NCBI RefSeq assembly: GCF_028290205.1
Contig: NZ_JAQGKF010000255.1
Location: forward strand, 1 to 34,608
Reading direction: 5' to 3'
DNA: 34,608 bases
DNA from: Enterovirga sp.
GTDB taxonomy: Bacteria > Pseudomonadota > Alphaproteobacteria > Rhizobiales > Beijerinckiaceae
Numbering within the stretch: position 1 is the first letter of the stretch; every line of letters begins with the position of its first letter. The translations under genes and the position numbers were made by a program. This document shows positions 1-34,608 of the stretch, piece after piece. The notes below the pieces were generated by a model that searched no databases, had not been told where the DNA came from, and was given only the letters and a program-made list of their open reading frames with translations.

Positions 1-1511
1 CCGCCCTTCACCGCCATGGCGATGTCCCGGAGGGCGGCGATGAAGAGGTCGAGCGAGGCCTTGGACTCCGACTCAGTCGGCTCGATCAGCATCGCGCCGT
101 GCACCACCAGAGGGAAATACACCGTAATCGGGTGGTAGCCCTCATCGATCATCGCCTTGGCCACGACGAGCGTCGTGACCTCGGTGCCGTGGAGCCAGCG
201 ATCGTCGAACAGCACCTCGTGCATGCAGGGCTTGTCGCCGAACGGGAGGCTCATCAGGTCCGACAGGCAGGCCCGCACGTAATTGGCGTTGAGCACCGCG
301 TCTTCGGAGGCCTGCCGCATGCCGTCGCCGCCATGCGACAACATGTAGGCGAGCGCCCGCACGAACATGCCCATCTGGCCGTGGAACGCGGTCATGCGGC
401 CGAAGGGAGCGGCATCTCCGGCCTGGTCGGCATCCTCCACCAGCTCGAGGCCGCCCTCGCCCTGGCGGATGAAGGGCACGGGCGCGTAGGCGGCCAGCCG
501 CTCCGACAGCACCACCGGACCGGCCCCGGGCCCGCCTCCCCCATGCGGGGTCGAGAAGGTCTTGTGCAGGTTGATGTGCATGGCGTCGACGCCGAGGTCG
601 CCGGGCCGCACCTTGCCCACGATGGCGTTGAAATTGGCGCCGTCGCAATAGAAGTAGCCGCCGCATTCGTGCAGCGCGTCGGCGATCAGCTTGGCGCGCG
701 GCTCGAACAGCCCGCAGGTGTTCGGGTTGGTCAGCATGATGGCCGCGATGTCCGGCCCGAGCAGCGGCAGCACATCGGCAATGTGGACCCAACCATCCTC
801 GCGGGCCGGCACGGGCTTCACCTTGAAGCCGATCAGCGCCGCGGTCGCCGGGTTGGTGCCGTGCGCGGAATCGGGGACCAGCACGACATTGCGGGTCTCG
901 GCCTCGCCACGCGCGGCAATCGCCGCCTTGATGGCCATCATGCCGAGCAGTTCGCCATGGGCGCCGGCCTTGGGCTGGAGCGCCACGGCCGGCATGCCGG
1001 TCAGTGTGGTCAGGTACCGGGCGAGTTCGTTCATCAGCTCGAGCGCACCCCGCACGGTTGAGACCGGCTGCAGCGGGTGGATGTCGCCGAAGCCCGGCAG
1101 GCGGGCCATGCGCTCGTTCAGCCGGGCATTGTGCTTCATGGTGCAGGAGCCGAGCGGGAACAGGCCCGTATCGATGCCGTAATTCTGCTGACTGAGCCGC
1201 ACGAAGTGCCGCATCGTTTCCGGCTCCGACAGGCCCGGAAGGCCGATCGGGGCCTGACGCTTCAGGCCGCCGAGCCGGGGCTCGTGGGGCGCCGGTTCGT
1301 CGAGGTCGACGCCGGTCGAGTCGAGCCGGCCGATCTCGAACAGGAGCGGCTCTTCCTGGGCGAGCGCGCGGTTGCCCGTGAAGGTCGCGTGCGGGGCCCG
1401 CGTGGGCGCGCCGGCCCGGGCGGCCGGGCGCTCCCCGTCCGGGGTTCCGGAGGGGGCCGGCTGGTCGGCAACAGGCTGAGGGGTGGTCGGACGACCTTGG
1501 CGGTTCAGCAT
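1..1511 (-). CDS. gcvPB: Glycine dehydrogenase (decarboxylating) subunit 2, partial
   Basis: C-terminal-half subunit of the split glycine cleavage P-protein, which decarboxylates glycine with PLP and passes the aminomethyl group to lipoyl-GcvH. The frame is open from an ATG at 1511 (starts MLNRQGRP) to the window edge, about 503 codons, so the 3' end is missing but probably close. The PLP-lysine region is visible near 545-585 as NLHKTF followed by TPHGGGGPG, together with GSCTMKHNAR and DGANFNAI, all diagnostic of P-protein. The first 45 or so residues are a Pro/Ala/Arg-rich leader not usual for the family, so a later start is possible. It is the last visible gene of the gcvT-H-PA-PB operon, 202 bp after gcvPA. 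This frame is easily missed because it has no stop within the window, and an antisense-like frame (142-1539) is also open over it. Confidence 0.95.
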   Translation of the reverse strand, partial: MLNRQGRPTTPQPVADQPAPSGTPDGERPAARAGAPTRAPHATFTGNRALAQEEPLLFEIGRLDSTGVDLDEPAPHEPRLGGLKRQAPIGLPGLSEPETMRHFVRLSQQNYGIDTGLFPLGSCTMKHNARLNERMARLPGFGDIHPLQPVSTVRGALELMNELARYLTTLTGMPAVALQPKAGAHGELLGMMAIKAAIAARGEAETRNVVLVPDSAHGTNPATAALIGFKVKPVPAREDGWVHIADVLPLLGPDIAAIMLTNPNTCGLFEPRAKLIADALHECGGYFYCDGANFNAIVGKVRPGDLGVDAMHINLHKTFSTPHGGGGPGAGPVVLSERLAAYAPVPFIRQGEGGLELVEDADQAGDAAPFGRMTAFHGQMGMFVRALAYMLSHGGDGMRQASEDAVLNANYVRACLSDLMSLPFGDKPCMHEVLFDDRWLHGTEVTTLVVAKAMIDEGYHPITVYFPLVVHGAMLIEPTESESKASLDLFIAALRDIAMAVKG

Positions 1512-1604
1512 GGGCGAGATTCCGTGTCGGGATACGCAACTCGGGACGGCGTTGCCGAACGGCAGTGCGGTCCGAGGGCGGTGGAGGCGTCGAGACTCGA
1601 GGCC

Positions 1605-1622
1605 GGGGCGCTGCTGCGCCCC
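1605..1622 (-). other. Intercistronic hairpin between gcvPA and gcvPB
   Basis: Perfect 7-bp GC stem (GGGGCGC / GCGCCCC) with a 4-nt loop in the 202-bp gap between gcvPA and gcvPB. No T-tract follows, so it is not a canonical terminator. It could be an mRNA-stability or processing element. The rest of the gap shows no credible gene. Confidence 0.4.
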
Positions 1623-1713
1623 GCGGCGGAGATGCGGGACATGGCGGCGGCCATCCGGGACGCGCCGGGGAACCCGGCGGTCCGGCCGAGGCTGGATGGG
1701 GCCGGCCTTGGGC

Positions 1714-3060
1714 TCATCGGGACAGCACGTCCCTCAGCCCGTCGGCCAGGGCGGCCCGGTCGGCGTCGGTGTTCACCTCGGTGGAAGCGACCAGTAGGAG
1801 GTCGTCGAGGCCCTGGCCCGGCAGCAGACGCGAGACCGGCACGCCGGCCAGGATACCGCCGTCGGCCAGCGTCTCGACCACCGCGGCGGCGGGCCGCGGC
1901 AGCCGGATCGTGAACTCGTTGAAGAAGGTCGTGTTGAGGACCTCGACGCCGGGCACGCCGGCCAGCAGGTCCGCGAGCTGCACCGCCGCCGCATGATTCA
2001 CCCGGGCGAGCCGGCCGAGGCCCTTCTCGCCGAGCAGCGTCATGTGGATCGTGAAGGCCAGGCAGCAGAGGCCGGAATTGGTGCAGATGTTGGAGGTCGC
2101 CTTGTCGCGGCGGATATGCTGCTCGCGCGTCGACAGGGTCAGCACGAAGCCGCGGCGGCCGTCGCCGTCCACGGTCTCGCCGCACAGCCGCCCGGGCATC
2201 TGCCGCACGTATTTGGCGCGGGTGGCGAACAGCCCGACATAGGGCCCGCCGAAGGAGAGGGCGTTGCCGATGGACTGCCCCTCGGCCACCACGATGTCGG
2301 CCCCCATCGCGCCGGGCGATTCGAGCAGACCGAAGGAGATCGCCTCGGTGACGACGGCGATCAGCAGCGCCCCATTCCGGTGCGCCGCCTCGGCCAACGG
2401 GCGCAGGTCGCGCAAATTGCCGAACACATCGGGCGTCTGAACCACGACGCAGGAGGTGCGTCCGTCGATCGCGGCGGCGAGGTCCTCCACCGCCCGAACA
2501 TCGGGCGGCAGCGACACGACCTCGTCGCCCGACATCTCGGACATGGTCCGGACCGTCTCGGCGTAATGGGCGTGCAGGCCACCGGACAGCACCGCGCGGC
2601 GACGCTTGGTGACCCGGTGGGCCATCAGCACCGCCTCAGCCGTGCCCGTGGAGCCGTCGTACATGGAGGCGTTGGCCACCTCCATGCCGGTCAGCGCCGC
2701 GACCTGCGTCTGGAACTCGAACAGGTATTGCAGCGTGCCCTGCGCGATCTCGGGCTGGTAGGGCGTGTAGCTGGTGAGAAACTCGGAGCGCTGGATCAGG
2801 TGATCCACGCTTGCCGGCACGTGGTGCTTGTAGGCTCCGGCGCCGACAAAGAACGGGACCGAGCCGGCCGGGACGTTACGCGCGGCCATGCGGCCGAGAA
2901 TACGCTCGACCTCCATCTCGCCCCGGTGGCGTGGAAGGTCGGGCGCTGCAGGCATAAGGGCGTCGGCCGGCACGTCCGCGAACAGGGCATCCACGGAGGA
3001 AACGCCGATCCGAGCGAGCATCAGCTCCCTGTCCTGGCCGGTGAGAGGCAGGTAACGCAT
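1714..3060 (-). CDS. gcvPA: Glycine dehydrogenase (decarboxylating) subunit 1
   Basis: N-terminal-half subunit (448 aa) of the two-subunit P-protein. It pairs with GcvPB to decarboxylate glycine in the cytosolic glycine cleavage system. The start chosen is ATG 3060 ([15 protein letters not shown]), which matches the usual start and the roughly 445-450 aa length of GcvPA; the longer open frame upstream (to 3243) is Pro/Arg-rich and not family-like. Typical blocks are SFVGAGAY-like [27 protein letters not shown], the [13 protein letters not shown] segment, and [21 protein letters not shown]. It lies downstream of gcvH after a 259-bp gap with a strong hairpin and upstream of gcvPB. Some members of this order carry a single-chain GcvP of about 950 aa, so the split form is a lineage marker. 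Confidence 0.96.
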
Positions 3061-3255
3061 CGTAGGGGACCTCGACGTCAGCCGCCCGGCCGGGCGGAAG
3101 CCTGGGCCTGGGCGTGGCTGCGGGTTCCGGCTTGCGCCGGGGTGAGCGGGATGGAGGGGCTGCGCCCGGCGCGGGCGGGGCCCCCGGGGCGGGCCGAGCG
3201 CGGGCGGCGCCTTCCCGGGATGGCCGAACAGAGGCTCCGCCACGGGCCGCTGCCG

Positions 3256-3282
3256 CCGGCGAAGCGTTCAGCGCTTCGCCGG
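3256..3282 (-). other. Strong intercistronic hairpin between gcvH and gcvPA
   Basis: Perfect 11-bp inverted repeat CCGGCGAAGCG / CGCTTCGCCGG with a 5-nt loop, 38 bases after the gcvH stop in the transcribed (minus) direction. No T-run follows, so intrinsic termination is unlikely to be complete. It may protect the gcvT-gcvH message from 3' decay or partly attenuate gcvPA-gcvPB. The remaining gap (3061-3255) is extremely GC-rich and shows no credible gene. Confidence 0.55.
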
Positions 3283-3319
3283 TCCTGCAGGGCGGCCCGA
3301 TGGCGGTCAGACACGGCCG

Positions 3320-3694
3320 CTAGCTGATCGAGGCCACGAAGGCCGCGTAGTCCTGTTCCGACATCAGCCCGTCGAGCTCGGCCGGGTCGGACAGCTGCAG
3401 CTTGAGAAACCAGCCGCTGCCCGCCGGGTCGTCGTTGACGGCGTTCGGCGCGGCCTCGAGCTCGCCATTCACCGCCGTGACGGTGCCCGAGACCGGGGCA
3501 AACACCTCGCTCGCGGCCTTCACGCTCTCGACCACCGCGGCTTCGTCGCCGCGCGCCAGCACGCGGCCAAGTTCGGGCAGCTCCACATGGACGACATCGC
3601 CGAGCTGCGACTGGGCGTAATCGGTGATGCCGACCGTGCCGACGTCACCCTCCACACGAACGTATTCGTGGTCCTTGGTGTAGCGAACGCTCAT
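3320..3694 (-). CDS. gcvH: Glycine cleavage system H protein
   Basis: Lipoyl carrier of the glycine cleavage complex (124 aa, normal length). It shuttles the aminomethyl group from P-protein to T-protein and is reoxidised by dihydrolipoamide dehydrogenase, which is not in this window. The lipoylation site is Lys59 in the ESVKAAS motif, within the conserved run [11 protein letters not shown]. The N-terminus [20 protein letters not shown] and the end SEQDYAAFV are standard for the family. Its start lies only 7 bp after the gcvT stop, so the two are surely cotranscribed. A long gap with a hairpin then separates it from gcvPA. Confidence 0.98.
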
Positions 3695-3701
3695 GTAATC
3701 C

Positions 3702-4865
3702 TCAGCGTTTGTAGCGGTGGGGGACGAAGGGCATCGGGACGACCCGGCCCTGGAGAGTGCGGCCGCGCACGACCAGGCCGAGCGCGGTGCCGGGGGCGGC
3801 GAATTCGGGCACGACGTAGCCCATGGCGATCGGCGCGCCGACCGTGGGGGCGAAGCCGCCGGACGTGACCTGCCCGATCAGTTCCCCGGCCGCGTCGAGG
3901 ATGTCGGCGTGTTCGCGGGCCGGCGTGCGGCCTTCCAGCAGGATGCCGACCCGCCGGCGGACGGGCCCGCCCGCGATCTCCTGGCCGATGCGAATCTGAC
4001 CCGGGAACCCGCCCTCCTGCCGGCGCCGCTTGGCGATGGACCAAGTGAGCCCGGCCTCCACCGGCGAGGTCTCCTGATTGATGTCGTGCCCGTACAGCGG
4101 CAGCCCCGCCTCGAGGCGCAGCGAATCGCGGGCGCCGAGGCCGATCGGCCGCACGCGCTCGTCGCCGAGAAGCCGGGTCCAGAGCGCGACGGCATCCTCG
4201 GCCGCGACGGAGATCTCGAAGCCGTCCTCGCCCGTATAGCCGGACCGGCTGAGCGCGACCGGGATGCCGGCCAGCACCGCCGTCCCGGTCTGCATGAAGG
4301 CCATGGCGGCCGTCTCCGGCGCGAGCTCGGCCACCACCTCGGCGGCCCGGGGCCCCTGCAGGGCGAGGAGCCCGCGCTCGGGCATCTGCTCCAGCACTAC
4401 GTCCGCCGGCAGATGGGCGTTCATGAGCCGGAAATCGGCATCCTTGGTGCCGGCGTTGACGACCAGCAGGATCTCGCCCGGACGGTCCGGGGCGGCCGGA
4501 CGGGCGACCATCAGGTCGTCCACGATGCCGCCTTCCTCGTTCAGGATCTGCGTGTAGCGTTGCTGGCCCGGCCGCAGGCCCAGGATGTCGGCCGCCACCA
4601 GGGTCTCGAGAGCGCGCGCGGCGGTCTCGAAATCAGGTCCGACCAGGCGGGCCTGACCCATATGCGAGACGTCGAACAGGCCCGCGCTCGTGCGCGTCCA
4701 GACATGCTCAGCGAGGATCCCGGACGGGTACTGCACCGGCATCAGGTAGCCGGCGAAGGGCACCATGCGGGCGCCGGCCGCGCGGTGCGCGGCGGCGAGC
4801 GCCGTCTCCGCCAGGGGCGCCTCCGCCTGAGGGGCCCGAGTCTCCGAACTCTGTGAATCGACCAT
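3702..4865 (-). CDS. gcvT: Glycine cleavage system aminomethyltransferase (T protein)
   Basis: Tetrahydrofolate-dependent aminomethyltransferase (387 aa). It releases ammonia from aminomethyl-GcvH and forms 5,10-methylene-THF, feeding one-carbon metabolism. Family blocks are [14 protein letters not shown] near residue 34, [10 protein letters not shown], the substrate-loop region GEDGFEIS, and [21 protein letters not shown]. The ATG at 4865 is the only plausible upstream start in frame; it leaves an Ala-rich N-terminal extension of about 20 residues. A purine-rich GGGG sits 6-9 nt before it. A better-looking AGGAGGG lies at 4892-4898, too far upstream to serve this ATG. First gene of the operon, under the glycine riboswitch. 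Confidence 0.97.
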
Positions 4866-4898
4866 CTTTGACCCCGGACACGGCTGCGCTGCCCTCCT

Positions 4899-4924
4899 GC
4901 AGAGCGACGGAGCGTCGCGACTGC
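4899..4924 (-). other. Hairpin between riboswitch and gcvT, possible expression platform
   Basis: Downstream of the second glycine aptamer the transcript can fold GCAG-tc-GCGAC / GTCGC-t-CTGC with a 5-nt loop, directly abutting an AGGAGGG at 4892-4898. No U-tract follows, so if this is the output stage it would act on translation or through Rho rather than as an intrinsic terminator. This is inference from the sequence only. Confidence 0.3.
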
Positions 4925-4931
4925 CTGAAGT

Positions 4932-5133
4932 GCGCCCCCTCTGTCCCGGGACCTGAGAGATTTCCCCGCGCCGTACGGCCCAGGTTACCCCCTTCGGTGG
5001 GCGGCGCCGTGGCGCGCCGCCGCTTTCCAGAGTGTCATCTCCCGCGCGGTCCGTGGGCCTGAGCGTTTCCGGGGCGGTTGCGCCTTCGGCGTCGTCCGTG
5101 GCGTGAGGCCACGGCCGAACTCTCCCGCGGGGA
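4932..5133 (-). ncRNA. Tandem glycine riboswitch
   Basis: Two consecutive glycine aptamers read on the minus strand in the gcvT leader. Aptamer I lies at about 5133-5046 and contains GCGGGAGAG, the GCCGAAGGCGCAA core and GGAAACGCTCAGGCCC. Aptamer II lies at about 5045-4932 and contains GCGGGAGATGAC, CTCTGGAAAGC, CACCGAAGGGGGTAA, AATCTCTCAGG and GGGACAGAGGGGG. These are the hallmark conserved segments of the gcvT RNA motif, in the correct order and spacing. Established function: binding of glycine switches on glycine-degradation genes, here the adjacent gcvT-H-PA-PB operon. The aptamer edges are approximate. Confidence 0.95.
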
Positions 5134-5147
5134 TCATCGACCCCGGC

Positions 5148-5176
5148 ACCTTAGGAAAGCACCATGACCCGGTCAA
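5148..5176 (-). promoter_or_regulatory. Putative promoter of the gcv operon
   Basis: On the minus strand TTGACC (5176-5171) and TAAGGT (5153-5148) are separated by exactly 17 bp. The predicted transcript start falls near 5141, a few bases before the first glycine aptamer, as expected for a riboswitch leader. It lies in the 70-90 bp between the leader and the divergent DsbA-like gene. Confidence 0.6.
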
Positions 5177-5222
5177 TGCGAGGCTGCCGCGCTTCGGCCT
5201 TACGGTGGGGTAAGCTGGGGGA

Positions 5223-5906
5223 ATGATTCCCAGACGCTCAGCCCTTCTCGCCCTGACGGCCGCCCTCACCTTGCGCCAGGCCCACGGCCAATCGGCCGCC
5301 AACCAATGGTTCCCTCTGCAGGGGGACGAGGGCCACCCGGTGCCGAACGGGCGCGCGCCGATCGAACTCGTGGAAGAGATCGAAGACCTGCGCGGCGCGA
5401 TCTGGTCCGGCCCGCCCACGGCGGCGGTGAAACTGGTCGAGTTCTACGACTACAACTGCCCCTGGTGCCGGGCGGCCTCCGCGGCCCGCGACGGCCTGCG
5501 GTCCACGGAATCGGACCTCAGAATCGGATTGGTCAACAACCCGATTCTCTCGCCCCGCTCCGCCGACGCGGCCCGGGTCGACCTCGCGGTGTTGAAGCTC
5601 GCCGGCGCGGGTGCGTCCTACCGGCTGCATCGGCGGCTGTTTGAGCGACCGGGGCCGATCGGGCGCGACCAGGCGCTGGAGGCGGCGGCTGCGCTCGGCT
5701 TCGACCGGGCCGCCGTCGAGACCCTGTCGGGTTCGGCCGAGATCCAGGCGACCCTGCAGCAGCAGATGTCGCTCGCCGCCTCGCTCGGCATCGCGGCCAC
5801 GCCGTCCTACGTGATCGGCGGCGCCACGGTGCTGGGCTATCCGGGACCGAAGACGCTTGCCGGCATCGTGGCCTCGGCGCGGCGCTGCGGCCTGATCAGC
5901 TGCTAG
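5223..5906 (+). CDS. DsbA-family periplasmic thiol:disulfide oxidoreductase
   Basis: Thioredoxin-fold disulfide oxidoreductase (227 aa), probably periplasmic. An N-terminal signal peptide is visible (MIPRRSALLALTAALTL, cleavage likely after about residue 22-25). The redox motif C79-P-W-C82 follows FYDYN, and the cis-proline is at T193-P194 in ATPSYVIGG; both are typical of the DsbA/Com1-like group. The N-terminal VEEIEDLRGAIWSG segment before the thioredoxin fold resembles Com1-like proteins. Two further cysteines (C222, C227) sit at the extreme C-terminus, which is unusual and could form an extra disulfide. It is a single gene divergent from the gcv operon and convergent with the lipoprotein gene (3-bp gap). 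The substrate is unknown. Confidence 0.87.
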   Translation: MIPRRSALLALTAALTLRQAHGQSAANQWFPLQGDEGHPVPNGRAPIELVEEIEDLRGAIWSGPPTAAVKLVEFYDYNCPWCRAASAARDGLRSTESDLRIGLVNNPILSPRSADAARVDLAVLKLAGAGASYRLHRRLFERPGPIGRDQALEAAAALGFDRAAVETLSGSAEIQATLQQQMSLAASLGIAATPSYVIGGATVLGYPGPKTLAGIVASARRCGLISC

Positions 5907-5909
5907 AGC

Positions 5910-6482
5910 TCAGCCGCGGCGTCGGCGCGGGCTGGCCACCGCCGCGCCGCCGAGCCCGACCTCGATCTCGAATTCGCCCGTGCCGGGCGGGACGATGAGG
6001 TCGCTTTCGACCGCCATAAAGGCGGCCTGGGTGTCGTTGCTCGGGATCACCACGGACACGCGACGCACGCGGCTGGCCAGAACCTGATCGCCCCGCTTGA
6101 TCGCAAAGGACACCGGAACGTCGAACCGGCCGCCGCCGGCGCCGCCGGCGCCGAGCAGAGCCCGGCCTTCGACCCCGACCTTGACGGCGATGGCCCCGCC
6201 GTCCCGCTCGATGCATTCACGCGCGACGTTGGCGATGGAGATTTGGCTCGAGCCCCGCCGCAACGCGGCCCCGCCATCCGCGACGGTCACGCCCGGGCAG
6301 TCCCGCGCCTCCATGACGGTGGTGCGGGCCAACGGCGGCTCGGTCGTGCTGCCGTAGGCGAACATGTTCGCCAGCGTCGACCCGCCCTCCGCCACGCCCG
6401 GCACCGAGGAGCAGCCCGTAAGGGCAGCGCAGGAGGCGAGGAGAGCCGCCCTGGCGGCAGTGCTCGGCGACAGGAGGCGCAT
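5910..6482 (-). CDS. Putative outer-membrane lipoprotein, unknown function
   Basis: 190-aa protein with a clear lipoprotein signal peptide: a hydrophobic stretch LLASCAALTG ending at the lipobox L-T-G-C24. The mature part is Gly/Ala/Val-rich with two cysteines (in RDCPG and ECIER) and a C-terminal half of predicted beta character (VPVSFAIKRGDQVLASRVRRVSVVIPS) ending in an Arg-rich tail. I do not recognise a named domain; many such lipoproteins are annotated as hypothetical in this order. The start is ATG 6482, 11 bp after the ialB-like stop, so it is probably the second gene of a two-gene unit. The antisense-like extension of the frame to 6848 overlaps ialB and is rejected. Confidence 0.75.
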   Translation of the reverse strand: MRLLSPSTAARAALLASCAALTGCSSVPGVAEGGSTLANMFAYGSTTEPPLARTTVMEARDCPGVTVADGGAALRRGSSQISIANVARECIERDGGAIAVKVGVEGRALLGAGGAGGGRFDVPVSFAIKRGDQVLASRVRRVSVVIPSNDTQAAFMAVESDLIVPPGTGEFEIEVGLGGAAVASPRRRRG

Positions 6483-6493
6483 GGCTGCAATTC

Positions 6494-7024
6494 TCACGGC
6501 AAGGCGTCGTAACCGGGCCCAAACCCCTCGAGCGAGACGGGGATGCCCACGCCTTCCTCCGGCGTCTGGAAGACGATGAAAGTGGCCTGCTTGCCGCCCT
6601 TGAGCTGGTTCAGGAGGGTGTCCTCCATGACCACCTCGGCGACGCAGCCCGTGGTGAGGCAGCGCACGAACCCCGCCCGGCCCACGTCGACGTTGTCGAT
6701 CTTCAATCCGAGCCCGGCCGGAAGCAGCACGCCGAGCGGTGCCACCACGCGCAGGAGGCGGCTCTTGTTGTCGGCGGTCTTGAGCACGATCACCAGGAGC
6801 GTGATGTTCGGCCGGTCCTCGGCCGCCACGTTCTGCACAAGCGCGCATTGCTCGGCCTGGGCCCCGGCCGGCGTTTCACATCGGAGCTGCCAGTCGTTGA
6901 AGGAGTTGCGCACCACGCCCTGGGCTGCGGCAGGCGGCGGCGAGGCGAGACACGCCGCGATTCCTGCCATGACCCAGCCGACCCACCTTCCGGCGCATCC
7001 TTGCGACGCCCGACTCCCCAGCAT
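6494..7024 (-). CDS. Invasion-associated locus B (IalB) family protein
   Basis: Secreted or periplasmic protein of the IalB family (176 aa, typical length). The signal peptide ends in PPPAAAQG (cleavage near residue 34). The mature protein begins with the family hallmark NSFNDWQLRCETP, followed by EQCALVQ and the second cysteine pair in VRCLTTGCVAEV; four conserved cysteines suggest two disulfides. Named after a Bartonella invasion gene, the family is common in free-living alphaproteobacteria and its biochemical role is poorly defined. The ATG at 7024 has a good AAGGGA ribosome-binding site 5 nt upstream. It heads a unit with the lipoprotein gene and is divergent from coxB. Confidence 0.88.
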   Translation of the reverse strand: MLGSRASQGCAGRWVGWVMAGIAACLASPPPAAAQGVVRNSFNDWQLRCETPAGAQAEQCALVQNVAAEDRPNITLLVIVLKTADNKSRLLRVVAPLGVLLPAGLGLKIDNVDVGRAGFVRCLTTGCVAEVVMEDTLLNQLKGGKQATFIVFQTPEEGVGIPVSLEGFGPGYDALP

Positions 7025-7069
7025 ACGGTTCCCTTCCCGCCCCCTCGACGGCCTGGCTTCAAGGCGAGT

Positions 7070-7098
7070 TCACGACCATGGCGGGGGTAGGCTGTCAA
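7070..7098 (-). promoter_or_regulatory. Possible promoter of the IalB-lipoprotein unit
   Basis: A perfect TTGACA (minus strand, 7098-7093) is followed after 17 bp by TCGTGA (7075-7070), a weak -10. It lies 46 bases before the ialB start. Only the -35 is convincing. Confidence 0.35.
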
Positions 7099-7102
7099 GC
7101 AT

Positions 7103-7146
7103 CGCGGACCCGAGGCCCGGGCCTTGTGACGCAGAACGGGTCCGCG
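7103..7146. repeat. Nested inverted repeat in the divergent ialB-coxB intergenic region
   Basis: Perfect 10-bp arms CGCGGACCCG (7103-7112) and CGGGTCCGCG (7137-7146). Just inside the left arm is a second perfect palindrome, AGGCCCGGGCCT (7113-7124). The element sits between the possible ialB promoter (ending at 7098) and the possible cox promoter (from 7156), where an operator shared by two divergent units would lie. No known regulator motif is recognised. Confidence 0.45.
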
Positions 7147-7155
7147 CCGGCGTGA

Positions 7156-7184
7156 TTGCGTCCGCTTCCCCGTTGTGATCTTAA
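7156..7184 (+). promoter_or_regulatory. Possible promoter of the cox operon
   Basis: TTGCGT (7156-7161) and TCTTAA (7179-7184) spaced by 17 bp, upstream of coxB. The match to sigma-70 is modest; it is the best candidate seen in the 276-bp gap 7025-7300. Confidence 0.3.
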
Positions 7185-7300
7185 ACGGGTCGAAAGTACG
7201 GCGCCGCGGCGCGTGCTGGCGCTCCGGCGCGCCTTGGGCCCGCCGGGCTCCAGATTGCAGCGTCGAGCCGAACCCGCAGGTCTCGAGAGGGTCTGAGATC

Positions 7301-8167
7301 GTGAGAGTGTGGTCATCAATCTTCGGGGCCGGGATCGGCGGTCTCGCGCTTGCGGCGGCCGGCACGGCCATGGCGGCTGGAACGGGGCAGCCGGAGCCCT
7401 GGCAGATCGCGATGCAGACCCCGGTGACCCCGCTGGCGGCTGAGGCCCATTCCTTCCACACCCTTCTGATGTGGCTGATCACGCTGATCACGGTCTTTGT
7501 GGCCGGGCTGATCGGCTATTGCATGTTTCGGTTCAACGAAAAGGCGAACCCGACCCCCTCCAAGACCGCGCACAACACGGCGATCGAGATCGCCTGGACG
7601 GTTGTGCCGGTGCTGATCTTGGTCCTGATCGCGATCCCGTCCTTCCGGCTGCTGCGCGGCCAGTTGATCATCCCGCCCGCCGACATCACCATCAAGGCCG
7701 TCGGCAATTCCTGGTTCTGGGGCTACGAGTACCAGGGCGACAAGGAGGGCAAGGGTGGCTTCAAGTTCGACGCGAACCTCGTCGAAGAGAAGGACCTGAA
7801 GCCCGGGCAGGTGCGCCTGCTCTCCACCGACAACGACGTCGTGGTTCCGATCAACAAGGTGGTCCGCCTCCAGACCACGTCGGCCGATGTGCTCCATTCA
7901 TGGGGCGTGCCCTCGCTGGGCTTCACCATGGACGCCGTCCCCGGCCGGCTGAACGAGATCTGGTTCAAGATCGACCGCGAGGGCGTCTTCCACGGCCAGT
8001 GCCGGGAGCTCTGCGGCCAGCGCCACGCCTACATGCCGATCACGGTCCGGGCCGTGAGCGAGGCCGAGTACGACAAGTGGGTGGCCGAGGCCCGCACCAA
8101 GTTCGCCTCGACCGACCCCGTCCCGACCGGGCCGGCGCGCAAGCTCGCCGACGCCGCCCGGAACTGA
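7301..8167 (+). CDS. coxB: Cytochrome c oxidase subunit II (aa3 type)
   Basis: Subunit II of the aa3 terminal oxidase (288 aa). It accepts electrons from cytochrome c at the CuA centre on the periplasmic side. The GTG at 7301 starts a signal peptide ([21 protein letters not shown], ending TAMAAG); the frame is open upstream to 7175 but that part is Arg-rich and not family-like. Two transmembrane helices follow (about 50-75 and 90-115). CuA ligands are complete: H199 in LHSWGVP, then C234, E236, C238, H242 and M245 in [15 protein letters not shown]. The aromatic electron-entry patch NSWFWGYEY is present. No fused cytochrome c domain. First gene of the cox cluster, 34 bp before coxA. Confidence 0.96.
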
Positions 8168-8201
8168 TTCAGACAGAGAACGAGGACCGAAGGGTCTCCA
8201 G

Positions 8202-9827
8202 ATGGCACACGCTGCTCACGCCGACCACGCTCACGCACACGAGCACCACACGCCGACCGGCTGGCGGCGCTGGATGTACTCGACCAATCACAAGGACATC
8301 GGGACCCTCTACCTGATCTTCTCGTTCTGCGCCGGCCTGGTCGGCGCGGCGCTGTCGATCGGCATGCGTCTCGAGCTGCAGGAACCCGGGCTGCAGATCT
8401 TCTCCAACCCGCAGACCTACAACGTGTTCGTGACGGGCCACGGCCTGATCATGGTGTTCTTTCTGGTCATGCCGGCGCTGATCGGCGGCTTCGGCAACTG
8501 GTTCGTGCCGCTGATGATCGGGGCGCCCGACATGGCGTTCCCGCGCATGAACAACATCTCGTTCTGGCTGACGGTGTCGGGCTTCGCCCTGCTCATCCTG
8601 TCGCTGTTCTTCGAGGGCGCCCCCGGCTCGCTCGGCTTCGGCGGCGGCTGGACGGTGTACCCGCCCCTGTCGACCACGGGGCATCCCGGGCCGGCGCTCG
8701 ATTTCGGCATCCTGTCGCTGCACCTTGCCGGCGCGGCCTCGATCCTGGGCGCGATCAACTTCATCACCACGATCCTGAACATGCGCGCCCCGGGCATGAC
8801 GCTGCACAAGATGCCGCTGTTCGCCTGGTCGATCCTGGTGACCGCCTTCCTGCTGCTGCTGTCGCTGCCGGTCCTCGCCGGCGCGATCACCATGCTGCTG
8901 ACCGACCGCAACTTCGGGACAACCTTCTTCGACCCGGCCGGCGGCGGTGACCCGATCCTGTACCAGCACCTGTTCTGGTTCTTCGGTCACCCCGAAGTGT
9001 ACATCATGATCCTGCCGGCCTTCGGCATCGTGTCCCACATCGTGTCGACCTTCTCCAAGAAGCCGATCTTCGGCTATCTCGGCATGGCCTACGCGATGGT
9101 CGCGATCGGGGTCGTCGGCTTCGTCGTGTGGGCGCACCACATGTACACGGTCGGCCTGTCGCTGCAGACGCAGGCCTATTTCGTCTTCGCCACCATGGTC
9201 ATCGCGGTGCCGACGGGCGTGAAGATCTTTTCCTGGATCGCGACCATGTGGGGCGGCTCCATCCGCTTCTCGGCCGCCATGCACTGGGCGATCGGCTTCA
9301 TCTTCCTGTTCACGGTCGGCGGCGTCACGGGCGTCGTGCTCGCCAATGCCGGCATCGACCGCTACATGCACGACACCTATTACGTGGAGGCGCACTTCCA
9401 CTACGTGCAGTCGCTCGGCGCCGAGTTCATGATCTTCGGCGGCATCTACTACTGGTTCCCGAAGATGTCGGGCCGCATCATCCCCGAGAGGATCGGCATC
9501 CTGCACTTCTGGATCTCGTTCATCGGCGCGAACATCCTGTTCTTCCCGATGCACTTCCTGGGCCTCGCCGGCATGCCGCGCCGCTACGCGGATTATCCGG
9601 ATGCCTTCGTGGGCTGGAACCGGGTGGCGTCCTTCGGCTCCTACATGTTCGCCCTGGGGCTCCTGGTGTTCCTGTACGGTCTGTGGCGCGCCTTCTCGTC
9701 CCGTGAGCAGGCGGCGAACAGCCCCTGGGGCGCCGGCGCGACGACGCTCGAGTGGACGCTGTCGTCCCCGCCGCCGTTCCACCAGTACGAGACGCTGCCG
9801 GTCATCGCCGACACGGAGCATCATTGA
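8202..9827 (+). CDS. coxA: Cytochrome c oxidase subunit I (aa3 type)
   Basis: Catalytic subunit (541 aa) with 12 expected transmembrane helices, reducing O2 to water and pumping protons. Heme a ligands H80 (in [10 protein letters not shown]) and H400, heme a3 ligand H398 (AHFHYV), CuB ligands H263, H312 and H313, and the cross-linked Tyr267 in GHPEVY are all present. They sit at a constant offset from the Paracoccus enzyme. The D-channel region around [20 protein letters not shown] is also present, and the HPEVY glutamate E265 assigns it to type A1. The first 20 residues are unusually His-rich ([16 protein letters not shown]), which might bind copper or other metals. A perfect hairpin separates it from ctaB. 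Confidence 0.98.
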
Positions 9828-9847
9828 CGGGCGCGTTCGCCGCCCCG

Positions 9848-9873
9848 CCGCGCTCTCGCCCCTGAGAGCGCGG
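9848..9873 (+). other. Intercistronic hairpin between coxA and ctaB
   Basis: Perfect 10-bp stem CCGCGCTCTC / GAGAGCGCGG with a 6-nt loop, 20 bases after the coxA stop and 17 before the ctaB start. No T-run follows. It is suited to protecting the abundant coxBA message or to partial attenuation of the assembly genes. Confidence 0.5.
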
Positions 9874-9890
9874 ACGTCCGGATCGAAACG

Positions 9891-10841
9891 ATGACCACGC
9901 TCACAGACACCCTCACCCCGCCGCCTGCCGCCCTCGGTGGCGCCGGCGAGGTGCGAGACTACTTCGCCCTGCTGAAGCCGCGGGTGATGTCGCTCGTGGT
10001 CTTCACGGCCCTTGTCGGCATGCTGGTCACTCCGTCCGGCGTTCACCCCGTGCTCGCGGCGGCCTCGCTGCTGATGATCGCCATCGGGGCCGGCGCATCC
10101 GGCTGCCTGAACATGTGGTGGGATGCCGATATCGACGCGGTGATGACCCGCACGCGGACACGGCCGATCCCGGCCGGCCGCATCACCGGGGGCGAAGCCT
10201 TCAGTTTCGGCACCGCCCTGTCGATCGGCTCGGTGCTGGCGCTCGGCCTGATCGCGAACTGGCTCGCCGCCGGGCTCCTCGCCTTCACGATCCTGTTCTA
10301 CGTCGTCCTCTACTCGATGGGCCTGAAGCGGCTCACCGCCCAGAACATCGTGATCGGCGGCGCCGCCGGCGCGCTGCCTCCGGTGATCGGGCAGGCCGCC
10401 GTGACCGGCACCGTGCATCTCGACACGATCGTCCTCTTCCTGATCATCTTCGTCTGGACACCGCCGCACTTCTGGGCGCTCGCGCTCGTGAAATCCGGCG
10501 AGTACGGCCGCGCCGGAATCCCGATGCTGCCGAACGTGGCCGGACCGGATTCGACCCGCCGGCAGATCCTCGCCTACACGCTGCTGCTGGTGCCGCTGGC
10601 GCTCTCCCCCGTGTGGCTCGGCTTCGGCGGCCTCGCCTATCTGGTGGTCGGCGCGATCTCCGGGGCCGGCATGCTGGCGCTCGCCGTGAAGGTGTTCGTG
10701 CGCCGCACCGGCGACGCCGGGAACCGGGCCGCCATGGAGCTGTTCGGCTTCTCCATCCTGTATCTCCTGCTTCTGTTCGCGACCCTGCTGGCGGAGCACG
10801 CGTTCGGCCTGTTCCGGGCCGTCCCGTGGGTGTTCGCGTGA
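9891..10841 (+). CDS. ctaB: Protoheme IX farnesyltransferase (heme O synthase)
   Basis: UbiA-superfamily membrane prenyltransferase (316 aa) that adds a farnesyl group to heme b, giving heme O, the precursor of heme A for the oxidase encoded alongside. The first Asp-rich motif is complete: [24 protein letters not shown]. The second conserved loop begins [27 protein letters not shown], followed by [11 protein letters not shown]. About eight or nine hydrophobic helices. It starts at ATG 9891 and its TGA overlaps the GTG of the next small gene (GTGA), indicating translational coupling. The heme A synthase gene ctaA is not in this window. Confidence 0.97.
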
Positions 10842-11032
10842 GCGGCGCCGATCCCACACGCCGGGGCGGGTCCGACGGAGCTCCGCCCTCCCCTCCCCTG
10901 TCGCGCGCCGATATGCGGCGCCGGCGCTCGCGATCGATCGCGATCGCCGTCTCGCTCGCCGTGATGGTCCTGATCTTCTACGCGGTGACGATCGTGAAGC
11001 TCGGACCCCAGGTTTTGGTGAGGCCGATATGA
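10838..11032 (+). CDS. Small single-pass membrane protein of the cox cluster (CoxF-like)
   Basis: 64-aa protein starting at GTG 10838, overlapping the ctaB stop by four bases, and ending at TGA 11032, overlapping the ctaG ATG (ATATGA). The N-terminal 30 residues are hydrophilic and Pro/Arg-rich ([11 protein letters not shown]), followed by one hydrophobic helix ([20 protein letters not shown]) and a short tail [11 protein letters not shown]. The position between ctaB and ctaG, the size and the [10 protein letters not shown] motif fit the small CoxF-type proteins found in alphaproteobacterial cox operons. A role in oxidase assembly is inferred from context only. Confidence 0.8.
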
Positions 11033-11625
11033 CGGCGCCCGTGCGCATCCCCACCGCCGTCGGCAACCAGCGGGCCCGCCGGCTCACCCTGGTCCTGTGC
11101 GGCTCCCTGGCGCTCGCCATGGTGGGCGCGGCCTACGCCGCCGTGCCGCTCTACGACCTGTTCTGCCGGGTGACCGGCTTCGACGGGACCCCGGTGGCGC
11201 GCTCTACAGAGGCGTCCGAAACGTTGACCCGCACCGTCAAGGTGCGGTTCGACAGCAATGTCGCGCCCGGTCTCGGCTGGAGCTTCAGCCCGGAACTGCG
11301 CGAGATTGAGGTCCGCATCGGCGAGACCCAGACGGTCTTCTTCCGGGTGAAGAACGAGGGCACGAGACTCAGCCGCGGGGTCGCGACCTACAACGTGCAG
11401 CCCGGGCAGGCCGGGGCCTTCTTCGTGAAGATGAAGTGCTTCTGCTTCGACGAGCAGGCGCTCGCTGCGGGCGAGACGATGGACTTCCCGGTCGTGTTCT
11501 ATATCGATCCGGCGCTCACGAAGGACCGGAATCTCGACGAGTTGTCGACCATCACCCTGTCCTACACCTATTTTGCCTCCCGCAACGGCGCACCCGTGGC
11601 GAGCACGAGCAAACCGCAGCTGTGA
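11029..11625 (+). CDS. ctaG: Cytochrome c oxidase assembly protein CtaG (Cox11 family)
   Basis: Copper chaperone (198 aa) that delivers copper to the CuB site of subunit I. It has one N-terminal transmembrane helix (about residues 20-40, LVLCGSLALAMVGAAYAAVPLYDLFC) and a periplasmic immunoglobulin-like domain. The hallmark copper motif C137-F-C139-F lies in KMKCFCFDEQ; the third conserved cysteine lies in LFCRVTGFDGTP near the membrane. The length is typical. Its ATG overlaps the stop of the preceding small gene by four bases, and coxC follows after 63 bp. Confidence 0.97.
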   Translation: MTAPVRIPTAVGNQRARRLTLVLCGSLALAMVGAAYAAVPLYDLFCRVTGFDGTPVARSTEASETLTRTVKVRFDSNVAPGLGWSFSPELREIEVRIGETQTVFFRVKNEGTRLSRGVATYNVQPGQAGAFFVKMKCFCFDEQALAAGETMDFPVVFYIDPALTKDRNLDELSTITLSYTYFASRNGAPVASTSKPQL

Positions 11626-11688
11626 CGTGACAACGCCACGTCCTGCGAACTAAGACGTTTACCGAGCGAGCGAAGGGTTTTAGCGGCC

Positions 11689-12549
11689 ATGGCGGACGCC
11701 ACACACGATGTGAAGCACGACTATCACCTGGTCGACCCGAGCCCGTGGCCGCTGATCGGCGCAGGCGCTGCCTTCGTCATGGCGGTCGGGCTCGTGATGA
11801 CCATGAAGGGCCTCGGCCCGGAGAGCTTCAAGCTCGGGCCCTACGTGCTCGGGGCTGGCCTCCTCGGCGTCCTCTACGTGATGATGAGCTGGTGGAGCGA
11901 CGTCGCCTACGAGGCCGGTCCCGGCCATCACCACACCCGCGTGGTGCAGCTGCATCACCGCTACGGCATGATGATGTTCATCGCCTCCGAGGTGATGTTC
12001 TTCGTCGCCTGGTTCTGGGCCTATTTCGACGCCGCGCTCTATCCGGCCGATCCGCTGCAATATCTCCGCGCCGAGAAGCTCGGCGCCTGGCCGCCGAAGG
12101 GGATCGAAACCTTCGACCCCTGGCACCTGCCGCTGCTCAACACGCTGATCCTGCTCACGTCGGGCACCACGGTCACCTGGGCTCACCATGCCCTGCTCGA
12201 GGGCGACCGGCAGGGCGTGAAGCAGGCGCTGTGGCTGACCGTTGTGCTCGGCGTGCTGTTCACGGTCTGCCAGATTTTCGAGTACAGCCACGCGGCGTTC
12301 GGCTTCTCCGGCCACATTTACGGCGCCACTTTCTTCATGGCGACGGGGTTCCACGGCTTCCACGTGGTGATCGGCACCATCTTCCTGGCCGTGTGCCTGC
12401 TGCGGGTTTATTGGGGCCAGTTCACGCCGACCCAGCATCTCGGCTTCGAATTCGCGGCCTGGTACTGGCATTTCGTCGACGTGGTGTGGCTGTTCCTGTT
12501 CGCCGCCATCTACGTCTGGGGATCGGGCGGCTCGGTCGCAGCGCACTGA
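11689..12549 (+). CDS. coxC: Cytochrome c oxidase subunit III
   Basis: Core subunit III of the aa3 oxidase (286 aa, seven predicted membrane helices), which stabilises subunit I and its proton uptake. Family signatures include HHTRVVQLHHRYGMMMFIASEVMFFVAWFWAYF with the conserved helix-III Glu, LLLTSGTTVTWAHHALLEGDR, and GATFFMATGFHGFHVVIGTIFL near the C-terminus. It starts at ATG 11689 with GAAGGG about 15 bp upstream. A strong terminator follows 28 bp after the stop, so it ends the main cox transcript. Confidence 0.98.
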   Translation: MADATHDVKHDYHLVDPSPWPLIGAGAAFVMAVGLVMTMKGLGPESFKLGPYVLGAGLLGVLYVMMSWWSDVAYEAGPGHHHTRVVQLHHRYGMMMFIASEVMFFVAWFWAYFDAALYPADPLQYLRAEKLGAWPPKGIETFDPWHLPLLNTLILLTSGTTVTWAHHALLEGDRQGVKQALWLTVVLGVLFTVCQIFEYSHAAFGFSGHIYGATFFMATGFHGFHVVIGTIFLAVCLLRVYWGQFTPTQHLGFEFAAWYWHFVDVVWLFLFAAIYVWGSGGSVAAH

Positions 12550-12577
12550 CGAAACGCCTTTCGGACACCATATATAC

Positions 12578-12601
12578 GGGGCGGCTTCGGCCGCCCCTTT
12601 T
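12578..12601 (+). terminator. Intrinsic terminator after coxC
   Basis: 8-bp GC stem GGGGCGGC / GCCGCCCC with a TTCG tetraloop followed by TTTT. A textbook intrinsic terminator between coxC and the DUF983 gene. Confidence 0.85.
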
Positions 12602-12630
12602 CGTTGCAGGGCACCGCCCCGGAGTTGTTT

Positions 12631-13002
12631 TTGGTCTACGATCGCTCAACGCCGCCCGCCACCTCGACGGGCCTGCGCGGCCGCTGCCCTCGTTGCGGAC
12701 GCGGCCACCTCTTTCAGGGTTTCCTCACGGTCCGGCCCCGCTGCGAAGCCTGTGGGCTGGATTTCGCGTTCGCCGATTCCGGCGACGGCCCGGCCTTCTT
12801 TGTGATGAGCCTGGTCGGCATCGTCGTGGTGGCGCTGGCGATGATGGTGGAATTTTCCTACCAGCCGCCGCTCTGGGTGCACGCCCTGCTGTGGCTCCCG
12901 GCCACCTTGGGGCTGAGCCTGCTCCTGGTGCGGCCGGCAAAGGGGCTCCTCATCGCCCTGCAATTCGGCCGCAAGGCTGAGGAGGGCCGGCTCCGCTCGT
13001 GA
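12631..13002 (+). CDS. DUF983 family membrane protein
   Basis: 123-aa small membrane protein of the DUF983 family, regularly found between coxC and SURF1 in alphaproteobacterial cox clusters. It has an N-terminal zinc-ribbon-like pair of CxxC motifs (GRCPRCGRGHLFQGF and RCEACGLDF), then two transmembrane helices (FFVMSLVGIVVVALAMMVEF and LLWLPATLGLSLLLVRPAKG). A TTG start at 12631 is chosen because GGAG lies six bases before it; the frame is open with other TTGs at 12604 and 12625. Its stop overlaps the SURF1 GTG (GTGA). Function in oxidase biogenesis is inferred from context. Confidence 0.88.
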   Translation: MVYDRSTPPATSTGLRGRCPRCGRGHLFQGFLTVRPRCEACGLDFAFADSGDGPAFFVMSLVGIVVVALAMMVEFSYQPPLWVHALLWLPATLGLSLLLVRPAKGLLIALQFGRKAEEGRLRS

Positions 13003-13919
13003 CGGCACCGGCCGCCCGGCGCCCGCTCGGCGCCCGCATCGCCTCCCTGTGGCTCCCTGCCCTCTTCGCCGGCGGGGCGCTGGCCACGCTTCTCTCGCTC
13101 GGGTTCTGGCAACTCGAGCGGTTGAGCTGGAAGGAGGCCCTGATCGGCCAGATCGCGGCCCGGGCCCACGGGCCGGCGGGGGAGATCGTGCCGGAAGCCG
13201 CATGGCCGGGCTGGCGCGCCGCCGACGACGAGTTCCGCCGCGTCCAAGTCCGCGGCACCTTTCTGTCCGATCTCACCGTGCCGGTGATCGGCCTCGCCGA
13301 ACAGCGGCCCGGCCAGGCGGTGCAGGGCGTGTACCTGTTCACCCCGCTCCGACGCCCGGACGGGTCGATCGTCGTCGTCAATCGGGGCTTCGTGCCGACC
13401 GAAAAGCGGAACGAGACGGGCACCGCCGCCCCAGCCGGAGATGTGCAGATCACCGGGCTCGTGCGGGCGCCGGAGGACCGCACCCTGTTCGTGCCCGAGA
13501 ACGATCCCGCGCGCGATCGCTGGTTCGTCCGCAGCCTCGGTGACATGGTTCGGGCCAAGGGGCTCACGCGCGTGGCGCCGTTCTATATCGACGCGGATGC
13601 GGGCGCGGAGCCCAGCGGGTGGCCGCGCGGAGGCCAGACCCCGCTGAAGTTGCGCAACAACCACCTGGGCTATGCGCTGACCTGGTTCGGCCTCGCGCTG
13701 ACGCTGGTCGGGGTCTTCGGAGCTTTCGTCTGGCGGCGGCTGCAGGATGCGGACGCGGCCTCAGCCGGCGAGCTTGAGCCCCAGGATGCCGGCCACGATC
13801 AGGCCGATGCAGGCGAGCCGCCAAGCTGTGGCGGGATCACCGAACAGCACCATGCCGCAGACCGCCGCCCCGACCGTGCCGATGCCGGTCCAGACCGCAT
13901 AGGCGGTCCCGAGCGGTAG
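12999..13919 (+). CDS. SURF1-family cytochrome oxidase assembly protein, with C-terminal extension
   Basis: SURF1/Shy1 family protein that assists heme a insertion into oxidase subunit I. It has two membrane helices, one N-terminal (about 18-38) and one C-terminal (LGYALTWFGLALTLVGVFGAFVW, about 224-246), flanking a periplasmic domain. Motifs are GFWQLERLSWKEALI, VRGTF, VNRGFVP and KLRNNHLGYALTWFGLA. The GTG at 12999 overlaps the DUF983 stop. SURF1 usually ends soon after the second helix (WRR, near 13740). Here the frame continues for about 60 hydrophilic residues and the last 159 bp lie antisense to the gdx gene. The tail is either a real fortuitous extension or a sign that the ancestral stop was lost. 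Confidence 0.92.
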   Translation: MTAPAARRPLGARIASLWLPALFAGGALATLLSLGFWQLERLSWKEALIGQIAARAHGPAGEIVPEAAWPGWRAADDEFRRVQVRGTFLSDLTVPVIGLAEQRPGQAVQGVYLFTPLRRPDGSIVVVNRGFVPTEKRNETGTAAPAGDVQITGLVRAPEDRTLFVPENDPARDRWFVRSLGDMVRAKGLTRVAPFYIDADAGAEPSGWPRGGQTPLKLRNNHLGYALTWFGLALTLVGVFGAFVWRRLQDADAASAGELEPQDAGHDQADAGEPPSCGGITEQHHAADRRPDRADAGPDRIGGPER

Positions 13920-14075
13920 CTCCTTGAGAGCCACGCCGAGCAGAACCACGCTCGCCACCATGCTGACGAGCGTCAACGCCGCCGGGACGGGCCGGCTGAG
14001 CCCGTCCGAATATTTCAGGCCGACGGCCCAGCCGATCTCCAGCAGGCCGGCGGCGAAGAGGATGAGCCAGTTCAC
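13761..14075 (-). CDS. gdx: SMR-family guanidinium exporter (Gdx/SugE type)
   Basis: Small multidrug resistance transporter (104 aa, four transmembrane helices) of the Gdx/SugE subtype, which exports guanidinium in exchange for protons as an antiparallel dimer. The substrate/proton-binding glutamate is E13 (GLLEIGWAVGLKYSDG), and the subtype signature KELPLGTAYAVWTGIGTVGAA is intact. The end GLKLAG is normal for SugE. Start is GTG 14075. The gene is convergent with SURF1 and lies wholly inside its read-through up to 13919. Its upstream 62 bp do not resemble a guanidine riboswitch. The name sugE is also used. Confidence 0.93.
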   Translation of the reverse strand: MNWLILFAAGLLEIGWAVGLKYSDGLSRPVPAALTLVSMVASVVLLGVALKELPLGTAYAVWTGIGTVGAAVCGMVLFGDPATAWRLACIGLIVAGILGLKLAG

Positions 14076-14137
14076 GACGCCGGCACCCTAGCAGGCACCG
14101 GCGCCGGGCGCATGCCCAGACAGCAAACCCCGTGGGG

Positions 14138-14386
14138 TTAGCGGGTCAGCCGACGGATGATGCGGCGCTCGGCGCGGGCGCGGCGATGGGCGCGCATGTC
14201 GCGGCGGACCTCGCGACGAATGGCCCTGCGGCGCATCTCCCTGCGATACCCATATTGCACCGGGACGATGTCGGCCGGAACGCTGGCGCCGAGCGGAGAG
14301 CTGGCGGGGATCGGGGCGGCCTGAGCCGAGAGGCCAAAACCGGCAAGTCCGACAGAAATGACCAGAGCTGAAAGGGTCAATCGCAT
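14138..14386 (-). CDS. Small secreted arginine-rich protein, unknown function
   Basis: 82-aa protein with a clear signal peptide (MRLTLSALVISVGLAGFGLSAQA, cleavage about 23-24). The short mature part has an extremely basic C-terminal half: from YGYRREMRRRAIRREVRRDM to RRIIRRLTR about half of the residues are Arg. The ATG at 14386 has a strong AGGAG seven bases upstream, supporting it as a real gene. I recognise no family; short signal-peptide-bearing basic proteins are common in this order. It could bind nucleic acid, LPS or other anionic envelope components, but nothing proves it. Followed by a weak hairpin (AACCC/GGGTT) near 14125-14138 and then gdx. Confidence 0.7.
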   Translation of the reverse strand: MRLTLSALVISVGLAGFGLSAQAAPIPASSPLGASVPADIVPVQYGYRREMRRRAIRREVRRDMRAHRRARAERRIIRRLTR

Positions 14387-14575
14387 GAGGGTTCTCCTAT
14401 GGTGCTCCGCCGGGGCCCTCGGCCGGCGGTGGAGCAACGAGGACAAACGACCGGCGACCCGAATGGTTGCCCCTTCGCGGGCGATTTGATCCGAGCGGTG
14501 GGCGGGCGGCCCTTGCGGAGCCGGCCGCGCCGCTCCCGTCTTGACCTCGCGCCCCAACGCCCGCAGCAGGACACG

Positions 14576-15991
14576 ATGCGACATATCTCGACGCGCGGCG
14601 ACGCGCCGGCGCTTTCCTTCACCGACGCCATGCTGGCCGGGCTCGCCCGCGACGGCGGCCTGTACGTCCCCGAGAGCTGGCCCCAGCTCGGCCAGGCCGA
14701 GATCGCGGCCTTCGCGGGACGGCCCTACGCGGAGGTCGCCGAGGCCGTGCTCTCCCGCCTCACTGGCGGGGAGTTCGAGCCCGCGACCCTGCGGGCCATG
14801 GTGGAAGCGGCCTATGCCACCTTCCGCCACCCCGCGGTCTGCCCGCTCGTCCAGATCGGCGACAACCTGTTCGTGCAGGAACTCTTCCACGGTCCCACGC
14901 TCGCCTTCAAGGACGTGGCCATGCAGCTTCTCGGCCGCATGATGGACGGCGCCCTCGCCGCCCGCGGCCGGCGCGCCACCATCGTGGGGGCGACCTCCGG
15001 CGACACCGGCAGCGCCGCGGTCTCGGCCTTCGAGGGCTCAGAGCGGGTGGACGTGTTCATCCTGTATCCGCACGGGCGGGTGTCGGAGGTGCAACGGCGG
15101 CAGATGACGAGTGTCGCGGCCCCCAACGTCCATGCGCTGGCGGTCGAGGGGTCGTTTGACGATTGCCAGGCGATCGTGAAGGCGCTGTTCGGCCGCCTTC
15201 CCTTCCGGGACGAGATGCAGCTCTCGGGGGTCAACTCCATCAACTGGGCCCGCATCGCCGCCCAGGCGGTCTATTACGTGACGGCCGCGGTGGCGCTTGG
15301 GGCGCCGCACCGGCCGGTCTCGTTCTCGGTTCCAACCGGAAACTTCGGCGACGTCCTGGCCGGCTGGGTGGCCAAGCGCATGGGCCTCCCGGTCGACCGG
15401 CTCCTGGTCGCCACCAACGCCAACGACATCCTGCCCCGCACCCTGGCGAGCGGCCGCTACGAAGTGGCCGGAGTGGTGCCGACAACGTCCCCGTCGATGG
15501 ACATCCAGATCTCCTCGAATTTCGAGCGGCTCCTATTCGAGGCGCATGGGCGGGATGCCGCCTCAGTGCGGCGGCTCATGTCCGGGCTCGCTCAGTCGGG
15601 CAGCTTCACCGTGGGCCACGAGCCTCTCGCGGCCATTCGCCAGGACATCGACGGCCGGGCGGTGTCCGAGGCGGATGTCGAGGGGGAAATCCGCCGGACC
15701 TGGCGCGAGGCCGGCTACCTGCTCGATCCCCACACCGCCATCGCGGTCTCGGCCGCCCGGGCCCGCCTGGCTGCCGACCCGGGCGTCCCAATGGTCGCGC
15801 TCGCGACCGCGCACCCGGCCAAGTTTCCGGACGCGGTCGAGCGAGCGACCGGCCTGCGGCCAGCCTTGCCGCCGCATCTCGCCGACCTCCTGACCCGGCC
15901 GGAGCGCCTCAGCGTCCTTCCGAACGACGTCACGGCCGTGGAAAGCTTCATCCGGCGTGAGGCGCGGGCCGTCCGGGACCCGGCCGCGTGA
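14576..15991 (+). CDS. thrC: Threonine synthase
   Basis: PLP-dependent threonine synthase (471 aa) converting O-phosphohomoserine to threonine. The start is ATG 14576 (MRHISTRGDAPALSFTDAMLAGLARDGGLYVPESW), the normal N-terminus; the frame is open upstream to 14399 but that part is Arg/Pro-rich. PLP lysine K112 lies in GPTLAFKDVAMQLLG. Further signatures are VGATSGDTGSAAVSAF, QRRQMTSVAAPNVHALAVEG, NSINWARIAAQAVYY and VPTGNFGDVLAGWVAKRMGLP, of the longer class (E. coli/yeast-like). Its TGA overlaps the GTG of the M16 peptidase, so the pair is translationally coupled, a conserved pairing in Rhizobiales. Confidence 0.97.
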   Translation: MRHISTRGDAPALSFTDAMLAGLARDGGLYVPESWPQLGQAEIAAFAGRPYAEVAEAVLSRLTGGEFEPATLRAMVEAAYATFRHPAVCPLVQIGDNLFVQELFHGPTLAFKDVAMQLLGRMMDGALAARGRRATIVGATSGDTGSAAVSAFEGSERVDVFILYPHGRVSEVQRRQMTSVAAPNVHALAVEGSFDDCQAIVKALFGRLPFRDEMQLSGVNSINWARIAAQAVYYVTAAVALGAPHRPVSFSVPTGNFGDVLAGWVAKRMGLPVDRLLVATNANDILPRTLASGRYEVAGVVPTTSPSMDIQISSNFERLLFEAHGRDAASVRRLMSGLAQSGSFTVGHEPLAAIRQDIDGRAVSEADVEGEIRRTWREAGYLLDPHTAIAVSAARARLAADPGVPMVALATAHPAKFPDAVERATGLRPALPPHLADLLTRPERLSVLPNDVTAVESFIRREARAVRDPAA

Positions 15992-17271
15992 GCCGCCCGG
16001 AAGCGTCGGAGCCGGACATCCGCACGGCCCAGCTGGCGAACGGCATCACGGTCGTGACCGAGGCTCTGCCCGGTGTGAAGACCGCCACCGTGGGGATCTG
16101 GGTCGCGGCCGGGTCGCGCCACGAGCGCGAGAACGAGCACGGCCTGTCCCACCTGATCGAGCACATGGCCTTCAAGGGCACCGAGCGGCGGAGCGCCCGC
16201 CGGATCGCGGAGGACATCGAGAACGTCGGCGGCGAGATCAACGCCGCGACCTCCACCGAGCTCACCAGCTACACGGCCCGGGTCCTCGGCGAGCATGCCG
16301 GGCTCGCTCTGGACGTGCTCGGGGACATCCTGACCGCGTCGGTGTTCGACAAGGTCGAACTCGCCCGGGAGGTGAACGTCATCCTCCAGGAATACGCGGC
16401 CGTGGAGGACACGCCGGACGACGTCGTCATGGACGCCTTCATGGAGCAGGCCTTTGCCGGGCAGGCGATCGGGCGGCCCATCCTGGGCCGGCCGGAAACC
16501 ATCGGCAGCTTCGATGCCGCCGCCATCCAGGCCTTCATGGCGCGCGAATACACGCCGGGCCGCATGGTTGTGGCCGCTGCGGGCGCGGTGGAGCACGAGG
16601 CGATTCTGGCGGAAGCCGAACGGGCCTTCGGGGCCATCCAGCCCCGCACGGCACCCGAGCTCCCCGTCGCCACTTATACGGGCGGCGAGAAGCGCCTCCG
16701 CCGCAAGCTCGAACAGGCCAACGTGGTGATCGGCCTACCGGGCGTGTCGTTCCGCGACCCGACCTATTTCAGCACCCACATGTTCGCCCAGGCCCTCGGC
16801 GGCGGCCTGACCTCGCGGCTCTGGCACGAGGTCCGCGAGACCCGGGGCCTCGCCTATTCCATCGACGCCTTCCACTGGCCCTTCAGCGATAGCGGCCTGT
16901 TCGGCATCGGGGCTGGGACTTCCCGGGAGGATTTGCCGGAGCTGATGGATGTCGTGACCGCGACCTCACGGGCGCTCGCGGCCGCTATCGAGGCCGAGGA
17001 ACTGACCCGCGCCAAGGCCCAGCTCAAGGTCTCCCTCCTGGCCGCTCTCGAAACACCGGGCGGCCGCATCGAGCGGGCGGCCCGGCAGCTTCTCGCCTGG
17101 GGCCGCATCATTCCGGCCGAGGACACCGTCGCCCTCGTGGACGCCGTCACCCTCGACGACGTGCGTGAGGCCGGCCGGCGCGTTCTCGACGGCCCGGTCA
17201 CCGTCGCGGCGATCGGACCCGTTCGCAGCCTGCCGACCGCCGCCCGGATCGCCTCGGCTTTCCGGGCCTGA
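15988..17271 (+). CDS. M16-family zinc metallopeptidase (processing-peptidase-like)
   Basis: 427-aa pitrilysin-family protease resembling the beta subunit of mitochondrial processing peptidase and bacterial PqqL/YmxG-type proteins. The inverted zinc motif H55-L-I-E58-H59 lies in HGLSHLIEHMAFKGT, followed by the downstream Glu region around DVVMDAFMEQAFAGQAIGRPILG, so the active site is complete. The C-terminal M16 domain contains LGGGLTSRLWHEVRETRGLAYSIDAF, a hallmark Arg/Tyr region. No signal peptide is evident, so it is probably cytoplasmic. GTG start at 15988 overlaps the thrC stop. Physiological substrate unknown. Confidence 0.94.
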   Translation: MSRPEASEPDIRTAQLANGITVVTEALPGVKTATVGIWVAAGSRHERENEHGLSHLIEHMAFKGTERRSARRIAEDIENVGGEINAATSTELTSYTARVLGEHAGLALDVLGDILTASVFDKVELAREVNVILQEYAAVEDTPDDVVMDAFMEQAFAGQAIGRPILGRPETIGSFDAAAIQAFMAREYTPGRMVVAAAGAVEHEAILAEAERAFGAIQPRTAPELPVATYTGGEKRLRRKLEQANVVIGLPGVSFRDPTYFSTHMFAQALGGGLTSRLWHEVRETRGLAYSIDAFHWPFSDSGLFGIGAGTSREDLPELMDVVTATSRALAAAIEAEELTRAKAQLKVSLLAALETPGGRIERAARQLLAWGRIIPAEDTVALVDAVTLDDVREAGRRVLDGPVTVAAIGPVRSLPTAARIASAFRA

Positions 17272-17423
17272 CCCTCTTTCAGCCGCAAAGACCCGGCACC
17301 CAGTCAAACCACTTTCCCCCGTCCGGTTTCCGGCTCGGCGATTTGCCCCGCGCTCGCCTTGCTGCCGGGGAGGTCCGCCGTTACGGAGGCCGGAGCCGGA
17401 CCAGCCCCGGACCCGTCCACACG

Positions 17424-20306
17424 TTGCGATCGCTCCCGCTCCTCGCCGCGCTTCTCGTCGCATGTCTCGGCACGGTCCTGCTGCCGCGGCCGGCTGCCGC
17501 CGTGGAGGCCGTGCGGGTGACGCCCCAGAACGTCGCGATCGATCTCACGCCGATGATCGAGCGCTACAATTCGAGTGGCGACCTCATTCAGATCTCCACG
17601 GCCCCCGGGCGTGACGGCATCGTCCGGCGCATCGCGGTCAAGGCGCGCGAATCCGGCACGAGCCCGGGCTGGATCGCCTTCGCACTCACCAATTCCTCGG
17701 ACGAGCAGATCGAGCGCCTGCTCGTCGCGCCGCATTTCCGGCTGGTCGGCTCCGGCCTCGTCTGGCCCGATCTGGGCGCCACCCGGATCGCCGCCATCAC
17801 GGCCAGCGAAGGCATCCGGCCGGAGCGGGAGCCGGCCCCCGACGCAGACCTGTTTCAGATCACGCTCGACCCCGGCACCACGGTCACCTTCGTGGCCGAG
17901 CTGGCCACCGCCGACGTCGGCCAAGTCTACTTGTGGGAGGCCGAGGCCTACAAGCAGAAGTTGAACGGCCTGACCCTCTACAAGGGCATCATCATCGGCA
18001 TCGCGGGGCTGCTGGCGCTGTTCCTGACCATCGTGTTCGTGGTCAAGGGCGCCCTGGTCTTCCCGGCCGCGGCCGCGCTCGCCTGGTCGGTGCTGGCCTA
18101 TGCCTGTATCGATTTCGGCTTCTTCCAGCGGGTGTTTCCGCTCGCCGAACAATCCGAGCGCATCTATCGGGCCGGCGCTGAGGCGGTGCTGGCCGCGACC
18201 CTGCTCGTGTTCCTGTTCGCCTATCTCAACCTCAACCGCTGGCACGTGCGCTACTCGACGGTCAGCCTCTTCCTGCTCGTCTTCCTGGCTGCCCTGATCG
18301 GCCTCTCCGTGGTCGATCCCCAGGTGGCGGCCGGGGTCGCCCGCATCTCCATCGCGGTGCTGGCGGTGGTCGGGCTGATCCTGGTTCTCAACCTCGCCTT
18401 TCACGGCTTCGACCGTGCCATCATGCTGATTCCGACCTGGCTGCTGCTGGTCGTGTGGGTCGGCGCGGCCGGGCTCACGGTGATGGGCCAACTCCGCAAC
18501 GACCTGGTCCAACCAGCCCTGATCGGGGGCCTCGTCCTCATCGTCATGCTGATCGGCTTTACGGTCATGCAGCATGCCTTTTCCGGCGGAACCATCGCGG
18601 GTTCGCTGGGCGGGGACGCCGAGCGCCGCGCCCTCGCGCTGACCGGCTCCGGCGACCTCGTCTTTGACTGGGACGTGACCGCCGACCGGGTCTGGGTGTC
18701 CGCCGAGCTGGAACAAAGCCTGGGCCTCAAGCGGGGGACCCTGGCCGGGGGCGCGAGCGACTGGCTCGACCATGTCCATGATCAGGACCGCGAGAAATAC
18801 AGAGCCGCGCTCGACGGCGTGATCGAGAATCGGCGCGGCCGCCTGGCCCAGGATTTCAGGCTGCGGGCCTCCGCCGGAACCTACCATTGGTACCGCCTCA
18901 AGGCCCGGCCGGTGGTGGGCAGCGGCGGCGAGGTGATCCGCATCATCGGAACGCTGTCCGACGTCACCCAGAGCAAGACTGCGGAGGAGCGGCTCCTGCA
19001 CGATGCGGTGCACGACAACCTGACGGGGCTGCCGAACCGGCACCTGTTCGTGGACCGGCTCGACGCGGTGCTGGCCATGACCAGCGGCGACGACACGTTC
19101 CGACCGACCGTGATCGCCATCGACCTCGACCGCTTCCGACACGTCAACGACTCGGTCGGTCACGCGGCCGGCGACTCCATCCTGCTCACCGCCTCGCGCA
19201 GGCTGTCCCGCCTCGTGCGGCCGCAGGATACGGTGGCCAGAGTGGCGGGCGACGAGTTCGCGATCCTGCTGCTCTCGGAGGGCCGGGAGGAGCGCATCGA
19301 CATCCTGGCCGAGCAGATCCGCCAGACCGTCTCGGCCCCGATCACCTACGCCGAGCGGGAGGTGTTCCTGACGGCCTCGATCGGCATAGCCCGGCATGAC
19401 CCAGCGGCCCGGGTCAAGGCCGAGGACGTCGTCCGCACGGCCGAAATCGCGGTGGCCCATGCCAAGCGGCTGGGTGGGGACCAGGTCGAGCGGTTCGACC
19501 CCTCCATGCGGCAGACGCGAAACAGCGACCGCCTCGGGCTCGAGGCCGACCTGCGCCGCGCCATCGACCGCGACGAACTGCGGGTCGCCTTCCAGCCCAT
19601 CGTGCGGCTGGAGGACCGGACCATCGCCGGCTTCGAGGCGCTGTTGCGGTGGGATCACCCCCGCTTCGGGGCCATCGGGCCGCAGACCTTCATCCCGATC
19701 GCCGAGGAGACCGGCCTCATCGTCGATCTCGGCCTGTTCGCGCTGGAGCGCACCGCCAAGGAGCTCGCGGCCTGGCAGAGGGCGCTCGAGGTCGACCCGC
19801 CGATCTTCGCCTCCGTCAACGTCTCCAGCCGCCAGTTGCTGAAGCAGGACCTCCTGCACGATCTCAAGACGGTGATCGCCCGCACGGGCGTCGCGCCGGG
19901 TTCGCTCAAGCTGGAGCTGACGGAGAGCCTGGTGATGGAGAACCCGGAATACGCGGCCCAGATCCTGAACCGCATCCGCGACCTCGGGGCCGGCCTGTCG
20001 CTGGACGATTTCGGCACGGGCTATTCCGCGCTGTCCTACCTGCAGCGCTTCCCGTTCGACACGATCAAGATCGACCAGAGCTTCGTGCGCGACCTCGCCC
20101 ACGGCAAGCCGGTGATCCTGCGCTCCATCGTCAAGCTGGCCCAGGAGCTCGGCATGGACGTGGTGGCCGAGGGCGCCGAGAGCGAGTCCGAGGCGATCGA
20201 GCTGTACCATATGGGCTGCGACTACGCGCAGGGCTTCGTCTTCGGCGAACCCATGACGATGGCCCAGGCCCGCCAGCTCGTCGGGGCCTCCGCGCCCGTC
20301 GCCTGA
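17424..20306 (+). CDS. Membrane PAS-GGDEF-EAL cyclic-di-GMP signalling protein
   Basis: 960-aa bifunctional-type c-di-GMP protein. A signal sequence (LRSLPLLAALLVACLGTVLLP) is followed by a periplasmic region (about 30-180), a multi-helix membrane block (about 185-390) in an arrangement like 7TMR-DISM sensors, a PAS domain (about 405-520, ending GTLSDVTQSK), GGDEF (about 525-680, starting HDNLTGLPNRHLF) and EAL (about 700-955). The GGDEF signature reads AGDEF near residue 607, a variant in which cyclase activity is not certain. The EAL core looks intact: FEALLRW, TESLVM, DDFGTGYSALSYLQRFPFDTIKIDQSFV, VAEGAES. Phosphodiesterase activity is thus likely. Start is uncertain; TTG 17424 is chosen for the signal peptide, TTG 17343 is the upstream alternative. 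Confidence 0.9.
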   Translation: MRSLPLLAALLVACLGTVLLPRPAAAVEAVRVTPQNVAIDLTPMIERYNSSGDLIQISTAPGRDGIVRRIAVKARESGTSPGWIAFALTNSSDEQIERLLVAPHFRLVGSGLVWPDLGATRIAAITASEGIRPEREPAPDADLFQITLDPGTTVTFVAELATADVGQVYLWEAEAYKQKLNGLTLYKGIIIGIAGLLALFLTIVFVVKGALVFPAAAALAWSVLAYACIDFGFFQRVFPLAEQSERIYRAGAEAVLAATLLVFLFAYLNLNRWHVRYSTVSLFLLVFLAALIGLSVVDPQVAAGVARISIAVLAVVGLILVLNLAFHGFDRAIMLIPTWLLLVVWVGAAGLTVMGQLRNDLVQPALIGGLVLIVMLIGFTVMQHAFSGGTIAGSLGGDAERRALALTGSGDLVFDWDVTADRVWVSAELEQSLGLKRGTLAGGASDWLDHVHDQDREKYRAALDGVIENRRGRLAQDFRLRASAGTYHWYRLKARPVVGSGGEVIRIIGTLSDVTQSKTAEERLLHDAVHDNLTGLPNRHLFVDRLDAVLAMTSGDDTFRPTVIAIDLDRFRHVNDSVGHAAGDSILLTASRRLSRLVRPQDTVARVAGDEFAILLLSEGREERIDILAEQIRQTVSAPITYAEREVFLTASIGIARHDPAARVKAEDVVRTAEIAVAHAKRLGGDQVERFDPSMRQTRNSDRLGLEADLRRAIDRDELRVAFQPIVRLEDRTIAGFEALLRWDHPRFGAIGPQTFIPIAEETGLIVDLGLFALERTAKELAAWQRALEVDPPIFASVNVSSRQLLKQDLLHDLKTVIARTGVAPGSLKLELTESLVMENPEYAAQILNRIRDLGAGLSLDDFGTGYSALSYLQRFPFDTIKIDQSFVRDLAHGKPVILRSIVKLAQELGMDVVAEGAESESEAIELYHMGCDYAQGFVFGEPMTMAQARQLVGASAPVA

Positions 20307-20337
20307 CGGAGCGGCAGCCCAAGGATCCTGTGATCCG

Positions 20338-20351
20338 GGCATCCGGTCGTC
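20338..20351 (+). repeat. Left copy of a 14-bp inverted repeat flanking the P1 peptidase gene
   Basis: GGCATCCGGTCGTC, exactly complementary to 21897-21910. It sits among repeated GATCC-containing words in the 113-bp gap before the peptidase gene (GGATCCTGTGATCCGG, GAGGATCCGG, CGATCCTGTC). Possibly members of a dispersed intergenic repeat family. Confidence 0.5.
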
Positions 20352-20419
20352 CGAGGATCCGGGTTTCCTGCGATCCTGTCACGGTTCGCGCTGCCAGCCG
20401 ATCGCCCGAGGGCCGCCGC

Positions 20420-21421
20420 ATGAGCCTCCTGAACCTCATCACCGATGTGCCCGGCCTGCTGGTCGGCCAAGCCGAGGACCGGCGCCTCGCGAGCGGGGTC
20501 ACGGTGCTGCTGTTCGACCGGCCCGCCGTGGCCTCGGTGGCCGTTCCGGGCGGGGCGCCCGGCAGCCGGGACACGCGCCTCCTGGACCCGGAGATGACCG
20601 TGCCGGCCGTGGACGCCCTGGTTCTGTCCGGAGGCTCCGCCTACGGCCTCGATGCCGCCTCGGGCGTCCAGGCCTGGCTGCGCGAGCGCGGCCGCGGGCT
20701 GCGGGTCGGGTCGGCCCTGGTGCCGATCGTGCCGCAGGCCATCTGCTTCGACCTCCTCAACGGCGGCGACAAGGACTGGGGCCGCTACCCGCCCTATAGG
20801 GAGCTCGCCTACGAGGCGGCCGGCAGGGCCGGCAGGGAGGTGGCTCTTGGCAGCGTCGGGGCCGGCCACGGGGCCACCACGGTCAATCTGAAGGGCGGCA
20901 CGGGGTCCGCCAGCGCTGTGACGGCGTCAGGCTTCACGGTCGGCGCCCTGGCGGTCGTGAACGCCATCGGCTCGGCCGTGGTCGGCGGCGGGCCGCATTT
21001 TTGGGCAGCGCCCTGGGAGAGGGGCGACGAGTTCGGTGGCCTGGGCAGCAAGGCTCGCCTCGATCCATCCGATCTCCGGCCAAGCTGGAAGGGCGCCAGG
21101 GTGAACGGCACCACCATCGCGGCCGTGGCGACGGACGCAGCCCTGACCCCGTCCGAGGCCAAGCGCCTGGCCGTGATGGCCACCGCGGGCCTCGCCCGGG
21201 CTCTGCGGCTCACCTTCGCGCCCTTCGACGGCGACACCGTCTTTGCAGCCGCGACCGGCACGAGACCGGGCCCGGCCGACCTCACCGAGTTGGGAGCGGA
21301 AGCGGCGGATTGCCTGGCCCGCGCGGTGGCCCGGGGCGTGTACGAGGCCACGGCGCTCAACCCGACGCAGCCACCGGGCTGGAAACAGATTTTTGGTGAG
21401 GACCTTGCAGCCGGAAGCTGA
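20420..21421 (+). CDS. P1 family peptidase (S58, DmpA/NylC-like N-terminal nucleophile hydrolase)
   Basis: 333-aa member of the DmpA-like self-cleaving hydrolases (aminopeptidase or endo-type amidase activities are known in the family). Start ATG 20420 gives the family N-terminus NLITDVPGLLVGQAED. Signatures include VTVLLFDRPAVASVAVPGGAPGSRDT, VDALVLSGGSAYGLDAASGV, GSVGAGHGATTVNLKGGTGSAS and the NGTTIAAVATDAALT segment. There the likely nucleophile of autoproteolysis is a Thr (T231 or T232) at the start of the small beta chain. No signal peptide, so cytoplasmic. Flanked by two copies of a 14-bp inverted repeat. The natural substrate cannot be read from sequence. Confidence 0.9.
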   Translation: MSLLNLITDVPGLLVGQAEDRRLASGVTVLLFDRPAVASVAVPGGAPGSRDTRLLDPEMTVPAVDALVLSGGSAYGLDAASGVQAWLRERGRGLRVGSALVPIVPQAICFDLLNGGDKDWGRYPPYRELAYEAAGRAGREVALGSVGAGHGATTVNLKGGTGSASAVTASGFTVGALAVVNAIGSAVVGGGPHFWAAPWERGDEFGGLGSKARLDPSDLRPSWKGARVNGTTIAAVATDAALTPSEAKRLAVMATAGLARALRLTFAPFDGDTVFAAATGTRPGPADLTELGAEAADCLARAVARGVYEATALNPTQPPGWKQIFGEDLAAGS

Positions 21422-21997
21422 GGCATCACTTGGAGCCAGCCAACGTCGTCTGTCAGGTGAGGACAGGACGCCAAATCATTGATATCGCCGGTGATTATGG
21501 GACAACTTAACGCAAAGGGAGAGGGCCCTTTAGCGGTGGCTGCAAAGGCTCAGGTTCCCGGCGAGCTTCCTGTGCCAGTCACTTGGTCCGGAAGGTTTTC
21601 TCCGTCCCGTCTCCCTCAACGGCCCGAAACCGCCGCGGCCGTTTCTCCTGCGCCCCTCGCCCTCGCTCTCCGGGGCTCGGGCCGGGTAGGCCGGCCTTCG
21701 CGCCAGGGGTGATGCACCCGCCGGCCGAGCGTTCCGGGCCCGGAAGAAACGCCCGGGGCCGCGCCGCCCTCCGCTGGCCGTCGGACCCCGGCCGCCGACC
21801 CTCACCGCACCGCGCGGGCTCGGCGCCCGGTCTCGCCCGCCCCGGTCGGCCGTCCCGGACCTCTCGGCTGGCCGTCCTGTGATCCGGTGATCGCACGACG
21901 ACCGGATGCCGTGATCCGGTTCTCGGCCGCGCTGGTTAACATCCTGTCAACGGGCGCCGCATTGCTCCGGCCCTCGCCCGCATGGTACCGGCGCGCG
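21422..21997. other. 576-bp intergenic region before rpe
   Basis: Long gap for this compact region. The first 140 bases are noticeably less GC-rich than the surroundings (for example AAATCATTGATATCG and GACAACTTAACGCAAAGG). The middle is very GC-rich and low in complexity. The last 110 hold the right copy of the 14-bp inverted repeat and two GTGATCCGGT words. Open frames here (such as 21479-21712) have Pro/Arg-rich composition, no recognisable family and no good ribosome-binding site, so I call none. Confidence 0.5.
21897..21910 (-). repeat. Right copy of the 14-bp inverted repeat flanking the P1 peptidase gene
   Basis: GACGACCGGATGCC, the exact reverse complement of 20338-20351, bordered on both sides by GTGATCCGGT. 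It lies about 90 bp before rpe and 1.56 kb from the left copy. Confidence 0.5.
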
Positions 21998-22687
21998 ATG
22001 TCCCCCCCTCCCCGCGTTCTCGTTGCTCCTTCGCTTCTGGCCGCCGATTTCGGGCGCTTCACCGATGAGGTGCAGGCCGTCGATGCGGCCGGGGCGGACT
22101 GGATCCATCTCGATGTGATGGACGGCCATTTCGTCCCGAACATCAGCTTCGGCCCCGATGTGGTGCGGGCCGTCCGGCGCGCGACGACGAAGCCGCTCGA
22201 CGTTCACTTGATGATCGCGCCGGCCGATCCCTACCTGGCCGCCTTCGCCGAGGCGGGCGCCGATCTCATCACCGTCCACGCCGAGGCGGGCCCGCACCTG
22301 CACCGGTCGCTGCAAGCCATTCGGGCCCTCGGCAAGAAGGCCGGGGTGGCGCTCAATCCGGGCACGCCGGCCGAGGCGGTCGAGCCGGTGCTCGAGCTGG
22401 TGGACCTCGTGCTCGTGATGACGGTCAATCCGGGCTTCGGGGGCCAGGTCTTCATCGAGTCGACCATGGAGAAGCTCAGGCGCCTGCGCACCATGGCGGC
22501 CGGCCGCGACATCCTGTTCGAGGTGGACGGCGGCATCACGGCCGAGACGGCACCAGCCGCCGCGGCGGCCGGAGCCAACGTCCTGGTGGCCGGCTCCGCC
22601 GTGTTCCGGGGCGGCCCCGAGCGCTACGGCACCGCGATCCAGGCGATCCGCGGCGCGGCCGAGCGCGCCTCGGGTCAGTGGGCCTAG
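21998..22687 (+). CDS. rpe: Ribulose-phosphate 3-epimerase
   Basis: Pentose-phosphate/Calvin-cycle epimerase interconverting ribulose 5-phosphate and xylulose 5-phosphate (229 aa, TIM barrel). Start ATG 21998 ([21 protein letters not shown]). Signatures are [65 protein letters not shown] and [13 protein letters not shown], containing the two metal-binding His and the catalytic Asp residues of the family. Normal length and complete. Followed by a 240-bp gap before purB in which I see no gene. Confidence 0.97.
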
Positions 22688-22927
22688 AGAACAAGGTCGG
22701 GCATCTGGTTCGCCCCGGACGGCGCGGCGGCACCGGTTGACGGCGCCCGCCGCATCGGCGACGCCCATGGCCAGAACCGGGCCGTCGGCTGCCGGCCGCC
22801 CCCGGGGCGACACGGGCCAGGACATCCGCCCGTCGGAACGTCTCGTCGGCACCCGCCAGCCGCAACGGTGGCCGGCGTCGACATCTCAGTCGCAAGTTGC
22901 GTCAACAGCCTTGGAGTGCGCTGCCCG

Positions 22928-24235
22928 ATGATCCCTCGCTACAGCCGCCCCGAGATGGCCGCGATCTGGTCCCCCGAGACGCGTTTCCGGATCTGGTTCG
23001 AGATCGAGGCGCACGCGACGAGCGCACTGGCCGAGCTCGGCATCGTTCCCAAGGAGGCGGCCGAGGCCGTCTGGAGCCGCGGCCGCGACGCCGTGTTCGA
23101 CGTGGCCCGGATCGACGAGATCGAGCGGGTCACCAAGCATGACGTCATCGCCTTCCTGACCCACCTGGCCGAGATCGTCGGCCCGGAGGCCCGCTTCGTC
23201 CATCAGGGCATGACCTCGTCGGACGTGCTCGACACCTGCCTGTCGGTCCAGCTCGTCCGCGCCTCCGACCTGCTGCTCGCCGATCTCGACGGGCTGCTCG
23301 AGGCGCTGAAGCGGCGGGCCTTCGAACACCGCATGACCCCGACCATCGGCCGGTCCCACGGCATCCATGCCGAGCCGGTCACCTTCGGGCTCAAGCTCGC
23401 GGGCTACCACGCCGAGTTCCAGCGCGCCCGCGCCCGCCTCGTCGCGGCCCGGGCCGAGATCGCGACCTGCGCCATCTCCGGCGCGGTCGGCACCTTCGCC
23501 AATATCGACCCGCGGGTCGAAGCCTACGTGGCCGAGCAGATGGGCCTCGCGGTCGAGCCCGTCTCGACGCAGGTCATCCCGCGCGACCGCCACGCCATGT
23601 TCTTCGCCACCCTGGGCGTGATCGCCTCGTCGGTGGAACGGCTGGCGATCGAGATCCGGCACCTGCAGCGCTCGGAGGTCTATGAGGCCGAGGAGTTCTT
23701 CTCCGAGGGCCAGAAGGGCTCCTCGGCCATGCCGCACAAGCGCAACCCGGTCCTGACCGAGAACCTCACCGGTCTCGCCCGCATGGTCCGGGCCTATGCC
23801 CTGCCGGCCATGGAGAACGTGGCGCTCTGGCACGAGCGGGACATCTCCCACTCCTCGGTCGAGCGCATGATCGGGCCGGACGCGACCGTCACCCTCGATT
23901 TCGCGCTGGCCCGTCTGGCCGGGGTGGTCGACCGGCTGGTCGTGTACCCGGAGAACATGCAGCGCAACCTCGACCGGTTGGGCGGGCTGGTCCACTCTCA
24001 GCGCGTGCTGCTCGCCCTGACCCAGAAGGGGGTCAGCCGCGAGGACGCCTACCGGCTGGTGCAGCGCAACGCGATGCCGGTCTGGCGCGGCCAAGGCGAC
24101 TTCCTCACCCTGCTGCGGGCTGACCCGGAGGTTTCGGCCGCCCTCTCAGGCGAGGAACTCGCGGAGCTGTTCGACCTCGGCTACCACCTGAAACACGTCG
24201 ACACGATCTTCGGCCGGGTGTTCGGGACGGCCTGA
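22928..24235 (+). CDS. purB: Adenylosuccinate lyase
   Basis: Purine biosynthesis enzyme (435 aa) cleaving adenylosuccinate to AMP and SAICAR to AICAR with release of fumarate. Start ATG 22928 ([23 protein letters not shown]) matches the family; the frame open to 22868 is not conserved-looking. Signature blocks are [28 protein letters not shown] with the catalytic His, and the flexible loop [22 protein letters not shown] carrying the catalytic Ser near residue 265. It is of the shorter Bacillus/Thermotoga-like class. A hairpin lies directly after the stop and the next gene is convergent. Confidence 0.98.
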
Positions 24236-24253
24236 GGCCGACCGGCGTCGGCC
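24236..24253 (+). terminator. Hairpin directly after purB, possible terminator
   Basis: Perfect 7-bp stem GGCCGAC / GTCGGCC with a 4-nt loop immediately after the purB stop, in the 39-bp gap between the convergent purB and DUF2235 genes. No T-run follows, so it is not a canonical intrinsic terminator. Confidence 0.4.
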
Positions 24254-24274
24254 CCCGCCCCGGCCGGCCGCCTT

Positions 24275-26668
24275 TCAGCGCCGCGCCGGTGGCGGAAGCC
24301 GCGTGATCTCGACCCGGGCCTCGCCTTCGTTGTCGGCGTAGCGGTCGGCCGTGAGCCCGAGCCCCGGTGTGGTGACGAAGGGCACGGCCACGATGCCCTC
24401 GTTCACGAAGAGGCCGGCCAGACCGTTGGCCACGGCCACGAACTCCGCCGTGTAGGTCGCGACGCCGTCCGGCCTCTGTCCGGAACCGCACGCGCAGGTG
24501 AACGTGAGCGACTGGAGCTGCGCGTCCCGGCCCGGGCGCGTGATGCGGAGCACGGGCTGAAACGGGCGGTCCCGGGCGGAGCGCCGGACGAAGCTGGCGC
24601 CGAGCCGCTCGCTCAGCGGCAGCCGGGCGTTGTCGATCCCGCCCGGATCGGTCGGGATGGTCCGGTCGCGCCACGCCTGGGGCACCGCAATGGTGATCCG
24701 ATAGCGGTCCCCTTTCGCGAGCGGCTGCCCGAGGTTCCAGCACGCCTGCCGGGTCGAGAACGTGACCGGGCCCGCGGCCTGCCCGGCAATGCCCGGCGGG
24801 GTCAGGTCGCAAACCGCTCCGCTCCGCTCCCGGGAGGCGAGGTCCCAGCGCCCCCACAGGACCACGAAGGTGAGCGCCGCCAAAGCCAGCCCCCCGACAA
24901 GCAGGAGCAGGCCGAACAGGCCGGGAAGGGCCCACCACTTCAGATACTGGAAGGTGCGCTGGTAGCAGGCGGAGGCTCGGATGGCGTAGATCCCGCCCCG
25001 GGGTCTCGACCTCCTCCGGCCGGCCTCGCTGCGCGATTCGCCCGTGACCTGAGGGAGGCCGAGCGACTGGGCCCAGAGCTCACGCGACCCGTCCCGGATG
25101 CGCCGCTCCAGGCTCGAACTCCGGCCGAGCAGGCCCATGATCACCAGCATCAGGCCCGCAGCCGAGGCCGGTGCCGCCGCAAAGGCGTCGAGCCAGGTCT
25201 GGGCGAGCCCAGGCAGCACCATGCCGAGGCCGGAGAAGAAGGGGCTCAGAACGCAGGTCGGACCGAGGCACGGCCCGGGCGGCCACTGGCTCTGGAACCA
25301 CGGAAACGCGGCCAGCATGAGTGACAGGATCACGACCAGGAAGTAATTGACCCGCCGGCGCCAGACGTCGTTCCAGACCCATTCCTGCCGGGCGGCCCGG
25401 AACGGGGTGCGGTGCCGGGTCAGGCCACCCTGCCGGTCGAGGACATGGAATTCAGACGGCAGACCGATCGGCGCGTAGCTGTCGGTGCCGTCCCTGATCC
25501 GCTCGAGCACGCTCTCGTGGACGACGATGCGGGTGAGAAAGCCTCTGTCGTTCCGGTTCGGGTTCTGCTGCAACCGCGTGGTTCGATCGGGCACCACCAG
25601 GCGGGCGCTCAGCTTGCGGGGCTGGTAGCGGTAATAGGCGGCGATGCCGCTCCGGGAATCGTAACGCCGCCCGAAGGGGTTCGCCGGCGGGCGCGGCTCC
25701 TGCCGGTCCGGCGGGGCATACCGAAGGCCCTCCTTGGCGGCCTCGCCCATCATCCAGTCGAGCGGCACGATGGACAGCGCGTCGTCGGCATAGCCGCCGC
25801 CGACATTGCTGTGCACGCCGGCGAACCAGACCTGCTGCAAGCGGCCGGGCGACCGCCCGGGCTCCGCCGCGAGAGCGGCCTCCCGCCGCTCGTCCCAGAG
25901 CAGCGGCTGGAAGCTGTCGCGCTCCTCATCCAGGGCCAGCGCGTGCCGGGCACATCTCACCTGCCGCGACAGGTGATAGTCTGGCATCGAGAGTGGCCAG
26001 ACCCACCTGTCGATGCCCCGCGTCATCTCGTCGATCGGCAGGCCGTAGGCGGCCACGGTGTCCCACACGCCCAGAAACGCGATCTCGGGTTTGTGCGCGG
26101 CGCCAGACGGAACGTCCATGCGGCGCAGCCAGCGCCAGCCCGCGATGAGCCGGTCTCGCACGTCCCGAATTTTCTCGACCAAGCTGACGCGCTGGCGCTC
26201 TGGCCCGCAAGCGCTGCTGTCCTTTGGAGAAAACAGCTCCAGCCGATAGCGCCGCCGATAGGCCCGGTATGCGTCCGCAACCAGGAGTTCGAGCTCGTCC
26301 TCGCCCCTGTAGCGAACCAGCCCCTGCGAGGCGACCAGACCGCACAGCACCCGGGCCGTGAACGCACCTCGGCTGAAGCCGAAGGCGAAGATCCGATCTC
26401 CCGGCTGGTAGTTGCGGCATAGGAATTTGTACATCTCCTTGGTGTTGCGGGCGACGCCGATGCCGAACACGCTGCCGAGAAGGGCGAAGGGGCGGAAGCC
26501 GGAGGTGCCGACGCCGTCGATGTAGAAGGCGAGCTGGCGGCACTGGCCCGGAGCGGGACAGCCCAGATCCAGAGCGCGGTAGAGCCGCCACACGTTGGTC
26601 TTGGTGGTTGCCGCGGCCCCGTTCCCCGTCCCGTCGGAGAAGAGGACGATGTTGCGCGGCGTCGTCAT
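24275..26668 (-). CDS. Membrane-anchored DUF2235 (Tle1-like) alpha/beta hydrolase
   Basis: 797-aa protein. The N-terminal DUF2235 domain (about 5-320) begins RNIVLFSDGTGN, carries the nucleophile elbow G-F-S99-R-G-A, the likely acid around LGVWDTVAAYG and the catalytic His286 in AGVHSNVGGGY, as in Tle1-type phospholipases. After about residue 435 come predicted membrane segments (about 441-458, 499-515 and 580-605) with basic loops, then a C-terminal region of about 180 residues with paired cysteines (CDL, ACW, CAC) and beta character. Start ATG 26668; the open frame to 26782 is dismissed as leader. No type VI secretion genes or VgrG/PAAR neighbours are visible, so a housekeeping lipid or envelope role is as likely as an effector. 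Confidence 0.85.
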   Translation of the reverse strand: MTTPRNIVLFSDGTGNGAAATTKTNVWRLYRALDLGCPAPGQCRQLAFYIDGVGTSGFRPFALLGSVFGIGVARNTKEMYKFLCRNYQPGDRIFAFGFSRGAFTARVLCGLVASQGLVRYRGEDELELLVADAYRAYRRRYRLELFSPKDSSACGPERQRVSLVEKIRDVRDRLIAGWRWLRRMDVPSGAAHKPEIAFLGVWDTVAAYGLPIDEMTRGIDRWVWPLSMPDYHLSRQVRCARHALALDEERDSFQPLLWDERREAALAAEPGRSPGRLQQVWFAGVHSNVGGGYADDALSIVPLDWMMGEAAKEGLRYAPPDRQEPRPPANPFGRRYDSRSGIAAYYRYQPRKLSARLVVPDRTTRLQQNPNRNDRGFLTRIVVHESVLERIRDGTDSYAPIGLPSEFHVLDRQGGLTRHRTPFRAARQEWVWNDVWRRRVNYFLVVILSLMLAAFPWFQSQWPPGPCLGPTCVLSPFFSGLGMVLPGLAQTWLDAFAAAPASAAGLMLVIMGLLGRSSSLERRIRDGSRELWAQSLGLPQVTGESRSEAGRRRSRPRGGIYAIRASACYQRTFQYLKWWALPGLFGLLLLVGGLALAALTFVVLWGRWDLASRERSGAVCDLTPPGIAGQAAGPVTFSTRQACWNLGQPLAKGDRYRITIAVPQAWRDRTIPTDPGGIDNARLPLSERLGASFVRRSARDRPFQPVLRITRPGRDAQLQSLTFTCACGSGQRPDGVATYTAEFVAVANGLAGLFVNEGIVAVPFVTTPGLGLTADRYADNEGEARVEITRLPPPARR

Positions 26669-26704
26669 GTTCCGCTCCCGCAGGGCCACACAACCTGAGG
26701 TCGA

Positions 26705-26733
26705 GTTAACGGGGCGCCGCTCGGCGACGTCAA
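26705..26733 (-). promoter_or_regulatory. Possible promoter of the DUF2235 gene
   Basis: TTGACG (26733-26728) and GTTAAC (26710-26705) with a 17-bp spacer on the minus strand, 37 bases before the ATG at 26668. The -10 is a partial match. Confidence 0.4.
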
Positions 26734-26877
26734 GCGCTTTGTTCGTCCGTCCCCCGAGAACTTCGCGCCGGGCCGGGTTCATCCCCGGCCGGCAACCGGC
26801 TATGACGCGCGACTGAGCCTGGACGGTGTGACTTCATCCCGGGACACCTGAACAGCGATCGAGAGCTGAGCCCCGGA

Positions 26878-27765
26878 ATGGACCAGCGACTGGCCTTGGC
26901 CGCAGGCAGCATCGGCATCGCGGCGGCGGTGCTGGGGCTGAAATACGCCGCCTATTGGCTGACCGGCAGCGTCGCGCTCTATTCGGACGCGCTCGAGAGC
27001 CTGATCAACATCGTCACCGCGCTTGTTGCGCTGTGGGCGATCAAGGTCAGCCTGTTGCCGGCCGACGAGGGCCATCCCTACGGCCACGCCAAGGCCGAGT
27101 ATTTCTCGGCCGTGCTGGAAGGGGTGCTGATCGTCGTCGCAGCCCTGCTGATCCTGCGCGAGGCCTATCTGGCCTGGCTGACGCCGCGCAGCTTCGAGCA
27201 GCCCGCGCTCGGCCTCGCGGTCAACGCCCTCGCAACCGTGCTCAACGCCGGGTGGGCCTTCCTGCTGCTGCGGCGGGGCCGGGCGCTAAGATCGCAGGCG
27301 CTGATCGCCGACGGCCGGCATCTCCTGGCCGACGTGGTGACCTCTGTCGGGGTCATCGTCGGGCTGGCCGCCGCCGCTGTCACCGGAATTTCCGCGCTCG
27401 ATCCGGCGCTCGCCGCCTTCGTGGCCCTCAACATTCTCTGGTCGGGCTGGCGCGTGATCACGGAATCGCTCGGCGGGCTCATGGACGAGGCGGTTCCGGC
27501 GGCCACCCTCGCCCGCATCCGCGACATCATCTCGCTCCATGCGGCTGGCGCTCTGGAGGCCCACGATCTGCGCACCCGCCATGCCGGCCAGATCAGCTTC
27601 GTGGACTTCCACCTGGTGGTGCCGGGCCACCTCTCGGTGTCCGACGCGCACGACATTTGCGACGGCATTGAGCGGGCTCTCAAGGCCGAGCTCGGCGCGG
27701 CGCATGTCACGATCCACGTCGAACCGGAAGACAAGGCCAAGCATTCCGGCATCGTGGTGCTCTGA
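26878..27765 (+). CDS. Cation diffusion facilitator family transporter
   Basis: 295-aa proton-coupled divalent metal exporter of the CDF family with six predicted helices and a C-terminal cytoplasmic domain (about 205-290). The helix-2 metal site reads SDALESLIN (E40 and N44 at the positions of the usual His/Asp and Asp). The helix-5 partner is intact (DGRHLLADV, H148 and D152). The loop HPYGHAKAEYFSA after helix 2 is conserved. The C-terminal domain contains further His residues (HAGQISFVDFHLVVPGHLSVSDAHDICDG). The substrate cannot be fixed; E/N in helix 2 suggests a metal preference unlike standard zinc YiiP. ATG 26878 is preceded by GAGCCCCGGA. Divergent from the DUF2235 gene. Confidence 0.93.
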   Translation: MDQRLALAAGSIGIAAAVLGLKYAAYWLTGSVALYSDALESLINIVTALVALWAIKVSLLPADEGHPYGHAKAEYFSAVLEGVLIVVAALLILREAYLAWLTPRSFEQPALGLAVNALATVLNAGWAFLLLRRGRALRSQALIADGRHLLADVVTSVGVIVGLAAAAVTGISALDPALAAFVALNILWSGWRVITESLGGLMDEAVPAATLARIRDIISLHAAGALEAHDLRTRHAGQISFVDFHLVVPGHLSVSDAHDICDGIERALKAELGAAHVTIHVEPEDKAKHSGIVVL

Positions 27766-27783
27766 CCCGCCCGGATTCCGGAC

Positions 27784-27816
27784 AAAGAAAAGGCCGGGTC
27801 GCCGAAGCGCCCGGCC
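27784..27816 (-). terminator. Intrinsic terminator of the phasin gene
   Basis: On the minus strand GGCCGGG / CCCGGCC (7 bp plus an inner GCG/CGC pair) is followed by TTTTCTTT. It lies 24 bases after the phasin stop, between convergent genes; on the plus strand it could also help end the CDF transcript. Confidence 0.75.
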
Positions 27817-27839
27817 GAGGCCCGCGGCGTGCGCGGCGC

Positions 27840-28301
27840 CTATTCCTGGTTCTGACGAAACGCCGTCGTGGCCTTGTCGGCGGCCGAGCGCGTCGCGGCG
27901 GCCGCGTCGGTGGCGGCGGCCTGAGCCTGCGCGGTCGCCGAGCGGGCAGCGGTCTGCGCGATCTCGCCGAGTTCCTTCATCTGGACCTGCATGGCAGCAA
28001 ATTGCGTGCGGGCGAATTCGGCCTGCAGCTTCATGGCTTCCTGGATGTCCGTCGCCCGAACAAGGCGCTGGGCGTGGTCGAAGGCGGCAGAGATGTTCTG
28101 CTCCGCATAGGACAGCGTCTTGCGGGTGGCGTCGGACGCGCTGGTCTGCATGCTGGTGCGCGAGCCTTCGAACGTGTCGACGGCCTTGTGCGCGGCACCC
28201 AGAAAGCCGTCGAACGCCTTGCGGGCCTGATCCACGCTCTTTTCGGCGAAGTCCCTCATCTCGACCGGAACTTCGTACTTCATGCCCTGAGCCTCTGCCA
28301 C
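27840..28301 (-). CDS. Phasin family protein
   Basis: 153-aa amphipathic, Ala-rich helical protein of the phasin family, which coats polyhydroxybutyrate granules. The conserved N-terminus MKYEVPVEMRDFAEKSVDQARKAFDGFLGAA and the middle SYAEQNISAAFDHAQRLVRATDIQEAMKLQAEFARTQ are typical of alphaproteobacterial phasins. The C-terminus is an Ala/Thr/Gln tail with coiled-coil character. The start chosen is GTG 28301 because AGGAGG lies five bases upstream; the alternative ATGs at 28319 and 28283 lack such a site, and the longer frame to 28358 would read through the promoter. The upstream region holds a well-spaced promoter with a perfect palindrome over its -10. A terminator follows. Confidence 0.9.
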   Translation of the reverse strand: MAEAQGMKYEVPVEMRDFAEKSVDQARKAFDGFLGAAHKAVDTFEGSRTSMQTSASDATRKTLSYAEQNISAAFDHAQRLVRATDIQEAMKLQAEFARTQFAAMQVQMKELGEIAQTAARSATAQAQAAATDAAAATRSAADKATTAFRQNQE

Positions 28302-28317
28302 GTCACCCTCCTGCTTC

Positions 28318-28334
28318 ATGTTGCACTGCAACAT
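28318..28334. promoter_or_regulatory. Perfect 17-bp palindrome over the phasin promoter, putative PhaR-type operator
   Basis: ATGTTGCA-C-TGCAACAT, two perfect 8-bp arms about one central base, 17-33 nt before the phasin GTG. It overlaps the putative -10 hexamer and the expected transcript start. In PHB-producing bacteria phasin genes are repressed by PhaR, which binds TGC/GCA-rich sites; the inner TTGCA-N-TGCAA fits that type, but the assignment is inferred. Confidence 0.65.
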
Positions 28335-28358
28335 ACGCAATGCCTCTTGAAAGGGCAA
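28330..28358 (-). promoter_or_regulatory. Putative phasin promoter
   Basis: TTGCCC (28358-28353) and TATGTT (28335-28330) on the minus strand with exactly 17 bp between. The expected transcript start is near 28323, within the palindrome. Confidence 0.6.
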
Positions 28359-28469
28359 GCGCGCTGCACGCCGTTAACGTTACGGAGAAGTAAATGGGTC
28401 CGCGGCAATCCGGTCCTCGCTTTCCGGGGACGGATTTGCTTTCTCTCAGGCCCTAACCGAGACGTCGTC

Positions 28470-31127
28470 ATGGACCCCACAAGGGGTGGCTGGGAGTGCA
28501 TCGTCGCGCCGCTGATCGAGGAAGCCGGAGTGAACCGGATTCTCGAGGCGGGGGCGTGCGTTCTCGTCTGGAGCCGGGACGGCGAGCGCCGTCTCTGGCC
28601 GGCCGATGCCGGCGGCGGCGCCGAGCCCGCCCGGGCGCATCCGAACTGGCACCGCCACGTGCGGACCCTGGCAGCCGGAGGCCTCGTGCCGCGCGAGGGC
28701 TTCAGGTTCGACAGGTGGCGTGAGACCCCCCTCGAGGCTCCCCTGACCGTCGCGTCCCGGGTGATCACGTCCCCGGAGGGCGCCGAGGCGCTCCTCACCA
28801 TCGCGGTGTCCAGGGCGCGAGCGCCGAGGAGGTTTGCGGCGCGAGCGGCGGCAGACTCGTCCGGGCCGGCGACACCCGTCGCGGTGGCGGCTGCGCCCGG
28901 CACGGAGGCGCCACTGGCGCGCCGGGGCGTGCGATTCACATGGAGGGCCGACGCGTCCGGCCGGATGGCGGAGGTCTCGGCAGCCCTGGCCGCGAGCATC
29001 GGCCAGCCCTCCGGCCACCTGCGGAGCCGCCAGTGGAGCGAGCTCGCCGGGTCGGCGTTGCGAGACGAGGGCGGCACTGTGATGGCCCGCATGGCGGCCG
29101 GACAGGGCTGGAGCCGGGTGCCGCTCCTGCTGCGGCATGGCGACCGCGTTCGGGCCGTGCCGGGCGAGATCAGCGGCGCGCCGATCTTCGGCCCGACCGG
29201 AGGGGTCGAGGGCTTTCGCGGCTACGGCACCGTCTTTCCCGACGAGGCCCGCGAGGTGTCGCCCGATCTCTTCCTCGAGGTGCCGGCGGCCGCAGAAGCG
29301 AGCGTCGAGGCCGGGGCCATGCAGCCGCCGGTCGCCGCCGAACCCTACGGGGGCCTCGACCAGGCCATGAGCGTAGCCGCCGCGATGACGGGCACGGCCC
29401 GCGACGGCATGTTCGGGATGCTGAGAGCCTTTCTGGCGCCGCCCCCCGGCTTCCCGGCAGGCGACGGCGTCGCGGCCCCGGAGTCAGAAGCCGCCCTCCC
29501 CGATCCGCAGCCGGCGCTCTCGGCCGACGAAACCGGAGCCCTGCAGGAGATCGCGCGCGCGCTCGGCTCGGTCGGTCCGGGCGAGCGGCCCCTTTCGGTC
29601 GGTCGCGGCCCGGCCGAGATCGTGCCCCTGCCGCCGCGGCCCCGCGTGCCCGAAGCGTCCCGCATCCTGGATCGGCTGCCCCTGCCGCTGGCCGTCTTCC
29701 GGGACGAGAACCCGGTCTTCGCCAATCGCACCTTCCTCGACCTCGTTGGGGCGGACGAGCTTCCGGGCTGGGTCGCGGCCGGCGGCGCGGCGAGCCTCCT
29801 CGGCCTCACGCCGGCGCGCGGCGGCGCCACGCTGATCCGGACACTTCCGACCGGCGACGACGTCGAGGTGCGGCAGGAGGACATCGTCTGGGCCGACGCC
29901 CCGGCAACTCTCCTGATCCTGCGCAGCCTCGGAGAGAACCAGCCGGACGGACGGGCGATTGAACACGACCTCGCGGCGACCCGCGCCCGCAACGCCGAAC
30001 TCGCGGCCTCGCTCGACCTTGCGGCGGACGGCACGCTGACGCTCGACCTCTCGGGCCGGATCCTGTCGGTCAGCCGCTCGGCCGAAGCGCTGTTCGGCTA
30101 CGCCGAAAACGAGATCGTCGGCGAGGTCGTGACGGCCCTGATCGTGCCGGAGGATCACCGCGAATTGCTCGCCTGTCTGGAGGCCGTGGCCCGCGAGCGG
30201 CACGGGACGGCCCGGGATTGTGAAGCGCGCGGCCGATCCCGGCGAGGCCCGTCGCAGCCTTTCTCCATTCGGGCCGGAATCGTTGCGGGTACGCGGGAGC
30301 CGATCTATCTTCTCGCCTTCCGCGACCTGTCGCCCTCGAAGGCGATCGAGGAGGAGCTGCGCGAGGCGCGCAGCGCGGCCGAGCGCGCCGGCACGCAGAG
30401 GGCGGACTTCCTGGCCCAGGTGAGCCACGAGATTCGCACACCCCTGACCGCCATCGCGGGCTTCGCCGAGCTGATGCTGGACGAGCGCTTCGGGCCGCTC
30501 GACAACGAGCGCTACCGCGGCTATCTGCGTGACATCCACGCCTCGAGCGGCCACGTGGTGAGCCTGGTCAACGACCTGCTCGATCTCGCCAAGGCCAGGT
30601 CCAGCAACAGCGGCCTCGAACCGGGGGAGCTCGACCTCAGCGAGATCGTCCAGCAATGCGTCGCTCTGGCCGGCCCGCTCGCGGGCCGCGAGAAGACCAT
30701 TCTGCGCACGGCCTTCGATCCCGGCCTGCGGCCGGTCTGGGCGGACGAGCGATCCGTGCGCCAAATCGTCTTGAACGTGCTGTCGAACGCCATTCGCTTC
30801 ACCGGCGCAGGCGGTCAGGTGATCGTGTCCACGACCTCCGCCGGCCCGGACGACGTCCAGCTCAGCGTCCGGGACACCGGGCCCGGCATGACGGAGGGCG
30901 AGATCGAAGCTGCGCTCACACCCTTTCGGCAGGTTGCGGCGACGCGGCGGGGTGACGGCACGGGCCTCGGCCTGCCGCTGTCCAAAGCCCTGGTGGAAGC
31001 CAATGGCGGGGTCTTCTCCATCACGAGCGGCCGCGGACGCGGCACGCTTGTGGCGATCCACCTGCCGGCGGCCCGGACCGAAGACTCGGCCCGACAAACG
31101 GGAAGCACGGCGGCGGCGGCCGAGTAG
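28470..31127 (+). CDS. PAS-domain sensor histidine kinase (PdhS/PleC-like)
   Basis: 885-aa kinase with no predicted membrane helix, so cytoplasmic. Three PAS-like regions are seen: about 150-265 (FTWRADASGRMAEVS to FRGYGTV), about 398-480 (ILDRLPLPLAVFRDENPVFANRTFLDLVG) and about 515-630 (DLSGRILSVSRSAEALFGYAENEIVGE). The kinase core has the H-box QVSH653EIRTPLTAIAGFAELM, followed by DERFGPLDNERYRGYLRDIHASSGHVVSLVNDLLDLAK, a stretch strongly characteristic of the PdhS/PleC/DivJ cell-cycle kinase group. It also has the N-box NVLSNAIRFT, and DTGPGM and GTGLGLPLSKALVEANGG. Start ATG 28470. No response regulator is adjacent, fitting orphan kinases that act on DivK-like regulators. Divergent from the phasin gene. 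Confidence 0.92.
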   Translation: MDPTRGGWECIVAPLIEEAGVNRILEAGACVLVWSRDGERRLWPADAGGGAEPARAHPNWHRHVRTLAAGGLVPREGFRFDRWRETPLEAPLTVASRVITSPEGAEALLTIAVSRARAPRRFAARAAADSSGPATPVAVAAAPGTEAPLARRGVRFTWRADASGRMAEVSAALAASIGQPSGHLRSRQWSELAGSALRDEGGTVMARMAAGQGWSRVPLLLRHGDRVRAVPGEISGAPIFGPTGGVEGFRGYGTVFPDEAREVSPDLFLEVPAAAEASVEAGAMQPPVAAEPYGGLDQAMSVAAAMTGTARDGMFGMLRAFLAPPPGFPAGDGVAAPESEAALPDPQPALSADETGALQEIARALGSVGPGERPLSVGRGPAEIVPLPPRPRVPEASRILDRLPLPLAVFRDENPVFANRTFLDLVGADELPGWVAAGGAASLLGLTPARGGATLIRTLPTGDDVEVRQEDIVWADAPATLLILRSLGENQPDGRAIEHDLAATRARNAELAASLDLAADGTLTLDLSGRILSVSRSAEALFGYAENEIVGEVVTALIVPEDHRELLACLEAVARERHGTARDCEARGRSRRGPSQPFSIRAGIVAGTREPIYLLAFRDLSPSKAIEEELREARSAAERAGTQRADFLAQVSHEIRTPLTAIAGFAELMLDERFGPLDNERYRGYLRDIHASSGHVVSLVNDLLDLAKARSSNSGLEPGELDLSEIVQQCVALAGPLAGREKTILRTAFDPGLRPVWADERSVRQIVLNVLSNAIRFTGAGGQVIVSTTSAGPDDVQLSVRDTGPGMTEGEIEAALTPFRQVAATRRGDGTGLGLPLSKALVEANGGVFSITSGRGRGTLVAIHLPAARTEDSARQTGSTAAAAE

Positions 31128-31182
31128 CGAAAGGCCGCAGGCGCTGGTGGCGGGAAGCGTGGCTGCCCATATCGGGTGGGAG

Positions 31183-31719
31183 ATGCCCGCCACACCCCCG
31201 CTCCCGTCCCTCGCCTCAGGCCGCCTCCCCGCGGCCCGCATCCGGCGGCTGCGGCCCGAGGACGAACGCCTGTATCCGGATTTCCTGGCGCACGTGTCGG
31301 CCGAGGACCGTCGCTTCCGCTTCTTCAGCGCGGCCGAGCTCACCCCGCACCAGATTTCGCGGTTCACCCGCTACGATCCGGCCTCCGCCGTGGCGCTCGC
31401 GGCGGTCAGTCCCGACGACGGGGCGCTCTGGGGCGTGGCGCGCCTGCATCGGCTCGACGGGCCGGTCCGAGAGGGCGAGTTCGCCGTCCTGGTCCGGACC
31501 GACATGAAGGGCCACGGCATCGGCCGCGCGCTGATGGAGGGCCTCTGCCGCGGCGCGCCGACGATCGGCGTCGAGCGCGTGGTCGGGCTCATCCTGTCGG
31601 AGAATGCCGGCATGATGGCGTTTGCCCGAGAGCTCGGCTTCGACCTCACGCAGGATCCGGCCGATCCGAACCTCGTTCGGGCCAGCGCCCGTCTCGGGGA
31701 GAACCGCCAGGCGGCCTGA
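31183..31719 (+). CDS. GNAT family N-acetyltransferase
   Basis: 178-aa acetyltransferase with the GNAT acetyl-CoA loop V-R-T-D-M-K-G-H-G-I-G-R-A-L (R/Q-x-x-G-x-G/A type). The opening RIRRLRPEDERLYPDFLAHVSAEDRRFRFFS and the ending ENAGMMAFARELGFDL resemble the acetyltransferase domain fused to NDP-forming acyl-CoA synthetases (Pat-type protein lysine acetyltransferases). Here that domain stands alone. Start uncertain: ATG 31183 with a purine-rich GGGTGGGAG before it; in-frame GTGs at 31159 and 31147 are alternatives. It ends 18 bp from the convergent dps gene. Substrate not predictable. Confidence 0.85.
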   Translation: MPATPPLPSLASGRLPAARIRRLRPEDERLYPDFLAHVSAEDRRFRFFSAAELTPHQISRFTRYDPASAVALAAVSPDDGALWGVARLHRLDGPVREGEFAVLVRTDMKGHGIGRALMEGLCRGAPTIGVERVVGLILSENAGMMAFARELGFDLTQDPADPNLVRASARLGENRQAA

Positions 31720-31737
31720 CCCGCCCGGCGGCTGGCC

Positions 31738-32274
31738 TCAATGGCCGGTCTGGTCGGCGCCGCGGCTGGCCTCGAACAGGAACCAGGTCCGACGCTCGGC
31801 CTGATCGATGAACTCCTCCAGCAGGCTCGCGGTCGCCACGTCCTCGTGCTCGTCGCACACGTCGTGCGCGTCCCGCATGTTCTTGGTCATGTCCTTGTTG
31901 TCCGAGATGAGTTCCCGCAGCATGTCGAGCGGGGGGACGAACTCGGCGTCGTTGTCGGCGACCCGGGACATGCCGTTGATCTGGCCAATCGACCGAAGGG
32001 TGTTGCCGCTGATCTTGCGGACCCGCTCCGCCAGGGGGTCGATGGCGGCGAAGATCTCCTCTGCGTGTTCGTCCAGCATGAGGTGGTAGTCGCGAAAATG
32101 CGGCCCGCTCATGTGCCAGTGGAAGTTCTTGGTCTTCACATAGAGCGCGAAGCTGTCGGCCACGAGGCCGTTGATCGCCGCCGAGATCGCGCGCACCGCC
32201 TGCTCGTCGAGATCGGTCGGGGTCTGGAGGTTGGAGCCGCGCGCGCTCGGCGCGGCTTTCGCTGTCTTCGCCAT
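31738..32274 (-). CDS. dps: Dps family DNA-binding ferritin-like protein
   Basis: 178-aa mini-ferritin that oxidises and stores iron using peroxide and protects DNA. Ferroxidase ligands are evident in NFHWHMSGPHFRDYHLMLDEHAEEIFAAIDPLAERVRKI (H52, H64, D68, with the acidic pair further on in EEIFAAIDP). The N-terminus MAKTAKAAPSARGSN is a short basic tail, as used for DNA binding in some Dps proteins. ATG start at 32274, 104 bp after bfr on the same strand; a strong hairpin lies in that gap. Together with bfr and bfd it forms an iron-storage cluster. Confidence 0.95.
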   Translation of the reverse strand: MAKTAKAAPSARGSNLQTPTDLDEQAVRAISAAINGLVADSFALYVKTKNFHWHMSGPHFRDYHLMLDEHAEEIFAAIDPLAERVRKISGNTLRSIGQINGMSRVADNDAEFVPPLDMLRELISDNKDMTKNMRDAHDVCDEHEDVATASLLEEFIDQAERRTWFLFEASRGADQTGH

Positions 32275-32299
32275 GGATGTGCCCTCAAGCCCCGGGTCT

Positions 32300-32333
32300 C
32301 GGGCGACGGACGGAGAGGCCGAACCGTCGCCCG
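32300..32333 (-). other. Hairpin between bfr and dps
   Basis: Perfect 10-bp arms CGGGCGACGG and CCGTCGCCCG with a 14-nt loop, within the 104-bp bfr-dps gap. No T-tract follows on either strand. It could mark the 3' end of the bfr message or a structured dps leader. Confidence 0.4.
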
Positions 32334-32378
32334 GGGGTCAACAGGCCGGCAACGGGGAAGCCCCGCTGCCGTTCCAGG

Positions 32379-32888
32379 TCAGGCGCCGACGCCGGGGCTG
32401 CCTCCCTCGCCGTCATCGAGCTTGCCGATGAACTTCTGCGCGTAGAGCTGGAGGCCGAGCTGCTCGACCAGGTTCAGCTGCGTTTCGAGGAAGTCGATAT
32501 GCCCCTCCTCGTCGGCGGCCAGCTCCTCGAACAGGATCTTCGACACACGGTCGTTGACGCTGTCGCAATACTTGGCGGCTTCAAGATAGAGCGCGCGGGC
32601 TTCCACTTCCGCGGCGAGATCGCATTCCAGGATCTCCTTGACGGTCTGGCCGATGCGCAGCGGGTCGAGAACCTGCAGGTTGGCGAAGCCTTCCAGGAAG
32701 AGGATGCGCTGAACGAAGCGGTCCGCATGCTCCATCTCTTCGATGGATTCCTTGCGCCACTTCTTAGCGAGGTCCTTGTATCCCCAATCGTCCAGGATGC
32801 GGTAGTGCAGCCAATACTGATTGACGGCGGTCAGCTCGCTGCGGAGCCCCCGGTTCAGATATTCGATGACCTTCGCGTCGCCCTTCAT
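32379..32888 (-). CDS. bfr: Bacterioferritin
   Basis: Heme-containing iron-storage protein (169 aa) forming 24-subunit cages. The family numbering is preserved exactly: ferroxidase ligands E18, E51, H54, E94, E127 and H130, and the heme-binding M52 in [10 protein letters not shown]-terminus [30 protein letters not shown] is standard. The C-terminus has a short Gly/Asp-rich extension ([12 protein letters not shown]). The ATG at 32888 has GAGGG seven or so bases upstream. It follows bfd after 57 bp and is probably cotranscribed with it. Confidence 0.98.
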
Positions 32889-32945
32889 CGCACCCTCGTT
32901 TGCTCCGATGGGGTGGATTTAGGCCCGGGGCCGCGCGATGTCCAG

Positions 32946-33215
32946 CTAGTTTAGAACCGTTTCAAGAAGCGGGTTCGCCTCAGCGGGCCGGTGCCCATGC
33001 TCGGTGTGGGCCAGCGGGCAGCTGCCGCACGCGTCCTCCGCGCCCCGCAGCGCCGCGTCCATGATGGCCCGGATCGAGCGGGCGCAGCGCCCGCAATTCG
33101 GGCTGCAGCCGAGGCAGCGATAGACCTGGGCCGGCGTGCGGGGGCAGCCGGGGCCGTCGCCGAGGCACGCTTTCACGTCGCCATCGGTCAGCACGTTGCA
33201 GGAGCAGACAATCAT
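32946..33215 (-). CDS. bfd: Bacterioferritin-associated ferredoxin
   Basis: 89-aa [2Fe-2S] protein that docks to bacterioferritin and donates electrons to release stored iron. Cluster ligands are C4 and C6 (IVCSCNVLTD) and C41 and C44 (SPNCGRCARSIRAIM), with two further cysteines C34 and C37 just before. The C-terminal 25-30 residues form an extension with Cys/His (DACGSCPLAHTEHGH) longer than in E. coli Bfd. ATG 33215. An Irr-type iron control element lies 7-23 nt upstream of the start codon, so transcription is probably iron-controlled. First gene of the bfd-bfr unit. Confidence 0.95.
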   Translation of the reverse strand: MIVCSCNVLTDGDVKACLGDGPGCPRTPAQVYRCLGCSPNCGRCARSIRAIMDAALRGAEDACGSCPLAHTEHGHRPAEANPLLETVLN

Positions 33216-33221
33216 GGATAC

Positions 33222-33238
33222 TTTAGAAGCGCTCTAAA
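33222..33238. promoter_or_regulatory. Iron control element (Irr box) at bfd
   Basis: TTTAGAA-GCG-CTCTAAA on the plus strand, one mismatch from the established alphaproteobacterial ICE consensus TTTAGAA-N3-TTCTAAA. It lies 7-23 nt upstream of the bfd ATG. The heme-regulated regulator Irr binds such sites under low iron and represses iron-storage genes such as bfr/bfd. The position, overlapping the expected promoter/transcript start, fits repression. Confidence 0.8.
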
Positions 33239-33336
33239 TATCATGCAATGTCAGCATCTTAACCCACATCTGGCGTGGGATCCAAGCCTTCCGGCCGCCA
33301 CCCGAAGCGGTCCGATGACGCAGGCCCGCGCCGGAT

Positions 33337-34608
33337 TCAGCGCGCTGCGGCGCGGATCGAGGACGTAACCAGGTCGTCCGGCTGCAACCGCGCCGCCGTG
33401 GGCGCCGGCTTGGCGGTCGCCCCGTCAGGGGCCGGAGGGGCCTGCGCGGGGTCGTCCAGCCCGTAGATGTCGTCGCGGAAATGCGCCGCTCCATCCGGGC
33501 CCGCATAGCCCGTGAGGTAGACCCAGGCGACCGGTACGGGCTTGGACAGGCGCACGTCGACCCGCTTGCCGCCGGCGATCGCGGTCTCGATGTCCATGGG
33601 GCCCCAGGACGCGCCGCCTCCGGCCGCTGCAGGCGTGCCCTCGAGGAGCCAGCCGGCGAGTTCCTTGACCCCGGACACGCGCACGCAGCCGGAAGACTGG
33701 GCCCGGCGGTCGCGGGCGAAGAGCCGCTTCGACGGGGTGTCGTGCATGTAGACGGCGTGCCGGTTCGGCATGTCGATCCGGATCTCGCCGAGCGAGTTCT
33801 CGAACCCGGCATCCTGGCGCACCGTGTAGTTGACGGCCCGCTCGGTGGACCAGTCGATCGTGGCCGGATCCACCTCCCGGCCCTGCCCGTCGAACAGGCG
33901 GATCTTCATGCGGGCGAGATAGCCCGGATCCTTGCGGACATGGGGGATGATGTCCTTGCGGATGAGCGAGACCGGGACGGTCCAGGTCGGGTTGAAGTTG
34001 ATGGAGGTGACCCGGGTTTCCACCGCGGGGGACGCCCGGTCGGGCTTGCCGACCACGGCCACGTAGCGCCGGCGCACCGAGCCGCCCTCGACGGCTTCGA
34101 CGCTGGCGGACGGGATGTTCACGGTCACGTAGCGCTCGCCGAAGGCGAAGCGGGAGCCGAGAAGGCGGGAGGCGGAGGCCTGAAGCTGCCGCAGCCGGGC
34201 GGCGGCCGGAACGTTGAGCTGCACCAGCGTGCGGGGCCCCACGAGCCCCGTCTCCTCGAGGCCGTGCCGCAGCTGGAAGCGCCGCAAGGCCGCGGCCAGG
34301 CCGGCGTCGAAGCTCGCCCCGCCGCGCTCGGACGGGTCGAGGTCGCCTTCGGCCGCGAGCCGGGCCCGCAGCGCCGCGACCACCGGGCCGCGGTCGCCGG
34401 ACTTCAACCGCGTCGCGTCATTGGGCACGCTCGGCCAGCCACCGCTCTCCGCGATCTCGCGATAGCGCTCCGCCGCCTTGAGGGTGGCCATGAAGGTCTC
34501 GGGGCCGTAGCTCGGCCGCGGGTCGTCGGACAGTTTCACGGGCACGCTCGGCGGTGCCGGCCGGGCGGTGGCGGGTTCGGCCGGTGCAGCCGGGCTCGGG
34601 GCCGCGGC
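33337..34608 (-). CDS. L,D-transpeptidase (YkuD domain, YcbB-like), partial
   Basis: Cell-wall cross-linking enzyme forming 3-3 or related peptidoglycan links. The frame is open from the stop at 33337 to the window edge (424 codons), so the N-terminus, probably a signal peptide, is missing; a GTG at 34545 is internal. Order: Ala/Pro-rich linker (AAPAEPATARPAPPS), a scaffold segment, a peptidoglycan-binding repeat (LKSGDRGPVVAALRARL to FQLRHGLEETGLVGPRTLVQLNV), then the catalytic domain. That domain has the signature YMHDTPSKRLFARDRRAQSSGCVRV, with the nucleophilic Cys in SSGCVR and the His in MHDTPSK. The C-terminus has an unusual Pro/Ala tail. This is the long YcbB/LdtD-like type. It stands 98 bp from the ICE and is not obviously part of the iron cluster. 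Confidence 0.94.
   Translation of the reverse strand, partial: AAAPSPAAPAEPATARPAPPSVPVKLSDDPRPSYGPETFMATLKAAERYREIAESGGWPSVPNDATRLKSGDRGPVVAALRARLAAEGDLDPSERGGASFDAGLAAALRRFQLRHGLEETGLVGPRTLVQLNVPAAARLRQLQASASRLLGSRFAFGERYVTVNIPSASVEAVEGGSVRRRYVAVVGKPDRASPAVETRVTSINFNPTWTVPVSLIRKDIIPHVRKDPGYLARMKIRLFDGQGREVDPATIDWSTERAVNYTVRQDAGFENSLGEIRIDMPNRHAVYMHDTPSKRLFARDRRAQSSGCVRVSGVKELAGWLLEGTPAAAGGGASWGPMDIETAIAGGKRVDVRLSKPVPVAWVYLTGYAGPDGAAHFRDDIYGLDDPAQAPPAPDGATAKPAPTAARLQPDDLVTSSIRAAAR

Follow-up and report, generated by a model that had tools for sequence, protein, structure and literature searches.

The window examined here, the whole stretch of 34,608 nucleotides from Enterovirga sp., carries on its minus strand a gene for a PhaP-type phasin (27840..28301). 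The likely start codon is a GTG at 28301-28299, and the other in-frame starts are ATG codons at 28319-28317 and 28283-28281. Read from the GTG, the 153-residue product matches the phasin family PF09361 (1.8e-14; 54.2 bits against a cut-off of 24.9), and a query that began one codon upstream of the GTG scored 118.4 bits against TIGR01985, the curated cut-off of which is 99.7. Two genes from the phasin, also on the minus strand, lies a gene whose product has the catalytic domain of a T6SS Tle1-like phospholipase (24275-26782; PF09994, 2.9e-69). Two adjacent minus-strand ORFs at 32379-33215 resemble, by eye only, bacterioferritin and bacterioferritin-associated ferredoxin, and a ferritin-like protein (PF00210) is encoded beside them at 31738-32274. 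Between the phasin gene and a divergent PAS-histidine kinase gene, the stretch GTTAACGTTACGGAGAAGTAAAT at 28373-28395 is kept in congeners, as seen when the window is aligned with these and with two named species of Microvirga (alignment A1); it presumably recalls a CtrA-type TTAA site.

Positions 28318-28334 form a perfect 17-bp palindrome, ATGTTGCACTGCAACAT, composed of ATGTTGCA and TGCAACAT on either side of a central C. The palindrome spans the -10 region of the phasin gene, as the first-pass annotation of this DNA had claimed and as direct reading of the sequence confirms. Along the minus strand, the hexamer TTGCCC (28358-28353) is followed after 17 bp by TATGTT (28335-28330), and then by GCAGTGCAACAT, the ribosome-binding site AGGAGGG (28312-28306) and the GTG; AGGAGG-like sites also precede the starts of relatives. 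Transcription would begin approximately 7 bp past the -10, i.e. inside the palindrome. TTGCCC and TATGTT would be the -35 and -10 of the promoter. Both hexamers and their spacing are present and are partly echoed in relatives, but the hexamers are weak, and the promoter scan reported no sigma-70-type site at the phasin promoter. Of the 26 box-bearing phasin promoters compared, the window's own among them, 18 have TANNNT fused directly to TGC, and 11 of those 18 also have TTG[ACT]NN 16-18 bp upstream. Because this layout is kept at the phasin promoters of relatives, the weak hexamers of the window gain support.

The centre of the palindrome, TGCACTGCA at 28322-28330, conforms to the core of published PhaR boxes, TGC-N3-GCA or YGCRNYGCR. 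On the minus strand this core reads TGCAGTGCA (28330-28322) and overlaps both the -10 and the predicted transcription start, so that the box lies on the phasin promoter as that promoter is predicted. To extend the comparison beyond the core, a weight matrix was derived from 32 paired boxes of 16 genomes that do not belong to the genus. This matrix of phasin boxes from other genera assigns the palindrome 28.0 bits (28316-28336), against 7.3 bits for the runner-up in 34.6 kb. As the training boxes were chosen by TGC-N3-GCA, the score tests the arms and the overall fit and not the core itself. The leave-one-out scores of the 32 training boxes range from 15.9 to 35.8 bits, and thus the phasin palindrome is a typical box and not an exceptional one.

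The box is also a recurrent feature of phasin promoters. A search of 60 genomes, including that of Enterovirga, gave a phasin match in 45, and the promoters compared were those of 30 loci among the match rows, namely the window and 29 from other genomes, with 17 further rows treated separately. In the 200 bp that precede the matched region, TGC-N3-GCA occurs at 25 of the 29 phasin promoters from other genomes (mean 2.7 and maximum 9 in 500 shuffles), and two cores spaced 17-21 bp apart occur at 19 of them (mean 0.018, maximum 1). The upstream stretches of phaR, which served as a control, were taken from 40 to 240 bases ahead of a conserved motif for 30 of the 51 phaR genes found, and contain a core within 200 bp in 8 of 30 cases and a pair in one. 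Four of the 29 phasins (L021, L024, L026 and L032) have no TGC-N3-GCA within the 200 bp, and in two of these genomes boxes are found at other places: another phasin of G018 carries two with a 30-bp spacing, and at L032 a pair lies on the downstream side of the gene.

The paired arrangement is reduced at the Enterovirga phasin, where a single box is intact. The position of the distal box, 28349-28341 on the minus strand, reads CAAGAGGCA, in which only the GCA half remains according to the alignment with congeners and Microvirga. Matrix scores at the distal offsets of 17-21 are correspondingly low, at -30.3 to -58.7. Among the six genus members compared, two strict cores are present in G003, G006 and G002, and one in the window, G001 and G061; the last of these is not an unbiased case, because it was brought in by a pattern search for the box. 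Pairing is taken here as usual and not defining, because the depolymerase genes of S. meliloti are reported as single-box targets. The distal box has decayed to a half-site, and the phasin promoter therefore probably relies on one box. The further notion that the perfect palindrome, being unusually strong, offsets the loss of the distal box is unsupported, given that 28.0 bits is mid-range among the boxes of paired promoters.

The predicted box is best appreciated beside the PhaR systems that have been characterized. The PhaR (AniA) motif of S. meliloti is given as a YGCRNYGCR core within the 21-letter consensus WNWD2NYGCRNYGCRNH2WNW, and in the available text of that study gel shifts were lost when the palindromes were removed or mutated (PMC12542648). 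The Enterovirga box resembles the boxes listed there for phaP1, phaP2 and SMa1961 in both its YGCRNYGCR core and its AT-rich arms at a phasin promoter; the site of ppdK is given as ATTTGGTGCACTGCAACAAAA. At phaP1 and phaP2 of S. meliloti two boxes flank the -35, and at SMa1961 a single box lies between the -10 and the start, whereas at the Enterovirga phasin the only intact box overlaps the -10 and the one upstream has decayed to a half-site (PMC12542648). Two PhaR boxes likewise flank the -35 of phaP1 in B. diazoefficiens, the proximal of which overlaps the -10 as in Enterovirga; unlike the looser NGCN3GC[GA]N3 described in the accessible portion of that report, the Enterovirga site is a full dyad and is single (PMC10888616). 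For R. sphaeroides, PMC12542648 cites the PhaR site CTGCNNNGCAG, which shares the TGC-N3-GCA core, but its flanking pair is C...G and not the T...A of Enterovirga.

The Enterovirga genome encodes a PhaR protein, with a match to PF07879 at 9.9e-29 and a score of 146.2 bits against the TIGR01848 equivalog (cut-off 109.5). Across the 60 genomes, PhaR is present in 43 of the 45 where a phasin was matched and in 8 of the other 15. The first-pass annotation had named PhaR control of the phasin as the obvious model, and the sequence data support it by way of a core as published, a PhaR equivalog in the genome and the 25 of 29 promoters that bear the core. The palindrome is very likely the proximal operator through which PhaR, a sensor of storage granules, would switch off the gene for phasin, a protein of the granule coat; switches of this kind are known, and this one belongs to another lineage. 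The genomes themselves show the box, where it lies on the promoter, how it is conserved at phasin promoters and that a PhaR gene is present; PhaR binding, repression and release by PHB at the phasin box would follow by analogy with work on other species. By this scheme, PhaR would occupy TGC-N3-GCA over the -10 and the start site when PHB is absent, and RNA polymerase would be blocked. As PHB granules form, PhaR would be drawn onto the granule and the operator freed, such that phasin would be made to match the granule surface. In the relative M. extorquens (Methylorubrum), both phasin genes were up in the transcriptome of a phaR mutant, and an older study quoted in the same paper found the change in phasin not to be significant (PMC6520949). 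That paper is also the nearest among those that the literature searches listed, which gave no mapped PhaR site for this lineage, and its available text presents a transcriptome and no mapped site (PMC6520949). What had been a bare palindrome is given a specific reading as an operator that can be tested. A weight matrix becomes available for this portion of the Alphaproteobacteria, along with candidate PhaR targets beyond the phasin, foremost a conserved small protein near metZ.

The palindrome could, in principle, serve instead a different regulator of PHB or stress genes, one whose sites have the same TGC-N3-GCA core as those of PhaR; this is the most durable of the alternatives, albeit an unlikely one. 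Counts of TATRTTGCRNYGCR are above the control not only in 31 PhaR-bearing genomes (112 against 10) but also in six for which no PhaR match was obtained (13 against 0), and the count does not single out PhaR because the excess extends to the latter. As to whether the box disappears along with PhaR, the genomes without a PhaR match are mixed: G011 (a 430-contig draft of 93% completeness) has two boxes upstream of its second phasin and none at its other phasin, and G051 has one core at -282 of its phasin. Boxes additionally precede genes outside the PHB cycle. Against this alternative stand the core and layout, which are those of published PhaR sites (in the available text of PMC12542648 and PMC10888616), the standing of phasins as the classic PhaR target, and the co-occurrence of phasin and PhaR noted above.

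A role of the palindrome in the phasin leader RNA is less probable still. The transcript could form a hairpin with a 7-bp stem and a 3-base loop, and a 33-base piece folds at -6.6 kcal/mol, but with the predicted start inside the palindrome only part of it would be transcribed. Moreover, across the box-bearing promoters just 16 of 48 boxes have complementary bases beside the core, and it is TGC and GCA that are kept, the core having been the selection criterion.

Symmetry in itself says less than the first-pass annotation made of it, and the description of a dyad far beyond chance was overstated. Four perfect palindromes with 8-base arms around a one-base loop occur in the window, two of them overlapping, against a mean of 1.9 and a maximum of 5 in 40 dinucleotide shuffles of it; genome-wide, TTGCANTGCAA has only two sites in the 3.64-Mb assembly, and its reversed control also has two. 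Such palindromes with at least 50% A+T, like that of the phasin, are expected 0.05 times in the shuffles, the window has a single match to ATGTTGCANTGCAACAT at up to three mismatches (0.03 on average in shuffles), and the single occurrence of TATRTTGCRNYGCR in the Enterovirga genome is the phasin palindrome. What exceeds chance is sequence, position and conservation taken together, and not symmetry alone; the exact 17-bp symmetry is incidental, and the part that matters is TGC-N3-GCA flanked by AT-rich arms. A functionless palindrome of this form would be expected about twice in shuffles of the window, but the conservation of its position, sequence and layout in relatives and a matrix score 20 bits above all else in the window make this explanation highly implausible.

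If the palindrome is a PhaR operator, related sites might be sought at the other PHB genes, and the first-pass annotation had proposed a search for the palindrome upstream of phaR, phaP and phaC, the outcome of which is mixed. In its exact form the palindrome is absent from these genes except at the phasin of the window, but a degenerate and paired form is found at a second Enterovirga phasin (C91), where two boxes of 18.9 and 12.9 bits, 31 bp apart, are situated around a TTGACG -35. Two apparent congeneric orthologs of this second phasin have two boxes 33 bp apart, and the two-box layout is thus found in three of three, Enterovirga's included. A third type of phasin has no core within 350 bp in any of six genomes, although the stretch of G003 may itself be coding. 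At the Enterovirga phaR/phaA, phaC, phaZ and third phasin loci no box was seen, and no matrix score exceeds 2.7; around phaR/phaA, where an autoregulatory box was sought and none found, the best score is -3.0. In the available text on S. meliloti, phaP and phaZ are PhaR targets, phaR/phbAB is weakly bound and phbC is not bound (PMC12542648). The Enterovirga phaC, for which no box was seen, is in this respect like S. meliloti phbC, which has no site, and the box-less Enterovirga phaZ is unlike the depolymerase genes of S. meliloti, both of which have a box (PMC12542648). Thirteen phaZ loci of nine genus genomes were judged by matrix scan alone, the frame finder having chosen the wrong frame in several; a second phaZ of G003 has 17.1 bits upstream, and the others reach at most 8.3. 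In G006, a box of 14.9 bits, just below the lowest training box, precedes the gene for 3-hydroxybutyrate dehydrogenase.

The strict 21-letter consensus of S. meliloti finds seven sites in the Enterovirga genome and four in the control. The window palindrome is not among the seven and, by reading, fails only at the outermost base. This miss is not disqualifying, because a departure from the consensus in an outer position is also found in one of the sites given for S. meliloti phaP1, the second, and the phaP1 promoter was nonetheless scored as efficiently bound (PMC12542648, in its available text). One of the seven sites, C79, scores 10.1 bits, and the strict consensus says little at this base composition. 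With one mismatch allowed, TTGNGCNNNGCNCAA was found at 48 sites, fewer than the 76 of the control, and was set aside as noise, even though the second phasin (C91) and a site between echA and rpoN (C202) were included. The pattern TKTGCRNYGCAMA occurs at 17 sites against 5 in nine genus genomes, and at 0 against 2 in the Enterovirga genome, where its absence is explained by the exclusion of GTTGC from the pattern by design. Several of the 17 sites precede genes without an evident link to PHB, and two of those that were scored have only 8.4 and 11.0 bits. Five further TATRTTGCRNYGCR sites of congeners range from 8.1 to 31.3 bits.

The second exact TTGCANTGCAA of the Enterovirga genome points to a possible target outside the phasins. 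It is situated 43 bp upstream of a 69-aa ORF (L001 1555-1764, C8), with an additional box 41 bp further upstream, and the ORF is divergent from metZ, the gene for O-succinylhomoserine sulfhydrylase. The ORF was found in six of the seven genus genomes searched. All six have a box in its promoter, at 22.0-31.5 bits, and in five the boxes are fused to TATRTT. The metZ gene adjoins the ORF in five of the six, namely Enterovirga and four congeners, and is not in the stretch of G004 that was examined. Outside the genus, TGC-N3-GCA lies within 300 bp of five of seven more distant ORF matches, at scattered positions. The 69-aa protein has no Pfam or NCBIfam match, and an apparent likeness to DUF1127 was rejected, since Pfam gave no such match in any of the six members even at an E value of 5; Rfam at its gathering score found nothing in five loci. 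A phaR mutant of B. diazoefficiens shows raised metZ among other genes, and the available text lists no predicted motif for it (PMC10888616).

Boxes at further genes are shared by pairs of genomes. One between the genes for enoyl-CoA hydratase (echA) and rpoN scores 17.8 bits in Enterovirga (C202, L172 1500-1520) and 19.0 bits in G003 (L169 1497-1517), and another, before the gene for an NMT1-type ABC substrate-binding protein, scores 27.0 bits in G006 and 16.9 bits in G004 (L168 and L162, 1497-1517). Just upstream of another small ORF there are boxes of 29.4 bits in G003 (L122 1542-1562) and 26.5 bits in G004 (L102 1495-1515), the two ORFs being 61% identical over 70 residues. These boxes, together with that of 3-hydroxybutyrate dehydrogenase, are candidates and not conservation counts, because they were supplied by pattern searches; the same searches also returned sites without an evident PHB link. 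It is suggested, tentatively and with slightly more doubt than confidence, that in this Microvirga-like lineage PhaR also controls the 69-aa gene, and possibly the second small-protein gene, echA/rpoN and the ABC binding protein. Were this so, PHB stores would act directly, via new small proteins, on the control of sulfur amino acids, fatty acids and nitrogen. As a separate observation, a conserved GGAAACG stretch follows the boxes of the 69-aa ORF (L001 1455-1764, L076-L080).
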